From Pseudomonadota bacterium (GTDB taxonomy: Bacteria > Pseudomonadota > Gammaproteobacteria > Burkholderiales > Rhodocyclaceae), in NCBI GenBank assembly GCA_018241665.1, contig JAFEDK010000019.1, positions 261,767 to 325,766 of the forward strand: DNA of 64,000 nucleotides. Direction: 5' to 3'. Position numbers and translations under genes: made by a program. This document shows positions 1-64,000 of this stretch, piece by piece (position 1 is the first letter of the stretch; each line of letters opens with the position of its first letter). Below the pieces are notes generated by a model. It had not been told where the DNA came from, did no database searches, and saw nothing but the letters and a program-made list of their open reading frames with translations.

Positions 1-551
1 GCGATCTCCTCGTCGCTGAAGCTGGTCGGCACGCTGACCGGGAAGCTCACCACCAGGCGCGGATCGCCGGCCGCCGCGGCGCGGGCCGCCAGGTCGGCGA
101 AGATCGACGCCGGCGTGTCGCGGCTCACCGGCTTGCCGCAGCAGCGGCAGTGCAGCTTGGCGGCGCGGGCGTAGAGCAGCTTGAAGTGGTCGGCCAGCTC
201 GGTCATCGTGCCAACCGTCGAGCGGGAGGTGCGCACCGGGTTGGTCTGGTCGATGGCGATGGCCGGCGGCACGCCTTCGATGCGATCCACCTGCGGCTTG
301 TCCATGCGGTCGAGGAACTGGCGCGCGTACGGGGAGAAGGTCTCCACGTAGCGGCGCTGGCCTTCGGCGTAGAGGGTGTCGAAGACCAGCGAACTCTTGC
401 CGGAACCGGACACCCCGGTGACCACCACCAGCTCGTGGTGGGGGATGTCGAGGGACAGGTTCTTCAGGTTGTTCTGGCGGGCGCCGCGGATACGGATGGC
501 GTCGGCGTCAGCAGGGCCGTGGTCGGCCGGGCAGGCGGGATCGGAACACAT
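1..551 (-). CDS. uvrA: UvrA-family excinuclease ATPase, N-terminal part (cut by window edge)
   Basis: The first 183 residues of a UvrA-type DNA-damage recognition ATPase are visible; the rest lies beyond base 1. The start is the ATG at 551. Visible are the N-terminal [10 protein letters not shown] segment, the Walker [10 protein letters not shown], the [13 protein letters not shown] signature and the beginning of the first cysteine module (CRCCGKPV). Where canonical UvrA reads IEQKSTSHNPRSTVGT, this protein reads [16 protein letters not shown]. From family knowledge that variant is typical of the long second UvrA paralogue of many Pseudomonas and betaproteobacteria, not of the housekeeping UvrA. 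The symbol is therefore a family name; canonical UvrA cannot be excluded from this fragment. No neighbouring uvr gene is present. Confidence 0.85.
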
Positions 552-654
552 GGGCAGCGGGGTCGGAGAAGAGGCAGGCAGTGCCTATTGTAGGGCCTGT
601 TGGCAGACCTCCCGCAGCGCAGCGGGTTCCCGCTGCCCGACCGGCGCGACGGGA

Positions 655-2631
655 TCAGGGATTGATCAAGCGGTCGGTGGCCGCCTCGTCGACGATGGAG
701 CTGTCGCGGAACAGCTGGGTCTGCGGCGAGGCGGTCTGCTGGGCCAGCGCGCGGGCCGTCACTGCGAGCACTTCGCCACCGTCCCCGTCGACGATCAGGA
801 TCAGCTGGCGGGCCGGGCCGATCAGCCCGACGAAGCCACGCATCACGCTGCCGTCCGGCAGGCCGACGGCGACGCTATCCCCCACTTCCAGTTCCGCCCA
901 CTCGGAAGGCAACGACAGCTCGCCAGCGAAGTACTGTTTATGGCGCAGCACCCGGAAATCCAGGCGCTCGCCGACCGTGCCGAGGACCGGCACCGACGGC
1001 CGACGGAAACGGGGCTCGGGCCCCGGCCGGCCGGCGATCAGCGCGGCATGCAATTCCAGGCACGGCGCCAGCCCCTCCCGGATGTGCTCCGGCGACAGGC
1101 CGATCCACGCCAGCCCCTCCTCCAGCGAACGCATCAGCGCCGGCAGCTGGGCCATCAGATGCTGGCGGGCCACCTCGTCGGGCTCCGGCATCGCGCTGAC
1201 CAGCAGGCGGTGGGCCGTCTGGACCCGGGATGTCCATTGCGGGCTGCCGGTACCGTAGCGGTAAGCCGCCTTGGCCAGCACGTGGACCCAATACCCCTCG
1301 ATGAACTCCCGCGCCACGGGATCGGAGTGGTGCCCGATCAACAGGTAGATCGCCCGGCTGGCCTGGTGCAGCGCCACCTCGCGCCGCTCCAGCCGCTCGG
1401 CCTCGTCCTTGAAGGCCTCGACGCGGGCCAGCGCCCCTTTCTGGCGGGAGCGCAACAAGGCTTCCGCCCCCGTCAGCGCGACCTGGAAATCCCGGTCCTC
1501 GAAACGGGTCAGCCGCAGCAGCGGACGCACGACGAGCAGCAGCCCCCGGCACACCGGCAACTCGGGCGGACAATCCGGCGGCAGGGTACGGCCGACATTG
1601 GCGATCAGATCCACCAGGCGCAGTGCCGGGTGGCGCTCCTCGGCCAGCAGGGTGTCGCTGCGCAGGGCCAGCCGGAGCATTGGCACCCGCAGTCCGGCCA
1701 GCACCATGCGGATCGTCGCCGGCAGGAAGGGCGCCGCCGCCAGGTAGGCAAAGACGGTTTCCACGACGGCGACAGCCGCCGCGCTGGCCGGCGCCAGCAG
1801 GCCACCGAGTTCACTCGTGCCCAGGGACTGGGGCACCCCGCCGCCGTAGTGCTGGCGCTCGCCGAGCCAGGCCTCGACGCGCTCGAGCAGGGCTGCTGCC
1901 AGGGTCGGATCGAGATGGGTGGTACCGGGCATCGTCTCCCGCCGGGCCAGCACGGACAGACGCAGCGCATCCACGGGATTCATCTGCAGACTGCGCGACG
2001 CCTCCGCCGTAGCGGTACGTTCACTGCCCGGCACCAGGGACGAACGGGACGGCGTGGCGACCCGGTAGCGGGAATCGACGCCGGCATCCGCCAGGTGATG
2101 CTCCAGCTCCCGGTAGAACACGCACAGATGACGCTGCAGCGGCTCTTCCAGGCGCTTGAGCAGCACCATCGCCTCCTGGGCGCTGAGCCGCTCGGCCTCC
2201 TTCAGCGCCCGCAGCGCCCGGCACACGCTCTCGGTGCCGACCGGGGACTCCTTCTGCAGCACGGCATCGGTACCGGCCATCAGCATGCGCATGCGCAGGT
2301 GCAGGGACGCCAGTTCGCGCTCGCAGACGTCGCGCAGGCGCTGGTCGAGATTCATCAGCTCGACCGAGTAATCCATGTCGTCATCGTGGACCAGGCTGAT
2401 ATGGGATGCCGTCAGCCCGTGTATCTGCTCGAAGCCCGGTCGCTCCTTGGTGCCCGACAGCTCGTCGAAGCATTCGCCGGCAGCATTGGCCAGTTCGTCC
2501 AGCCAGCCCGCGTGACGAATGACCTCGCCCGCCGCCCGCCGCAGCGTCTCCAGGAAGCGCGCGCGGCTGTCGGCCAGCAACTGGGCGGCCACGGTGGCGG
2601 GCTGGTCGTCGGTGAGGGTAGGAAGCGCCAT
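655..2631 (-). CDS. DUF1631-like protein of unknown function
   Basis: Predicted 658-residue soluble protein rich in leucine, alanine and arginine helices, without signal peptide or membrane segment. The segment around residues 75-110 (HISLVHDDDMDYSVEL followed by CERELASLHLRMRML) resembles the DUF1631 signature in which an LSLVDDDELEE-like stretch precedes a helix ending in LNxRL. The C-terminal 90 residues (FRVLRHKQYFAGELSL onward) look like a small beta-rich domain. The ATG at 2631 is the first plausible start, and an AT-rich promoter-like stretch lies just upstream (2640-2680). No catalytic motif was recognised. It stands alone between the uvrA-like gene and a small membrane protein gene. 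The family assignment is from memory of the signature and is moderate. Confidence 0.6.
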   Translation of the reverse strand: MALPTLTDDQPATVAAQLLADSRARFLETLRRAAGEVIRHAGWLDELANAAGECFDELSGTKERPGFEQIHGLTASHISLVHDDDMDYSVELMNLDQRLRDVCERELASLHLRMRMLMAGTDAVLQKESPVGTESVCRALRALKEAERLSAQEAMVLLKRLEEPLQRHLCVFYRELEHHLADAGVDSRYRVATPSRSSLVPGSERTATAEASRSLQMNPVDALRLSVLARRETMPGTTHLDPTLAAALLERVEAWLGERQHYGGGVPQSLGTSELGGLLAPASAAAVAVVETVFAYLAAAPFLPATIRMVLAGLRVPMLRLALRSDTLLAEERHPALRLVDLIANVGRTLPPDCPPELPVCRGLLLVVRPLLRLTRFEDRDFQVALTGAEALLRSRQKGALARVEAFKDEAERLERREVALHQASRAIYLLIGHHSDPVAREFIEGYWVHVLAKAAYRYGTGSPQWTSRVQTAHRLLVSAMPEPDEVARQHLMAQLPALMRSLEEGLAWIGLSPEHIREGLAPCLELHAALIAGRPGPEPRFRRPSVPVLGTVGERLDFRVLRHKQYFAGELSLPSEWAELEVGDSVAVGLPDGSVMRGFVGLIGPARQLILIVDGDGGEVLAVTARALAQQTASPQTQLFRDSSIVDEAATDRLINP

Positions 2632-2710
2632 AGCGATCGGGTTCGTTATATTTTGTTAGGCGGACCAATCTTAGCCGCAGCCGGCTTTATCGGTAAAAAC
2701 GCCGAAACCT

Positions 2711-3223
2711 TCAGTGTGCAGCACGTCCTGCCGAGCCGCATTTACCGAGCAGCCGCCCTCCCACCCACAGCGCGAAGAAGGTGACGAGCCCCCATTTCAG
2801 CAGCGAACACGAGGCCGACACGGGAATGAGCACGCTCGGCGCCCCGAAGGGGCCAGCCAGCAAGCGCAGTTGCAGCAGGTTCTCCGCAACGTCGAACAAC
2901 GCCGCCAGCGGCAACAGCGCAGCCAGCCTGCCGGCCGCTCGCCCGGCACTTTCCGGAAAGAGCCCGCCGCGGGTCGCGACGACATAGCCGAACAACGCGT
3001 AGACGCATAGGTGGAGCGCATCTGCGGCGAAATGTTCCCGGTACGCCCGAAGTCCGTCAGCGCCCCACGCATTGAGAATCCCCCAGTAACGCTCGGCGCT
3101 GAAGCTGAGTTGCAGGCAGATGATGTTGGGACGGCGCACCCCCACGATGAGCGCCAGATGTGCTTGGGACACCAGCAGCGCCGCGCTCGCCAGTCCGGTC
3201 ATCCAGGGGGATGCTCGTGCCAT
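2711..3223 (-). CDS. Small integral membrane protein, unknown
   Basis: A 170-residue hydrophobic protein. The start is taken at the ATG at 3223, preceded by AGCAGGAAAA, a good ribosome-binding site; a 23-residue upstream extension in the same frame has no such support. Four hydrophobic segments are visible: about residues 9-28, 73-90, 98-118 and 135-158. The loop carries RYWGILNAWGADGLRAYREHF, and DVAENLLQL sits at the start of the third or fourth helix. This arrangement is like small four-helix membrane proteins of unknown function; no enzyme signature was recognised. It is monocistronic and divergent from the HDOD gene. Confidence 0.6.
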   Translation of the reverse strand: MARASPWMTGLASAALLVSQAHLALIVGVRRPNIICLQLSFSAERYWGILNAWGADGLRAYREHFAADALHLCVYALFGYVVATRGGLFPESAGRAAGRLAALLPLAALFDVAENLLQLRLLAGPFGAPSVLIPVSASCSLLKWGLVTFFALWVGGRLLGKCGSAGRAAH

Positions 3224-3377
3224 TTTTCCTGCTCCGCTTGCGGTCGGCCACTTGGTGGGTGTGCAATAGTCACGAATGCGGCAAAGCAGCAATTGCTTGT
3301 CGCCCTCTTCGCCTTAAAATAAAAAAATTGATTTTTCCGACAAATTCATCAGACCGAATTAGCATCAGTACGGAATC

Positions 3378-4235
3378 ATGACCAGCGCCACCAAGCCCAA
3401 GCCCTCCAACCCCCAGCAACTCGCAACCGACCTTGCCTCCATCCGTATCCCAGCCTGCCCGGCAATGGTCACCGAGGTCCTGCACGAAGCCCGCAAGGAC
3501 GAACCGAACTTCAAGGTTCTGGCCCGCATCATTTCATCCGACGTGGGCATGTCGGCAATGGCCGTCAAGCTCGCCAACTCGCCGATGTTCGGCTCCGCCG
3601 CTCCGGTGAAGAGCGTGCAACAGGCGATCAGCCGCCTTGGCACCAGTAACGTACTGAACATCATAGTCGCTGCAGCGCTGCGCAGCTCCGTCGACGGCCT
3701 GCCGGCCGACTTCCTGGAGCACTTCTGGGACATGGCGGCATCCCGCGCCCTGTGCGCCGGCCTGCTGGCCCGCAAGCACGTGGGCATTCCCCCGGAAGAC
3801 GCCTATACCTACGGGCTGTTCCAGAACGCTGCCGTGCCGGTACTGATGCAGCACTTCTCGAGCTACGCGGCGCTCTACAGCAGCGCCGGCGAACACGGCG
3901 ATCATCTGGTGGGGCTCGAGCGCGCGCAGTTCCACAGCGACCACGCGGTGGTCGGCTGGCTGCTGGCGCGCAACTGGGGGCTGCCGGCCAAGATCGCGGC
4001 GGCGATCCAGCATCACCACAACCCCGAACGCTACATCCTCCCCGAGGAGGAACTGCCATCGAACGCGCTGGCGCTGATCGCCGTCACCCAGCTCGCCGAA
4101 TACATCATCGCCGAACTCGGCGGCGCCGCGCTGGAGGTGAGCCAGCGCGCCTTCGAGGACGCCCGCAGCTTCCTCGGCACGACCGACCACGACCTGGACG
4201 AATTCCGCGAACTCGTCGCCGCCGCGCTGGCCTGA
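3378..4235 (+). CDS. HDOD domain signalling protein
   Basis: A 285-residue protein made almost entirely of one HDOD domain, a catalytically degenerate HD-domain relative found in bacterial signalling. Support comes from IPACPAMVTEVLHEARKD near the N-terminus, LARIISSDVGMSAMAVKLAN (about residues 50-70) and the conserved VKSVQQAISRLGTSNVLNI (about 78-96). AAAIQHHHNPERY follows near residue 214. HDOD proteins act as output or scaffold modules in c-di-GMP, chemotaxis and kinase pathways; no partner domain is fused here. The 150 bp upstream is AT-rich and likely holds a promoter. A strong terminator lies downstream and is shared with topB, which converges on it. Confidence 0.85.
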   Translation: MTSATKPKPSNPQQLATDLASIRIPACPAMVTEVLHEARKDEPNFKVLARIISSDVGMSAMAVKLANSPMFGSAAPVKSVQQAISRLGTSNVLNIIVAAALRSSVDGLPADFLEHFWDMAASRALCAGLLARKHVGIPPEDAYTYGLFQNAAVPVLMQHFSSYAALYSSAGEHGDHLVGLERAQFHSDHAVVGWLLARNWGLPAKIAAAIQHHHNPERYILPEEELPSNALALIAVTQLAEYIIAELGGAALEVSQRAFEDARSFLGTTDHDLDEFRELVAAALA

Positions 4236-4246
4236 CGCCACGCGAT

Positions 4247-4334
4247 GTGGGGCTGTAACGGCGAACTCATTCTCCCGCCGACTCGGGGCCGGGAACCAGG
4301 CTCGCAGGCAGCGGGCGAATGAATTCGCCCCCAC
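4247..4334. repeat. REP-like element, one degenerate and one intact arm
   Basis: The right arm (4313-4334) contains the palindromic core GGGCGAATGAATTCGCCC followed by CCAC. The left arm (about 4247-4292) is a decayed inverted copy. It belongs to the same family as the elements at 31113, 33508 and 52122 and lies, like them, directly after a gene end. Confidence 0.7.
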
Positions 4335-4364
4335 GGGACTCCCCCTCGACAACAGAGGCCGCCT

Positions 4365-4405
4365 CCCAGAAAAAAGCCCGCCATCACGGCGGGCTTTTTT
4401 CTGGG
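4365..4405. terminator. Bidirectional rho-independent terminator
   Basis: A perfect 18-bp stem (CCCAGAAAAAAGCCCGCC and its complement) closes on the 5-nt loop ATCAC. With A- and T-runs on both sides it can end transcription of the HDOD gene on the plus strand and topB on the minus strand. Confidence 0.9.
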
Positions 4406-4417
4406 ATTGTCCAGACC

Positions 4418-6940
4418 TTACTCGGCCTCGGCCTTCTTGCGGCTGGCCGGTTTCTTGGCAGCGGCCGCCTTGGGTTCCTTCTTCTCGAACTCGAAGCCGA
4501 CCTTGCCATCGTCCCCACGCACCAGGAAGGCCGAGAACTTGCGCTTCGTGCGGCTCGACACGAAGCCGCGGAGCAGTTCGGTCCGCCCGGTATCAAGCAG
4601 CTTCTGCATCTGGTCGCGTTCGATCGGCTGCTGCAGGATGATCTTGCCGGAGCGGAAATCGCAGGATTTCTCCGGCCCCACCGACTTGCTGCAGACGTAG
4701 GACAGGCCGTGCTCATACACCTGGGCACTGCATTTCGGGCACTGGCCCAGGGAGTCCTGACCGGAGAAGTCCACCGCCTCGGCAGCCTCGTCTTCTTTCG
4801 GCTGACCGAAATCGAACTCCGGCTGCTTGTCGTCGTTGAGGCGGATCTCGGCGTTGAACAAGCGCCCCATCTTGTTGCGGAAACCCAGCAGCGGGCCAAC
4901 CCGGCCGGTGGCCAGCAGGGCCTCGATCTCCGGGATCTCGAACTGGCGGCCGGCGACGATCTTCCAGGCACTCCAGTCGCAACTCTGGCAGGAGAACTTC
5001 TTGTAGTTCTCCTTCACCTGGCCGCCACACTTGGGGCACGGGGTCTGCAGCGTGGCAAAGTCGCCCGGCACGGTGTCGGACTCGTAGCGCTTGGCGCGCT
5101 CGACGATGTCGCGGGTCATGGACTGGATGTGTTCCATGAACTCGGCCCGTGACAGCGCGCCGCGTTCCATCTGGGCCAGCTTGTGTTCCCATTCGCCAGT
5201 GAGTTCCGGCGAGGTCAGCTCGTTGGTGCCCAGGCCGCGCAGCAAGGTGATCAGCGAGAATGCCTTGGCAGTCGGGATCAGCTCCTTCCCATCCCGCAGC
5301 ATGTAGGTTTCGCCGATCAGGTTTTCGATGATCTGCGCGCGGGTCGCCGGGGTGCCGAGGCCGCGGCCAGCCATCGCGGCGCGCAATTCCTCGTCGTCCA
5401 CCATCTTGCCGGCGCCTTCCATCGCGGACAGCAGCGTGGCTTCGTTGAAGCGTGCGGGCGGCTTGGTGACCAGGGCCTTGAGCAGGATCTCGTCGGTGCT
5501 GACCTTCTCGCCCGGCTCGACCGCCACCAGCTGCGGCGTGCCGCCCTCTTCGTCACTCGCCACCGCCGCGGCCTTGCCGTAGATGGCCAGCCAGCCCGGA
5601 TTGACGAGGATCTTGCCCTCGGTCTTGAAGGCCTCGCCCTCGACGCGGGTGATACGGGTGGTCACGCGGTACTCGGCGGCCGGGTAGAACACCGACAGGA
5701 AGCGCCGGGTCACCAGGTCGTAGATCTTCGCCTCGGCCTCGGACAGGCTCTTGGGCGCCGTACCGGTGGGGATGATCGCGAAGTGGTCGGAGATCTTGGC
5801 GTTGTTGAAGATGCGCTTGTTGGGCTTGGCCCAGCCGTGCTTGACGATCTCGTTGGCAAACGGCGCGTAGGCGTCCGGCAGGCCGCCGAGGATGCCCTGG
5901 ACCTGGCCAACGTAGTCTTCCGGCAGCGCGCGGGCGTCGGTACGCGGATAGGTCAGGACCTTGTGCTTTTCGTAGAGGGCCTGGGCCAGTTGCAGCGTGG
6001 TTCGCGCCGAGAAACCGAAACGGCCGTTGGCTTCACGCTGCAGGGAGGTCAGGTCGAACAGCAGCGGCGACAGCTGGGTGGAAGGCTTGGACTCTTCCTC
6101 GACGCTTCCGGTCTTGCCCTCGCACTTGGCCTTGATGGCTGCGGCCTTCGCCTTGTCCCACAGACGGAAAGCCGTCGCGTGCTCGGCGAGCGGCGCACCT
6201 TCCTCGGGCTTCTTGAAAGCTTCGTCGAACCAGCGGCCGGCGTAGGCACCGGCCTTGCAGCCGAAGCTGGCCTCCAGTTCCCAGTAATCGGTGGGCTTGA
6301 AGGCGCGGATCTTTTCTTCGCGCTCGACGACGATGGCCAGCGTCGGGGTCTGCACGCGCCCGACGGTGGTCAGGTGGAAGCCGCCGGTCTTGGAGTTGAA
6401 GGCGGTCATCGCGCGGGTGCCGTTGATGCCGATCAGCCAGTCGCTCTCGGCACGACACACGGCGGCCTCACGCAGGCCTTCAACATCGGCGGCGGCGCGG
6501 AGCTGGGCGAAACCGTCGCGGATCGCGCCGGCGGTCATCGACTGCAGCCACAGGCGCTGCACCGGCTTGGCGCTGCCGGAATGCTGCACGATGAAGCTGA
6601 AGATCAGCTCCCCCTCGCGTCCCGCGTCACAGGCGTTGATCAGGCCGGTAACGTCCTTGCGCTTGATCAGGCGGGTCAGCAGCTTGAGCCGGTCCTCGGT
6701 CTTCTCGATCGGGTTGAGGGCGAAATGCGGCGGGATCACCGGCAGGTGCGCGAAAGACCACTTGCCGCGCTTGACTTCGAATTCGGCGGGAACGGTGAGC
6801 TCCAGCAGATGGCCGACCGCCGAGGAGAGCACATAGTGCTCCGACTCGAAATAGTCTTTTTCCTTGGTGAAACCACCCAGGGAGCGGGCGATGTCTGCCG
6901 CGACCGAGGGCTTTTCCGCGATGATCAGCTGCTTGCTCAT
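4418..6940 (-). CDS. topB: DNA topoisomerase III
   Basis: A type IA topoisomerase of 840 residues that cuts and passes single strands to resolve intertwined DNA. The TOPRIM domain opens the protein (IIAEKPSVAADIA at residues 6-18, CDAGREGELIF near 105). The catalytic tyrosine is Tyr331 in LTYPRTDARALP, and EGAGKMVDDEELR with GRGLGTPATRAQIIENL follow. The C-terminal third holds a four-cysteine zinc module (CPKCGGQ to CQSCDWSAW), a second cysteine module (CPKCSAQ to CSKSVGPEKSCDF) and a lysine-rich tail. This extended C-terminus is usual for proteobacterial TopB of about 850 residues. The start ATG at 6940 is preceded by AAGGTACTCC. Confidence 0.96.
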   Translation of the reverse strand: MSKQLIIAEKPSVAADIARSLGGFTKEKDYFESEHYVLSSAVGHLLELTVPAEFEVKRGKWSFAHLPVIPPHFALNPIEKTEDRLKLLTRLIKRKDVTGLINACDAGREGELIFSFIVQHSGSAKPVQRLWLQSMTAGAIRDGFAQLRAAADVEGLREAAVCRAESDWLIGINGTRAMTAFNSKTGGFHLTTVGRVQTPTLAIVVEREEKIRAFKPTDYWELEASFGCKAGAYAGRWFDEAFKKPEEGAPLAEHATAFRLWDKAKAAAIKAKCEGKTGSVEEESKPSTQLSPLLFDLTSLQREANGRFGFSARTTLQLAQALYEKHKVLTYPRTDARALPEDYVGQVQGILGGLPDAYAPFANEIVKHGWAKPNKRIFNNAKISDHFAIIPTGTAPKSLSEAEAKIYDLVTRRFLSVFYPAAEYRVTTRITRVEGEAFKTEGKILVNPGWLAIYGKAAAVASDEEGGTPQLVAVEPGEKVSTDEILLKALVTKPPARFNEATLLSAMEGAGKMVDDEELRAAMAGRGLGTPATRAQIIENLIGETYMLRDGKELIPTAKAFSLITLLRGLGTNELTSPELTGEWEHKLAQMERGALSRAEFMEHIQSMTRDIVERAKRYESDTVPGDFATLQTPCPKCGGQVKENYKKFSCQSCDWSAWKIVAGRQFEIPEIEALLATGRVGPLLGFRNKMGRLFNAEIRLNDDKQPEFDFGQPKEDEAAEAVDFSGQDSLGQCPKCSAQVYEHGLSYVCSKSVGPEKSCDFRSGKIILQQPIERDQMQKLLDTGRTELLRGFVSSRTKRKFSAFLVRGDDGKVGFEFEKKEPKAAAAKKPASRKKAEAE

Positions 6941-7094
6941 TGGAGTACCTTCGTGCTGCGCACTCCGGTCTATGCCCGATGGGCAACCGGCCGGCTCATG
7001 CCTGTAGCGCGCAACATGGCGCCTGATTCAGGTTGTTGGGGGGGAGCGGCGCATCATACGGAAGCCTGCACCGGCCGTGCAAGCCGCCGGCCGA

Positions 7095-7574
7095 TCAATG
7101 CACCGGGTATGCAGCCGGCTCGTCTTCGTCCTCGAGCCCTTCGTTGAGAAGTTCGTCGAGGATCAGGCCGTTGATCGGGCGATCCTGCTGCCACAGCACC
7201 ATCAGCACGATAACCTTGAGATTTTCCAGTTCGATCTCCGGGTCGTCGAGGGCCAAGGCCCGCTCGACGATCATTTCCCGGCACTCGGAATCGAGGATGC
7301 CCGCGTTCTCGAGGAACAGCAGGAAACCACGGCACTCCACACCCAGGCGGGACAGTTCGTCGTCGGCGTAGATGCGCAGGGAGCCGGCGCGGGCGCACTG
7401 GGCCGGACGCTCGCCGTCGGACAACTGGCGCAGTCCCGACAGCCATTCCAGAGCGTCAGTGATTTCTTCTTCCTCGAAACCGGCGGCCGTGAGCTTGCGG
7501 GCCAGCTGCGCGGGTTCGGGGCATGCGTCGGCGTGGACGTAGTTCTCGAAGAGGTACACGAGGATATCGAACAT
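7095..7574 (-). CDS. smg: Smg/DUF494 family protein
   Basis: A 159-residue acidic protein beginning MFDILVYLFENYVHADACPEP, the hallmark N-terminus of the Smg (DUF494) family. The family is conserved next to dprA and def in beta- and gammaproteobacteria and its function is unknown. I placed the start at the ATG at 7574; the frame is open 11 codons further but those residues do not belong to the family. It follows dprA closely (its start codon lies 29 nt before the dprA stop), so the two are probably co-transcribed. Confidence 0.9.
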   Translation of the reverse strand: MFDILVYLFENYVHADACPEPAQLARKLTAAGFEEEEITDALEWLSGLRQLSDGERPAQCARAGSLRIYADDELSRLGVECRGFLLFLENAGILDSECREMIVERALALDDPEIELENLKVIVLMVLWQQDRPINGLILDELLNEGLEDEDEPAAYPVH

Positions 7575-7603
7575 GGCGCGTAGGGCCTGAGGCCGGTGGT
7601 TTT

Positions 7604-8692
7604 TCAAAGGCGCTGGAGGCGCCCTCCGGGCAGGCGGGAGACCCGTCCGTCGAGTTCCAGCGTAAGCAGAATGGCGTAGAGCGCTTCCGGCGTCAAGCTG
7701 GTGCGGTGCACAAGAGTCTCCATATCCACCGGGTCGTGGCCCAGTGCGGCGAGCACGCCGCCTTCGTCAGCGCCCCCCTCCGCCGGGCCGGGGGCGTGCT
7801 GCGGCGCCACTTCCGGCGCGGGCAGGCGCAGCTCCTCGAGTATGTCATTGGCAGATTCGACGAGTTTCGCGCCCTCGCGGATCAGGCGGTGGCAACCGCG
7901 CGACAGGGGCGAATGGATGGACCCGGGAATCGCGAAGACCTCCCGCCCACAATCGCCGGCCAGCCGCGCAGTGATCAACGACCCACTCTTTACCGCCGCC
8001 TCGACCACCAGCACGCCGCTGGACAGACCGGCGATCAGCCTGTTGCGGCGCGGAAAATGGTGGGCGAGCGGGCCACTGCCGAGGGGGAATTCGCTGACGA
8101 TCGCGCCAGCTTCGGCGATGCGCCGGGCCAGCGCCGCGTTGCGGGCCGGGTAGATGCGGTCGGCTCCGGTGCCGATCACCGCCACCGTGCGGCCGGCCCC
8201 GGCAAGGCCGCCCCGGTGGGCCGCCGCGTCGATGCCCAAGGCCAGACCGCTGACGATGGTCAGGCCGGCAGACGACAGGGCTGCCGAAAAAGCCTCCGCG
8301 TTGGCCTCGCCCTGCGGCGTGGCATTGCGGGCACCAACCACGGCCATGGACGGGCGGCTCAGCAGGCTCGCGTCACCCTTCACATAGAGCAGCACGGGCG
8401 GATCGGGGATTTCCAGCAGCGCCGCCGGATAGCTTTCATCGCCGAGCGTCAGGAGCGCGTTGCCGGATTCCGTCAGCCACTCCAGGGCCGTGCTCACCGC
8501 GGCACCGGCGTCATGTTCGAGGAGCAGGCGGGCGGCAGGTCCGCCAACCACCGCCGCCAGGGCTGCGGGGGGCGCCGCATAAATCCGCTCGGGTGGCCCG
8601 AAGGCGGCCAGCAGCTGGCGCTGGCTGGCCGGCCCCAGGCCCGGGGTGAGGGTCAGGCGCAGCCAGCCGGAAAGGGGATGCACGCCTGACAA
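7604..8692 (-). CDS. dprA: DNA-processing protein DprA
   Basis: DprA (Smf) loads RecA onto incoming single-stranded DNA during natural transformation. The 362-residue protein has an N-terminal SAM-like helical part (about 1-70) and a Rossmann-fold core with VVGARNATPQG, SGLALGIDAAAHRG, VIGTGADRIYPARN and FPRRNRLIAGLS (about 115-250). A C-terminal winged-helix DprA_WH part follows (VDMETLVHRTSLTPEALYAI). The start is uncertain: the longest frame begins with TTG at 8692, and a GTG at 8683 gives a protein starting HPLSGWLRLTLTPGLG. The gene follows the LysM gene with about 13 nt between them and precedes smg, a common betaproteobacterial order. Confidence 0.95.
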   Translation of the reverse strand: MSGVHPLSGWLRLTLTPGLGPASQRQLLAAFGPPERIYAAPPAALAAVVGGPAARLLLEHDAGAAVSTALEWLTESGNALLTLGDESYPAALLEIPDPPVLLYVKGDASLLSRPSMAVVGARNATPQGEANAEAFSAALSSAGLTIVSGLALGIDAAAHRGGLAGAGRTVAVIGTGADRIYPARNAALARRIAEAGAIVSEFPLGSGPLAHHFPRRNRLIAGLSSGVLVVEAAVKSGSLITARLAGDCGREVFAIPGSIHSPLSRGCHRLIREGAKLVESANDILEELRLPAPEVAPQHAPGPAEGGADEGGVLAALGHDPVDMETLVHRTSLTPEALYAILLTLELDGRVSRLPGGRLQRL

Positions 8693-8705
8693 GATACTGC
8701 GGCGC

Positions 8706-9803
8706 TCAGGGTTTCCGGACGCTGTCGGCCACCGCCACTGCGCCGAGATTGTCCATCACCAGCGCGTAGGAGAGGCGATCGAAGACCCGGAACACGAAAA
8801 CCAGTCCGTAACGCTGCTCCGGCAGACGGAAGCGCTGCGGGGTTCCGACGTTGTCCTCACGATAGACGGCCTCGCCGCGGTTCCGGTGCAACGCCAGCAC
8901 ATGCCCGACCTCCATGCCGTCCTGCTTGCCGAGGCTGATCGACACCACGTGGTAGCGCCCGGTCTCGGACACCCCGTTGTAGATGGACACGACGCGCCCG
9001 CTGAGGTCCTTCTCCGGCGCGTGGGGCACGTAGCTGGGCAGTTCGGGGCGCCCTGCCGGCAGCAGCCGGTCGCCCTTGCCGATTTCCTGCTTGGCGCTCA
9101 GCACCATCAGGCTGGTGGGCACCACGGTGCCCGGCTTGCTTTCGGCGGCGGCCAACTTGTCGGCTTCGGGGTCGGCATTCACTTCGGCCACACCGAGATG
9201 CACCGCTTCGTAGCCGAGGATCTCGCCGGTGACCGGCTCCTTCAGCGGCCGGGCCTTGCGATACAGGTTCCAGGTCCGGGTCTCCGGCGTGACGCGGGTC
9301 GCGAAGATGGTATCGCCGGCGCTGGTGAACACGCGCCCCTCCTGGGTCGCCACCAGGATTCCGGCGGAGCTGTCGTCCTTGTCGGTGACCACCAGCGGCT
9401 CGGACAGGAAGGGCGCGATCACCCGCAACGGAATGCTCTGGATCGCCGCCTTGTCCGGCTCGGAGTAGACCTGCGGGAAACGCTTCTCGTAAAGCGGACG
9501 GTCAGGGAGGCCACCGACGCGCTTGCCCAGCTTGAGGGTCGGACCGCTGCGGTCGAGCACGATGACCTGCCCCGGATAGATCAGGTGCGGGTTGCGGATC
9601 TGCTCGCGGTTCAGACGCCACACTTCGGGCCAGCGCCAGGGCTCCTTGAGGAACTTGCCGGAGATGCCCCACAGGGTGTCACCGGGGACCACCATGTGAC
9701 TGTCCGGCGCATCGTCGGCCAGGCGGATGGGGCTGGTGGCGCCGGCGGTGGCCGGTAGCAGGGCGGCGACGCCGATCAGGAGGGCGGATATAATGCGAAT
9801 CAT
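8706..9803 (-). CDS. LysM domain exported protein
   Basis: A 365-residue secreted protein with an N-terminal signal peptide (MIRIISALLIGVAALLPATAGA) and one LysM peptidoglycan-binding domain near residues 37-82 (VVPGDTLWGISGKFL, IRNPHLIYPGQVIVL). The rest is beta-rich without a recognised catalytic motif. The start is the ATG at 9803 because it begins a clean signal peptide; the upstream in-frame extension does not. The family is conserved directly upstream of dprA and divergent from def in Betaproteobacteria. It is probably a periplasmic or outer-envelope cell-wall-associated protein; its exact role is unknown. Confidence 0.88.
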   Translation of the reverse strand: MIRIISALLIGVAALLPATAGATSPIRLADDAPDSHMVVPGDTLWGISGKFLKEPWRWPEVWRLNREQIRNPHLIYPGQVIVLDRSGPTLKLGKRVGGLPDRPLYEKRFPQVYSEPDKAAIQSIPLRVIAPFLSEPLVVTDKDDSSAGILVATQEGRVFTSAGDTIFATRVTPETRTWNLYRKARPLKEPVTGEILGYEAVHLGVAEVNADPEADKLAAAESKPGTVVPTSLMVLSAKQEIGKGDRLLPAGRPELPSYVPHAPEKDLSGRVVSIYNGVSETGRYHVVSISLGKQDGMEVGHVLALHRNRGEAVYREDNVGTPQRFRLPEQRYGLVFVFRVFDRLSYALVMDNLGAVAVADSVRKP

Positions 9804-9946
9804 CGGAAGAGCACTCGCTTTCGGCGAACAGACCGCCCCCTTCAAAGGGCTGCCTGTGTTGCGGAGCCGATACCCGCCTTGCAAGATGCGAGCATCGTAG
9901 ATTTTGCTCAAAATTCTGCACGTAAAGTCTTCATCCGGCAATATTT

Positions 9947-10450
9947 ATGGCCCTCTTACCCATTCTCCGTTATCCCGACCCTCGTCTGCACACCCGTGCC
10001 ACGCCGGTACGCGAAGTAAACGACGAAATCCGCCGGCTGATCGCCGACATGGCGGAAACCATGTACGAAGCCCCCGGCATCGGCCTGGCCGCCACGCAGG
10101 TGGACGTCCACAAGCGGGTCGTCGTCATCGACGTCTCGGAGGACAAGTCCGGGCTGCTGGCGCTGATCAACCCGGAAATCCTCGAACGCTCCGGCGAGCA
10201 TCTGGGCGAGGAAGGCTGCCTGTCCGTGCCCGGCATCTACGACAAGGTCGTCCGTGCCGAGCGGGTCAAGGTGCGCGCCCTCAACCAGAAGGGCGAGCGC
10301 TTCGAGATGGAAGCCGAAGGCCTGCTCGCGGTGTGCATCCAGCACGAGCTGGACCACCTGGAAGGCAAGGTCTTCGTCGAATACCTGTCCCAGCTCAAGC
10401 AGACCCGCATCAAGGGCAAGCTGGCCAAGAAAGCCCGGATCACCGCCTGA
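9947..10450 (+). CDS. def: Peptide deformylase
   Basis: This enzyme removes the formyl group from the N-terminal methionine of nascent proteins. The 167-residue protein has all three family motifs: GIGLAATQ (residues 44-51), EEGCLSVP with metal ligand Cys91, and QHELDHL with His133, catalytic Glu134 and His137. Its length is typical. It overlaps fmt by one base (TGATG), so formylation and deformylation are encoded as a coupled pair. The 140 bp upstream is shared with the divergent LysM gene. Confidence 0.97.
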
Positions 10451-11370
10451 TGAAAGTCGCCTTCGCCGGAACCCCCGAATTCGCCGCCGCCGCGCTGCAG
10501 GCCATCCTTGCTGCCGGCTTCGAAGTGCCGCTGGTCCTGACCCAGCCGGACCGCCCCGCCGGACGCGGCATGCAACTGCAGCCCAGCCCGGTCAAGCAGG
10601 TCGCCGTCGCCGCCGGCATCCCGGTGCATCAGCCGGAAAAGCTGCGCACGCCGGAACAGCAGGCGCCGCTGGCCGAGGCCGGCGTGGACGTGCTGGTGGT
10701 GGCCGCCTACGGCATCATCCTGCCCCAGGCGGTGCTCGACCTGCCGCGCTACGGCTGCCTCAACATCCATGCCTCGCTGCTGCCACGCTGGCGCGGCGCC
10801 GCGCCGATCCACCGGGCCATCGAAGCCGGTGATGCGGAAACCGGCATCACCATCATGCAGATGGACGCCGGCCTCGACACCGGCCCGATGCTGCTGAAAC
10901 GCAGCACGGCCATCGAGTCCGACGACACCACCAGCAGCCTGCACGACCGCCTGGCTGGCCTCGGCGCCGACCTGATCGTCGATGCCCTGCGGGCCTTGCC
11001 CGATGGTCTGACGGCCACCCCGCAGCCCGCCGACGGCGTCACCTACGCGGCCAAGATCGGCAAGGCCGAGGCCACCGTGGACTGGACCCGCCCGGCCACC
11101 GAGATCGAACGGGCGATCCGCGCCTTCAACCCCTTCCCCGGCGCGCTGGGCACCTACCAGGGCACGCCGATCAAACTGTGGCGCGCCCGCCCCATCGACG
11201 CCAGCGGCGCCCCCGGCGAAGTGCTGATGGCCGAAGGGGCCGGCGTGATCGTCGCCTGCGGCGAGGGGGCACTGTGCATCACCGAGCTGCAGAAGCCCGG
11301 CGGCAAGCGCCTGGCAGCGGCTGACTTCGTGCGCGGCACGGCCGTCGCAGTGGGCAGCCGCTTCGACTAG
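10450..11370 (+). CDS. fmt: Methionyl-tRNA formyltransferase
   Basis: This enzyme transfers a formyl group from 10-formyltetrahydrofolate to initiator Met-tRNA. It has 306 residues, the usual length. Motifs include [16 protein letters not shown] at the N-terminus, [31 protein letters not shown] and the folate-binding/catalytic segment [19 protein letters not shown]. The C-terminal OB-like part has [15 protein letters not shown]. The ATG at 10450 overlaps the def stop codon. A terminator follows at 11395-11421. Confidence 0.97.
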
Positions 11371-11394
11371 CCAGCGCCTCCGCAGCCGTCCGCA

Positions 11395-11421
11395 AGGCCC
11401 GCGTCCAACGCGGGCCTTTTT
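11395..11421 (+). terminator. Rho-independent terminator after fmt
   Basis: A 9-bp GC-rich stem (AGGCCCGCG paired with CGCGGGCCT) with loop TCCAA is followed by a T-run, 24 bp after the fmt stop codon. Confidence 0.88.
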
Positions 11422-11473
11422 CATGCGGCATGCAGTTCCCGCTTACAGGTTTTTACGCAAGCACTTAAAAATT

Positions 11474-11502
11474 CTTGAATTTTTGGTGCCCTGCCCCATC
11501 TA
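11474..11502 (+). promoter_or_regulatory. RpoH (sigma-32) type heat-shock promoter of htpX
   Basis: The -35 element CTTGAA (11474-11479) and the -10 element CCCCATCTA (11494-11502) are separated by 14 bp. This matches the sigma-32 consensus CTTGAA - 13 to 17 bp - CCCCATNT. It lies 42 bp upstream of the htpX start, and htpX is a known heat-shock regulon member. Confidence 0.82.
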
Positions 11503-11544
11503 ACCAGCGTTTCCCACTCAATCCCGAAAGGACGGTTACACCCA

Positions 11545-12396
11545 ATGCTCGGCAACTGGCTCAAGACATCCATCCTGATGGCGGCGATCATCGCGCTGTT
11601 CGGCGTGATCGGCGGCCTCATCGGCGGCAAGTCGGGGATGGTGCTCGCGCTGGTCTTCGGCGGCGCGATGAACCTGTTCTCCTACTGGTTCTCCGACAAG
11701 ATGGTCCTCCGCATGTACAACGCGCAGGAAGTGGATGAAACCAGCTCCCCTTACCTCTACAACATGGTCCGCGAACTGGCCGGTCGCGCCCAGCTGCCGA
11801 TGCCGCGCGTGTATATCATCCACGAGGATCAGCCGAACGCCTTCGCCACCGGCCGCAACCCCGAGAACGCCGCCGTGGCGGCCACCACCGGCATCCTGCA
11901 GATGCTCAGCCAGCGCGAGCTGCGCGGCGTGATGGCCCACGAGCTGGCCCATGTGAAGCACCGGGACATCCTGATCTCGACGATCTCGGCGACGATGGCC
12001 GGGGCGATCTCGGCGCTGGCCAACTTTGCGATGTTCTTCAGCGGCCGCGACTCGGAAGGCCGCCCGGCCAACCCGATCGCCTCCATCGCGGTGGCCCTGC
12101 TCGCCCCGCTGGCGGCCAGCGTGATCCAGATGGCGATCTCCCGCGCCCGCGAGTTCGAGGCCGACCGCGGCGGTGCGGAAATCGCCAGCGACCCGCACGC
12201 GCTGGCCGACGCGCTGATGAAGATCGACGCCTACGCTCGCGGCATCCCGATGCCGACCGCCGAGGCCCACCCGGAAACCGGCCAGATGATGATCATGAAC
12301 CCCCTGTCGGGCCGCGGCCTGGCGGGGCTGTTCAGCACCCACCCGGCCACCGAGGAACGGGTCGCCCGCCTGCGCGCAATGGCCGGCCGCCGCTGA
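11545..12396 (+). CDS. htpX: Membrane-bound zinc metalloprotease HtpX
   Basis: An inner-membrane M48 metalloprotease that degrades damaged membrane proteins under stress. It has 283 residues. Two N-terminal membrane segments lie at about 7-27 and 30-52. The zinc site is HELAH (His132, Glu133, His136), with the third ligand in REFEADRGG; two more hydrophobic segments lie between them (about 143-165 and 175-195). The C-terminus has [18 protein letters not shown]. The start ATG at 11545 sits 42 bp after a heat-shock type promoter, so heat or envelope-stress induction is likely. The gene is monocistronic and ends at a hairpin. Confidence 0.96.
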
Positions 12397-12423
12397 AACG
12401 ACCCGACTCGACAGCACCACCGG

Positions 12424-12443
12424 AACCCGGCCTCGGCCGGGTT
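12424..12443. terminator. Terminator-like hairpin between htpX and a convergent kinase gene
   Basis: An 8-bp stem (AACCCGGC paired with GCCGGGTT) with loop CTCG fills the 50-bp gap between the convergent htpX and kinase genes. It lacks a long T-run. Confidence 0.6.
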
Positions 12444-12446
12444 CAT

Positions 12447-13903
12447 TCATTGCAGGGCAGCTTCGCGGGAAGGCAGTGGCAGCACGACGCGGAAGCGGCT
12501 GCCGTGGCCCGGCTGGCTGTCCACCTCGATCCGCCCGCCATGCTGGCGGACGATGCGGTAGGCCGACGAGAGGCCAAGACCGCGCCCGTCTCCCACCGCG
12601 CGGGTGGTAAAGAAGGGCTCGAAGATGCGCGCACGGATAGCCTCGTCCATACCGCAACCACTATCCTCGATCTCCACCCACAGCTCGCCGGCCACCTCGC
12701 GGGCACCGAGCGCCACCGTACCCGGCGCACCGCCGAGGGCACGCAGTCCATTGTCGACGATGGCCTTGAAGGCTTCGCCGAGCAGCGTCGGATTCACCGC
12801 CAGCACCGGCAGCCCGGCGTAGGCCCGTACCAGTTGCTGCCCTGCCCTGCGCTTGCTGGCTAGCCCGCGGATCACCTCGTCAAGCAGCACGTCGAGACGC
12901 ACCTCAGAGCACTCGACCGGCTCCTGCCCCTGGCTGGCGAACTCCTGCAGGGAATGAACGATGTCGCTGACCCGCCCGAGGCCACGCATCGACTCTGACA
13001 CCAGCCCCGGCAAATCCTCACGGATGAAGTCGAGGTCGGCGCCGGCCCGGGCGGCCTGCCAGGCGTCCGCGACGCCATCGCCTTCACACAGGCGGTCTGC
13101 GGTATCCACCAGCGCCAGCAGGCGCTCGGCGTACTCCCGCAGGGTGCCGAGGTTGGAGGCGACGAAGCCGAGCGGGTTGTTGATCTCGTGGGCGACGCCG
13201 GCAGCCAGCTGGCCGACCGCCGCCAGCTTGTCGGCCTCCTGCAGCTGGCTGCGGGTGGCCTGCAGGGTGTCGAGGGTATGGCGCAGGGCCTGGTTGGCCC
13301 GCTGCAGTTCCTCCGTGCGTTCGGCGACCCGTTCTTCCAGGCCGGCATTGCTGCGGGCCAGCGCTTCGTTGCGCTCCGCCACCAGCCCCAGCAGATTGCG
13401 CACGGCACCGATCAGCGCGGTATTGGCCGGATCCCCGTGATGTGCCGCCTCCCCGGTGTAGGCCTCTGCGGCCGATGCCCCGGCGGCCAGGGCGCGCAGC
13501 TGGCGGGCCATGCTCTGATCGGTATCGAGGATGTGAAAGGTCAGCCAGCTGGTCACGAAACGGTAAAGCAGCGAAACGACCCGCTCGGTATCGTCAGACT
13601 GGCGCATCTCCTCGACCCTGGCGACGAAGTCGGCGTGGATCTGGCGATGGCTGCGCAGATGACGCGGGTCGATGCCCGCCTGCTCCATCAGTGCCTCCTC
13701 CGTCGCGAAGTGATGAATGGCGTAGCGCGCCAGGCCATCCAGCACATGGCTCAGCTCCGCCGGCTGGATGATTGCGCCATTGGCCGCCCGCTGGACCAGC
13801 ATGTTGATCAGGTCCACCAGCTTGTGGTGCTGCCCATCCACCTCGGCAAAGCCGGTCTCGAAATATTCCGCCCAGCGGAAGGGCGTGATCTTCGGTGCGC
13901 CGC

Positions 13904-13907
<4 letters not shown>
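12447..13907 (-). CDS. Hemerythrin-domain sensor histidine kinase
   Basis: A 486-residue cytoplasmic sensor kinase. Residues 1-140 form a bacteriohemerythrin domain with all seven di-iron ligands in place: His27, His66, Glu70, His87, His91, His125 and Asp130. It should therefore bind oxygen or respond to redox state or NO. A coiled coil follows (about 165-215, [19 protein letters not shown]), then a HisKA-type helix with [10 protein letters not shown] (His240) and an ATPase domain with [28 protein letters not shown] and [16 protein letters not shown]. No receiver is fused. The ATG at 13907 overlaps the stop of the upstream hybrid kinase by 4 bases, so the two kinases are translationally coupled and may form one pathway. 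Confidence 0.92.
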
Positions 13908-17833
<3,926 letters not shown>

Positions 17834-17977
17834 GGAACGGGACCCTTTGCGGTCGCGAGTTGGCAATACCCGGAACCCCGTCATGAACGGCTGAACAGTT
17901 CCGGGCGCAAGAATCAGGACAGGAGCATCACTATATAACGGCCGCGCCCTCTTCCACGCAGGTCGCCCGCCCGCGCG

Positions 17978-19066
17978 TCAAGCCTCCCGCCCTTTGCTCC
18001 AGCCCATCAGGCCGCCCGGAATGTCATGCAAGGGCAGCACGCTGCCGACGGCGCCGCGCAGGATGGCCTCCTTCGGCATGCCGAAGACGACACAGGTTTC
18101 CTCGGCCTCGGCGATCGTCACCGCACCGGCATCGCGCATTTCCTTCAGACCGAGGGCACCGTCGTCCCCCATGCCGGTCATGATGATACCCAGCGCATTG
18201 CTGCCGGCGACCCGCGCCACCGAGCGGAACAGCACATCCACCGACGGCTTGTGGCGGTTGATCAGCGGGCCGTCCATCACGCCGACAAAATAGCCACTGC
18301 CATCCCGTGCCACCTGCAGATGGCGCCCCCCCGGCGCAATCAGGGCCAGGCCGGGCTCGACCCGGTCGCCATGACGGGCCTCGCGAACCTGGATGCGGCA
18401 CAGACCGTTGAGACGCCGCGCAAACATCTCGGTGAAGCCGGCCGGCATGTGCTGCACAACCACCATCCCCGGCACGTCCTCCGGCAAGGCGGTCAACACC
18501 GCTTCCAGCGCCAAGGTGCCACCGGTGGAGGTGCCGATCGCAACGATCCGCTTACGGTCGCCACTCGAGGTAGGCAGACGCGGCCCACGCGGCAGATCGT
18601 CAAGGGTCAGCTTCGGACGCGGCACCACCTCCGGCGCCTTGGCATGGCCCGGCTTCAGGCGGGCACTGGCGGCGGCACGCACAGCCGCCACCAGGCTATC
18701 GCTCTCGTCCTGCAGGAATTGCTTGAGGCCCACTTTGGGCTTGGTCACCAGCGCGACCGCTCCCGCTGACAGCGCCTCGAAACTGGCCTTCGCACCACCC
18801 TCCACGAGGGTCGAGCAGATCACCACCGGCGTCGGCCTTTCGGCCATCAGCTTGCGCAGGAAGGTCAGGCCATCCATCCGCGGCATCTCGATGTCGAGGA
18901 CCACCACGTCGGGCCATTCCTTGCGCATCTTGTCGATCGCGAACAGGGGGTCGACAGCCGTCGCCATCACAGTCATGTCGGGCTGGGCGTTGATCGCCTC
19001 GCTGGCGACCTGGCGCACGATCGCCGAGTCATCGACGATCATCACGCGAATCGGCCGGGACCTCAT
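17978..19066 (-). CDS. cheB: Chemotaxis response regulator methylesterase CheB
   Basis: CheB demethylates or deamidates chemoreceptor glutamates to reset adaptation. It has 362 residues: an N-terminal receiver with Asp58 ([17 protein letters not shown]), a linker, and the C-terminal methylesterase with the catalytic triad Ser180 (GTSTGGT), His206 (VVQHMPAGF) and Asp302 (GMGDDGA). The ATG at 19066 overlaps the cheD stop codon by four bases (ATGA), which decides the start; a 30-residue upstream extension is not needed. It is the last gene of the chemotaxis operon. Confidence 0.96.
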
Positions 19067-19566
19067 GGATTCACCTCGCCGATGGGACGATGGGCCAACC
19101 AGACGTGACCGGTCCACAGATCGAAGATCAGCTTGCGATGCCCCGTCCCCCCGCAATGGGTGACGCTCGGGCGATAGCCATGCCGCAGCAGCAGCGCATC
19201 GGCCGCATCCACGTTGCGGCTGGCGATGTCCATCACCGCCGGGCGAGCAGCGTCGCGGTTCAGCATATTGCCGCCACCGAAGACCTTCACCTGGTAATCC
19301 GCCGGCTTGCTACCGGCCTTGGCGACCTCGCGATCGAAGAGGGCCAGCGCCTCATCCGCGTAGCGCCCGTCCAGCGCCTTTCCGCCTGCCCGCCCACGGC
19401 TCGGCAGCATGTAATGGCACATGCCACCGATCAGGCGCAGCGGATGCCACAGGGTGATCGACACACAGGAACCCAGCAGCGTCGAAATGCGCGTGCGGCC
19501 ACCGCCGAAGAAGAAACCGCCGGGTTGCAGGAAGACTTCCCGGATATCGTCACCGCACTCGATCAT
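19063..19566 (-). CDS. cheD: Chemoreceptor glutamine deamidase CheD (second copy)
   Basis: A 167-residue CheD-family protein that converts receptor glutamines to glutamates. The motif [20 protein letters not shown] carries the catalytic cysteine (C in LGSCVS) and the histidine follows in [17 protein letters not shown] and [20 protein letters not shown] complete the fold. It overlaps cheR upstream and cheB downstream by 4 bases each, so cheR, cheD and cheB are tightly coupled. It is clearly diverged from the other CheD (20411-21001), so the two are not a recent duplication. It lacks the E-x-F tail seen on the other copy. Confidence 0.94.
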
Positions 19567-20402
19567 GGCTTGCGATAGATCGTCGCCCGCACCAGGTCCA
19601 GCCCCTGCTGGATGCCGTTGAGCGTCTCGGAATGGCCGATGAACAGATGGCCCCCCGACTTGAGGCGCGGCAACAGGTTGGCAACGACTTTACGCTTGGT
19701 GTCCATGTCGAAATAAATCATCACGTTACGCAGGAAGATCACATCGAACTCGCCGACCTCGGCCGGTACCGGCAAGGTCAGGTTGACCTGCTGGAAGCGG
19801 GTCCGGCGCTTCAGTTCAGGTGCGATCAGGAAGGTCCCGCTCTGGCTGCGCACACCTTTCAGGCAATACTTCGCCAGATATTCGGGAGGGATGCCCTCGT
19901 TCCGCTCGAGCGGATAGTGGCCGGCAGCGGCCTTGGCCAGCACCTGGGTGCTGATGTCCGAGCCCACCACCTCCCACGGGGTTTGCGGCAGCGAATCGGC
20001 CAGCAGCATCGCCAGGGTATACACCTCTTCGCCGGTGGAGCAGGCCGCACTCCACACACGGAACGCCCCGGCGGGCCGGCGGGCCCGGATCACCTCGTTC
20101 TTCAGGAAGGTGAAGTGGCCTGGCTCGCGGAAGAAATAGGTCTCGTTGGTGGTGAGCAGATCCACCATGACCTGCAGTTCCTCTGCATGCTGGCCGGAAC
20201 TCAACAAGCGGTAGTACTGGGAAAAAGTGTCGAAGTTGTAATGTTTCAGGCGCTTGGACAGACGGCCGACCAGCAGCACCTTCTTGGCATCGGACAGGCT
20301 GATGCCGGCGATCTTGTAGATCAGCCGCTGGAACAGCGCAAATTCCTCGTTGGTGATGGCGGAGCCCATGGGGCTCCCGACAGGGGGACGGACCCGCTCC
20401 AT
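19563..20402 (-). CDS. cheR: Chemotaxis protein methyltransferase CheR
   Basis: This enzyme transfers methyl groups from S-adenosylmethionine to receptor glutamates. The 279-residue protein has the helical N-terminal domain (EFALFQRLIYKIAGISLSDAKK, LVGRLSKRLK), the TTNETYFFREP motif and the SAM-binding FRVWSAACSTGEEVYTLAM. FDVIFLRNVMIYFD and GGHLFIGHSETLN follow. The start is the ATG at 20402, with GAGGG five bases upstream; the frame can be extended four codons to a TTG inside the preceding cheD gene. The gene ends in a 4-base overlap with the next cheD. Confidence 0.96.
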   Translation of the reverse strand: MERVRPPVGSPMGSAITNEEFALFQRLIYKIAGISLSDAKKVLLVGRLSKRLKHYNFDTFSQYYRLLSSGQHAEELQVMVDLLTTNETYFFREPGHFTFLKNEVIRARRPAGAFRVWSAACSTGEEVYTLAMLLADSLPQTPWEVVGSDISTQVLAKAAAGHYPLERNEGIPPEYLAKYCLKGVRSQSGTFLIAPELKRRTRFQQVNLTLPVPAEVGEFDVIFLRNVMIYFDMDTKRKVVANLLPRLKSGGHLFIGHSETLNGIQQGLDLVRATIYRKP

Positions 20403-20410
20403 GGCGACCC

Positions 20411-21001
20411 TCAAAACAGTTCGACGTTGTTATCCGGCTCGGCGGGCTTGTTCAGCGTAGCCGCATAGGCCTGCTCTTCCCGCGCGATCACCTCGGCAGT
20501 GGCATGGGACGTGACGATGCGCTTGCACCAGGCATCCCCGTTGCCGGGCAGGAACAACAGCTTGCGCGACCAGGGGCCGAGAAAGTCCGACGCCAGCAGC
20601 GGGATACCCTCACGCTTCAGCCAGTCACGGGCAAAATGCGCATTACGCTGGCCGATGGCGAGGGACTGCCCGGAGGTTTCGATGATGGTACCACCGCCAA
20701 AGGCCTTGGCCTGCAAGCGCGGCTTGCGGGCACCCTGGGCCAGCAGCGCGTTGAGCAGGGCTTCCATCGCGTAGTCGCCGGCCAGCAGCGCATCGACCTC
20801 GCCGTGGGAGCTGCGCTGCAGGTTGGGCAGCATGAAGTGGTTGATGCCACCGATACGTGCCTGGGGGTCGAACAGGCAGACCGCCACGCAGGAGCCAAGC
20901 AGGGTCGCCAGCGGCCGCTCCCGCTCCACCGCCCAGGCCCCCGGCGCCACGTTGCGGGACAGGCGTTCGATCTCCCGCGCCGGCAGGCTGGCGTAATCCA
21001 T
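20411..21001 (-). CDS. cheD: Chemoreceptor glutamine deamidase CheD (first copy) with E-L-F tail
   Basis: A 196-residue CheD paralogue. The catalytic segment is ATLLGSCVAVCLFDPQARIGG, followed by INHFMLP and FGGGTIIE. Compared with the second copy it has an extended C-terminus (about the last 40 residues) that ends NNVELF, nearly the same as the end of the MCP-like protein encoded at 27151 (PAVELF). The start is the ATG at 21001, 19 bp after cheW; the frame is open further into cheW but that is not needed. It is probably a deamidase, and the tail may be a docking peptide. It lies between cheW and cheR. Confidence 0.93.
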   Translation of the reverse strand: MDYASLPAREIERLSRNVAPGAWAVERERPLATLLGSCVAVCLFDPQARIGGINHFMLPNLQRSSHGEVDALLAGDYAMEALLNALLAQGARKPRLQAKAFGGGTIIETSGQSLAIGQRNAHFARDWLKREGIPLLASDFLGPWSRKLLFLPGNGDAWCKRIVTSHATAEVIAREEQAYAATLNKPAEPDNNVELF

Positions 21002-21020
21002 CGTCCTCACCCCGCTGCGT

Positions 21021-21599
21021 TCAGGCCGACGGCGTGCTCCCGCCCGCCAGGTCGGCACTGCCGCCGTCGGAGGTGACCTGGGCCAGCGTGGCGATCTCAT
21101 CGACGGAGAGAACCTTCTCCACTTCGAGGAGGATCACAAACTTACCGTTCACCTTGCCCATTCCCTTGATGAAGTCGGCGCGGATCTTGGCCCCGAAGGA
21201 TGGAGGCGGCTCGATCTCCGAGGCCGGGATCTCCAGCACTTCGGACACCGCATCCACCACAACGCCGACATCCTGGCGCTCGTCGTTCTCGGTCAATTCG
21301 ATGATGACGATGCAGGTGCGGCGCGACACCTCGGAGCGCTTGCCGCCGAAGCGGCTGGCCAGGTCGATCACCGGCACCACCGCACCGCGCAGGTTGATGA
21401 CCCCGCGGATGAAGGGCGGCACCATCGGAATCTCGGTGACCGTGCCGTACTCGATGATCTCCTTGATGTTGAGGATGCCGACAGCAAACATCTCGCCGCC
21501 GAGCAGGAAGGTGAGGTACTGGGCGGGGCTGCTCTCGACCACCGCCGGGGCCTTGGTCCCGGCGACGGCAGTCGCCCCCGCTGTGGGCAGCGTGCTCAT
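21021..21599 (-). CDS. cheW: Chemotaxis adaptor protein CheW
   Basis: CheW links chemoreceptors to the CheA kinase. The 192-residue protein has a disordered 25-residue N-terminus and a single CheW domain with QYLTFLLGGEMFAVGILNIK, EIPMVPPFIRGVINLRG and VPVIDLASRFGG. VGVVVDAVSEVLEIP and DFIKGMGKVNGKFVILL follow. The start ATG at 21599 is preceded by AAAGGAG. It lies 20 bp after the large MCP gene and 19 bp before cheD. Confidence 0.97.
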   Translation of the reverse strand: MSTLPTAGATAVAGTKAPAVVESSPAQYLTFLLGGEMFAVGILNIKEIIEYGTVTEIPMVPPFIRGVINLRGAVVPVIDLASRFGGKRSEVSRRTCIVIIELTENDERQDVGVVVDAVSEVLEIPASEIEPPPSFGAKIRADFIKGMGKVNGKFVILLEVEKVLSVDEIATLAQVTSDGGSADLAGGSTPSA

Positions 21600-21619
21600 G
21601 CTCTAGCTCCTTTCGCTGC

Positions 21620-24600
21620 TCAGAACTTCTCGAAGTCGCCTTCGTTGAACGCGAAACCCGCCACCTTGGCCGGCGTACGGGCCTTACTGGCATGGGCGTG
21701 GCCCGGTGCCGCCGCTGGCGCCGCGGCCAGAATCCGGCCCATGTTGCGCTCATCGATGGTGAAGAACTGCATCAGTTGCTGCAGTTGCTCGGCCTGGCCA
21801 CCCAGTTCCTCGGCGGTGGCAGCCAGTTCTTCGGAAGCCGACGCATTCTGCTGGGTGGCCTGGTTGAGCTGGTTCATCGCATTGTTGATCTGCGCGACAC
21901 CGGACGACTGCTCCTGAGACGCCGACGCGATTTCCTGCACCAGGTCGGAAGTCTTGCGGATCGACGGCACGATCTCGTCGAGCAGTTGCCCGGCACGCTC
22001 GGCCAGCCCCACGGAGTCGCCGGCCAGGCCGCCGATCTCCTGCGCTGCGACCTGGGAACGCTCGGCCAGCTTGCGCACCTCGGCCGCAACCACCGCGAAG
22101 CCCTTGCCGTGCTCGCCGGCGCGGGCCGCCTCGATGGCCGCGTTGAGGGCCAGCAGGTTGGTCTGGTAGGCGATGTCGTCGATGATGCCGATCTTCTGGG
22201 CGATTTTCTTCATCGCATCGACAGTGTTCTTCACCGCGTCGCCACCCTCGGTAGCCTCCACCGCGGTCTTCGAGGCGAGGTTGTCGGTAACCTTGGCGTT
22301 TTCGGCGTTCTGCTTGATCGAGGCTGACATCTGCTCGACCGACGCGGACGACTCTTCGACGCTGGCGGCCTGCTCCGACGACGACTGGGACAAGGACTGG
22401 GCGGTAGCCGAGACCTGGCCGGACGCATTGGTCAGCGCATCGGCGGCGGTGCGCACCTGGGTGATGGTGTCGGAGAGCTTGCCGACAGTGTTGTTCACTG
22501 CTTCCTTGAGCGCCTTGAAATCGCCCTGGTAGTCGTTGGCGATGTTCTGGGTCAGATCGCCCTGCTCGATCGCGCTCATGATACGGCGCACTTCGTTGAT
22601 CGGCCCGACGATGGCATCCAGCGTGCCATTCACGCCGTCCACGATCTTGCGGAAGTCGCCCTGGTGCTGACCGGCATCCGCACGGGTTTCCAGGCGGCCG
22701 GCAATCGCCGCGGCAGACAACATGTTGGCGTCCGCCACCAGCTTGTTCACCGCTTCAATGCAGGTGTTCAGGTTGTTCTTGATGGTGTTGAAGTCACCGT
22801 TGTAGCTGTCGGTGATCCTCGCCGGGATGTCGCCCTTGGAGATGCGATCCACGTAGTTGGCTGCCACGTTCAGCGGCCCGATCACCGCATCCAGCGTGTT
22901 GTTCACACCCTCAACGATCTTGCGGAAATCGCCTTGGTGCTGGCTCGCGTCGGCACGGGTCGCCAGACGACCTTCCACTGCCGCCTTGGACAACACGCTC
23001 GCATCGGCCACCAGCTTGTTCACCGCCTCGATGCAGGTGTTGAGGTTGTTCTTGATGGTGTTGAAGTCACCGTTGTAGCTGTCGGTGATCTTCGCCGGGA
23101 TGTCACCCTTGGAGATGCGATCCACGTAGTTGGCGGCCACGTTCAAAGGCCCAATCACCGCATCAAGGGTGTTATTGACGCCCTCGACGATTTTGCGGAA
23201 ATCGCCCTGGTGCTTGGTGGCATCGGCACGCGTGGCCAGACGGCCTTCGACGGCTGCCTTGGAAAGTACGTTGGCATCGGCGATCAACGCCTTGATGTTG
23301 GCGCGAACCTGCTCGATGGTTTCGTTGATGAACTTCTTCTTGCCCGGGAACTGCTCCAGCGAAGCGTCCATATCGCCTTCACCGAAGGCCTTCACGCAGG
23401 CCATGGCCTTCTTCTTCACCGCGATGTGGCCGAAGACCATGTCGTTCACGCCCTTCGCCATCACCGAATAGGCGCCTTGGAACTTGCTCTCATCGATACG
23501 CACGTCGATGTCGCCGGCATCGTGCTCGGAGGACATGTGGTTCATCTGCGCGATCAGGCCGTTGAGGCTGTCGATACAGGTATTCAGGTTGTTCTTGATA
23601 GTGTTGAAGTCACCGTTGTAGTTGTCGCTGATCTTCGCCGGGATATCGCCCTTGGAGATGCGATCCACGTAGTTGGCGGCCACGTTCAGAGGCCCAATCA
23701 CCGCATCGAGGGTGTTATTGACGCCCTCGACGATTTGCCGGAAATCACCCTGATGCTTGCTGGCATCGGCGCGGGTCGCCAAACGGCCTTCGACGGCGGC
23801 CTTGGACAAACGCTCGGCATCCGCCGCCATCGCCTGCACCGCATGCTGGACTGCTTCGACAGCCTGCACAACCTGACCGACTTCATCCTTCGCATCGCTC
23901 TTGAGGGTGAAATTGAAGTCACCCACCGCCATCTTCTTGGCCGCCTCGACGACCTGATTGACCGGGCGGGTAATGCTGCGGGTCAGCCACAGGGCAATCA
24001 GCACCGCGAGCACCAGCGCAATGCCGGCGATGGTCAGCACCAGCGAGCGGGAAGATTGAGCCAGCGCAACCGCATGCTGACCGCCCTTCTTCGCCGCGTC
24101 GACCTGGAAGTCTTCGAAATCGGCCAGCGCCTGGTTATAGGCATCGGCCACCTCTTTGTAATCGCCGAACAGGATCTGGATCGCCTTTTCCTGGTTGTAC
24201 TGCGACGACGAGGTATCCGCCACCACCAGCAAGCGGTCGGTCACCGGGTTGTACTTGGCCCGCAGGTCGGTCACCTTGCTGATCAACGCCTTGCCTTTTT
24301 CGGTGTTCACCAGCGGCGTCATCTGCTGGAGGATTTCGCCGTTGCGGCTACGCAGCTTGGCGATCGTCTCGAGCGTCTGCTTTTCGAGGTTCTTGTCTGT
24401 AGTAAGAATCATCGTACGCACATTGCGCCCGATGGACAGCACGTTGAACTTCATCTCGTCGGCCAGCACGATCTTCGGCAGGCGACCTTCCGCCAGATCG
24501 TCGATCCCGTCGTTGAGCTCGTTGATACGCGTGATCGACACGGCCGAAATCGCTACCAGCAGCAGCAGGACGACGGCAAAGCCGATCCCCAGACGAACAC

Positions 24601-24622
24601 CTATCTTTAGGTTATTGAACAT
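21620..24622 (-). CDS. Methyl-accepting chemotaxis protein with repeated HAMP-like modules
   Basis: A 1000-residue chemoreceptor. The first membrane segment (about 10-30) and second (about 192-213) bracket a four-helix-bundle periplasmic domain. A HAMP domain follows ([20 protein letters not shown]), then a series of 91-residue HAMP-like modules with [16 protein letters not shown] and GDIPAKI, and one divergent inserted module (about 375-460). The signalling hairpin has [20 protein letters not shown] and [18 protein letters not shown]. The C-terminus ends GDFEKF, which resembles the CheR-tethering pentapeptide type (aromatic-E-x-F). The start ATG at 24622 has GGAG seven bases upstream. The long cytoplasmic poly-HAMP stalk is longer than in enteric receptors. 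The ligand is unknown. Confidence 0.95.
22640..23815 (-). repeat. Internal near-identical repeats in the MCP gene (HAMP-like modules)
   Basis: Three long copies and one partial, more diverged copy of a 91-codon unit lie in direct orientation. The landmark CAGGT(G/A)TT followed by CAGGTTGTTC or GAGGTTGTTC begins at 22761, 23034 and 23577. The first two are exactly 273 bp apart; the third is displaced 543 bp by the inserted divergent module. The high nucleotide identity of the copies suggests recent amplification or ongoing gene conversion. Confidence 0.85.
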
Positions 24623-24649
24623 GATGAATCTCCGGGTAAGACAGCAAGG

Positions 24650-26827
24650 TCAGGCGCTACGTTGCTCCGGACGGACCAGCATACGCTGCTCGGCCTGACC
24701 GGAAATCTTGATGAGGGCGGGAATGTCGAGGATCAGAGCCACCTCGCCACTGCCGAGGATGGTCGATCCGCCGATGCCCTGCAGATGGCGGAAAATCGCG
24801 CCCAGCGGCTTGATCACGGCCTGCAATTCGCCGGCCAGGCGGTCGACAACGATGCCGGCACGCTGGCCCGCATACTGGACGACCACCACGCTTTCGCGCG
24901 CCGGGCGCTCCCCGGGCAGGCCGAAGCCTTCACGCAGGCACACCGACGGCAGGACTTGGCCACGCAGGTTGAAATAATTGCGGTCGTGCTCCATTTCCGG
25001 GCGCTCGACGCACTCCACCACCGCGTCGAGGGGAATCACGTAAGAACGGTTGGCGGACACCACCAGGAAACCGTCGATGATCGCCAGCGTCAGCGGCAGC
25101 CGCAGCGTCAGGCGCGTGCCCTGGCCGGACTGGCTGCTCACATTGATGGTGCCGCGCAGGGCCTGCAGGTTGCGGCGCACCACGTCCATGCCGACGCCCC
25201 GCCCCGACAGGTTGGTGACCTGATCGGCGGTGGACAGGCCGGGTGCGAAGATCAGGTCGTAGATTTCCCGGTCGGACAGGTGTATATCCGGCTCCACCAA
25301 ACCGCGCTCGATGGCCTTGGCGAGGATCTTGTCGCGGTTGAGGCCCGCCCCGTCGTCGGCCACTTCGATGACGATGTTGCCGGCATCGTGATAGGCATTG
25401 AGCAGCAGCGTGCCGCGCGGGCTCTTGCCCGCTGCCGCGCGCACCGCCGGCGCCTCGATGCCGTGGTCGAGGGAATTGCGCACCAGGTGCATCAGCGGAT
25501 CGCCAATCTTCTCGACGATGGACTTGTCCAGTTCGGTCTCGCCGCCGGAAATCACCAGTTCCACGTCCTTGCCCAAGTCCTTGCAGGCATCGCGGACGAG
25601 GCGGTGGAAACGGTTGAAGGTCTCGCCGATCTGCACCGTGCGCAGTTGCAGCGACGCATCGCGGATTTCTTCCACCAGGCGGGTCAGCAGGGACGAGGAC
25701 TCGATCAATTCGCCATCGCTGCGCTTGTGGGCAAGCAGGCTGGTCGCCGCGCCGGCGATCACCAGTTCGCCGACCAGGTTGATCAGGTGATCGAGCTTGT
25801 CGGCCGGCACGCGGATCAGTTTGGCATCCTGGGCCTTCTTCTCGCTGACCTGGGTCTGCTTGGCCACCGCCGCCGCCACCACTTCCGGCTGCACGACCTG
25901 CTGGGCCACCAGGATCTCGCCGATCGGCTTCTCGCGGTGCTCGTCGGCCGGCACCTCGCCTTCCGCAGAAGCCGCCTGGGCGCGCAGGCCCTCGCTCAAC
26001 TCGTCAGCAGTCAATGCACCGATGCGCACCAGGATCTCGCCGAGGCGCAGCGTGTCTTCCGGCAGGCTCTCGATCAGCTCGACATAATCATCGACCTTGG
26101 CATTCGGCGGCAGGATGGACAGCGAACACTCGTCGCGCACGAAGGCGAAGACATCCTCGATGGTCTGCTTGTCGGCGGCCGACTCCAGCGCGATCTCGAA
26201 GCCGAGGTAGCACAGCTCCGGGTCCATCTCGGCGGCCGGCGGCATCTTGTCGGCCAGGGTTTCCACGTGACGGATGTTGCCGACCGTTTCGAGGAAGCGC
26301 AGGAAGTTCTCCGGATCCATGCCTTGACGCAGTACGTCGGGACCGAAACGGACCGAGATATGCCAGCAGCTGTGCCCCGTCTGCGGCGACGGAATGCGCT
26401 GCACGCCAGGCTCCGCGGCCTTGGGTGCCTGCACCTGCCCGCCCGGCCCGAAAGCCCGCAAGCGGGCCAGCAGGCTGGCCGTCTGCGCCTCGATCTCCGC
26501 AGCCCCCATCTGCGCCGTTCCCGCCTCGTTGGCGACGAGCACGCGCAGGTGGTCGGTACACGCCAGCATCAATGCGGCCAGTTCGGTGGTGACGGCGATC
26601 TCGTGGTTACGCAAGCGGTCAAGCACGTTCTCGACCACGTGGGCAAAGGATTCCACCGCGACGGCTTCAACCATCCCGGCGGCGCCCTTGATCGTATGGG
26701 CCGCCCGGAAGATGCCGTTGAGGGTGGTCTCGTCGTCGGGGCGGGCCTCCAGTTCGAGCAACAGCGTCTCGAGTGCGTCGAGCTGTTCTCCGCTTTCCTG
26801 CAGGAAGACTTGCTTGAGTTCGTCCAT
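24650..26827 (-). CDS. cheA: Chemotaxis histidine kinase CheA
   Basis: CheA autophosphorylates and passes phosphate to CheY and CheB. The 725-residue protein has an N-terminal HPt with His44 (FRAAHTIKGAAGMV) and a middle region without a classical CheY-binding P2. Two motifs of MshEN type follow at residues 261-284 (RLGEILVRIGAL...) and 301-324 (PIGEILVAQQVV...). After that come the dimerisation helix (IRVPADKLDHLINLVGELVI), the ATPase with LVRNSLDHGIEAP and GRGVGMDVVRRNLQALRG, and a C-terminal CheW-like domain. The start is the ATG at 26827; a 17-residue extension would run into the STAS gene. It lies 14 bp after the STAS gene and 27 bp before the MCP gene. Confidence 0.96.
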   Translation of the reverse strand: MDELKQVFLQESGEQLDALETLLLELEARPDDETTLNGIFRAAHTIKGAAGMVEAVAVESFAHVVENVLDRLRNHEIAVTTELAALMLACTDHLRVLVANEAGTAQMGAAEIEAQTASLLARLRAFGPGGQVQAPKAAEPGVQRIPSPQTGHSCWHISVRFGPDVLRQGMDPENFLRFLETVGNIRHVETLADKMPPAAEMDPELCYLGFEIALESAADKQTIEDVFAFVRDECSLSILPPNAKVDDYVELIESLPEDTLRLGEILVRIGALTADELSEGLRAQAASAEGEVPADEHREKPIGEILVAQQVVQPEVVAAAVAKQTQVSEKKAQDAKLIRVPADKLDHLINLVGELVIAGAATSLLAHKRSDGELIESSSLLTRLVEEIRDASLQLRTVQIGETFNRFHRLVRDACKDLGKDVELVISGGETELDKSIVEKIGDPLMHLVRNSLDHGIEAPAVRAAAGKSPRGTLLLNAYHDAGNIVIEVADDGAGLNRDKILAKAIERGLVEPDIHLSDREIYDLIFAPGLSTADQVTNLSGRGVGMDVVRRNLQALRGTINVSSQSGQGTRLTLRLPLTLAIIDGFLVVSANRSYVIPLDAVVECVERPEMEHDRNYFNLRGQVLPSVCLREGFGLPGERPARESVVVVQYAGQRAGIVVDRLAGELQAVIKPLGAIFRHLQGIGGSTILGSGEVALILDIPALIKISGQAEQRMLVRPEQRSA

Positions 26828-26841
26828 GGTAAGCGCCGAAG

Positions 26842-27135
26842 TTACTCCGCGGGAACGACCAGCGGATCGCCGAACCACGCAGCGAGGTTGTAAAACTCGA
26901 TGAGGGACTGCACCGCCGGGCTGTGGGCGACGATCGCCAATGTCTTGCCGGCAGCACTGGCCTCCCGCTTGACCAGCATCAGCAGTTGGCAGCCCGCCGA
27001 ATCCATACGCTCGACGCCGGCCAGATCCAGCTCGATGCGGTCCGCCTCACCGAGCAATTCGAGCAGACCGGGCTTCAGTTCCGCGACCCGGTAGATGGTG
27101 AAATCCTCGGCGAAGGCCCGACGAATGACACTCAT
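26842..27135 (-). CDS. STAS-domain protein of the chemotaxis operon
   Basis: A 97-residue single STAS domain, as in anti-sigma-factor antagonists. IELDLAGVERMDSAGCQLLM contains the conserved serine (Ser46) that partner-switch kinases phosphorylate, and FYNLAAWFGDPLVVP closes the protein. Homologues occur in the same place, just before cheA, in many proteobacterial chemotaxis operons where their role is not settled. It lies 15 bp after the MCP-like gene and 14 bp before cheA, so it is part of the operon. No anti-sigma kinase gene is nearby. Confidence 0.9.
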   Translation of the reverse strand: MSVIRRAFAEDFTIYRVAELKPGLLELLGEADRIELDLAGVERMDSAGCQLLMLVKREASAAGKTLAIVAHSPAVQSLIEFYNLAAWFGDPLVVPAE

Positions 27136-27150
27136 GCTATCCCCCGATGG

Positions 27151-28437
27151 TTAAAACAGTTCGACGGCCGGGCCATCGCCTGCCGAGGCAGACGATGGAC
27201 TGGGCAGAGCGATGCCACTACGCTTGGCATGCTCCTCCCGCTCCCGCTCCATCACATAGCTCTCGAAAAGACGATCGATCTGCTCGGTCATCGCCGGAAT
27301 GTCGCTGATCGCCGCGCTACCGGTCAGGCAGGCGGACAGTTTCAGCACGTGTTCGTCGAGACGCTCCAGCGCCTCGATCACGTGGCCGACCTGCTGGCGG
27401 GTGACGTCCTGGAACTGCACACTGGCCATGGTTTCCATGAACATCTCGGCCAGCCGGTGGCTCGACTCGCGGAACACACCGAGAATCCGGTTCTCGTGGT
27501 CGAGCAGTTGAGCGTAGCTGTCACTGACCTCATGGAACTGCTCGGCCACCGTGCGTAGCGCACTCTCTTCGGCACTCGAAATGCTTTGATCCAGTTGCGC
27601 GCTGAACTTGGACTCGATGGTATGCACGACCCGCTCGATACCCTCGCTGATCTTCAGCACCGCCTGGTCGGTCTGCCCGGCCAGCTTGCGCACTTCGTCG
27701 GCCACCACCGCAAAGCCGCGCCCGGCCTCACCGGCCCGCGCCGCCTCGATGGCGGCATTGAGGGCCAGCAAGTTGGTCTGGCCGGAAATATCCCGCACCA
27801 GATTGACGAACTGGGCCAGGGATTTGGCCTCCTCGAGGGCCGCCATCACGTGCGCCTGCTCTTCACCAACGTTTTCGAGACGACTGTGGATGTAGTCCTG
27901 CAGCGCGGCCAAGGTCTGCTGGTTTCCAGCCGCCCGCGTGTTGGCGGCCTCGACGATCTGGCTGGACTCCTGCGAAAAGGCCTGCACGACCTGATCCAGG
28001 TCCTGCACCACGGCATCCACCGCCTGCAGGCGCTCGACCATGCTCAGCGCTGCGGCCTCGGTCTGGTCGGTAACGGCATTTAGCTGCCCGACCAGGATGC
28101 CATTCAGGTGCGGCACCTGATCAAGGGAACGGCTCACCTCGGTGGCCACGTCGGTCTTGTGATCAAGGGCATCTTTGGTCTTGCCGAGCGCATGCTCAGC
28201 GCCGTAAAGCGCGTCCCGGTAGCGCATGATCGACAGCATGCTGAGCGCCTCGAAGCTGAGCAGCACGGCGGCAAGCGCACCGATCGCGTCCACCAGGGAC
28301 TGGCTGAGCCCCAGATCGTCGAGCAGCAGCCGGTGATAGGTGTCGTTGCCGAAATACACGACGAAGAACACCCCCACCGCGGTCAGCATGGACAGCAGCA
28401 GACGCCGGCGCCGGGACTTTTCGCCAATAGCCGACAT
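27151..28437 (-). CDS. Membrane-anchored MCP-like signalling protein with E-L-F tail
   Basis: A 428-residue receptor-like protein with two closely spaced N-terminal membrane segments (about 13-31 and 45-68) and no sizeable periplasmic sensor or HAMP domain. The cytoplasmic signalling hairpin is clear: [20 protein letters not shown] and [20 protein letters not shown] (about 215-260). It ends PAVELF, close to the end of the first CheD. The start is the ATG at 28437, seven bases after the cheY stop codon. It may sense membrane or cytoplasmic state, or act as a structural part of the receptor array. Its gene position as second in the che operon is unusual for a ligand receptor. Confidence 0.9.
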
Positions 28438-28444
28438 GGGGCGC

Positions 28445-28810
28445 TTACCGCAGGACGAGCTTGATGGTGTTGAGCAGGGTGTCGGCCGTTGCCGGCTTGA
28501 CGATCCAGCCCGAAGCACCGGCAGCCTTGGCCTCGGCACGCTTGCTCTGCTGGGATTCGGTGGTCAGGAACAGGATCGGCATGAAGCGCAGTTCAGGCTT
28601 CTGGCGCACTACCTTGATGAACTCGATGCCGTTCATGCCGGGCATGTTGAGGTCGGTGATCAGCAGGTCCGGCTTGGTGCCAGCCGCCAGCTTTTTCTGG
28701 CCGTCCTCGGCACTGTTGGCGGTAACGACCTGGAAGCCGGCCTTGGTGAGAATTCCGGAAATGGACAGCAGGACGGTGGCCGAATCATCGACCAGCATGA
28801 TTGTTTTCAA
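28445..28810 (-). CDS. cheY: Chemotaxis response regulator CheY (TTG start)
   Basis: A 121-residue single receiver domain that carries the phosphate signal to the flagellar motor. The acidic pocket is Asp8 and Asp9, the phosphorylation site Asp53 ([13 protein letters not shown]), the switch threonine is in LFLTTES and the lysine is Lys105 ([10 protein letters not shown]). I chose the TTG at 28810: it gives the usual CheY start [13 protein letters not shown] and has GGAG six bases upstream. A GTG at 28822 is the alternative; the longer frame has no support. It is the first gene of the che operon, with a sigma-28-like promoter 120 bp upstream. Confidence 0.94.
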
Positions 28811-28930
28811 TTTCTTCTCCACCCGGGGGAAAAACCGCACCGGGACATCGGGGCAAGTCACATTCTTGGGGCAGGATCACGCGCAAAGCCATAGCTGGCA
28901 ACGCATCCTGACACCCGTATATTGCATGGT

Positions 28931-28957
28931 TCTACGGACGCCAGGGTGCAAACTTTA
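28931..28957 (-). promoter_or_regulatory. Candidate sigma-28 (FliA) type promoter of the che operon
   Basis: Read on the minus strand, TAAAGTTT (28957-28950) is a perfect match to the FliA -35 element. After exactly 11 bp, TCCGTAGA (28938-28931) matches the -10 consensus GCCGATAA only in its CCG core and last A. It lies 120 bp before cheY in a 370-bp gene-free stretch (28811-29180). Confidence 0.45.
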
Positions 28958-29079
28958 GAAACCTCCAGCAAATTTCACCCATTTTGGGAATGGATCTCAA
29001 TTCCGCTTGCAATACCCCATTGGAGATATGCGCAAGGCACGCTCCACGCGCTCAAAATTCTTCTATAAACCGTTGTAAA

Positions 29080-29112
29080 TCAGTCTCTTTTCAGTCCCAC
29101 CAAGGAGACTGA
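29080..29112 (+). other. Inverted repeat in the mnmG leader
   Basis: TCAGTCTC (29080-29087) and GAGACTGA (29105-29112) can form an 8-bp stem with a 17-nt loop, followed shortly by ATTTTTG. It could be a leader hairpin or weak terminator 70 bp before mnmG; the remainder of the 28811-29180 gap holds no gene. Confidence 0.3.
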
Positions 29113-29180
29113 GGCTGTATTTTTGCAGCGCAAGGTCGTATCATTCGGCTCCCCCGTTTCACCATTCCCGGTTTCCCCCA

Positions 29181-31082
29181 ATGCTTCATCCCACCCGTTT
29201 CGACGTCATCGTGGTCGGCGGCGGTCATGCCGGTACCGAAGCTGCCCTGGCAGCCGCGCGGGCCGGGTGCGCCACCCTGCTGCTCACCCACAACATCGAG
29301 ACCCTCGGCCAGATGAGCTGCAACCCGTCCATCGGCGGGATCGGCAAGGGCCACCTGGTCAAGGAAGTGGACGCCCTCGGCGGCGCCATGGCGGCGGCCA
29401 CCGACGAAGGCGGCATCCAGTTCCGCATCCTCAACGCCAGCAAGGGCCCGGCCGTGCGCGCCACCCGCGCCCAGGCCGACCGGGTGCTGTACAAGGCGGC
29501 CATCCGCAAGCGCCTGGAAAACCAGCCCAACCTGTGGTTGTTCCAGCAGGCGGTGGATGACATCACCGTAGTCGGCGACCGGGTCACCGGCGTGGTCACG
29601 CAGATCGGCCTGCGCTTCGAGGCGCCCACCGTCGTGCTGACCGCCGGCACCTTCCTCAACGGCCTGATCCACGTCGGCCTGCAGAATTACTCCGCCGGCC
29701 GCGCCGGCGACCCGCCGGCCATCAGCCTCGGCCAGCGCCTGAAGGAACTCGCCCTTCCCCAGGGCCGCCTCAAGACCGGCACGCCGCCGCGCCTCGACGC
29801 CCGCAGCATCGACTTCTCGGTGATGGAAGAGCAGCCCGGCGACGATCCGGTACCGGTGTTCAGCTTCCTCGGCAAGGCCAGCCAGCATCCGCGCCAGCTG
29901 CCGTGCTGGATCACCAACACCAACAGCCGCACCCACGACATCATCCGCGCCAACCTCGACCGCTCGCCGATGTACTCCGGTGTGATCGAAGGGGTCGGCC
30001 CGCGCTACTGCCCGAGCATTGAGGACAAGATCCACCGCTTCGCGGACAAGGACAGCCACCACGTCTTCCTCGAGCCGGAAGGCCTCGACACCCACGAGAT
30101 CTACCCCAACGGGATCTCCACCAGCCTGCCCTTCGACGTGCAACTGGACATCGTGCGCTCCATCAAGGGCCTCGAGAACTGCCACATCCTTCGCCCCGGC
30201 TACGCCATCGAGTACGACTACTTCGACCCGCGCAACCTCAAGTCCAGCCTGGAAACCAAGTCCATCGGCGGGCTGTTCTTCGCCGGCCAGATCAACGGCA
30301 CCACCGGCTATGAAGAAGCCGCCGCCCAGGGCCTGCTGGCCGGCATCAACGCCGCGCTGCAGGTAAAGGACCAGGAGGCCTGGTGCCCGCGCCGCGACGA
30401 AGCCTATCTGGGCGTGCTGGTGGACGACCTGATCACCCGCGGCGTCTCCGAGCCCTACCGGATGTTCACGTCCCGCGCCGAATACCGCCTGTCCCTGCGC
30501 GAGGACAACGCCGACCTGCGCCTCACCGAGACCGGCCGCAAGCTGGGCCTGGTGGACGACGAACGCTGGGCCGCCTTCTGCGCCAAGCGCGAAGCCATCG
30601 AGCGCGAAACCGCGCGCCTGCGCGCCACCTGGGCAACGCCCGTCAAGGTGCCGGCGGAAGCCGCCGAAGCCGTGCTCGGCAAATCCATCGAGCGCGAATA
30701 TTCCTTCTTCGACCTGCTGCGCCGCCCCGGCGTCAGCTACGCGGCACTGATGACGCTGCCCGGCGCCCCGGAAGCAGCGGAAACCGACCCGCAGGTCGTC
30801 GAACAGCTGGAAATCGCCGCCAAGTACCAGGGCTACATCGACCGCCAGCTCGACGAAGTGGCGCGCCAGGCCGACGCCGAGGCCACCCGTCTGCCGCCGG
30901 ATCTGGACTATGCCACCGTGCGTGGCCTGTCGAAGGAAGTCCAGGGCCGCCTCAATCAGCACAAGCCGGAAACCATCGGCCAGGCCAGCCGCATCCAGGG
31001 CATCACCCCGGCCGCCATCAGCCTGTTGCTGGTGTGGCTGAAGCGCGGCGAACTGGCCCGCGGGCGGGAGAAGTCCGCATGA
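29181..31082 (+). CDS. mnmG: tRNA uridine 5-carboxymethylaminomethyl modification enzyme MnmG
   Basis: With MnmE, MnmG (GidA) modifies the wobble uridine U34 of several tRNAs, using FAD and a folate methylene group. The 633-residue protein has the dinucleotide-binding [17 protein letters not shown] near the N-terminus, [15 protein letters not shown] and the conserved [30 protein letters not shown] and [19 protein letters not shown] complete the FAD domain. The C-terminal helical domain ends with [15 protein letters not shown]. The length is normal. It starts the mnmG-rsmG-parA-parB block; a REP doublet separates it from rsmG. Confidence 0.97.
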
Positions 31083-31112
31083 GGCCCGCTTTTCACGCAG
31101 CAACGATGATCG

Positions 31113-31179
31113 GTGGGGGCGAATTCATTCGCCCTGCACACTCTGATTCCGGGTCTTGGGCGAATGAATTCGCCCCCAC
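31113..31179. repeat. REP-like palindromic doublet
   Basis: Two 22-bp arms in inverted orientation (31113-31134 and 31158-31179) share the core GGGCGAATGAATTCGCCC and are separated by 23 bp. Each arm is itself palindromic. It lies between the mnmG stop and the rsmG start, within an otherwise contiguous operon. Confidence 0.88.
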
Positions 31180-31197
31180 ACCCCGCTGGAGCCGCCC

Positions 31198-31830
31198 ATG
31201 AGCGCCGCCACCCTCGAGAAGGGCATTGCCACCCTCGGCCTAGATCTGCCCGCCGACGCCCCGGAGAAGCTGCTCGCCTTCGGCCAGCTGCTGATCAAGT
31301 GGAACAAGGTCTACAACCTCACCGCGATCCGCGACGAGTCTCAGGTCGTCACCCACCACCTGCTCGACTCCCTGTCGGTGCTGCCACAACTGGGCGGCAT
31401 TTCCCGGCTGGTGGACGTCGGCTCCGGCGGCGGCCTGCCCGGCGTGGTGCTGGCGATCTGCCGGCCCGACCTGCAGGTGGACTCGGTCGAGACAGTGCAA
31501 AAGAAAAGCACCTTCCAGAACCAAGCGCGGATCGAGCTGAAGCTCGCCAACTTCCGTGCCCATCACGCCCGCATCGAAAGCTGGCAACCGGCCTATGCGC
31601 CGGACGCCCCCGACGGCATCATTTCGCGCGCCTTCGCCGACCTGGCCGACTTCGTGAACCTCACCGCCCACCTGGCCGGACCGCAAACGCGCATCCTGGC
31701 CATGAAGGGCGTATACCCTGAAGACGAAATCGCCCGCATTCCCTCCGGCTTCGCGATGGAACGCAGCGTGGAACTCCAGGTGCCCGGCCTCGACGCCGAA
31801 CGCCATCTCATCATTGTGAAACGGACCTGA
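31198..31830 (+). CDS. rsmG: 16S rRNA (guanine527-N7) methyltransferase RsmG
   Basis: RsmG (GidB) methylates G527 of 16S rRNA using S-adenosylmethionine. It has 210 residues, the usual length. The N-terminal helices read LAFGQLLIKWNKVYNLTAIRD, and the SAM-binding loop is LVDVGSGGGLPGVVLAI. SVETVQKKSTFQNQ and ISRAFADLADFV follow. The ATG at 31198 comes 18 bp after a REP doublet; parA begins 2 bp after its stop codon. Confidence 0.96.
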   Translation: MSAATLEKGIATLGLDLPADAPEKLLAFGQLLIKWNKVYNLTAIRDESQVVTHHLLDSLSVLPQLGGISRLVDVGSGGGLPGVVLAICRPDLQVDSVETVQKKSTFQNQARIELKLANFRAHHARIESWQPAYAPDAPDGIISRAFADLADFVNLTAHLAGPQTRILAMKGVYPEDEIARIPSGFAMERSVELQVPGLDAERHLIIVKRT

Positions 31831-31832
31831 GC

Positions 31833-32603
31833 ATGGCCCGCATTTTCTGCATCGCCAACCAAAAGGGTGGGGTCGGCAAGACGACCACCTGTGTCAACCT
31901 CGCCGCCGGCCTGGCCGCGGCCAAGCAGCGCGTGCTGCTGATCGACCTGGATCCCCAGGGCAACGCGACGATGGGCAGCGGCATCGACAAGCGCACCCTC
32001 GGCAAATCGGTCTATCACCTGCTGGTCGGCCTGTGCACCGTCGCCGAGGCGCGCGTGCGCTCGGAAGCCGGCAAGTACGACGTGATCCCCGCCAACCGCG
32101 ACCTGGCTGGCGCCGAAGTCGAACTGGTCGGGCTCGAGCGGCGCGAGAACCGCATGCGCGACGCCCTCGCACTGCACGCCCAGGAATACGACTTCATCCT
32201 CGTGGACTGCCCGCCGTCCCTGTCGCTCTTGACCCTCAACGGCCTGTGCGCCGCCCACGGCGTCATCATCCCGATGCAGTGCGAGTATTACGCGCTGGAA
32301 GGTCTGTCCGACCTGGTCAACTCGATCAAGAAGGTACATGCCAACCTGAACCGCGAGCTGGGCATCATCGGCCTGCTGCGGGTCATGTTCGACCCCCGCG
32401 TCACGCTGCAGCAGCAGGTTTCCGCCCAGCTCGAATCGCACTTCGGCGACAAGGTCTTCAAGGCGGTCGTGCCGCGCAACGTGCGCCTCGCCGAGGCCCC
32501 CAGCCACGGCGTGCCCGGCGTGGTGTTCGACCGCAGCGCCAAGGGCGCCCAGGCCTACCTGGCCTTCGCCAAAGAACTGATCCAGCGGGTCAAAACTCTC
32601 TAA
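31833..32603 (+). CDS. parA: Chromosome partitioning ATPase ParA
   Basis: ParA (Soj) is a DNA-binding ATPase that drives segregation of ParB-parS complexes. The 256-residue protein has the deviant Walker A motif KGGVGKTTT (residues 10-18), the Walker A' segment VLLIDLDPQGNATMGSGID and the Walker B segment DFILVDCPPSLSLLTLNGL. The protein is of the short chromosomal type without an N-terminal HTH. It lies between rsmG and parB with 2 and 8 bp gaps. Confidence 0.97.
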   Translation: MARIFCIANQKGGVGKTTTCVNLAAGLAAAKQRVLLIDLDPQGNATMGSGIDKRTLGKSVYHLLVGLCTVAEARVRSEAGKYDVIPANRDLAGAEVELVGLERRENRMRDALALHAQEYDFILVDCPPSLSLLTLNGLCAAHGVIIPMQCEYYALEGLSDLVNSIKKVHANLNRELGIIGLLRVMFDPRVTLQQQVSAQLESHFGDKVFKAVVPRNVRLAEAPSHGVPGVVFDRSAKGAQAYLAFAKELIQRVKTL

Positions 32604-32611
32604 CCGACACC

Positions 32612-33481
32612 ATGGCATCTCCGAAACTCAAAGGCCTCGGCCGCGGTCTCGACGCGCTCCTCGGCGGCAATGCCGAGCCGGACAAGGCCGAGGGCGAACT
32701 GCAGATCCTGCCCGCCTCCGAACTGCAACCCGGCAAGTACCAGCCACGCACACGCATGGACCCCGGCTCCCTGGAAGAGCTGGCCGCCTCCATCAAGTCC
32801 CAGGGGGTCATGCAACCCATCCTGGTGCGCCAGATCGGTGGCGCCTTCGACGCCAAGCGCTACGAGATCATCGCCGGCGAACGGCGCTGGCGCGCCGCGC
32901 AGATCGCCGGCCTGTCGGCCGTGCCCTGCCTGGTGCGGGAGATTCCCGACGAAGCCGCGCTGGCGATGTCCCTCATCGAGAACATCCAGCGGGAAGACCT
33001 CAATCCCCTCGAAGAAGCCGCCGGCATCCAGCGCCTCATCGACGAGTTCGGCATGACCCACCAACAGGCCGCCGACGCCGTCGGGCGCTCCCGCCCGGCC
33101 GCCTCCAACCTGCTGCGCCTGCTGCAACTGGCCCCGCCGGTGCAGGAACTGCTGATGGCCGGCGACATCGACATGGGCCACGCCCGCGCCTTGCTGCCCC
33201 TCGACGGCGCCACCCAGATCGGCCTCGCCAACCTGATCGCCGCCAAGGGCCTGTCGGTACGCGATGTCGAGCGTCTGGTGCACCAGGCCCTCAATCCCAA
33301 GAGCAAGCTGCCGCCCCCGCTGCCCGACCGGGACATCCTGCGCCTGCAGGAAGACATCGCCGACCGGATCGGTGCGACGGTGAAGATCAAGGCCAACAAG
33401 AAAGGGATCGGCGCCGTGACGATCCAGTTCGGCAGCCTGGATCAACTCGACGGACTACTCGAGAAGCTGAACCTGAAGTAG
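32612..33481 (+). CDS. parB: Chromosome partitioning protein ParB
   Basis: ParB (Spo0J) binds parS sites and spreads along DNA as a CTP-dependent clamp. The 289-residue protein opens with KGLGRGLDALLGG, a conserved N-terminal tail that stimulates ParA. It then has the CTPase motifs YEIIAGERRWRAAQIAGL and ENIQREDLNPLEEA, the HTH (MTHQQAADAVGRSRPAASNLLRLL) and a C-terminal dimerisation domain. The start ATG at 32612 gives the expected tail. No convincing parS was found in this window. A REP doublet follows 27 bp after the stop codon. The atp operon, often downstream in relatives, is absent. Confidence 0.97.
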   Translation: MASPKLKGLGRGLDALLGGNAEPDKAEGELQILPASELQPGKYQPRTRMDPGSLEELAASIKSQGVMQPILVRQIGGAFDAKRYEIIAGERRWRAAQIAGLSAVPCLVREIPDEAALAMSLIENIQREDLNPLEEAAGIQRLIDEFGMTHQQAADAVGRSRPAASNLLRLLQLAPPVQELLMAGDIDMGHARALLPLDGATQIGLANLIAAKGLSVRDVERLVHQALNPKSKLPPPLPDRDILRLQEDIADRIGATVKIKANKKGIGAVTIQFGSLDQLDGLLEKLNLK

Positions 33482-33507
33482 GCGGAGCAGCCCGGTGGGC
33501 TTGCCCC

Positions 33508-33578
33508 CCGTAGGGGCGAATTCATTCGCCCGCGGACTTGATTCAAGCGGCAACGGGCGAATGAATTCGCCCCTACGG
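33508..33578. repeat. REP-like palindromic doublet
   Basis: Two 25-bp arms in perfect inverted orientation (33508-33532 and 33554-33578) begin and end with CCGTAG/CTACGG and carry the core GGGCGAATGAATTCGCCC. They flank a 21-bp spacer. The element lies between the convergent parB and a small minus-strand gene, whose TAG stop codon (33575-33573) is inside the right arm. Confidence 0.9.
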
Positions 33579-33773
33579 CTTGTGCTGGCCCAGCAATTGT
33601 TTGAGCAGGGAGCGCTTGGCTTCCTGGCGCTTGGCCCCTGGCGATTTCTCGTGGGGCCCGGCCTTGCGCTGCAGGGCCGGCACGACCAGCGGATTGCGCG
33701 GCGCCCCCTGCCGCCCTCCATCCGGATTGCGGAACACCAACTTCTGGCGCGTGCCGAGCGTCCGATTGGCCAC
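33573..33773 (-). CDS. Small basic conserved protein, unknown
   Basis: A 66-residue arginine/lysine-rich protein. The segment APRNPLVVPALQRKAGPHEK followed by SPGAKRQEAKRSLLKQL resembles a family of small basic proteobacterial proteins carrying RNPLVxxAxxRKAGAHxKSxKAxRRxEK; that comparison is from memory. I placed the start at the GTG at 33773, with GAGGG a few bases upstream. It lies 7 bp after the next small gene and probably shares its transcript. Its stop codon lies in a REP arm, so the C-terminus may have been reshaped by the element. The function is unknown; nucleic-acid binding is possible from the charge. Confidence 0.6.
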   Translation of the reverse strand: MANRTLGTRQKLVFRNPDGGRQGAPRNPLVVPALQRKAGPHEKSPGAKRQEAKRSLLKQLLGQHKP

Positions 33774-33780
33774 GCTACCC

Positions 33781-33996
33781 TCAGGCCTTGCGCTGGTGGG
33801 CCATCCCGGCGGCGGCCAGCTCACTGAGCGTGACGGCTTCGGTCACACCGGAGATCTCGGCGAAGCAGCCGTCCAGCGGACACGTCCGGCCGGGCGGACA
33901 ACCATGCTCCAGAGCACACTGATGCTGGGTCTGGTCGGTCAGGACCATCTCGCGGACCGCTTCGCAACGGCTGATGGGCGAATCTATGAAGCTCAT
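33781..33996 (-). CDS. Small four-cysteine protein, unknown
   Basis: A 71-residue protein starting MSFIDSPISRCEAVREMVLT with five cysteines: one at residue 11 and a cluster CALEHGCPPGRTCPLDGCF (about 27-45). The spacing suggests a zinc or iron-sulphur site, which is inference. The start ATG at 33996 has GGAGG six bases upstream, a strong ribosome-binding site, so the gene is probably real. No signal peptide is present. It sits about 100 bp from the CRP/FNR-family gene, reading in the same direction and downstream of it. Confidence 0.7.
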   Translation of the reverse strand: MSFIDSPISRCEAVREMVLTDQTQHQCALEHGCPPGRTCPLDGCFAEISGVTEAVTLSELAAAGMAHQRKA

Positions 33997-34101
33997 GATA
34001 TTCCTCCCCTCTATGCTTTCAGTGTAGTCCAGGCGTGATAAATTTCCTCACTGCTAGAAGGGTCTTGAGACCTCACCAGACCGCGGCCGCCACCCGCTGC
34101 G

Positions 34102-34749
34102 TCACCAGCTCTGGGGCAGTTTCTTGCACAGGATGATGCGTTGCTGCTCGATTTCGATGTAACCACCGGCCACCAGATCGCGGAGGATGCGATTCACCAT
34201 TTCCCGCGAGGCGCCCACCATGTTGGCGAGATCCTGCTGGGTCAGGCGGCGGTCGATCAGCATCGTGCCATCCCGCTCGACGGCCATCGTCTCGAAGAGG
34301 CGGGCGATGCGGCCGAACACGTCGACCAGGGCGAGCGCGCGGACGTTGTCGGTAAGGAGGCGGATCCGCCCGACCAGATTGCGCACCACGGTCTGCATGC
34401 AACCCGGATCCGTTTCAATCAGGCCCAGGAAGGCGGTACGCGGAATCTGCAATACTTCACTCCGCGTCACCGCGATGACCGAGGCGGAACGGGGCGCATC
34501 ATCGAGCAGGGCAAGCTCACCGAAGTAGTCGCCAGGATCGAGGAGGGACAACGTGACCTCCCGCCCATTGTTGTCGGTGAGAAAGGCCTTGAGCGATCCG
34601 CTCTGCACCACGAACAGGCTGCTGCCCTCGTCACCCTCGTTCACGACGATGGTGTTGGCCGCAAAGCTGCGTACGCGCGAACGCTCCTTCAGTGTCTTGA
34701 CCTGAGTTTCATTCAGGCCGGCAAACAGGTCCACCCGCTCAAGATACAT
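34102..34749 (-). CDS. CRP/FNR-family transcription regulator
   Basis: A 215-residue regulator of the CRP type. The N-terminal cyclic-nucleotide domain has a complete phosphate-binding cassette, FGELALLDDAPRSASV, with Glu78, Arg87 and Ser88 in the positions that contact cAMP in E. coli CRP. The C-terminal winged helix (LTQQDLANMVGASREMVNRIL) has the R-E-x-x-x-R recognition helix (Arg182, Glu183, Arg187). No N-terminal FNR cysteine cluster is present. A cyclic nucleotide is therefore the likely ligand. The start ATG at 34749 gives the compact domain; the frame runs open far upstream across the cyclase gene. It is divergent from the nucleotidyl cyclase gene 45 bp away, which suggests a shared control region. 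Confidence 0.93.
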   Translation of the reverse strand: MYLERVDLFAGLNETQVKTLKERSRVRSFAANTIVVNEGDEGSSLFVVQSGSLKAFLTDNNGREVTLSLLDPGDYFGELALLDDAPRSASVIAVTRSEVLQIPRTAFLGLIETDPGCMQTVVRNLVGRIRLLTDNVRALALVDVFGRIARLFETMAVERDGTMLIDRRLTQQDLANMVGASREMVNRILRDLVAGGYIEIEQQRIILCKKLPQSW

Positions 34750-34794
34750 CACCGACTTTCCCCCCAATGACCGAACACGCCTGACCACCATCCC

Positions 34795-36789
34795 GTGCCG
34801 CCCCCTGACAAAACCTTCGCCGGATTTCTGCTGAGCACGCTGCTGGTGCTGGCGATGGTCATGTTTTCGCCAGTCCAGGAACTGGAGAACGGTGCAGGCC
34901 TCGACTTGCTGTACGCACTGCGTGGCCCTCGTCCGGCTCCCGAATCGGTCGTGATTATAACCCTCGATTCCCGCTCGGCCCGGGACCTCGGCCAGTCTCC
35001 GCGTCCCGAGCGCTGGCCGCGCATCCTCCACGCCCGCCTGGTGAACGGCCTGGCCGAACGGGGGGCGCAAGCCATCGGCTTCGACGTGCTCTTCGAAAGG
35101 GAACGCGAACCCGCCGACGACCGGGCGCTGGCCAACGCCTTGCGCAGATCCGGCAACGTAACGCTGATCGAGGGCGTCAGCCGCGAGACCGTCAGCGGCC
35201 CGGACGGCAAGGCATTGGCCAGCGTCGATCGCCTGACCCAGGCCCAGCCGCTGCTGCGGGAGGCCGCCTGGGCCAACGGGCCCTTCATCATGCCGAAAAC
35301 CCCGGACGGCGTCATCGAATTCTGGGGGGCAGTCCCCAGCGTCGGCGACCGGCCGTCCCTCCCCCTGCTGATGGCCCGCCGCATGGGCCGTAACCCTGAA
35401 GATGCCCACGACGGGCAGCGCCGCATCCTCAACTTGTACGGTCCGATCGGCAGCATCCGCACCATTCCCTACTCTGCGGCCCTCGAACTGGTCGCCGACC
35501 CTGTCGCCGGCGACGCCGCCTTCCGCGGCAAGGCCGTACTGATTGGCTTCTCCGAGTTCAACCAGTCCCGCCAGGCCGACATGTTCCGGACGCCCTACAG
35601 CACGCCGGACGGCCTCGACATCAGCGGCGTCGAACTATGCGCCACGGCGCTCGGCAACCTGCTTGAGGGCTCCAGCCTGGAACGCCCTCCGCAGCTGGCA
35701 AGCACCGCCGGCCTGCTCGCCTGGGGCCTGCTGCTTGCGCTGTCCTGGCGGCTGACCAGCACCCGCCGGGCCCTGGCCGTCACGCTGGCGCTCGCCCTCG
35801 GCTGGCTGGCAGTCGCCTACGCGAGCTTTGCGTGGGCCCATCTGTGGCTGCCGGTCATCCTCCCCACCGCCATCGCGCCGCTGATCGCAGTGGCCGGCGG
35901 CCTCGCATTGCACATGCGGGCCGCCCGGCAGCGGGAAGACCAGCTCGCCAAGGCCCTCGACCGGGGCCTCAGCCTGCAGGGGAGCGCCAAGCTGGCCAAG
36001 CTACTGCAAGGCCACGACGGCGGACGCTTGGTCCACGGCGTCTGCCTGTGCAGCGACATCGAGTCTTATACCAGCCTGTCCGAGAGCCTCAGCCCGGAAG
36101 CCACCCGTGACGTCCTCAACAGCTACTTCGAGATCTTCATCCCGGTCATCGAGGCCCACGGCGGCCATGTCATGGATATCGTCGGCGACTCGGCGATGTG
36201 CCTGTGGCTCGCCGACGATTCCGCTGCGGACGCCTGCAGCAAGGCCCGGGAAGCCGCCCTTGACTTGCACCAGCGCCTGAACGAAGACGAGACGCCGGGT
36301 GCACTGAAGACCCGCTTCGGCCTCCACTACGGACAGGTCTTCCTCGGCGAGGTCGGCAGCGACCAGCACCGGGAACTGCGGGTAATCGGCGACATCGTCA
36401 ACACTTCCAGCCGCATCCAGGGCGGCAACAAGCCCCTCGGGACACGCATCCTGGCATCCGGCGCTGTCGTCTCCCATGGTGGCGACAGCCCGCGCTACGG
36501 TTATGCCCGCACCCTCGGCGCCTTCACGCTGGTCGGCAAGAAGACACCGCTCGAACTCCACGAAATCCTGCCTGCCCCACAGTCGCCGGCCCTTGCCAGC
36601 GCCTTTGCAACCGCCCGCAGCGCCTACGCTGCCGATGCCCTGGAAGCCGCCATGGCCCATCTGCATCAAGTACTGGAGGAGCTCCCCCATGATGGTCCGG
36701 CGCACTTCTACCTGCAGCGCTGCCGCGACCGCCTGAACGGCTCACAAGTTCCCGACGGCGACGGCCACATCGTCATGACCAGCAAATAG
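34795..36789 (+). CDS. CHASE2-domain class III nucleotidyl cyclase
   Basis: A 664-residue membrane cyclase. An N-terminal membrane segment (about 9-27) is followed by a periplasmic CHASE2 sensor (about 30-290) with VVIITLDSRSARDLGQSPRPER, three membrane segments (about 305-385) and a class III cyclase domain (about 412-590). The two metal aspartates are Asp421 and Asp465, 44 apart as in Rv1625c. The transition-state Asn and Arg are in DIVNTSSRIQ. The adenine-specifying Lys is replaced by Asp461, and the partner Asp by Arg in ELRVIGD. Nucleotide specificity is therefore open. The start is a GTG at 34795. It lies divergent from a CRP-family gene and 166 bp before the FecR-TPR-barrel gene. Confidence 0.9.
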   Translation: MPPPDKTFAGFLLSTLLVLAMVMFSPVQELENGAGLDLLYALRGPRPAPESVVIITLDSRSARDLGQSPRPERWPRILHARLVNGLAERGAQAIGFDVLFEREREPADDRALANALRRSGNVTLIEGVSRETVSGPDGKALASVDRLTQAQPLLREAAWANGPFIMPKTPDGVIEFWGAVPSVGDRPSLPLLMARRMGRNPEDAHDGQRRILNLYGPIGSIRTIPYSAALELVADPVAGDAAFRGKAVLIGFSEFNQSRQADMFRTPYSTPDGLDISGVELCATALGNLLEGSSLERPPQLASTAGLLAWGLLLALSWRLTSTRRALAVTLALALGWLAVAYASFAWAHLWLPVILPTAIAPLIAVAGGLALHMRAARQREDQLAKALDRGLSLQGSAKLAKLLQGHDGGRLVHGVCLCSDIESYTSLSESLSPEATRDVLNSYFEIFIPVIEAHGGHVMDIVGDSAMCLWLADDSAADACSKAREAALDLHQRLNEDETPGALKTRFGLHYGQVFLGEVGSDQHRELRVIGDIVNTSSRIQGGNKPLGTRILASGAVVSHGGDSPRYGYARTLGAFTLVGKKTPLELHEILPAPQSPALASAFATARSAYAADALEAAMAHLHQVLEELPHDGPAHFYLQRCRDRLNGSQVPDGDGHIVMTSK

Positions 36790-36955
36790 AGACCTGACTG
36801 AGGGCGTCCGCCGACACCACACAAATAGCATTTTCCCCAAGCAAGACAATGACTTAATGACAAACAAATGCGCATATTATGGGGATTTGCAGTTAATATG
36901 TTGCGCCTGCACAGCCTTGCAACAGGCCCCACAAATTTGATCCGGTAGAGTTGAG

Positions 36956-39900
36956 ATGGAGCCACACGCCCCTGCCCTGCACCCTTTTTCGCTACGCCCG
37001 CGGCAACTTGGCCTGGCTATCGCCATGGCGCTCCTGAGCCTCGAAGCAAGTGCGGCCTGCGAGCAAAAGGCCGGCACGCTGACGGCCCTCGAAGGGCGGG
37101 TCGAAGTCCGCAGCAGCAATGGCGGTAACTGGCAGGCGGCCACACCGCGCCAGGCCCTGTGCCCGGGCGATCAGGTCGCCGTGCGCGGCCCGGGTCGCGC
37201 CGCGGTAGTCCTGAGCCAGAACGTGCTGGTGCGCCTCGACCAGAACACCACCCTGACCCTGCCCCCTGCCGCTGACAGCGGCGAACTTAGCCTCAGCCGC
37301 GGCATCGTCCATGTCATCAGCCGCTTCAGCAAACGCTTCGGAGTCATCACACCCTTCGTCAACGCCTTGGTGGACGGTACCGAATTCACCGTCGCCAGCA
37401 GCGACAGGGACGCCCAGGTCGTAGTCGCCGAAGGCCGGGTCCGCACCGGCAATCCGGCAGGTGAAAAAGTGCTGGGCCCCGGCGAAGCCATCGAGGCCCA
37501 CGCCGGCAGCGCCCCCGGCAGCATCACCGTACGCCCCCTCGACGCCGTCGCGTGGGCCATCCACTACCCCCTGGTCGCCCGTCTCGGCGCCAGCGAACTG
37601 GCGCGCCAGCCCGAGGCCCTGCGCCTGAAGCTCGCAACAGCCCAACGCGAGGCCGATCACGGACAGTTCCTGGCAGCCCTCGACACCCTAGGGACAACGC
37701 CTGTCACCGACCCGGCAGTCGCCGCCCTGAAGGCCGGCATCCTCCTGGGCCTCGGCAGAATCGACGAAGCCACGACGCTTCTGAACGCCAATGCAGCAGA
37801 GAACTCCGCAGCATTGGCCGCCGTCGAATCCGTCGTGCGCGTTGCCCGCAACGAAAACACCGCTGCGGAAGCCGCTGCCCGCAAGGCCGCCAGCCTTGAT
37901 GACAAGTCCGTAGCAGCCCAGCTCGCCCTCAGCTACGCCCTGCAGGCCACCCGGCGCCTGCCGGAAGCCCTGGCCGCTGCACAACAAGCCACCGCCCTGG
38001 CCCCCGCAGACGCACTGGCCTGGGCACGGCGGGCGGAGCTCGAACTGAGCCTCGGCCATGCCACTGCCGGCGGCGAGGCGGCCCAGCGCACCCTCTCCCT
38101 CGATCCCGACACCCAGCGAGCGCGGGCCCTGGCAGCCTTCGCCCTCCTGCTGCGCGGCGAGACCGAAACCGCCCGTGCCGCCTTCAGCACCGCCCTCGAC
38201 GCCGATGACCGGGAACCGCTCACCCATTTCGGGCTAGGCCTGGCGCTCATGCGCCTCGGCGACACCGACGGCGGACGCCGCGAAGTCGAGATCGCCGCCC
38301 TGCTCGACCCAAGCAATGCGGAGCTCCGCAGCTATCTGGGCCGCGCCTACCTGGAAGAAGCCCGCAACAAGGTCGCCGGCGCCCAGTTCGACCTGGCCCG
38401 GCGCCTCGACCCGGCCTCGCCGACCCCGTGGTACTTCGACGCCTTTCTGAAGCTGCTCGAACGCGAACCGCTGGCGGCCATCCGCAACGGCGAGGAAGCC
38501 CTGGCACGCAATGACAACCGCAGCGTGCTGCGCTCCAGCGAACTGCTCGACCAGGACCGGGCCGCCCGCACCGCCAGTCTCGGCGCCGCCTACCAGCAGG
38601 TCGGCTTCGCCGCGGCCGCCCAGGCCACGGCCATGAATGCCCTCGAGGACGACGGACAGAGCGCCGCGGCCCATCGCCTGCTGGCCGATGCCTATGCCGA
38701 AACCCCACGTTTCGAGGCCGCCCGTCTCGGCGAACTGCTCCAGGCCCAGTTGCGCCAGCCGATCGGCCAGTGGCCGCTGCCGCCGCAGTTCGTGATGCCC
38801 CCGCTGCCCATCCTCGATGGACCGCGCGCCGCATCCCCGGAAGAAGCCACCTCCTTCTTCGACCGCAAGCCGGACCGCGTCGCCGCCACACTGGCCGCCG
38901 GCACCCGCGACACCCAGTCGGGCAGCCTGCTCGCCTCCCATGCCTGGGAGCGCGGACAGATCTCCCTCGGTGCGTTCGACTACCGCGGCCGTGGCCTCAA
39001 CGAGCGCATGGCCGACACCCACCTGAGCGGCGGCCGCATCAACGCCCAGTTCGCCCTGACGACCGACACCATGCTGCTCGGCGAGGTCCGCCACACCGAG
39101 CGCAATGGCGGTGATATCGACAAGCCATTGTTCAGCGGCCCGATCGGCCTGGATCACCGCCTCATCAGCGACCTGCAGCGCGTCGGCGTACGTCACACCT
39201 TCGGCAGCGGAGAGGAACTGATTGCCGAAGCCAGCACCCAGCGCCTCCGCGAACGTGTGCTGGATCTGTTCCAGCACGGCGGCATCGACAACAACATCGA
39301 CGCCGGGCTGGAACAACGCAGCAAGGCCATGTCAGCCCTGTATTCGCTGCAGCGGGAATGGGGCAGCGTTGCCACCGGGGCAAGCGCGTTCCGCCTGTCC
39401 GGCGACCAGAACATCAACCTGACCTTCGCCCCCAGCGCGATGCCCAACCTGATCCTGGGTACGTATGCACTACCGAGCACCAGGCTCCAAAGCGACCGGG
39501 ACACGGTGTTCAGCTACGGTCAATGGCGGATCAACCCTGTCATCACACTCCACGGCGGCGCGGAATACGTGCGCCTGGACGAACTCGGCAACACCAAGGG
39601 CGAACGCATCAACGGCAAATTCGGCGTGGTCGCCCGCCTGCCGAACGGTACGACCCTGCGCAGCGCCTTCATGCAGGGCGTCTCCGGCTCCAAGTACGAC
39701 CGTGAAAGCCTGGCGCCCACGCAATTCGCCGGCTTCAACCAAGTCTTCGACGATACCAACGGAACCCGCTGGCGGCGTGCCGCCGTCGGCGTCGACCAAC
39801 GCTTCGGCAATGGCATCAACGCCGGCCTGGAGGCCTCTGCCCGTCACATGGACGTGCCGATGCCAAACAACGGCACCCAGGCTCTGGAAGCCTGGAAGGA

Positions 39901-40348
39901 ACAACTCCACCGCGCCCATCTCACCCTGCCTTTCGGCCAGCGGCTTGCGTTCAGCGTCGAATGGCGCCACGAGGAGATCGAAGGACCGACCGACACAGTC
40001 CTCCGCGACGCCTTCAGCCCGTACAAGGTCCGCACCGATCTGCTCCCGGCCCGCCTGTGGCTCAAGACCGGCCCCACCGACACCCTCCTCGAACACTGGA
40101 CGGTGGATCAGCACGCAGCACTCCTCTCCAGCGCAGCGGGAGAAATCGCGGCCCGATCAAAGTTCTCGGTCACCAACCTGCGTTTCTCGGTACCGCTTGC
40201 AAGCAATCACCTCACGCTCTCATTCGGCATTTACAATATATTTGATCGTCAATTCCGCTTCCAGAATACCGACCTCAACGGCGACCCCAAGGTCCCGCTG
40301 TTCTACCCCCAGCGTACCGCGCTGCTGCAGGGTAATCTGCGTTTCTGA
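36956..40348 (+). CDS. FecR-TPR-outer-membrane beta-barrel fusion protein
   Basis: A 1130-residue exported protein combining three parts. After a signal peptide (to about residue 34) comes a FecR-type domain (about 45-165: GTLTALEGRVEVR, GRAAVVLSQNVLVRLDQNTTL, FVNALVDGTEFTV). TPR-like helical repeats follow (about 200-620, e.g. ALAAAQQATALAPADALAWA). The last 470 residues (SLLASHAWERGQISLGAFDY onward) are alternating amphipathic strands ending in LLQGNLRF with terminal Phe, typical of an outer-membrane beta-barrel. It is probably an outer-membrane protein with periplasmic FecR and TPR parts. The segment SFGIYNIFDRQFRFQNTD recalls barrel ends of TonB-dependent proteins, but no plug domain was seen. 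An AT-rich 166-bp gap upstream probably holds its promoter. Confidence 0.82.
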   Translation: MEPHAPALHPFSLRPRQLGLAIAMALLSLEASAACEQKAGTLTALEGRVEVRSSNGGNWQAATPRQALCPGDQVAVRGPGRAAVVLSQNVLVRLDQNTTLTLPPAADSGELSLSRGIVHVISRFSKRFGVITPFVNALVDGTEFTVASSDRDAQVVVAEGRVRTGNPAGEKVLGPGEAIEAHAGSAPGSITVRPLDAVAWAIHYPLVARLGASELARQPEALRLKLATAQREADHGQFLAALDTLGTTPVTDPAVAALKAGILLGLGRIDEATTLLNANAAENSAALAAVESVVRVARNENTAAEAAARKAASLDDKSVAAQLALSYALQATRRLPEALAAAQQATALAPADALAWARRAELELSLGHATAGGEAAQRTLSLDPDTQRARALAAFALLLRGETETARAAFSTALDADDREPLTHFGLGLALMRLGDTDGGRREVEIAALLDPSNAELRSYLGRAYLEEARNKVAGAQFDLARRLDPASPTPWYFDAFLKLLEREPLAAIRNGEEALARNDNRSVLRSSELLDQDRAARTASLGAAYQQVGFAAAAQATAMNALEDDGQSAAAHRLLADAYAETPRFEAARLGELLQAQLRQPIGQWPLPPQFVMPPLPILDGPRAASPEEATSFFDRKPDRVAATLAAGTRDTQSGSLLASHAWERGQISLGAFDYRGRGLNERMADTHLSGGRINAQFALTTDTMLLGEVRHTERNGGDIDKPLFSGPIGLDHRLISDLQRVGVRHTFGSGEELIAEASTQRLRERVLDLFQHGGIDNNIDAGLEQRSKAMSALYSLQREWGSVATGASAFRLSGDQNINLTFAPSAMPNLILGTYALPSTRLQSDRDTVFSYGQWRINPVITLHGGAEYVRLDELGNTKGERINGKFGVVARLPNGTTLRSAFMQGVSGSKYDRESLAPTQFAGFNQVFDDTNGTRWRRAAVGVDQRFGNGINAGLEASARHMDVPMPNNGTQALEAWKEQLHRAHLTLPFGQRLAFSVEWRHEEIEGPTDTVLRDAFSPYKVRTDLLPARLWLKTGPTDTLLEHWTVDQHAALLSSAAGEIAARSKFSVTNLRFSVPLASNHLTLSFGIYNIFDRQFRFQNTDLNGDPKVPLFYPQRTALLQGNLRF

Positions 40349-40378
40349 AGACGGTGCTGAGCGCTCACCTATAAACCC

Positions 40379-40837
40379 ATGTGGAGAACCGTGAGAATGA
40401 GGCTGCATCCAACGTCCCGCACGCTGCGGCGGATTACGCTGCTGGCCACCGGCCTGATGGCCAGCGCATTGATCCAGATGCCGGCAGTTGCTGCCGGCAG
40501 CAACCTGGGGCAATTCACCAAGGGGGCGCTCGCTCCGGCCGACATCACCGGCGCCGTTATCTTCGGCAAGAACGGCGAGGTCATTCCGCTCGACGCCAAG
40601 GGCAAGCCTGCCAAGGCCTGTGTGATGTCCAAGACGGCAGCAGACGCAGCCAAGGCCAAAAAATCCGCCCTGCCCGAATGTGAGATCGGCAACGCCAAGG
40701 GTGGCGCGGACGCCCCTAAGGCCGAAGGACCCAAAGCCAAGGATGGCGGCACACCCTGCCAGGGGTATTACATCGTCTGGATCGGCGGCGTAGCCATGCA
40801 GATCTGGTATCCCGCCGGCTGCACGCCGCCGTACTGA
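40379..40837 (+). CDS. Small exported four-cysteine protein, unknown
   Basis: A 152-residue protein with an N-terminal signal peptide ending around MPAVAAGSN (about residue 40). The mature part is about 110 residues with four cysteines (KACVMSK, LPECEIG, TPCQGYY, AGCTPPY), a lysine-rich middle and an aromatic C-terminus (GYYIVWIGGVAMQIWYPAGC). Two disulphides are possible. An internal ATG at 40397 is an alternative start and also gives a signal peptide. It follows the FecR-TPR-barrel gene by 30 bp and a strong hairpin ends the unit 17 bp after its stop codon, so the two are likely co-transcribed. I do not recognise the family. Confidence 0.7.
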   Translation: MWRTVRMRLHPTSRTLRRITLLATGLMASALIQMPAVAAGSNLGQFTKGALAPADITGAVIFGKNGEVIPLDAKGKPAKACVMSKTAADAAKAKKSALPECEIGNAKGGADAPKAEGPKAKDGGTPCQGYYIVWIGGVAMQIWYPAGCTPPY

Positions 40838-40854
40838 TCTGCAGTCCCTGTCGT

Positions 40855-40890
40855 AATGAAATGAGCCGCCCTGCCGCGGCTCATTTCATT
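40855..40890 (+). terminator. Terminator-like hairpin after the small secreted protein gene
   Basis: A perfect 15-bp stem (AATGAAATGAGCCGC and its complement) with loop CCTGCC ends in TTTCATT. There is no long T-run, but the stability and position support termination. Confidence 0.75.
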
Positions 40891-41276
40891 CCTGATGCCG
40901 CCAACGACTCAATGCCCGGACGAGCCGGTGGGATGAAACTGGAGCCGATAGCTGCTGATGTGCCCCCAGAGCACCGCCAACAGGTCGATTTCATCCGGGA
41001 TTTCCTGCAGGTCGAATTCCTGGCAGGAGTCGATGTGCCAAGCCTGGGAGCCAGACCGTAGCGGGTGTGCTGCGCAAGACGACGTAACGTGACGATGAGT
41101 TGGGGCCATGATTCCACGCAATCCGGAAAACACGGGCCATTGAAAGGAGTCACACGCAATGCCTGGACTCGACCCGCACCCTGGGAGCTTAGGCGCAACG
41201 CCCCCCAACCGAAGCCGGCTAAGTCACCCTTCCCCTGTGAAGGGTGTCACTTGGCCAGGCCCGTCCCGGACTGGGA
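40891..41276. other. Gene-free stretch
   Basis: The stretch between the hairpin at 40890 and the rlpA stop codon holds only short open frames without ribosome-binding sites or family resemblance. An imperfect inverted repeat (about 41223-41251, GTCACCCTTC with GAAGGGTGTCAC) could end rlpA transcription. Confidence 0.5.
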
Positions 41277-42389
41277 CTAGTCGGCCCGCCCCTTGACGAC
41301 CGGCTTCAGCTTCAGGGTCGTGGCAATGCGGTCGGCAATCTCCCGCGCCTCCAGCGCGGAAGCGAAGGGTCCCAGCTGAAGCCGGTACTTGCCTTCGGAA
41401 GCCAGCACCGAGACGGATTCCTTCATCCATTTGAGCTCGTGCTCGACGAAGCCCTTGAAGTTCTCCGCATTGACGGACGACGCGAAAGCCCCAAGCTGAA
41501 GGAACACGCCCTCGCGCTCCGGACGTGACACGGCAGCATGCGCCGGCACCGGCGCAATCTGTGCGGCGCTGGCCGTGGCCGTCACCACCACTGGCTCGGG
41601 TGGCACGCGTGGGGCGGCTGGCACAGCAGGTGAGGTCACGCCAGGCTGGGGCACGGACGCCGGCATCGGAGTCGACGACGGGCGGGACGCATGGGCCAGT
41701 GCAGGCACAGCCGCCTTGCGACGCGCCAGCGGCGGCACGGGCCGGCGCGGCTGGATCATCGCCACCCCTTCGGGCAGGACCAGCGACAGCTCGACGTTGG
41801 CGTGCCCCTGGTCGGCAAAGCCGAGCTTGTAGGCGGCAGCGTAGGAGAGATCGATAATGCGTCCAGGATGCACCGGACCACGATCGTTGATGCGGACGAT
41901 CGCCGAACGCCCATTGGCCAGATTGGTCACCCGCACATAGCTGGGAATCGGCAGGGATGGGTGGGCGCCGGTCAACGCATACATGTCGTAGGGGTCGCCG
42001 CTGGAAGTACGCCGCCCCTGCAAGGCCTTGCCATACCAACTGGCAGTCCCCTTTTCACGGAAGGCACCGGGATTTCCCCCCAGCACGGCCCCCCGGGCCA
42101 GCGCGTAGTCACCCCCTTCGTACACCGGAGCGACCAGCGCCCCACTCTCGTCGGACTGGGGCGAGGCATCCTCGGCGGCCACCGCATACCGCAGTCGCCC
42201 GCTGCTCAGGGACGATGGCTGAGCCGGCCTGAGGCCTGTCTGCACAGCCTGGGCGTGCAGCGTCCCGGCCACCGGTGCTTCAGCCACCGGGCCTTGTTGC
42301 GGGAGACCAGCGCAACCGGTCAGGAGAAGGGCACTACCTAGGGGCGCCAGCGCGAGGCAGGCGCGACGAAACATCGCTACAGGGGGCAT
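41277..42389 (-). CDS. rlpA: Septal-ring lytic transglycosylase RlpA-family lipoprotein
   Basis: A 370-residue outer-membrane lipoprotein. The signal peptide ends in the lipobox LLTGC. A double-psi beta-barrel RlpA domain follows (about 112-205: GTASWYGKALQGRRTSSGDP, PSYVRVTNLANGRSAIVRIN, DRGPVHPGRIIDLSYAAAYKL). A proline/alanine-rich linker leads to a C-terminal SPOR domain (about 292-365: FLQLGAFASSVNAENF) that binds denuded septal peptidoglycan. The family cleaves or organises naked glycan strands. Start ATG at 42389, or the ATG at 42374 five codons on. It is the last gene of the mreBCD-mrdA-rodA-rlpA operon. Confidence 0.95.
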   Translation of the reverse strand: MPPVAMFRRACLALAPLGSALLLTGCAGLPQQGPVAEAPVAGTLHAQAVQTGLRPAQPSSLSSGRLRYAVAAEDASPQSDESGALVAPVYEGGDYALARGAVLGGNPGAFREKGTASWYGKALQGRRTSSGDPYDMYALTGAHPSLPIPSYVRVTNLANGRSAIVRINDRGPVHPGRIIDLSYAAAYKLGFADQGHANVELSLVLPEGVAMIQPRRPVPPLARRKAAVPALAHASRPSSTPMPASVPQPGVTSPAVPAAPRVPPEPVVVTATASAAQIAPVPAHAAVSRPEREGVFLQLGAFASSVNAENFKGFVEHELKWMKESVSVLASEGKYRLQLGPFASALEAREIADRIATTLKLKPVVKGRAD

Positions 42390-42431
42390 GACGCTCTTCC
42401 TGTTCGGGCACGCGCTTCAGCGCGCGCGGGT

Positions 42432-43583
42432 TCAGGTGCCTACCCGACGCCGGTGGCGCTGTATGCTCATGAGCATGCCGACGCCAAGACAAAGGGTAAC
42501 GAGTGCAGTGCCGCCGTAACTGACGAAGGGCAGCGGAACTCCAACAACCGGGAGGATTCCGCTCACCATGCCCATGTTCACAAACGCATAAGTGAAGAAG
42601 ATCAGCGTAAGGGCGCCGGCAAGCAGGCGCGAGAACAGGGTCGGGGCACCAGCGGCTATAAAAAGGCCGCGAAAAATCAACAGGATATAAAGTACCGCAA
42701 GAAGCAGGGCGCCGGCAAGTCCAAATTCTTCGGTGAGCACCGCGAAGATGAAGTCGGTATGACGCTCGGGCAGGAAATCGAGGTGGGTCTGTGTGCCCCT
42801 GCCCCAGCCCTTGCCGGTCACGCCGCCGGAGCCGATGGCAATGGTGGACTGGATGATGTGGAAGCCCTTGCCAAGGGGGTCGGAGGTCGGATCAAGCAGG
42901 GTGCACACCCGGTGTTTCTGGTAATCGCGCAGCCCCGGCCAGACCACGTCAGGCTGGCAGATGGTGTCGCCCATCGCGACGATGGCACCGATGCCGACGA
43001 TCCCCACCAACGCCACCGGCAGGATCAAGCGCCAGGTCAGGCCGGCAAAGAACAGCACGTAGAAGCCCGCCGCCGCCACCAGGATCGCCGTACCCAGGTC
43101 GGGCTGCTTGGCGATCAGGCCCACCGGCACCAGCAGCAGCGCCGCCGCCACGAAGAAATCCCGCACCCGCAGCATGCCTTCGCGGCTCTGGAAGTACCAG
43201 GCCAGCATCAGCGGCATCGCGATCTTCATCAGTTCGGACGGCTGGATTCGCGCGACCCCGATGTTGAGCCAGCGCCGCGCGCCCTTCGACACGTCGCCGA
43301 ACAGCGCCACCCCGATCAACAGCAGCACACCCAGCACGTACAGCGGCAAGGCCACGCTCATCATGCGCTGGGGCGGGATACGCGCTGCCGTCCACATCAC
43401 GACGAAGGCCACGCCGATGTTCATCGCCAGGGTATCCAGGCGCTCCGGCGAGGCACTGACCATCACCACCGTGGAAAAACTCAGGATGGCCAGCACGATC
43501 AGGGCCAGCGGCCCATCGAGCGGCGACAGGAAACTCATCAACCACTTGCGCAGGCTGAAGCGGAAATCAGTCACCGCCACCAT
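42432..43583 (-). CDS. rodA: Rod-shape peptidoglycan glycosyltransferase RodA
   Basis: RodA (MrdB) is the SEDS-family glycosyltransferase that polymerises glycan strands with PBP2 during elongation. The 383-residue protein has about ten membrane segments. SEDS signatures seen are RWLNIGVARIQPSELMKIAM, QPDLGTAILVAAAGFYVLF, SGGVTGKGWGRGTQ and PERHTDFIFAVLTEEFGL. LPVVGVPLPFVSYGGTALV is near the end. Its start overlaps the 3' end of mrdA by 17 bp, so it is translationally coupled to PBP2. Confidence 0.97.
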   Translation of the reverse strand: MVAVTDFRFSLRKWLMSFLSPLDGPLALIVLAILSFSTVVMVSASPERLDTLAMNIGVAFVVMWTAARIPPQRMMSVALPLYVLGVLLLIGVALFGDVSKGARRWLNIGVARIQPSELMKIAMPLMLAWYFQSREGMLRVRDFFVAAALLLVPVGLIAKQPDLGTAILVAAAGFYVLFFAGLTWRLILPVALVGIVGIGAIVAMGDTICQPDVVWPGLRDYQKHRVCTLLDPTSDPLGKGFHIIQSTIAIGSGGVTGKGWGRGTQTHLDFLPERHTDFIFAVLTEEFGLAGALLLAVLYILLIFRGLFIAAGAPTLFSRLLAGALTLIFFTYAFVNMGMVSGILPVVGVPLPFVSYGGTALVTLCLGVGMLMSIQRHRRRVGT

Positions 43584-45471
43584 CCCCCGTCGCGGCTTCA
43601 GCGCCCGTATCTTCCGCCGCCATGCCGGCCGGCAGCTTGCCGAGCAGGTAGTAGTCCATCACCGCGCGGGCGATCGGCGCAGCCGACTGGGCGCCGAAGC
43701 CGCCGTTCTCCACCAGCACCGCCAGGGCGATGGTCGGCTTGTCGGCCGGCGCAAAGGCTATGTACAGCGCATGGTCGCGCAGGCGCTCGGTGATCTTCGC
43801 CGAATACTTGCCACCCTTCAGCGAGAACACCTGAGCCGTACCGGTCTTGCCGGCCACCAGATAGGGTGCCCCCGCGAAAGCCCGCGCGCCGGTACCTTCC
43901 TTGTTCACTCCAACCATCGCCCGACGGATCGTCTCCAGGTGCTCGGGCTTGATCGGGATGGTCTTGATGGGCTGAGGCTCGATGACCCTCCGGGAGCCGT
44001 CCTTGGCGCTCTCGATGTATTTCACCAGGTGCGGTTTGTACATCACGCCACCTGCCGCCAGAGTGGCGGTGGCGTGGGCCAGTTGCAGCGGCGTGTAGGC
44101 GTTGTAGCCCTGGCCGATGCCGATGGAAATCGTCTCGCCACCAAACCACTTCTGCTGCTCCGGCCGCTTGAAGCGCTTGCGCTTCCACTCCGGTGACGGC
44201 AGCACGCCGGTGCTCTCGCCCTCGATGTCGATGCCAGTGCGGCTACCGAAACCGAACTGGCCCATGATCGAGGCGATCAGGTCGATGCCCATGTCGTTGG
44301 CCAGGCGGTAATAGTAGGTGTCGCAGGACTGCACGATGGAGCGGTACATGTCCACCATGCCGTGGCCACCGGGCTTGTCGTCGCGGAAATGGTGACCACC
44401 GAAATCGTAGAAGCCCGGATCGGCGATCGCCTGACCTGGGGTGCGCTTGCCGCTCATCAGCGCGGCCAGGGCGAGGAAGGGCTTGAAGGTCGAGCCCGGC
44501 GGGTAGGCGCCGTTGAGGGCCCGGTTGACCAGCGGGTGATCAGGCGAGTTGTTCAGCTCATCCCAGTCCTGTGCTCCGATGCCATCCACGAACAGGTTAG
44601 GATCGAAGGTCGGCACCGACACCAGCGCCAGGATGCCCCCCGTGCCCGGCTCGATTGCCACCAGGGCGCCGCGCCGGTTGCCAAAGGCCTTCTCGACCAC
44701 CTCCTGCAGCTTGAGGTCGATGCTCAGGATCAGGTTGTTACCCGGCGTGGCATTGGTCCTCCGCAAGGCACGTACCGCCCGGCCGCCGGAATCCACCTCG
44801 ACCTCCTCGAAACCGGTGACGCCGTGCAGTTCCCGCTCGTAGCTCTTTTCCAGGCCGGCCTTGCCAATGTGATCGGTGCCACGGTAGTTGGCCGAATCCT
44901 CGTTTTCCTCGATGCGTTCCAGATCACGATCATTGATGCGGCCGATATAGCCGACCAGGTGTGCCCCCAGATTGCCCATCGGGTAATCGCGGAACAGGCG
45001 GGCCTTCAGCTCGACCCCCGGGAAGCGGTAGCGCTGGGCGATGAAGCGAGCCACCTCATCGTCCGACAGGCGATTGCGGATCGGCAGGGACTCGAAGCTC
45101 TTGCTCTCGTCCATCAGCTTCTTCAGGCGCCGGCGATCCTTCGGCTGGATATCCACCAGCTGGGAGAGCGCCTCGATGGTCGCATCCAGATCCGCCACCT
45201 TGGACGGCGTGATTTCCAGCGTGTAGGCCGAATAATTGCGGGCCAGCACCGTACCGTTGCGATCCATGATCAAGCCACGGTTCGGCACCACCGGCACCAG
45301 GGAGATCCGGTTGTCCTCCGCCCGCGTCGAGTAGTAGTCGTAACGGACCACCTGCAGGTAGAAGAAGCGCACCGCCAGCAGGGCGAAACACACCACCGCC
45401 ACCACGCCGGCCACCGCCAGACGGTTGCGGAAGCGCGCCAGCTCCTGCTCGGGGGTACGGATACCGCTCAT
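43567..45471 (-). CDS. mrdA: Penicillin-binding protein 2 (elongation transpeptidase)
   Basis: This monofunctional class B penicillin-binding protein cross-links peptidoglycan in the rod complex. The 634-residue protein has one N-terminal membrane segment (about 19-39), a pedestal domain with NRGLIMDRNGTVLARN, and a C-terminal transpeptidase with active Ser327 in GSTFK. SCD takes the SxN-motif position (QSCDTYYYRLAND) and KTG occurs in VAGKTGTAQVF. The start ATG at 45471 is normal. It lies 16 bp after mreD and overlaps rodA. Confidence 0.97.
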   Translation of the reverse strand: MSGIRTPEQELARFRNRLAVAGVVAVVCFALLAVRFFYLQVVRYDYYSTRAEDNRISLVPVVPNRGLIMDRNGTVLARNYSAYTLEITPSKVADLDATIEALSQLVDIQPKDRRRLKKLMDESKSFESLPIRNRLSDDEVARFIAQRYRFPGVELKARLFRDYPMGNLGAHLVGYIGRINDRDLERIEENEDSANYRGTDHIGKAGLEKSYERELHGVTGFEEVEVDSGGRAVRALRRTNATPGNNLILSIDLKLQEVVEKAFGNRRGALVAIEPGTGGILALVSVPTFDPNLFVDGIGAQDWDELNNSPDHPLVNRALNGAYPPGSTFKPFLALAALMSGKRTPGQAIADPGFYDFGGHHFRDDKPGGHGMVDMYRSIVQSCDTYYYRLANDMGIDLIASIMGQFGFGSRTGIDIEGESTGVLPSPEWKRKRFKRPEQQKWFGGETISIGIGQGYNAYTPLQLAHATATLAAGGVMYKPHLVKYIESAKDGSRRVIEPQPIKTIPIKPEHLETIRRAMVGVNKEGTGARAFAGAPYLVAGKTGTAQVFSLKGGKYSAKITERLRDHALYIAFAPADKPTIALAVLVENGGFGAQSAAPIARAVMDYYLLGKLPAGMAAEDTGAEAATGDGGGD

Positions 45472-45487
45472 GACATGCTGCCCGGCA

Positions 45488-46009
45488 TCAGATCGGCCGG
45501 TTCTCGTCCCGCTCGACCGGCCGGTACTGGGGAAGCAGGAGCACGTAATGCAGCGGGATCCACAACGCTGCGCCGACGAAACTGCCGAAGAACATCCACC
45601 AGCCCGGGAACTCGGCTCCCGCCAGCAGGCGTACGACGACCATCACCACCTGCGCCAGAAACAGCAGCGGTAGCACGTGCAAGGCCTGCTCCACCGGCGT
45701 GAACCACAACACCCGGCGGGCCAGCTCGTTGGACGCATAGGCCAGCAGCACGTAGGCGAAGGCATGCTGGCCCAGCGCCGCACCGACGCCGATGTCGGTC
45801 AGCAGGCCGAACACGAAACCGGCGCCGATGCCGATCTTGAGCGGCTCGCGGACGCACCAGAAAGCCAGCACCAGGGCCACGAAGTCCGGCACCGCCGGCA
45901 GGTGGCCGGTGGGAATGTAGTTGAGGAACAGCGCGAAGAAGAGCGTGGTGTAGACGAACCACATCTTCACCGGCAGCAGGATTCGGCTCGAACGGTTGGT
46001 CGGTTGCAT
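45488..46009 (-). CDS. mreD: Rod-shape determining protein MreD
   Basis: A 173-residue inner-membrane protein with about five membrane segments; it is part of the MreBCD elongation complex. Landmarks are MWFVYTTLFFALFLNYIP, PDFVALVLAFWCVREP and GFVFGLLTDIGVGAALGQHA. It lies 3 bp after mreC and 16 bp before mrdA. The length is typical for the family. Confidence 0.94.
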   Translation of the reverse strand: MQPTNRSSRILLPVKMWFVYTTLFFALFLNYIPTGHLPAVPDFVALVLAFWCVREPLKIGIGAGFVFGLLTDIGVGAALGQHAFAYVLLAYASNELARRVLWFTPVEQALHVLPLLFLAQVVMVVVRLLAGAEFPGWWMFFGSFVGAALWIPLHYVLLLPQYRPVERDENRPI

Positions 46010-46012
46010 CGC

Positions 46013-46921
46013 CTAGTCCTTCACCGCGCGGGACTTGCGCCCCTTGCCCTTGTTGATGACTTCCGGCTCCGGCGGCCGCGGCAGCACGTTGGCCCGCTGG
46101 CCGAGCACCAGCACGTGGCTGAACTGCTCGACACCGGCCGCCGGCAAGCACGGAATGCGCGCGAAGGCCTGGGCCTGGTCGCGCTCCACGCGTGCCACCG
46201 TCGCCACCGGCAAGCCCGACTGGAAAACACCATCAAGACCCGAGGTCACCACCTTGTCGCCGGGCTGCACGTCGGCATTGGCCGCCAGGTAGCGCAACTC
46301 CATCAAACCGTTGCCCGAACCGAACAGCACCGCCCGCAAACCGCTGCGAACGATCATCACCGGAATCGCCTGGTCCTTGTCGGTCAGCAGCGTCAATTCG
46401 GACTGCATCGGGAAGACGCGGGTGATCTGGCCGACCACGCCGACGTTGTCCACCACCGCCTGACCGGCTGCGATCCCGGCCTGGGTGCCCTTGTCGAGGA
46501 TCACCTTGCGGGAGAACGGATCCTTGGCGGTGTACATGATCTCAGCCACCACCGAATCGACCTTCTGACGCGTCCGCACCTCCAGCAGCTCGCGCAGGTG
46601 ACGGTTCTCCTGCTCGATCTGGTCGAGGCGCAGCAGGCGCTCGGCGCCCTGCAACTGCTGGCGCTTGAGCTCCTTGTTCTCGATCTGCAGGCGCACCAGC
46701 GACGCGAAGTAGTCCGACGCATTGCGCACGAAGTCCGCCGGCGTGGCCGCCGCCATCTGCATCGGATAGGCCAGCACCGACAGGCCCTTGCGGAAGGCGT
46801 CCAGGTAGCGCAGGTTGAGGTCGCTGATCAGCAGGGCCAGCGAGACGAGCACGAAGAACACGAGCTTGGCCAGCGGCGCAGGCCCGCGTTTGAAGAAGGG
46901 AGGAGGCGAATGGCCAACCAT
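46013..46921 (-). CDS. mreC: Rod-shape determining protein MreC
   Basis: MreC connects the cytoplasmic MreB filaments to the periplasmic wall synthases. The 302-residue protein has one membrane segment (about 18-36), a periplasmic coiled coil (about 70-105, IENKELKRQQLQGAERLLRL) and the beta-domain with VVAEIMYTAKDPFSRKVILD and GVVGQITRVFPMQSELTLL. GDKVVTSGLDGVFQSGLPVA is near the end. It has a basic C-terminal tail. It lies 111 bp after mreB and 3 bp before mreD. Confidence 0.96.
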   Translation of the reverse strand: MVGHSPPPFFKRGPAPLAKLVFFVLVSLALLISDLNLRYLDAFRKGLSVLAYPMQMAAATPADFVRNASDYFASLVRLQIENKELKRQQLQGAERLLRLDQIEQENRHLRELLEVRTRQKVDSVVAEIMYTAKDPFSRKVILDKGTQAGIAAGQAVVDNVGVVGQITRVFPMQSELTLLTDKDQAIPVMIVRSGLRAVLFGSGNGLMELRYLAANADVQPGDKVVTSGLDGVFQSGLPVATVARVERDQAQAFARIPCLPAAGVEQFSHVLVLGQRANVLPRPPEPEVINKGKGRKSRAVKD

Positions 46922-47032
46922 GGGCAGTTCGCTCGGCGATCACGCAACGACCGCGCCCGGGGCAGGCCCGGGCCGCCGGCACGCGCGGAAGAACGAAGCG
47001 TTCACCGCGGGCGCCTTGGTCGTTGCCGACGC

Positions 47033-48148
<1,116 letters not shown>

Positions 48149-48187
48149 CTACAAACCTTTGTCGTTTAAGCAACTTTGTAAATAGCC

Positions 48188-48475
48188 ATGTCCCTCTCCC
48201 TCGACGAAGTCCGCCATATCGCCAAGCTCGCCCGACTCGAACTCGCTGCCGGCGACGCCGAGGCCACGCAGGCCAAACTGAACGGAATTTTCGGCCTCAT
48301 CGAGGAGATGCAGGCAGTCGACACCGACGGGGTCGAGCCGATGAGCCACCCCCAGGAACTGGCCCAGCGCCTGCGCAACGATGCGGTCAGCGAAACCGAC
48401 CGCCGCGCTGCCTTCCAGGCCGTCGCGCCGCAGACCGAAGCCGGCCTGTACCTGGTGCCGAAGGTCATCGAATAA
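48188..48475 (+). CDS. gatC: Asp-tRNA(Asn)/Glu-tRNA(Gln) amidotransferase subunit C
   Basis: The small 95-residue subunit that clamps GatA to GatB. The family motif [20 protein letters not shown] opens the protein, and [21 protein letters not shown] follows. [14 protein letters not shown] closes it. With GatA and GatB it makes Gln-tRNA(Gln) or Asn-tRNA(Asn) from misacylated tRNA. It heads the gat operon. Confidence 0.96.
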
Positions 48476-48550
48476 GGCCCGCCACCGGACTCTGATCGCC
48501 GCCGGCCCGGCCGGCGCCCCAGCACCGCTCAAACCGCAGCCCCACGCACC

Positions 48551-50005
48551 ATGATCGAATCCAGCCTCAAGGACATCGCCGCGGCCCTCCGCGACAAAAA
48601 GGTTTCCGCCGTCGAACTCGCCACCGAGAGCCTTTCCCGCATCGAAGCCGGCAACGCCCGCATCAACGCCTTCGTCACCATCGACCGGGACGGCGCGCTG
48701 GCCGCCGCCAAAGCCGCCGACGAACGCCTGGCCGCCGGCACCGCCGGCCCGCTGACCGGCATCCCGCTGGCCCACAAGGACGTCTTCTGTACCGAAGGCG
48801 TGCTCACCACCTGCGGCTCGAAGATGCTGTCCAACTTCGTCAGCCCCTACGATGCCCACGTGGTCAGCCTGCTGAAGGCCGCCGGCGCGGTGATGGTCGG
48901 CAAGACCAACATGGACGAGTTCGCGATGGGCTCCTCCAACGAGAACTCCCACTTCGGCCCGACCCGCAACCCGTGGAACACCGACAAGGTGCCCGGCGGC
49001 TCGTCCGGCGGCTCCGCCGCGGCGGTTGCCGCCCGCATGGTGCCGATCGCCACCGGCACCGACACCGGCGGCTCGATCCGCCAGCCGGCGTCCCTGTGCG
49101 GCATCACCGGCATCAAGCCGACCTACGGCCGCGTGTCCCGCTACGGCATGATCGCCTACGCCTCGTCGCTCGATCAGGGCGGCGCCTTCGGCTACAGCGC
49201 CGAAGACTGCGCACTGCTGCTGTCGGCCATGGCCGGCCACGACCCGCGTGACTCCACCAGCCTCGAACAGGGCGCCGAAGACTTCGGCCGCGACCTCGCC
49301 AAGCCCCTCGCCGGCCTGCGCGTCGGCCTGCCGAAGGAGTTCTTCGCCGAAGGCATGTCCGATGACGTGCGTGCCGCCGTCGACGCTGCCATTGCCGAAT
49401 ATCGCAATCTCGGTGCCACCACCGTCGAGGTGAGCCTGCCCAACGCCCGCCTGGCGATCCCCGCCTACTACGTGATCGCCCCGGCCGAGGCCAGCTCCAA
49501 CCTGTCCCGCTTCGACGGCGTACGCTACGGCCACCGCGCCGCCGATTACGGCGACCTCAACGACATGTACTGCAAGAGCCGCGCCGAAGGCTTCGGCGGC
49601 GAGGTCAAGCGGCGCATCCTGGTCGGCACCTACGTGCTGTCCCACGGCTACTACGACGCCTACTACATCAAGGCCCAGAAACTGCGCCGCCTGATCGCCA
49701 ACGACTTCGCCGCCGCCTTCCAGCTGTGCGACGTGATCGCCGGCCCGGTGAGCCCGACGGTCGCCTTCGGCATCGGCGAGAAGAGCGACGACCCGGTCCA
49801 GATGTACCTGTCGGACATATACACCATCGCCGTTAACCTCGCTGGCCTGCCCGGCCTGTCGCACCCGGCCGGTTTCGGCGCCGGTGGTCTGCCGGTCGGC
49901 CTGCAGCTGATCGGCAACTACTTCGGCGAGGCCCGCCTGCTGAACGCCGCCCACCAGTACCAGCAGCACACCGACTGGCACACCCGGGCCCCGGCCGGCG
50001 TCTGA
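48551..50005 (+). CDS. gatA: Asp-tRNA(Asn)/Glu-tRNA(Gln) amidotransferase subunit A
   Basis: The 484-residue glutamine-hydrolysing subunit of the amidotransferase. It has the amidase Ser-Ser-Lys triad: the lysine in [10 protein letters not shown], and the two serines in the signature [17 protein letters not shown] and the [16 protein letters not shown] segment. [16 protein letters not shown] and [20 protein letters not shown] are also conserved. It begins 75 bp after gatC and ends 8 bp before a small lipoprotein gene. Confidence 0.97.
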
Positions 50006-50013
50006 GGCCTCGG

Positions 50014-50532
50014 ATGAGCGCCGTGCCACGCCCCATCACCTCCCGCATCGCCGCCGGCCTGGCCGTGGCGCTGCTGGCCGGCTGTTCGGCGGTTGCACCG
50101 CGGCCGTCGACGGCACCGCAGGCGCCCGGCGAACAGCGCCCGTCCGAAGCCCCGGCGGCCCCGTCCGGCCGCCTCAAGCCGATGCCGCTGCGCACCTTCA
50201 CGGTCGCCACCGAATGCCGCTTCCGTGACGAAACCGGCAATTCAGGCAAGGCCACGGTGGACGTGCTCAACTCCAAGGTGCGGGCACTCAGTGTCGAGCT
50301 GACGATGCCCAAGCGCGGCATGTGCCGCTACGACCTGGCCAACCTCCATCAAACCCAGGCCCTGCCGTCCATCGAACTGGAAGGCCCCCGCGACTGCCGC
50401 GTGCGACTGTGGGAACAGGGCGAACAGATCACCGTCGCCTTCGCCGGCTGTCACACCATGTGTTCCCCGTCCAGCGCCCAGGATTACGTGTGGCCGCTGC
50501 TGATCGACAAGAACACGGGCAAGTGCGACTGA
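50014..50532 (+). CDS. Lipoprotein of unknown function between gatA and gatB
   Basis: A 172-residue lipoprotein: the signal peptide ends in the lipobox LLAGCS, with Cys24 as the lipid-attachment residue. A proline/alanine-rich linker (about 28-55) leads to a beta-rich domain with CRFRDETGNSGKATVDVLNS and MPKRGMCRYDLANLHQ, carrying six cysteines that could form disulphides. The ATG at 50014 has GAGG six bases upstream. It lies inside the gatA-gatB operon although its role in the envelope is unrelated to tRNA amidation. I recall similarly placed lipoprotein genes in related betaproteobacteria, but not their function. Confidence 0.85.
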   Translation: MSAVPRPITSRIAAGLAVALLAGCSAVAPRPSTAPQAPGEQRPSEAPAAPSGRLKPMPLRTFTVATECRFRDETGNSGKATVDVLNSKVRALSVELTMPKRGMCRYDLANLHQTQALPSIELEGPRDCRVRLWEQGEQITVAFAGCHTMCSPSSAQDYVWPLLIDKNTGKCD

Positions 50533-50558
50533 ACGACCAAGAAATCTAGAGAGCAAAC

Positions 50559-52019
50559 ATGAGCAGAACCGACTGGGAAGTCGTCATCGGGCTGGAAATC
50601 CACACCCAGCTCAACACGCAGTCCAAGATCTTCTCCGGCGCCAGCACCGCCTTCGGCGCCGAGCCCAACGCCCAGGCCTGCGCGGTGGACATCGCACTGC
50701 CCGGCGTGCTGCCGGTGCTCAACAAGGGCGCCGTCGAGCGGGCCATCCGCTTCGGCCTCGCCATCGGCGCCACCGTCGCGCCGAAGAGCATCTTCGCCCG
50801 CAAGAACTACTTCTACCCGGATCTCCCGAAGGGCTACCAGATCAGCCAGTACGAGCTGCCGGTGGTCCAGGGCGGCCAGATCACCCTGCAGGTGCCGGAC
50901 GGCAAGGGCGGCGCCTACGAGAAGGTCGTCAACCTGACCCGCGCCCATCTGGAAGAAGACGCCGGCAAGAGCCTGCATGAAGACTTCCACGGCATGACCG
51001 GCATCGACCTCAACCGCGCCGGCACGCCGCTGCTCGAGATCGTCTCCGAGCCCGACATGCGCTCGTCGGCCGAAGCTGTCGCCTACGCCAAGGCCCTGCA
51101 CGCGCTGGTTCGCTGGATCGACATCTGCGACGGCAACATGCAGGAAGGCTCATTCCGCTGCGACGCCAACGTCTCCGTGCGCCCCCGCGGCCAGGCCGAG
51201 TTCGGCACCCGCCGCGAGATCAAGAACCTCAACAGCTTCCGCTTCCTGCAACAGGCCATCGACTATGAGATCCAGTGGCAGATCGATCTCATCGAGGACG
51301 GCGGCAAGGTTCAGCAGGCCACCGTGCTGTTCGACGCGGACACCGGCGAAACCCGCGCCATGCGCAGCAAGGAAGACGCCCACGACTACCGCTACTTCCC
51401 CGACCCCGACCTGCTGCCGCTGGTGATCTCCAGCGAGTGGATCGAGCGCGTGAAGGGCGAGCTGCCCGAGCTGCCGGAAGCCCTGTCGGCCCGCTTCCAG
51501 GGCGAATACGGCCTGTCCGCCTACGACGCCACGACCCTCACCGCAAGCCGCGAAGTAGCCCAGTTCTACCTCGACACCGTTGCCGCGGCCGGTGCCGCCA
51601 ACGCCAAGACCTGCGCCAACTGGGTCATGGGCGAACTCGCCGGCCGCCTCAACAAGGCCGAGCTGGACATCGCCGCCAGCCCCGTCAGCGCCGCCCAGCT
51701 GGCCGGCCTGGTGCAACGCATCGCCGACAACACCATTTCCAACGCCATCGCCAAGAAGGTCTTCGAGGCGCTGTGGAACAAGGAAGGTGAGTCCGCCGAC
51801 GCGATCATCGAGGCCCAGGGCCTCAAGCAGGTCACCGACACGGGCGCCATCGAGGCGATCATCGATGAAGTGCTGGCTGCCAACCAGAAGTCCGTCGAGG
51901 AATTCCGCGCCGGCAAGGAAAAAGCCTTCAACGCGCTGGTCGGCCAGTGCATGAAGGCCTCCAAGGGCAAGGCCAACCCAGCCCAGGTGAACGAGCTGCT
52001 GAAGAAGAAGCTCGGCTGA
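50559..52019 (+). CDS. gatB: Asp-tRNA(Asn)/Glu-tRNA(Gln) amidotransferase subunit B
   Basis: A 486-residue kinase-like subunit that activates the misacylated tRNA carboxylate with ATP and receives ammonia from GatA. The N-terminus [20 protein letters not shown] is conserved, as are [40 protein letters not shown] and [19 protein letters not shown]. The C-terminal YqeY-like tail ends with [16 protein letters not shown]. Last gene of the gat operon; a tandem repeat and REP doublet follow directly. Confidence 0.97.
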
Positions 52020-52040
52020 CCCCAGCCGACCGTGAGTCAA

Positions 52041-52121
52041 GCTCCTGTGGGACTGGCTCCTGTGGGGCTGGCTCCTGTGGGGCTGGCTCCTGTGGGGCTG
52101 GCTCCTGTGGGGCTGGCTCCT
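52041..52121. repeat. 15-bp direct tandem repeat
   Basis: Six copies of GCTCCTGTGGGGCTG (the first with A for G in GGGACTG) start at 52041, 52056, 52071, 52086, 52101 and 52116; the last runs directly into the REP arm at 52122. The same 10-mer GCTCCTGTGG reappears at the right window edge, so the unit seems to be an extension of the REP arm. Confidence 0.9.
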
Positions 52122-52188
52122 GTGGGGGCGAATTCATTCGCCCGCAGTGGTCAATCCACGCGCGGAGGGCGAATGAATTCGCCCCCAC
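52122..52188. repeat. REP-like palindromic doublet
   Basis: Two 22-bp arms (52122-52143 and 52167-52188) in inverted orientation with core GGGCGAATGAATTCGCCC, 23-bp spacer. It lies between the convergent gatB and the gene at 52202 and abuts the 15-bp tandem repeat. Confidence 0.9.
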
Positions 52189-52201
52189 AGCACAACACCC
52201 A

Positions 52202-52981
52202 TTACGGGAAATACGGCAACAAAGCCTTCGCCGCATCGATGCGGTGCGCCGCGCTGGCGGTCGGATCGTTCATCACCGCCAGCAGGAAGCTCTTCGGATC
52301 GCCGAAGTGGCCTTCCACCCCCAGCCTCTCGGTACTCCCCAGCGTCGGCAGCACCGGCACACCGGGCAGCTCTGCCGGCACCAGCGGCCGCGTCGTTGTC
52401 ACCACCGGCGGCGGCGCCAGCTGCATCAAGGCCCGCTCGAAGGCCGCCCGGTCGATGCGCAGGAAGTTGCTCAGCAGATCGGCCTGGCGCTCCGGGTTTG
52501 GCGCAATGTCCAGCCACGGCTCATGGGCCAGCACCCGACCCATGGACGGATCGATGAAGGCCGACCACTTGCCACTGGCCCCGTTGATGGCCGGCACCAG
52601 GCTCACCGGCCCCGGCGGGCAGACCATCAGGCGCGCCTCGGGCACCTCGCCCAGATAGCGCCGGCACAGCCCGGCCAGGAAAGCACGCGCCTTCGGCAGC
52701 GGCACCGGCTCGGCCAGCGAGAACCACAGCAGGAAACCATCCGCCCCCGTCACCGCCATCACCGGCGCCGGCAGTTGCAGGTCGTCCTGGACCTCCTGCC
52801 ACAGGGCCGCCACGTAGTCCCAGGCCTCCGCGCCACTCACCCCCAGCACCATGGCCCGCAGCTGCCCATCCGGCCCCAGGGGCTCGAAGGCCTGCGCCGC
52901 GCCGCTCGCCAGGGACACCTCATCCGGCGACAGGCCGGGCTGGAAAAAAAGCCGCTGCAGTTCTGCAATCAGTTTGCTCAT
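52202..52981 (-). CDS. Conserved-looking hypothetical protein
   Basis: A 259-residue soluble protein without signal peptide. The middle (VMAVTGADGFLLWFSLAEPV and KARAFLAGLCRRYLGEVP, about residues 75-120) faintly recalls the G-x-G-x-H-W/L-F...PVP pattern of archaeo-eukaryotic-type primase folds. The last 35 residues (DPKSFLLAVMNDPTASAAHR, IDAAKALLPY) recall short helical motifs seen in phage terminase small subunits. Both comparisons are weak and from memory; no catalytic residues could be assigned. The gene is single, convergent with gatB and divergent from the GGDEF/EAL gene. Codon use does not differ obviously from its neighbours. Confidence 0.65.
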   Translation of the reverse strand: MSKLIAELQRLFFQPGLSPDEVSLASGAAQAFEPLGPDGQLRAMVLGVSGAEAWDYVAALWQEVQDDLQLPAPVMAVTGADGFLLWFSLAEPVPLPKARAFLAGLCRRYLGEVPEARLMVCPPGPVSLVPAINGASGKWSAFIDPSMGRVLAHEPWLDIAPNPERQADLLSNFLRIDRAAFERALMQLAPPPVVTTTRPLVPAELPGVPVLPTLGSTERLGVEGHFGDPKSFLLAVMNDPTASAAHRIDAAKALLPYFP

Positions 52982-53064
52982 GGATCACCACTAGACGCCC
53001 AAAGCCGTAATTTCGCACTATTTTGAAGTGGAACATTCGGCAAAATCAGGCGTTCCCTGTACAA

Positions 53065-55962
53065 ATGCCAATATTGCCACCGTGCAGCTCCGGCCCACCT
53101 TCCGAACAGCCGACCTCCGCCGTGATTGACTTCTTCCAACTCATGCCGCACGGCTACTGCCTGTCCTGGCGCCCGGAGCTGATCGCCTCCTATGTGCTGG
53201 GCAACGGGCTCATCGCTTTTTCATATTTCTCGATCCCCTTCTTCATCTTCCGTTTCGTCCGCCAGCGGCCGGACATCGAGTTCAAAAAACTGCACTGGCT
53301 GTTTGCCATCTTCATTTTTGCATGCGGCATCACCCATGTCCTGCACGTCGTCGAGCTGTGGTGGCCGGTCTATTACATCGAGAGCCTGGCCGTCATCATC
53401 ACCGCGCTGGTGTCGCTGCTCACTGCCATCACGGTGTGGAAGCTGCTGCCGGATTTTCTCGAATTCCCGAGCATCGCCCAGCTGAAGGCCCTGAACGAAA
53501 AGCTGCGGGTCGCCGAAGTCGAGCGGCGCACCAGCGAAGAGCGCCTGCGTGGCATGGCGGACAGCATTCCCGACAGCTACCTGTACGAATACACCGTCGA
53601 CACCGACGGCACGCCCCGCTTCCGGCATATAGGGCCGGGCATCGAACGTCTCAACGGCCTCAGCTCGACCGAGGTGATCGCCGACGCGACGCGGCTGTTC
53701 AAGCAGATCGACCCCGAGCAGCTGCCCGAATACCGGATGACCGAAGCCCAGAGCCGCAGCACGCTGACAGACTTCTCGATGGACCTCCACATGCGCCTGC
53801 CAAATGGGGAATGGCGCTGGGTCCATGCCCACTCCCGGCCCCGCACGGATGCTGATGGCACCGTCGTATGGGACGGGCTGGCCACCGACGTCACCAACCG
53901 CCACCTGTTCCAGAGCGAGATCAACCGCCTCGCCCAGGCCATCGAACAGAACCCGACCGCCGTGCAGATCGTCAATGCCCGCGGCGAGCTCGAATACGTC
54001 AACTCGGCCTACACACGGACCACCGGCTACCAGTTCGGCGAACTCTACGACCAGCCGCGGGAAGCCCTGTTCAGCAGCGAGGTGTCCGCCGCGGAATTCG
54101 TACAGATCGAGGAACAGGTCCGCTCCGGCCGCCCCTGGCGCGGCGTGCAGGCCAACCGCCACAAGGACGGCGAGCTCCACTGGGAGGAAATAACCGCCTC
54201 GGCGGTGTTCGACAGCTTCGGGCGGATGACCCACTACCTCTACACCCGCCAGGACATCACCGAAAGGGAGAAGCTGCTGCTCGAGGTGGACCTGGCGAGC
54301 CGGGTGCTGTCGGTCAGCAACGAGGCGGTAATGGTCTGCGACGCCCACAACCACATCATCTCGGTCAATCCGGCCTTCAGCCGCATCACCGGCTACACGG
54401 AAGCCGAGGTGCTCGGCCACAACCCGGGCATGCTGGCCTCCGGACGCCACGACAGCAGGTTCTACGCCGAGCTGTGGCAGGCGATCAACAAGCACGGTGA
54501 ATGGAGCGGCGAGATCTGGAACCGCCGCAAGGACGGCGCCGTATATCCGGAATGGCTGTCGATCGCCACCTTCACCAGCAAGTCCGGCGAGATCCTGAAC
54601 TACGTCGCCATCTTCAGCGACATCACCTCCCGCAAGGCCGTCGAGGAGCAGGTCCGGCGCCTCGCCCACTACGACCCGCTGACCAACCTGCCCAACCGTA
54701 CCCTGCTGCAGGACCGGGTCGGCAGCGCGCTGGCCAGCGCCCAGCGGCACCATGGGCGGCTGGCGCTGATGTACCTGGACCTGGACCGCTTCAAGAACGT
54801 CAATGACTCCCTCGGCCACCTGGCCGGCGATGCGCTGCTGGTCGAGATGGCGACACGCCTGAAAGCCCTGCTGCGCGAAGAGGACACGGTCTCGCGCATC
54901 GGCGGCGATGAGTTCGTCATCGCGCTGCCAGGCGCCGACGCCCACGGCGCGGCAAGCGTCGCCAACAAGGTCCTCCACGCGGTGGCCGAGAGCGTCAGCT
55001 ACGACGGCCATGACCTCAGCGTCGGCGTCAGCATCGGCATCGCCCTCTACCCGGAAAACGGCCACAGCTACGAAAGCCTGACCCAGGCCGCCGACGCCGC
55101 CCTCTACCGGGCCAAGCAGACCGGCCGCAACAACTACCAGTTCTTCACCACCCAGCTGCACGCCAGAGCCCAGAACGTGCTGCGCATCGAAAGCGCCCTG
55201 CGGCGGGCAGTGGAGCGCAACGAGCTGTTCCTGTACTACCAGCCCCAGTTCGACATCGGCGGCAGCACCATCGTCGGCGCCGAGGCCTTGCTGCGCTGGC
55301 ACAACCCTGAGCTCGGCTGGGTGTCGCCCGGCGAGTTCATCCCGGTGGCCGAGGAATGCGGGCTGATCCTCGAGATCGGCAGCTTCGTCCTGAACCAGGC
55401 CGTCCAGCAGCAGGCGCGCTGGCTACAGGCGGGCATCCCGGTGGTTCCGCTGGCGGTCAACCTGTCGCTGGCCCAGTTCCGCCAGCCCACCCTGCCGCTG
55501 GAGATCGCCACCCTGCTCGACGAATACGGCCTCCCCGCGCGGCTGCTCGAACTGGAGCTGACCGAGAGCATGGCGATGGACGACCCGGCCTTCGTCGTCC
55601 AGACCGTGGACAAGCTGTCGGAGCTCGGCGTGACCCTCTCCATCGACGACTTCGGCACCGGTTACTCCTCCCTGTCCTACCTCAAGCGCTTCCGCGTGCA
55701 CAAGCTCAAGATCGACCAGTCCTTCGTGCGCGACCTGCCCCACTCGTCGGACAGCGAGGCGATCATCAACGCCATCATCGGCATGGCCCACAGCCTCAAG
55801 TGCAAGGTCATCGCCGAGGGCGTCGAGACCAGCGAACAGCTGCACTGCCTGCACCAGAACGGCTGCGACGAGGCACAGGGCTACCACTTCAGCCGCCCGG
55901 TGCCGGCCGACGACTACGTCGCCCAGCTCAACGGACGCCGCCTGCGGGAAGAGATCCAGTGA
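53065..55962 (+). CDS. Ethylene-receptor-like membrane sensor with PAS, GGDEF and EAL domains
   Basis: A c-di-GMP enzyme of about 965 residues. The N-terminal three-helix membrane domain (about 30-125) resembles the ETR1 copper/ethylene-binding domain: NGLIAFSYFSIPFFIFRFV, then ACGITHVLHVVE with the copper-ligand-type Cys87 and His91. The Asp of ETR1 (Asp25) is Asn here. Three PAS domains follow (about 165-530), then GGDEF (RIGGDEFVIAL, residues 613-617) and EAL (GAEALLRWHN, Glu740; ELTES; DDFGTGYSSLSYLKRF; IAEGVET). Both output motifs look intact, so it may make and degrade c-di-GMP. The start is uncertain: TTG 53023, ATG 53065 or GTG 53122. Its stop overlaps the GTG of the RACo-type gene. 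Confidence 0.9.
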   Translation: MPILPPCSSGPPSEQPTSAVIDFFQLMPHGYCLSWRPELIASYVLGNGLIAFSYFSIPFFIFRFVRQRPDIEFKKLHWLFAIFIFACGITHVLHVVELWWPVYYIESLAVIITALVSLLTAITVWKLLPDFLEFPSIAQLKALNEKLRVAEVERRTSEERLRGMADSIPDSYLYEYTVDTDGTPRFRHIGPGIERLNGLSSTEVIADATRLFKQIDPEQLPEYRMTEAQSRSTLTDFSMDLHMRLPNGEWRWVHAHSRPRTDADGTVVWDGLATDVTNRHLFQSEINRLAQAIEQNPTAVQIVNARGELEYVNSAYTRTTGYQFGELYDQPREALFSSEVSAAEFVQIEEQVRSGRPWRGVQANRHKDGELHWEEITASAVFDSFGRMTHYLYTRQDITEREKLLLEVDLASRVLSVSNEAVMVCDAHNHIISVNPAFSRITGYTEAEVLGHNPGMLASGRHDSRFYAELWQAINKHGEWSGEIWNRRKDGAVYPEWLSIATFTSKSGEILNYVAIFSDITSRKAVEEQVRRLAHYDPLTNLPNRTLLQDRVGSALASAQRHHGRLALMYLDLDRFKNVNDSLGHLAGDALLVEMATRLKALLREEDTVSRIGGDEFVIALPGADAHGAASVANKVLHAVAESVSYDGHDLSVGVSIGIALYPENGHSYESLTQAADAALYRAKQTGRNNYQFFTTQLHARAQNVLRIESALRRAVERNELFLYYQPQFDIGGSTIVGAEALLRWHNPELGWVSPGEFIPVAEECGLILEIGSFVLNQAVQQQARWLQAGIPVVPLAVNLSLAQFRQPTLPLEIATLLDEYGLPARLLELELTESMAMDDPAFVVQTVDKLSELGVTLSIDDFGTGYSSLSYLKRFRVHKLKIDQSFVRDLPHSSDSEAIINAIIGMAHSLKCKVIAEGVETSEQLHCLHQNGCDEAQGYHFSRPVPADDYVAQLNGRRLREEIQ

Positions 55963-57566
55963 GCAACGCCCTCCCATCCACCGCCACCCTGCTCGGCGCC
56001 GACGGCGAACGCCGGGTGAGCGTCCAGCCCGGCCACAGCGTGCAGGCCGCCCTGGTCGATGCCGGCCTGGCGCCTTCCGGCAGCTGCAACGGCCAGTCCT
56101 TGTGCGGCCAGTGCCGGGTGCAACTGGTGGACGGCGACGCCGGCGCACCGACGCCCGGTGAACACCGCCTACTGCAGCCTGCCGAGCTGGAGGGTGGCCA
56201 GCGGCTGGCCTGCCAGCTGCGGCCCCGCAGCGACATCGTGCTCGCCCGCCCACTCGGCGCGGCCCACCAGGCCTGGCGGGCGCTGCGTGAAGACGAGTAT
56301 TTCCCGCAGCCCGCCCCGCCCCAGCCGCGCCGCCCAGCCCGCCCATGCGGGCTGGCCATCGACCTCGGCACCACCCACATCCGCCTCAGCCTGTGGGATC
56401 TGCCCGGCGCGCGCCGGCTGGCCGGCCGGGCCGGCCTCAACCCGCAGATCCCGGCCGGCGCCGACGTACTGAGCCGCCTCGCCGAAGCCACCCGTAGCCC
56501 GGCCAGCGCCGCACGCCTGCAAGCCTGGCTGACCCGGGCCATCGCCACCGAACTGGCCACCCTGACGGCCAGCCTGCAGCTCGCCACAACCGACATCGGC
56601 GAAGTCCGCATCGTCGGCAACACCGCCATGCTGAGTCTGCTGGCCGGCCGCAACCAGGCCCTGCTCCTCGACCCGGACAACTGGACCCGGACCATCGACG
56701 TATCCCCCGCCGACCCGGCCGCGCTGTGCGCCGCCTGGGGGCTGGCCGCCGACTGCCGGCTCGACTTCGTGGCGCCCCTCGGCGGCTTCGTCGGTTCCGA
56801 CCTGCTCGCCGGCATCCTCGCCACCGGCCTGTGCGAAGGCCCAGCCAACGCCCTGCTGGTGGATTTCGGCACCAATTCGGAACTCGCCCTGTGGGACGGC
56901 GAGCGCCTGCACATCACCTCCACCTCCGGCGGACCGGCCTTCGAAGGCAGCGGCATCTCCTGCGGCATGCCCGGCGAAGCGGGCGCCATCTACCGCATCG
57001 AAGCCGGCGCCAGGCCGGGTGACTGGCGTTGCCGGGTCCTCGGCGACGGCCCCGCCCGGGGCATCTGCGGCTCCGGCCTGGTGGATGCGCTGGCCTTGCT
57101 GCGGCAGCAAGACCTGCTCAGCCCGCTCGGCCGCTTGCGCCTGCCCCCGGGCCAGTCGGGCCAGCCACTGGATGCCGGGTCGGCCGGGCGGCAGCTGAGT
57201 CCGGCCGACATCGACGTGTTCCAGCGCGCCAAGGCGGCCATCGGCGCCGGCATCAGCTGGCTGTGCGACGAGGCCGGCATCCACCCCAGCCAGATCCAGC
57301 GCATCCACGCCTGCGGCGCCTTCGGCCGCCTGCTCGACATCGCCCATGCACAGGCCATCGGCCTCTTGCCCACCATCCCCGCCGAGCGGATCAGCGCCGC
57401 CGCCAACTCAGCCCTGGCGGGCTGCGAGGCCCTGCTGTTCGCCGCCCCGGGCACCGACCCGCTGGCCGCCATCCGCCACCGGGCCAGGCTGTTCAACCTG
57501 AGCCAGGCAGAACACTTCGAGATGCTGTTCATCGAGAACCTCTACATCCAGCCCCTCCCAGCCTAG
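55959..57566 (+). CDS. Reductive activator of corrinoid proteins (RACo-type, 2Fe-2S plus ASKHA)
   Basis: A 535-residue ATP-dependent reductase that returns oxidised Co(II) cobalamin in corrinoid proteins to active Co(I). The N-terminal 90 residues are a plant-type 2Fe-2S ferredoxin with Cys43, Cys49, Cys52 and Cys85 (GSCNGQSLCGQCRVQLVDG, LACQL). The rest is the RACo/DUF4445 actin-like ATPase: AIDLGTTHIRLSLW, VRIVGNTAMLSLLAGR, LLVDFGTNSELALW, GGPAFEGSGISCGMPG and HACGAFGRLLDI. The GTG at 55959 is decided by the 4-base overlap (GTGA) with the preceding gene. It is immediately followed by its expected substrate, a corrinoid protein. Confidence 0.93.
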   Translation: MSNALPSTATLLGADGERRVSVQPGHSVQAALVDAGLAPSGSCNGQSLCGQCRVQLVDGDAGAPTPGEHRLLQPAELEGGQRLACQLRPRSDIVLARPLGAAHQAWRALREDEYFPQPAPPQPRRPARPCGLAIDLGTTHIRLSLWDLPGARRLAGRAGLNPQIPAGADVLSRLAEATRSPASAARLQAWLTRAIATELATLTASLQLATTDIGEVRIVGNTAMLSLLAGRNQALLLDPDNWTRTIDVSPADPAALCAAWGLAADCRLDFVAPLGGFVGSDLLAGILATGLCEGPANALLVDFGTNSELALWDGERLHITSTSGGPAFEGSGISCGMPGEAGAIYRIEAGARPGDWRCRVLGDGPARGICGSGLVDALALLRQQDLLSPLGRLRLPPGQSGQPLDAGSAGRQLSPADIDVFQRAKAAIGAGISWLCDEAGIHPSQIQRIHACGAFGRLLDIAHAQAIGLLPTIPAERISAAANSALAGCEALLFAAPGTDPLAAIRHRARLFNLSQAEHFEMLFIENLYIQPLPA

Positions 57567-57600
57567 AATGGATCCGCTTACCCCACCGGGAGCAGCCCGC

Positions 57601-58266
57601 ATGCTCGACGACATCCTCAGGGCCTATACCGAGGCCATCTACAACGCTGACCGGACGACAGCGCTGGCGGTGGTGGATGCCGCCCGCGCCAGCGGCGTCT
57701 CGCCGGAGGACATCGTCTTCAAGGTGGTGATCCCCGGGCTGGACATGATGATCAAGGCCATCAACGACGGCTTCGACACCAACCTGGCCCAGCACTTCAT
57801 GACCGCCCACATCGCTGCGGACGTCACCGACCGGATGCTGGCCCAGTTCGCCAGGCCGCCCGAGATGGTCGGCCACGTCGTCATCGGCACCGCCGCCGGC
57901 GACCTGCACACCCTCGGCAAGCGCATCGTCATGGGCTGCCTGAAGGCCCAGATGATCGACGCCATCGACCTCGGCGTGAACGTGCCGGCCGAACGCTTCG
58001 TGGACGAGGCCGTCGCCCGCGGCGCCTCGGTGATCGCCGTGTCGGCGATGATGGTGCATACCGCCCGCGGCGAGAACGGCGCCATCAAGGTGCGCCAGCT
58101 GCTGCGCGAGCGCCAGCTGGAAGGGCGCATCCGCCTGGTGGTCGGCGGCGCCCCCTTCCGCTACGACCCCCGGCTGTACCAGATCGTCGGCGCCGACGCC
58201 TGGGCCGACAACGGCGTCAGCGCCGCCCGCGTCATTCTCGATTTCATCAAGGAAGCACGCTCATGA
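57601..58266 (+). CDS. Corrinoid (cobalamin-binding) methyl-carrier protein
   Basis: A 221-residue MtaC/MtbC/CmuA-type protein: an N-terminal four-helix cap (about 1-85) followed by a B12-binding Rossmann domain. The cobalt-ligand motif is DLHTLG, with Asp101, His103 and Gly106; His103 would coordinate cobalt. IDLGVNVPAERFVDEAV, IAVSAMMVHT and VVGGAPF line the nucleotide loop. I place the start at the ATG at 57601, 9 nt after GGGAG; an in-frame ATG at 57568 would add 11 residues. It ends in a 4-base ATGA overlap with the next gene. The methyl donor and acceptor are not evident. Confidence 0.93.
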   Translation: MLDDILRAYTEAIYNADRTTALAVVDAARASGVSPEDIVFKVVIPGLDMMIKAINDGFDTNLAQHFMTAHIAADVTDRMLAQFARPPEMVGHVVIGTAAGDLHTLGKRIVMGCLKAQMIDAIDLGVNVPAERFVDEAVARGASVIAVSAMMVHTARGENGAIKVRQLLRERQLEGRIRLVVGGAPFRYDPRLYQIVGADAWADNGVSAARVILDFIKEARS

Positions 58267-59309
58267 TCACAGGCATGGACCGGCTCGCCGCCGCCGCCCG
58301 CGGCGAGATCCTCGACCGCATCCCGGTGTTCTGCAACCTGGTGGACCAGGGCGCCCGTGAACTCGGCATGCCCCTGGAAACCTATTTCTCCCGCGGCGAA
58401 TACGTCGCCGAAGCCCAGCTGCGGATGCTCGGCAAATACGGCCACGACAACGTCTGGAGCCTGTTCTACGTGGGCCGCGAGGCCGAGCTGCTGGGCTGCC
58501 GGAAGATCAAGTACGCCAATGACGGCCCGCCCAATGTGGAGGACTTCGTCATCAAGTCCTACGCCGACATCGAACGCCTCGAGGTACCCGACGACATTTC
58601 CACGCATCCGGCCTTCGCCGAGACCGCCCACTGCCTGGAAATCCTCAAACGCGAAGTGGGCGGCAAGGCGCCGATCTGTGCCTACCTGACCGCCTCCATG
58701 TCGCTGCCGGCGATCCTGATGAGCATGGAGAAATGGATCGAGCTGCTGATGCTCGGCCCCACCGAGATGCGCGACCTGCTGCTGGAAAAGTGTTCGGCCT
58801 TCTTCCAGAAGGAAATCGAGGCCTACCGCAAGGCCGGTGCCGACGTGCTGGTCTATGCCGACCCCTATGGCTCCACCGACATCGTGCCGATGTCCATGTT
58901 CCGCGAACTGTCCCTGCCGTGGATGAAGCGCGACCTGGCCGCCGGCGGGCTCGACGGCGTCGTCTATTACGTCGGCGGCGCCCGCGTGAACGGGGTGCTC
59001 GACCAGGTCATCGAGGAGGTCGGTTTCGGCACCTACTACCCCGGCCCGATGGACGACATCGGCGAGTCCATGCGCCTCGTCGCCGACCGCGCCCTGTGCG
59101 GCGCCGTCATCAACGACATCCGCCTGATCGACTGGACGCCGGAAGAAGTCCGGGCCGAGGTGAAGCGCCTGGTGCAACGCGGCCTGAAGATCAGCAAGAA
59201 ACTGTTCTTCGGCACCATCCTGATGCCCTTCGGCATTCCCGACGCCAACATCCGGGCGATGATCGACGCCGCCTGCGAATTCGGCCGCCCCGACAGGCTG
59301 GAGGCCTGA
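58263..59309 (+). CDS. UroD/MtaA-family protein of the corrinoid operon, zinc ligands apparently missing
   Basis: A 348-residue TIM-barrel protein of the uroporphyrinogen decarboxylase/cobalamin methyltransferase family. It starts MITGMDRLAAAARGEILDRI and has YLTASMSLPAILMSMEKWIE, GADVLVYADPYGSTDIVP and ILMPFGIPDANIRAMIDAAC. In MtaA-type enzymes a zinc site is built from an H-x-C motif (often LHxCG) and a cysteine near the end (LAPGCG). Here those places read YYVGGA and MPFGIP, without His or Cys. It may therefore move methyl groups by a different chemistry or be non-catalytic. It overlaps both neighbours (ATGA; TGATG). Confidence 0.88.
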   Translation: MITGMDRLAAAARGEILDRIPVFCNLVDQGARELGMPLETYFSRGEYVAEAQLRMLGKYGHDNVWSLFYVGREAELLGCRKIKYANDGPPNVEDFVIKSYADIERLEVPDDISTHPAFAETAHCLEILKREVGGKAPICAYLTASMSLPAILMSMEKWIELLMLGPTEMRDLLLEKCSAFFQKEIEAYRKAGADVLVYADPYGSTDIVPMSMFRELSLPWMKRDLAAGGLDGVVYYVGGARVNGVLDQVIEEVGFGTYYPGPMDDIGESMRLVADRALCGAVINDIRLIDWTPEEVRAEVKRLVQRGLKISKKLFFGTILMPFGIPDANIRAMIDAACEFGRPDRLEA

Positions 59310-59932
59310 TGGCAGCAGCCACCCGCTGCAGCCTGCTGGGCTGCGGGATCCTCGCCGCGGAAGTCCATCACCTGATCGAGCGGAACGGCTGGCCGGTGGA
59401 CACCGACTTCCTGCCCTCCTCCCTGCACATCGACCTGGAAAAGCTCGAAGCCGCGCTGACCGACACCCTGGCCCGCCACCCGGAGCCGGCCAAGCTGGTG
59501 TTCTACGGCTGCTGCCATCCACGCATGGACGCCCTGCTGGATGCCGCGCAGACCTTCCGCACCGAAGGACAGAACTGCGTCGCCATGCTGCTGGGCCACC
59601 AGCGCTTCATGGACGAGCTCTCCGCCGGCGCCTTCTTCCTGCTCGAGGACTGGGCGCTGCACTGGGACGACGCCATGCGCGCCACCTTCGGCGATCATCC
59701 CGAGGCGACCCGCGAGATCTTCCAGCTCTCCAACCACTACATCCTGGCCCTGCGCACCCCCTGCTCCGGCGACTTCAGCGCCCAGGCCCGCCATGCAGCG
59801 GACTCGGTGGGCCTCCCGCTGCGCTGGCTCGACGTCGGACTGGAGCAGCTGGAGCAGGTGCTGGCCGACGCCCTGGCGCGCTGCCAGCAGCCCCCCGGCC
59901 CGGCAAAAAGTCCTGTGCGACGCACAATTTGA
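59309..59932 (+). CDS. DUF1638-like protein of the corrinoid operon
   Basis: A 207-residue protein. CSLLGCGILAAEVHHLIERN opens it, DFLPSSLHIDLEKLEAALTD follows, and KLVFYGCCHPRMDALLDAAQ holds a vicinal cysteine pair. This order matches my memory of DUF1638, a family repeatedly found beside corrinoid methyltransferases and MtaA-like genes. The biochemical role is unknown; the conserved cysteines suggest a metal site. The ATG at 59309 overlaps the stop codon of the UroD-like gene by one base (TGATG), so it belongs to the operon. Confidence 0.8.
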   Translation: MAAATRCSLLGCGILAAEVHHLIERNGWPVDTDFLPSSLHIDLEKLEAALTDTLARHPEPAKLVFYGCCHPRMDALLDAAQTFRTEGQNCVAMLLGHQRFMDELSAGAFFLLEDWALHWDDAMRATFGDHPEATREIFQLSNHYILALRTPCSGDFSAQARHAADSVGLPLRWLDVGLEQLEQVLADALARCQQPPGPAKSPVRRTI

Positions 59933-59990
59933 CCGTCCGGCGGCGGGAATCGCGCAATAATCGGGCGTCCCCCCGCAGTGCCTTCCCCCC

Positions 59991-62900
59991 ATGAACCGCA
60001 TCGACATCTTCCCGTGGGATGACAATTTCTGCACGGGCCTGCCCACCGTGGATGAACAGCATCGCAAGCTGGTGGACCTGCTCAACCAGCTCGCCAGCCG
60101 CTTCGCGCGGCACAGCGACGAACTGAGCCTGGAACAGCTGTTCGACGAGCTGGCCGCCTACACGGTCTATCACTTCGAGCACGAAGAACAGATCTGGGGC
60201 GCCTTCATGGGCGGCACCCCCCAGCAGATCGCCCACAGCAACAGCCACGCCGACTTCGTCCGCTACGTCCAGGAAGCCCGGCGCAAGCTGCCCGGCCGCC
60301 CGCAGCAAGAGGTCGCCGAGGAAATCCTGGAGTTCCTGACCCGCTGGCTGGCCTCCCACATCCTCGAGAGCGACCGCTCCATGGCCTACACAGTGCTGGC
60401 CTTGCAGGACGGCCTGTCCCTCGAAGACGCCCAGGCCCGGGCCGCGAAACGGATGAGCGGCGCGACACGGACCCTGATCGACCTGATCCTGTCGATCTAT
60501 TCCACCCTGTCCAGCAACACCCTGCGGCTGATGCGCGAGCTGACCGAGCGCCGTGCCACCGAAATCGCCCTGACCGAGGCCAAGGATGCCCTCGAGAAAT
60601 CCGGCACCCTGCTGCAGACCATCATCGACACCGTGCCGATGCGCGTCTTCTGGAAGGACCGCGAGCTGCGCTACCTCGGCTGCAACCCGGTGTTCGCCCA
60701 GGACGCCGGCAAGGCGAACCCCGCCGAACTGCTCGGCCGGGACGACTACGCCATGGCCTGGGCGCCGGAGGCCGACATCTACCGCGCCGACGACCAGGCC
60801 GTAATCAGTTCAGGCAAGGCCAAGCTCGGCTACGAGGAACCCCAGACCACCCCGGACGGCCGCCAGATCTACCTGCGCTCTTCCAAGGTGCCGCTGCATG
60901 GCCATGACGGAGAGATCATCGGCGTGCTCGGCGTGTACGAGGACATCACCGACCTCCGCAACGCGGTCGACGGTCTGCGCGAGAGCGAACAGAAGTTCCA
61001 CTCCCTGTACACGGCGATGACCGAAGGCGTGGCCATCCACCAGCTGGTGCTGGATGCCGCCGGCCAGCCGCAGGACTACCTCATCCTCGACGTGAATCCG
61101 GGCTTCGAGACCATCCTCGGCCTGTCCCAGCAGGACGTGATCGGCCGCCTGGCCAGCCAGGTCTATGGCCAGGTGCCCTTCCTCGACACCTACGCCCGGG
61201 TCGCCGGCGGCGGCGGACCGGTTCGCTTCGAGTCCCGCTTCGCACCGCTCGACAAGGTGTTCACCATCTCGGTGTTCTCGCCCGCCCCCGGTCGCTTCGC
61301 TACCGTGTTCCAGGACATCACCGCACGCACCGAGGCCGAGGCGGCCCTGCGCGAGAGCGAGGAACGCCTGCGCCTGGCCCTCGGCGCCTCCAACCAGGGC
61401 TGGTTCGACCTAGACCTGCCGAGCGGACGGGTCAACGTCAGCGACAACTACGCGAGCATCATCGGTTATCCCACCGACGGCTTCGAGAGCAGCCTCACCA
61501 ACTGGCTGGCCAGCATCCACCCGGAGGACGCCCCGGCACTGCAGGAAAGGTTTGCCGCCTGCCTGCGCAGCGGTGGCCCGGAGAGCATGGAATACCGCCG
61601 CCGCACCCGCGACGGCGCCTGGGTGTGGATCGAGTCGGTCGGCAAGATCGTCCACTGGGACACAGACGGCACGCCGCTGCGCATGATCGGCATCCATACC
61701 GACATCTCCGCGCGCAAGCGGGCCAGCGACGAACAGCAACGCCTGAACCGGGCCCTGCGACTGCTCAGCGAATGCAACCTGGCGCTGGTCCGCGACGAGG
61801 CCGAGCTGCCGCTGCTCGAGCACATCTGCCGACTTGTGGTCGAATCCGGCGGCTACGTGATGGCCTGGGTCGGCTACGCGGAACACGACTCCGGCAAGAC
61901 CGTCACGCCGGTCGCCCGCTCGGGCTACGAAGAGGGTTACCTGGACAAGGTCCGGATCAGCTGGGACCGCGACCTGGACATCGGCCGCGGCCCCACCGGC
62001 ACCGCCATCTGGTCCGGCCAGACCCAGGTCAACCAGGACGTGCAGACCAACCCTGCGCTGCAGCCATGGCGCGGCGCCGCCACCCAGCGCGGCTACCACT
62101 CGTCGATCGCTCTGCCGCTGCGCACCGACGACCAGGCCTTCGGCGCGCTGACCATCTACGCCGCCGAAGCCCACGCCTTCGGCGACGATGAAATCGCGCT
62201 GCTCGAAGAACTGGTCGCCAACCTCAGCTTCGGCATCCGCGCCCAACGCACCCGCGCCCAGCGGGAAGCCGCGGTCGCCGCCAACCGGGCCAAGAGTTCC
62301 TTCATTGCCAACATGTCCCACGAGATCCGCACACCGCTCAACGCCATCAACGGCATGGTGTACCTGCTGCGGCGGGACGGCGTGGACGCCAGGCAGGCGG
62401 AGCGCCTGGGCAAGATCGAGGACGCCAGCCAGCACCTGCTGGAAATCATCAACGCGGTGCTCGACCTGTCGAAGATCGAAGCCGACAAACTGGAGCTCGC
62501 CGACCAGCCGATCGACCTGCACACCCTGCTGCACAGCGCCGCCGCGATGGTGCAGGAACGCGCCCACGCCAAGCAGCTGCAGCTGAGCGTCTCCCTGTCC
62601 CCAGACCCGGCACCGGCACTGCGCGGCGACGCGACCCGGCTGCAGCAGGCCTTGCTCAACTACCTGGCCAACGCGGTCAAGTTCACCGATGCGGGCAGCA
62701 TCCACGTTTCCTGCCGCGTCGTCGACGACAGCCCAGATGCGGCACTGGTGCGCTTCGAAGTGCGGGACAGCGGCATCGGCATCGCCGCCGACGTGCTGGC
62801 CCGCCTGTTCTCAGCCTTCGAGCAGGCCGACAATTCCACCACCCGCCAGTACGGCGGCACCGGCCTGGGCCTGGCCATCACCCGCAAGCTGGCCGGCCTG

Positions 62901-63425
62901 ATGGGCGGCGAAGCCGGCGCCGACAGCGTGCCCGGCCAGGGCAGCACCTTCTGGTTCACCGCCCGCCTCAAGCATGACCGGCAGGCCGTGGCGGCCATCG
63001 ACACGCCCACCGACGAAGACGCCGCCGAGCAACTGCGGCAGCACTATGGACAGCGCCGGGTGCTGCTGGTGGAGGACGAGCCCACCAACCAGGAGGTCGC
63101 CCGCCTGTTCCTGGAAGAAGCGGACCTGGTGGTGGACGTCGCCAACGACGGCCTCGAAGCCGTCGAGCGCGCCAGCGCCAGCCCCTACGACTTGATCCTG
63201 ATGGACATGCAGATGCCACGCCTGGACGGACTGGATGCCACCCGCCAGATCCGCCGGCTGGCGCAGCACCGCCTGACCCCCATCGTCGCGATGACCGCCA
63301 ACGCCTTCGCCGAGGACCGCGCGCGCTGCCTGGAGGCCGGCATGAACGACTTCATCCCGAAGCCGGTCGCCCCCGCCCTGCTGTTCGCCACCCTGCTGCG
63401 CAGCCTGCGCGCCGCCCGCAGCTGA
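59991..63425 (+). CDS. Hemerythrin-PAS-GAF hybrid sensor kinase
   Basis: A 1144-residue soluble hybrid kinase. The N-terminal bacteriohemerythrin domain (1-140) has His24, His61, Glu65, His82, His86, His123 and Asp128, a complete di-iron site. Three PAS-type domains follow (about 195-310, 320-440 and 445-560), then a GAF domain (about 580-740). The phosphorylated histidine is His777 ([10 protein letters not shown]), with ATPase motifs ANAVKFTDAG and [17 protein letters not shown]-terminal receiver follows with Asp1072 (LILMDMQMPRLDG). It begins 58 bp after the DUF1638-like gene and probably belongs to the same transcript. It is likely an oxygen or redox sensor; no separate HPt or output regulator is in view. 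Confidence 0.93.
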   Translation: MNRIDIFPWDDNFCTGLPTVDEQHRKLVDLLNQLASRFARHSDELSLEQLFDELAAYTVYHFEHEEQIWGAFMGGTPQQIAHSNSHADFVRYVQEARRKLPGRPQQEVAEEILEFLTRWLASHILESDRSMAYTVLALQDGLSLEDAQARAAKRMSGATRTLIDLILSIYSTLSSNTLRLMRELTERRATEIALTEAKDALEKSGTLLQTIIDTVPMRVFWKDRELRYLGCNPVFAQDAGKANPAELLGRDDYAMAWAPEADIYRADDQAVISSGKAKLGYEEPQTTPDGRQIYLRSSKVPLHGHDGEIIGVLGVYEDITDLRNAVDGLRESEQKFHSLYTAMTEGVAIHQLVLDAAGQPQDYLILDVNPGFETILGLSQQDVIGRLASQVYGQVPFLDTYARVAGGGGPVRFESRFAPLDKVFTISVFSPAPGRFATVFQDITARTEAEAALRESEERLRLALGASNQGWFDLDLPSGRVNVSDNYASIIGYPTDGFESSLTNWLASIHPEDAPALQERFAACLRSGGPESMEYRRRTRDGAWVWIESVGKIVHWDTDGTPLRMIGIHTDISARKRASDEQQRLNRALRLLSECNLALVRDEAELPLLEHICRLVVESGGYVMAWVGYAEHDSGKTVTPVARSGYEEGYLDKVRISWDRDLDIGRGPTGTAIWSGQTQVNQDVQTNPALQPWRGAATQRGYHSSIALPLRTDDQAFGALTIYAAEAHAFGDDEIALLEELVANLSFGIRAQRTRAQREAAVAANRAKSSFIANMSHEIRTPLNAINGMVYLLRRDGVDARQAERLGKIEDASQHLLEIINAVLDLSKIEADKLELADQPIDLHTLLHSAAAMVQERAHAKQLQLSVSLSPDPAPALRGDATRLQQALLNYLANAVKFTDAGSIHVSCRVVDDSPDAALVRFEVRDSGIGIAADVLARLFSAFEQADNSTTRQYGGTGLGLAITRKLAGLMGGEAGADSVPGQGSTFWFTARLKHDRQAVAAIDTPTDEDAAEQLRQHYGQRRVLLVEDEPTNQEVARLFLEEADLVVDVANDGLEAVERASASPYDLILMDMQMPRLDGLDATRQIRRLAQHRLTPIVAMTANAFAEDRARCLEAGMNDFIPKPVAPALLFATLLRSLRAARS

Positions 63426-63446
63426 CCGGGGCCGGGCGCAACCGCG

Positions 63447-63938
63447 TCAGCCCCGCCCCTCCAGCACCTTCTTCAGCAGGCGCATGCGCTTGCCCATGTC
63501 CGGCCCGGCCAGCTCGCCGAGGCTCTGGCTGTCTGTGGCCACCGGCAGGCCCTCGGCGGCCAGCACCGCCCTGACCTGCGCCGGACTCTTGCCGGCAACC
63601 AGGGCCAGGGTCGTCAGCGGCGTGTCCGACAGGGCGCGGACCGAGGCCATGAAGGGCGGCTCCCGCCTGGCACCGACGCTGACGAAACTGAGCACCAGCA
63701 ACACCGCGAAGCCCCCCATCACGGCGGCACCGACCCGCGACGTGTAATGACGCTTGAAGGCCGCCAGGTTGGCCACCACGTGCAGCACCACGCCCCCCAG
63801 CAACAACCAGCTCAACCACTCATGGGCCAGCTTGTTGAGGCCCGAATCCAGGTGGAAGAAGATCAGCACGCCGGTAACGGCGGACAACAGGAAAGCCCCG
63901 CCGGCAATCGGCGTGACCCAGTTTCGCGAAATAGCCAT
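63447..63938 (-). CDS. DUF4405-like membrane protein
   Basis: A 163-residue protein with three membrane segments (about 9-28, 38-57 and 68-86) and a soluble C-terminus. FHLDSGLNKLAHEWLSWLLL and GVVLHVVANLAAF resemble the DUF4405 (cytochrome b561-related) pattern with paired histidines that could hold heme. The C-terminal part (TPLTTLALVAGKSPAQVRAV, ATDSQSLGELA) looks like a small helical domain also found in such proteins. The start ATG at 63938 has GGAAG seven bases upstream. It converges with the hybrid kinase; the partner genes lie beyond the window. Confidence 0.75.
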   Translation of the reverse strand: MAISRNWVTPIAGGAFLLSAVTGVLIFFHLDSGLNKLAHEWLSWLLLGGVVLHVVANLAAFKRHYTSRVGAAVMGGFAVLLVLSFVSVGARREPPFMASVRALSDTPLTTLALVAGKSPAQVRAVLAAEGLPVATDSQSLGELAGPDMGKRMRLLKKVLEGRG

Positions 63939-63979
63939 CTTGTAACTTCCGGATCAATGAAAACCATCGGAGGCGAGCT

Positions 63980-64000
63980 GCTCCTGTGGGCTGCTCCTGT
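63980..64000. repeat. Start of another REP-associated repeat (cut by window edge)
   Basis: GCTCCTGTGGG followed by GCTCCTGT repeats the unit of the 52041 tandem array with a 13-bp period. It suggests that a further REP element follows past base 64000. Confidence 0.6.

What the first reader, a model, noticed from the sequence alone, without database searches (positions are those of the whole stretch)
53065..59932. Corrinoid methyl-transfer operon translationally coupled to an ethylene-receptor-like c-di-GMP protein
Five genes are joined by GTGA, ATGA and TGATG overlaps or a short 34-bp gap: an ETR1-like GGDEF/EAL protein, a RACo-type activator, a corrinoid protein, a UroD/MtaA-like protein and a DUF1638-like protein. 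Activator, carrier and methyltransferase-like protein make up most of a methyl-transfer system of the kind best known from anaerobes (methanol, methylamine, chloromethane, O-demethylation), but no MtaB-, MttB- or VdmB-like substrate enzyme is present in the window. Coupling of such a module to a c-di-GMP gene by start/stop overlap is something I do not recall being described. A hemerythrin kinase follows, so oxygen and redox control is plausible. Function is inference.
Basis: partly seen in the sequence, partly recalled or inferred. Interest (0 to 1): 0.82.

Follow-up and report, generated by a model that had tools for sequence, protein, structure and literature searches.

The report
Corrinoid sensor module feeding cell signalling
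Genes that look like a vitamin-B12-type methyl-transfer machine are, in many bacterial groups, found directly beside signalling genes, which suggests that bacteria use this chemistry to sense something rather than to grow on it.

Summary
In detail: five co-directional, overlapping or nearly touching genes encode an ETR1_N/PAS/GGDEF/EAL protein, a RACo activase, a corrinoid protein, a URO-D-fold protein and DUF1638; a hemerythrin hybrid kinase follows. The reading as an incomplete methyl-catabolic operon is probably wrong. I opened 41 loci with this corrinoid/URO-D block (type I), from at least seven phyla by record title. In 39 of 40 assessable loci the next same-strand gene is a sensor/signalling protein; in 37 it begins with one dedicated GAF domain (14 of 15 genomes with that domain, among 793 sampled, have the block beside it). 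In a sister group (type II) DUF1638 is fused to a histidine kinase in 9 of 11 assessable loci. The URO-D protein lacks the MtaA zinc ligands; the cobalt-binding His is invariant. No MttB or MtaB match is in the genome. Best reading: a corrinoid-based sensory module with swappable outputs (kinases, c-di-GMP enzymes). In the window's lineage a PAS-PAS protein seems to replace the GAF partner, here carried by the ETR1-GGDEF-EAL gene; ETR1_N itself was seen in 1 of 41 loci. Signal and mechanism are inferred. Nine literature searches showed no description.

The parts
53065..55962 (+). ETR1_N / PAS x3 / GGDEF / EAL protein (965 aa); residues 157-427 are 47% identical to the PAS-PAS part of the kinase that follows the block in the closest relative L011
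   Evidence: GGDEF and EAL motifs and the C87/H91 pair in the ETR1_N domain
55959..57566 (+). RACo-type corrinoid activase (Fer2, Raco_middle, RACo_C_ter); GTGA overlap with the gene before
   Evidence: only RACo match of the genome
57601..58266 (+). corrinoid protein with DLHTLG (cobalt-ligand His at residue 103)
   Evidence: His kept in 38 of 38 type I rows
58263..59309 (+). URO-D-fold, MtaA-like protein without the MtaA zinc ligands; ATGA overlap
59309..59932 (+). DUF1638 protein, alpha/beta model of high confidence, three conserved Cys (C12, C69, C90); TGATG joint
59991..63425 (+). hemerythrin / PAS / GAF / HisKA / HATPase / REC hybrid kinase, 58 bp after DUF1638; possible second output, without the dedicated GAF domain of other loci

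Best explanation
The four genes RACo, corrinoid protein, URO-D protein and DUF1638 form the input half of a sensory system, and the signalling genes around them are its output. Inferred working: RACo, with ATP and a 2Fe-2S cluster, keeps the bound cobamide in the reactive Co(I) state; the URO-D-fold protein brings a methyl-type ligand to the cobalt, or reads its state; the methyl/redox state of the cobamide is passed, with the help of DUF1638, to a dedicated partner domain, and from there to a histidine kinase/phosphorelay or directly to c-di-GMP enzymes. In most lineages the partner is one specific GAF domain; in type II it is DUF1638 itself fused to the kinase; in the window's small lineage it is probably a PAS-PAS region, which in L011 drives a kinase followed by a REC-HD protein and in the window sits in the ETR1-GGDEF-EAL protein. 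Shown: the conserved block, its partner domain, the fusions, the lost zinc ligands, the kept cobalt ligand. Inferred: direction of information flow, the ligand, and every chemical step.
Against: No experiment; direction of flow is not shown. Kinases beside methyltransferase operons are known as plain regulators (mec cassette, PMC9768040, passages seen). Eight of 41 type I loci show no RACo and four no DUF1638 within 9 kb (some are contig ends), so these are not indispensable in cis. The window itself lacks the GAF domain. Three of 26 GAF copies in 25 named genomes lie away from corrinoid/URO-D genes, and one genome (G873) has the GAF protein with no block near it. In five type I loci the GAF protein showed no kinase or GGDEF domain by my profiles (L012, L078, L079, L096, L097); in L020 it is split over frames and in L024 cut by the contig end. 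L122 has a type-II-like URO-D gene with no corrinoid or DUF1638 gene in 15.5 kb; L123 has DUF1638-PAS without a kinase in that frame; L128 has corrinoid, URO-D and RACo genes and no kinase before the contig end. Two of seven DUF1638-positive genomes of the window's order (L036, L039) have corrinoid clusters without kinases. The GAF domain and the middle of type II proteins are not detectably related.
Confidence: 0.6

Rival explanations
1. The block is an enzyme system (a corrinoid demethylase of unknown substrate) and the neighbouring kinases and GGDEF proteins are its local regulators, as in the dichloromethane mec cassette or the methyltransferase-associated sensor kinases of Methanosarcina.
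For: RACo implies repeated turnover; a kinase and a receiver protein accompany corrinoid methyltransferases in the mec cassette, where a transcriptional role is proposed (PMC9768040, passages); a reference title names a methyltransferase-associated sensor kinase in Methanosarcina (PMC11619418). L036 shows that DUF1638/RACo/corrinoid/URO-D genes also occur in a set with Pterin_bind and MTHFR genes.
Against: DUF1638 fused to kinases; one dedicated GAF domain kept with the block whatever the output; no DNA-binding domain in the five response-regulator proteins scanned (a small sample); no second methyltransferase in the block; zinc ligands lost; MTTB in only 5 of 37 other genomes with the block.
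Confidence: 0.22
2. The corrinoid protein is a light sensor or a pure redox/oxygen sensor, and methyl transfer plays no part.
For: A solved B12-binding chain named GGDEF domain-containing protein is among the matches of the corrinoid protein (8j2y); a hemerythrin kinase follows in the window; the URO-D protein lacks the MtaA zinc site.
Against: An ATP-driven activase that makes Co(I) is not needed by a photoreceptor (general knowledge); the methyltransferase-type cobalt-ligand His is kept in 38 of 38 type I rows and corrinoid and URO-D genes are together in 41 of 41 type I loci.
Confidence: 0.12
3. RACo and DUF1638 serve general cobalamin reactivation, for example for methionine synthase, and the operon is a housekeeping set.
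For: In Phaeobacter a RamA-like and a DUF1638 protein are needed for methionine synthesis (PMC5764234, passages).
Against: The window's MetH has its own activation domain (PF02965, 404 bits); the block keeps its own corrinoid and URO-D proteins and its own signalling neighbours.
Confidence: 0.04

Closest known systems
Corrinoid methyltransferase systems (MtaABC, MttBC, CmuAB, RamA/RACo-activated)
   Same: RACo-type activase, corrinoid protein with DxHxxG, URO-D/MtaA-superfamily protein
   Different: No MtaB or MTTB match in the genome; MtaA zinc ligands replaced; next gene is a signalling protein; NCBIfam cut-offs not reached
mec cassette of dichloromethane degraders
   Same: Histidine kinase, corrinoid protein and several URO-D proteins side by side (PMC9768040, passages)
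   Different: mec has a second methyltransferase (MecF), a transporter and a proposed transcriptional two-component pair; the block here has no second methyltransferase, but has RACo, DUF1638 and c-di-GMP or kinase neighbours
Methyltransferase-associated sensor kinases of Methanosarcina (RdmS, MsmS)
   Same: Sensor kinases beside methyltransferase genes; GAF domains (reference titles only; MsmS recalled)
   Different: Described as thiol- or heme-based sensors (titles); no DUF1638 or corrinoid input is known to me (recalled)
RamA-like plus DUF1638 B12 reactivation in Phaeobacter and Ruegeria
   Same: RACo-like and DUF1638 proteins act in one pathway (PMC5764234, passages; PMC12478193, passages)
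   Different: There the client is methionine synthase/MtgC; here a dedicated corrinoid/URO-D pair beside signalling genes
B12-based sensors (CarH, recalled; B12-binding GGDEF-annotated chain 8j2y)
   Same: Cobalamin-type domain coupled to a regulatory output
   Different: Single-protein receptors (recalled); no activase, URO-D partner or DUF1638

Membership tests
MtaA/CmuA methyltransferase | URO-D fold family PF01208 | tested here: met
   149.6 bits against cut-off 23.9
MtaA/CmuA methyltransferase | TIGR01463 subfamily cut-off | tested here: not met
   83 bits against 235.4
MtaA/CmuA methyltransferase | zinc ligands His-x-Cys ... Cys of MtaA (ligand identity recalled) | tested here: not met
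   His to Tyr in 38 of 38 type I rows; middle Cys kept in 32, Val in 3 (the window's lineage), Gly in 2, Ala in 1; third Cys absent; one URO-D of L039 keeps the H-x-C ... C pattern
Corrinoid methyl-carrier protein (MtaC/MtbC type) | B12-binding and B12-binding_2 domains, DxHxxG cobalt ligand | tested here: met
Corrinoid methyl-carrier protein (MtaC/MtbC type) | TIGR02370 and equivalog cut-offs | tested here: not met
   93.8 bits against 215.3
RACo corrinoid activase | 2Fe-2S, middle and ASKHA C-terminal domains | tested here: met
   Cys 43, 49, 52, 85
RACo corrinoid activase | ATP-dependent reduction of the corrinoid protein | not testable with these tools
   needs biochemistry
DUF1638 (PF07796) | curated cut-off | tested here: met
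   97.7 bits against 27
Complete corrinoid methyltransferase system | substrate:corrinoid methyltransferase (MTTB or MtaB) in the genome | tested here: not met
   no PF06253 or PF12176 match; other substrate enzymes (OdmB/VdmB type) were not tested
mec-like regulated cassette | second methyltransferase (MtrH/Pterin_bind type) in the block | tested here: not met
   none among the five genes and the kinase
Ethylene receptor (ETR1-like) | ETR1_N domain with the Cys/His copper-binding pair (pair recalled) | tested here: met
   107.9 bits against 27; C87 and H91
Ethylene receptor (ETR1-like) | copper and ethylene binding | not testable with these tools
   needs biochemistry
GAF domain (partner protein in other loci) | GAF fold | tested here: met
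B12 photoreceptor | light response of the corrinoid protein | not testable with these tools
   needs spectroscopy

The most novel reading that the evidence does not exclude
Bacteria in at least seven phyla, aerobic methane oxidisers among them, detect a methylated or one-carbon compound by performing corrinoid methyl chemistry as the detection step: a zinc-free URO-D protein loads a cobamide kept at Co(I) by RACo, and the methyl/redox state of the cobalt is read by DUF1638 and a dedicated GAF, PAS or kinase partner and turned into phosphorelay or c-di-GMP output. This would be a sensor class in which an organometallic reaction intermediate is the signal.
Probability: 0.35. Interest if true: 0.92.

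Novelty: categorically new. Interest (0 to 1): 0.82.

Why it matters
If true, corrinoid methyl-transfer proteins are not only catabolic enzymes but receptors, which would explain why the window's genome and others keep a RACo-type activase and a corrinoid protein with no MttB- or MtaB-like substrate enzyme. It gives DUF1638, a domain of unknown function with a genetic link to B12 reactivation, a testable role as a state reader, and it links cobalamin chemistry directly to c-di-GMP and two-component signalling. It would also correct annotations that would call such genes methyltransferases or uroporphyrinogen decarboxylases.

Tried and rejected
Complete methyltransferase set elsewhere in the genome: no MTTB and no MtaB match; the other two B12-binding_2 proteins are MetH with its own activation domain and a MerR-B12 (CarH-like) regulator.

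The ETR1/GGDEF/EAL adjacency as the conserved feature: rejected. ETR1_N was found in 1 of 41 type I loci, GGDEF/EAL proteins within 9 kb in 9 of 41.

Recurrent non-signalling neighbours that might name a substrate: clustering of flanking genes gave only two families shared by three or more loci, one linked through hemerythrin-containing proteins, one PAS/GAF sensor-like; 2 of their 7 members lie within two genes of a block (run before L089-L132 were fetched).

GAF domain equals the middle region of type II proteins: not supported (hhalign probability 0.5).

Riboswitch: no Rfam match at gathering score in window 50000-64000. Promoter/terminator scan: no clear excess over shuffles.

Literature (searches; open-access PMC only): no paper describing this module was seen in the listings; passages were seen in PMC5764234, PMC12478193, PMC9768040 and PMC11619418. 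Subscription papers and preprints were not searched.

Rows left aside: L028 ends 144 bp after URO-D (not counted downstream); type II L083 and L088 are cut by contig ends; L130-L132 have URO-D without a corrinoid gene and were not counted (one search confirms no corrinoid match there, nor in L122, which I do count as a type II exception). Two further weaker places (in G308 and G444) and 17 of the 32 URO-D-positive genomes (all with E of 4e-19 or weaker) were not opened. L119-L121 are not in the tree; they are called type I by closest match and by their GAF partner. The tree also holds one very long row (L039) and is rooted for drawing only.

Full report
What is there. The window holds five co-directional genes with overlapping or nearly touching ends: an ETR1_[18 protein letters not shown] protein (53065-55962), a RACo-type activase (55959-57566), a corrinoid protein (57601-58266), a URO-D-fold, MtaA-like protein (58263-59309) and a DUF1638 protein (59309-59932), followed 58 bp later by a hemerythrin/PAS/GAF hybrid kinase (59991-63425). 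GGDEF and EAL motifs, the four N-terminal Cys of the activase and the DLHTLG cobalt-ligand motif of the corrinoid protein are present.

What surrounds it in other genomes. A scan of named genomes with the URO-D protein gave 25 loci, whose record titles name Methylococcaceae, Methylomonas, Methylobacter, Methylophaga, Rhodocyclaceae, Sulfuritalea, Terasakiella, Rhodospirillaceae, a gammaproteobacterium, Chloroflexi, Hydrogenedentes, Verrucomicrobia, Holophagaceae, Bacteroidota, Geobacter and the UASB270 bacterium (many are metagenome bins). With loci from samples of the window's order (300 genomes), its phylum (398 genomes) and the Geobacter phylum (395 genomes) I opened 41 loci of this kind (type I), the window included. 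Within 9 kb of URO-D, all 41 have the corrinoid protein, 37 DUF1638 and 33 RACo.

The partner domain is nearly private to the block. In 398 genomes of the window's phylum it occurs (E<=1e-10) in 10, all 10 among the 11 genomes with a strong type I URO-D match, on the same contig just downstream; the eleventh is the window. In 395 genomes of the Geobacter phylum it occurs in 5: four with the block beside it, one (G873) with no block near it. In the 25 named genomes it was found 26 times in 23; three of these copies have no corrinoid or URO-D gene in the stretch fetched (L089-L091). One of them (L090) follows a RACo gene near a contig start and carries GGDEF and EAL, with a hemerythrin gene after it; the block of the same genome (L020) shows no RACo gene of its own.

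Fusions. In a sister clade of URO-D proteins (type II; the tree separates 38 type I rows at 97/94 from 9 type II rows at 100/99) no RACo gene was seen beside the block, and DUF1638 is fused to a histidine kinase in L040, L041, L082, L084, L085, L086, L087, L098 and L124, that is in 9 of 11 assessable loci. The two exceptions are L123, where DUF1638 is fused to a PAS domain and no kinase was seen in that frame, and L122, whose type-II-like URO-D gene (51-55% identity to type II) has no corrinoid or DUF1638 gene in 15.5 kb; L083 and L088 are cut by contig ends. Type I and type II DUF1638 are homologous (E 8.6e-14). In the Geobacter phylum further forms appear: URO-D fused to RACo, followed by a HAMP-PAS kinase and a receiver (L125) or overlapping a GGDEF gene (L126); corrinoid/URO-D followed by a GAF kinase (L127) or by DUF1638 and a PAS hybrid kinase (L129); one locus (L128) has corrinoid, URO-D and RACo genes and no kinase before the contig end. 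By contrast, of the seven DUF1638-positive genomes in the order sample, two have corrinoid clusters without kinases: L036, with corrinoid, URO-D, Pterin_bind, RACo, MTHFR and DUF1638 genes, which looks like a set with a folate methyl sink, and L039.

The window's lineage. Window, L011 and L037 form a 100/100 clade inside type I, and all three lack the GAF partner. In L011, the closest relative (78% URO-D identity), the downstream protein is PAS-PAS-kinase-receiver, and its PAS-PAS part is 47% identical to residues 157-427 of the window's ETR1-GGDEF-EAL protein (E 1e-82); a receiver-HD-domain protein, a likely c-di-GMP phosphodiesterase, follows. So the partner seems to have been exchanged, and in the window the PAS-PAS partner is carried by the GGDEF/EAL gene; this is an inference from three genomes. 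GGDEF/EAL proteins lie within 9 kb in 9 of 41 type I loci; in L017 the GGDEF/EAL frame also touches the RACo frame from upstream. ETR1_N was seen only in the window.

Active sites. The cobalt-ligand His is kept in 38 of 38 type I, 10 of 10 type II and 2 of 2 other corrinoid rows. In the URO-D protein the first zinc-ligand His of MtaA is Tyr in 38 of 38 type I rows, the middle Cys is kept in 32 (Val in 3, the window's lineage; Gly in 2; Ala in 1), and the third Cys is absent; type II keeps the first His and has a His near the third position; one URO-D of L039 shows the usual pattern (that these residues bind zinc in MtaA is recalled). Three Cys of DUF1638 are kept in 34 of 34 type I rows; two of them are in 9 of 9 type II and 2 of 2 other rows, and the first is in every row that reaches that position. 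The DUF1638 model is confident (pLDDT 91.9) with only generic alpha/beta matches.

What else the genome offers. No MTTB and no MtaB match, one RACo, a MetH with its own activation domain and a MerR-B12 protein. Of 37 other genomes with the block, 5 have MTTB: those of L012-L016, none of them proteobacterial by title. So the block does not depend on these known substrate enzymes, and RACo is not needed for MetH in the window's genome.

Reading. The simplest account is that the corrinoid block is the input of a sensory system and the variable kinases and c-di-GMP proteins its outputs: the input is constant, the outputs change, one partner domain is dedicated to it, and DUF1638 is fused to kinases. 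What is sensed is not shown. Because RACo-type proteins make Co(I) and the cobalt-ligand His is kept, I favour the methyl/redox state of the cobamide as the signal, with a methylated compound as the stimulus (about one in three); pure redox or light sensing is possible. The chief rival is a demethylase with its own regulators, for which the mec cassette and Methanosarcina give precedents. Function remains inference.

Novelty. Nine searches of open-access papers showed no description of such a module; DUF1638 occurs in three papers and DUF4445 in one. Price and co-workers found DUF1638 and a RamA-like protein needed for methionine synthesis in Phaeobacter and made no specific proposal for DUF1638 (PMC5764234, passages). 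All parts are known families; the assembly as a sensor appears new.

Noticed in passing
window 53065-53500: ETR1_N domain with the C87/H91 pair joined to PAS/GGDEF/EAL: an ethylene-receptor-like c-di-GMP protein; not seen beside any other copy of the block.
   Followed up: partly
L125:7241-10126 and L126:1831-4488: URO-D and RACo fused in one protein, next to a corrinoid gene and a HAMP-PAS kinase (L125) or overlapping a GGDEF gene with a Tll0287-like domain (L126).
   Followed up: partly
L090:245-5985: RACo gene followed by a PAS/GAF/GGDEF/EAL protein with the partner GAF domain and a hemerythrin protein, no corrinoid or URO-D gene in the 9 kb fetched; the block of the same genome (L020) shows no RACo gene.
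   Followed up: partly
L138:8338-10851: Partner GAF domain in a signalling protein of a genome (G873) with no corrinoid/URO-D block nearby: the only such genome among the 15 positives of 793 sampled.
   Followed up: partly
L122:7709-8779: Type-II-like URO-D gene without a corrinoid or DUF1638 gene in 15.5 kb; a GGDEF protein lies about 1.3 kb downstream on the same strand.
   Followed up: partly
L036:3572-10271: Cluster of corrinoid protein, URO-D, Pterin_bind, RACo, MTHFR and DUF1638 in a genome of the window's order: looks like a corrinoid-to-folate demethylation set.
   Followed up: partly
L042:9773-10759: MerR-B12 regulator (CarH-like) in the window's genome.
   Followed up: no
window about 52032-52110: Short tandem repeat just after the gatB-like gene (frames read GAGSC or PVGLA repeats; seen in the ORF list).
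   Followed up: no
L078:5830-6870: NMT1/THI5-like periplasmic-type binding protein between the GAF protein and a hybrid kinase of a type I locus; L079 has a gene of similar length at the same place, which was not scanned. It could be a clue to the ligand.
   Followed up: no
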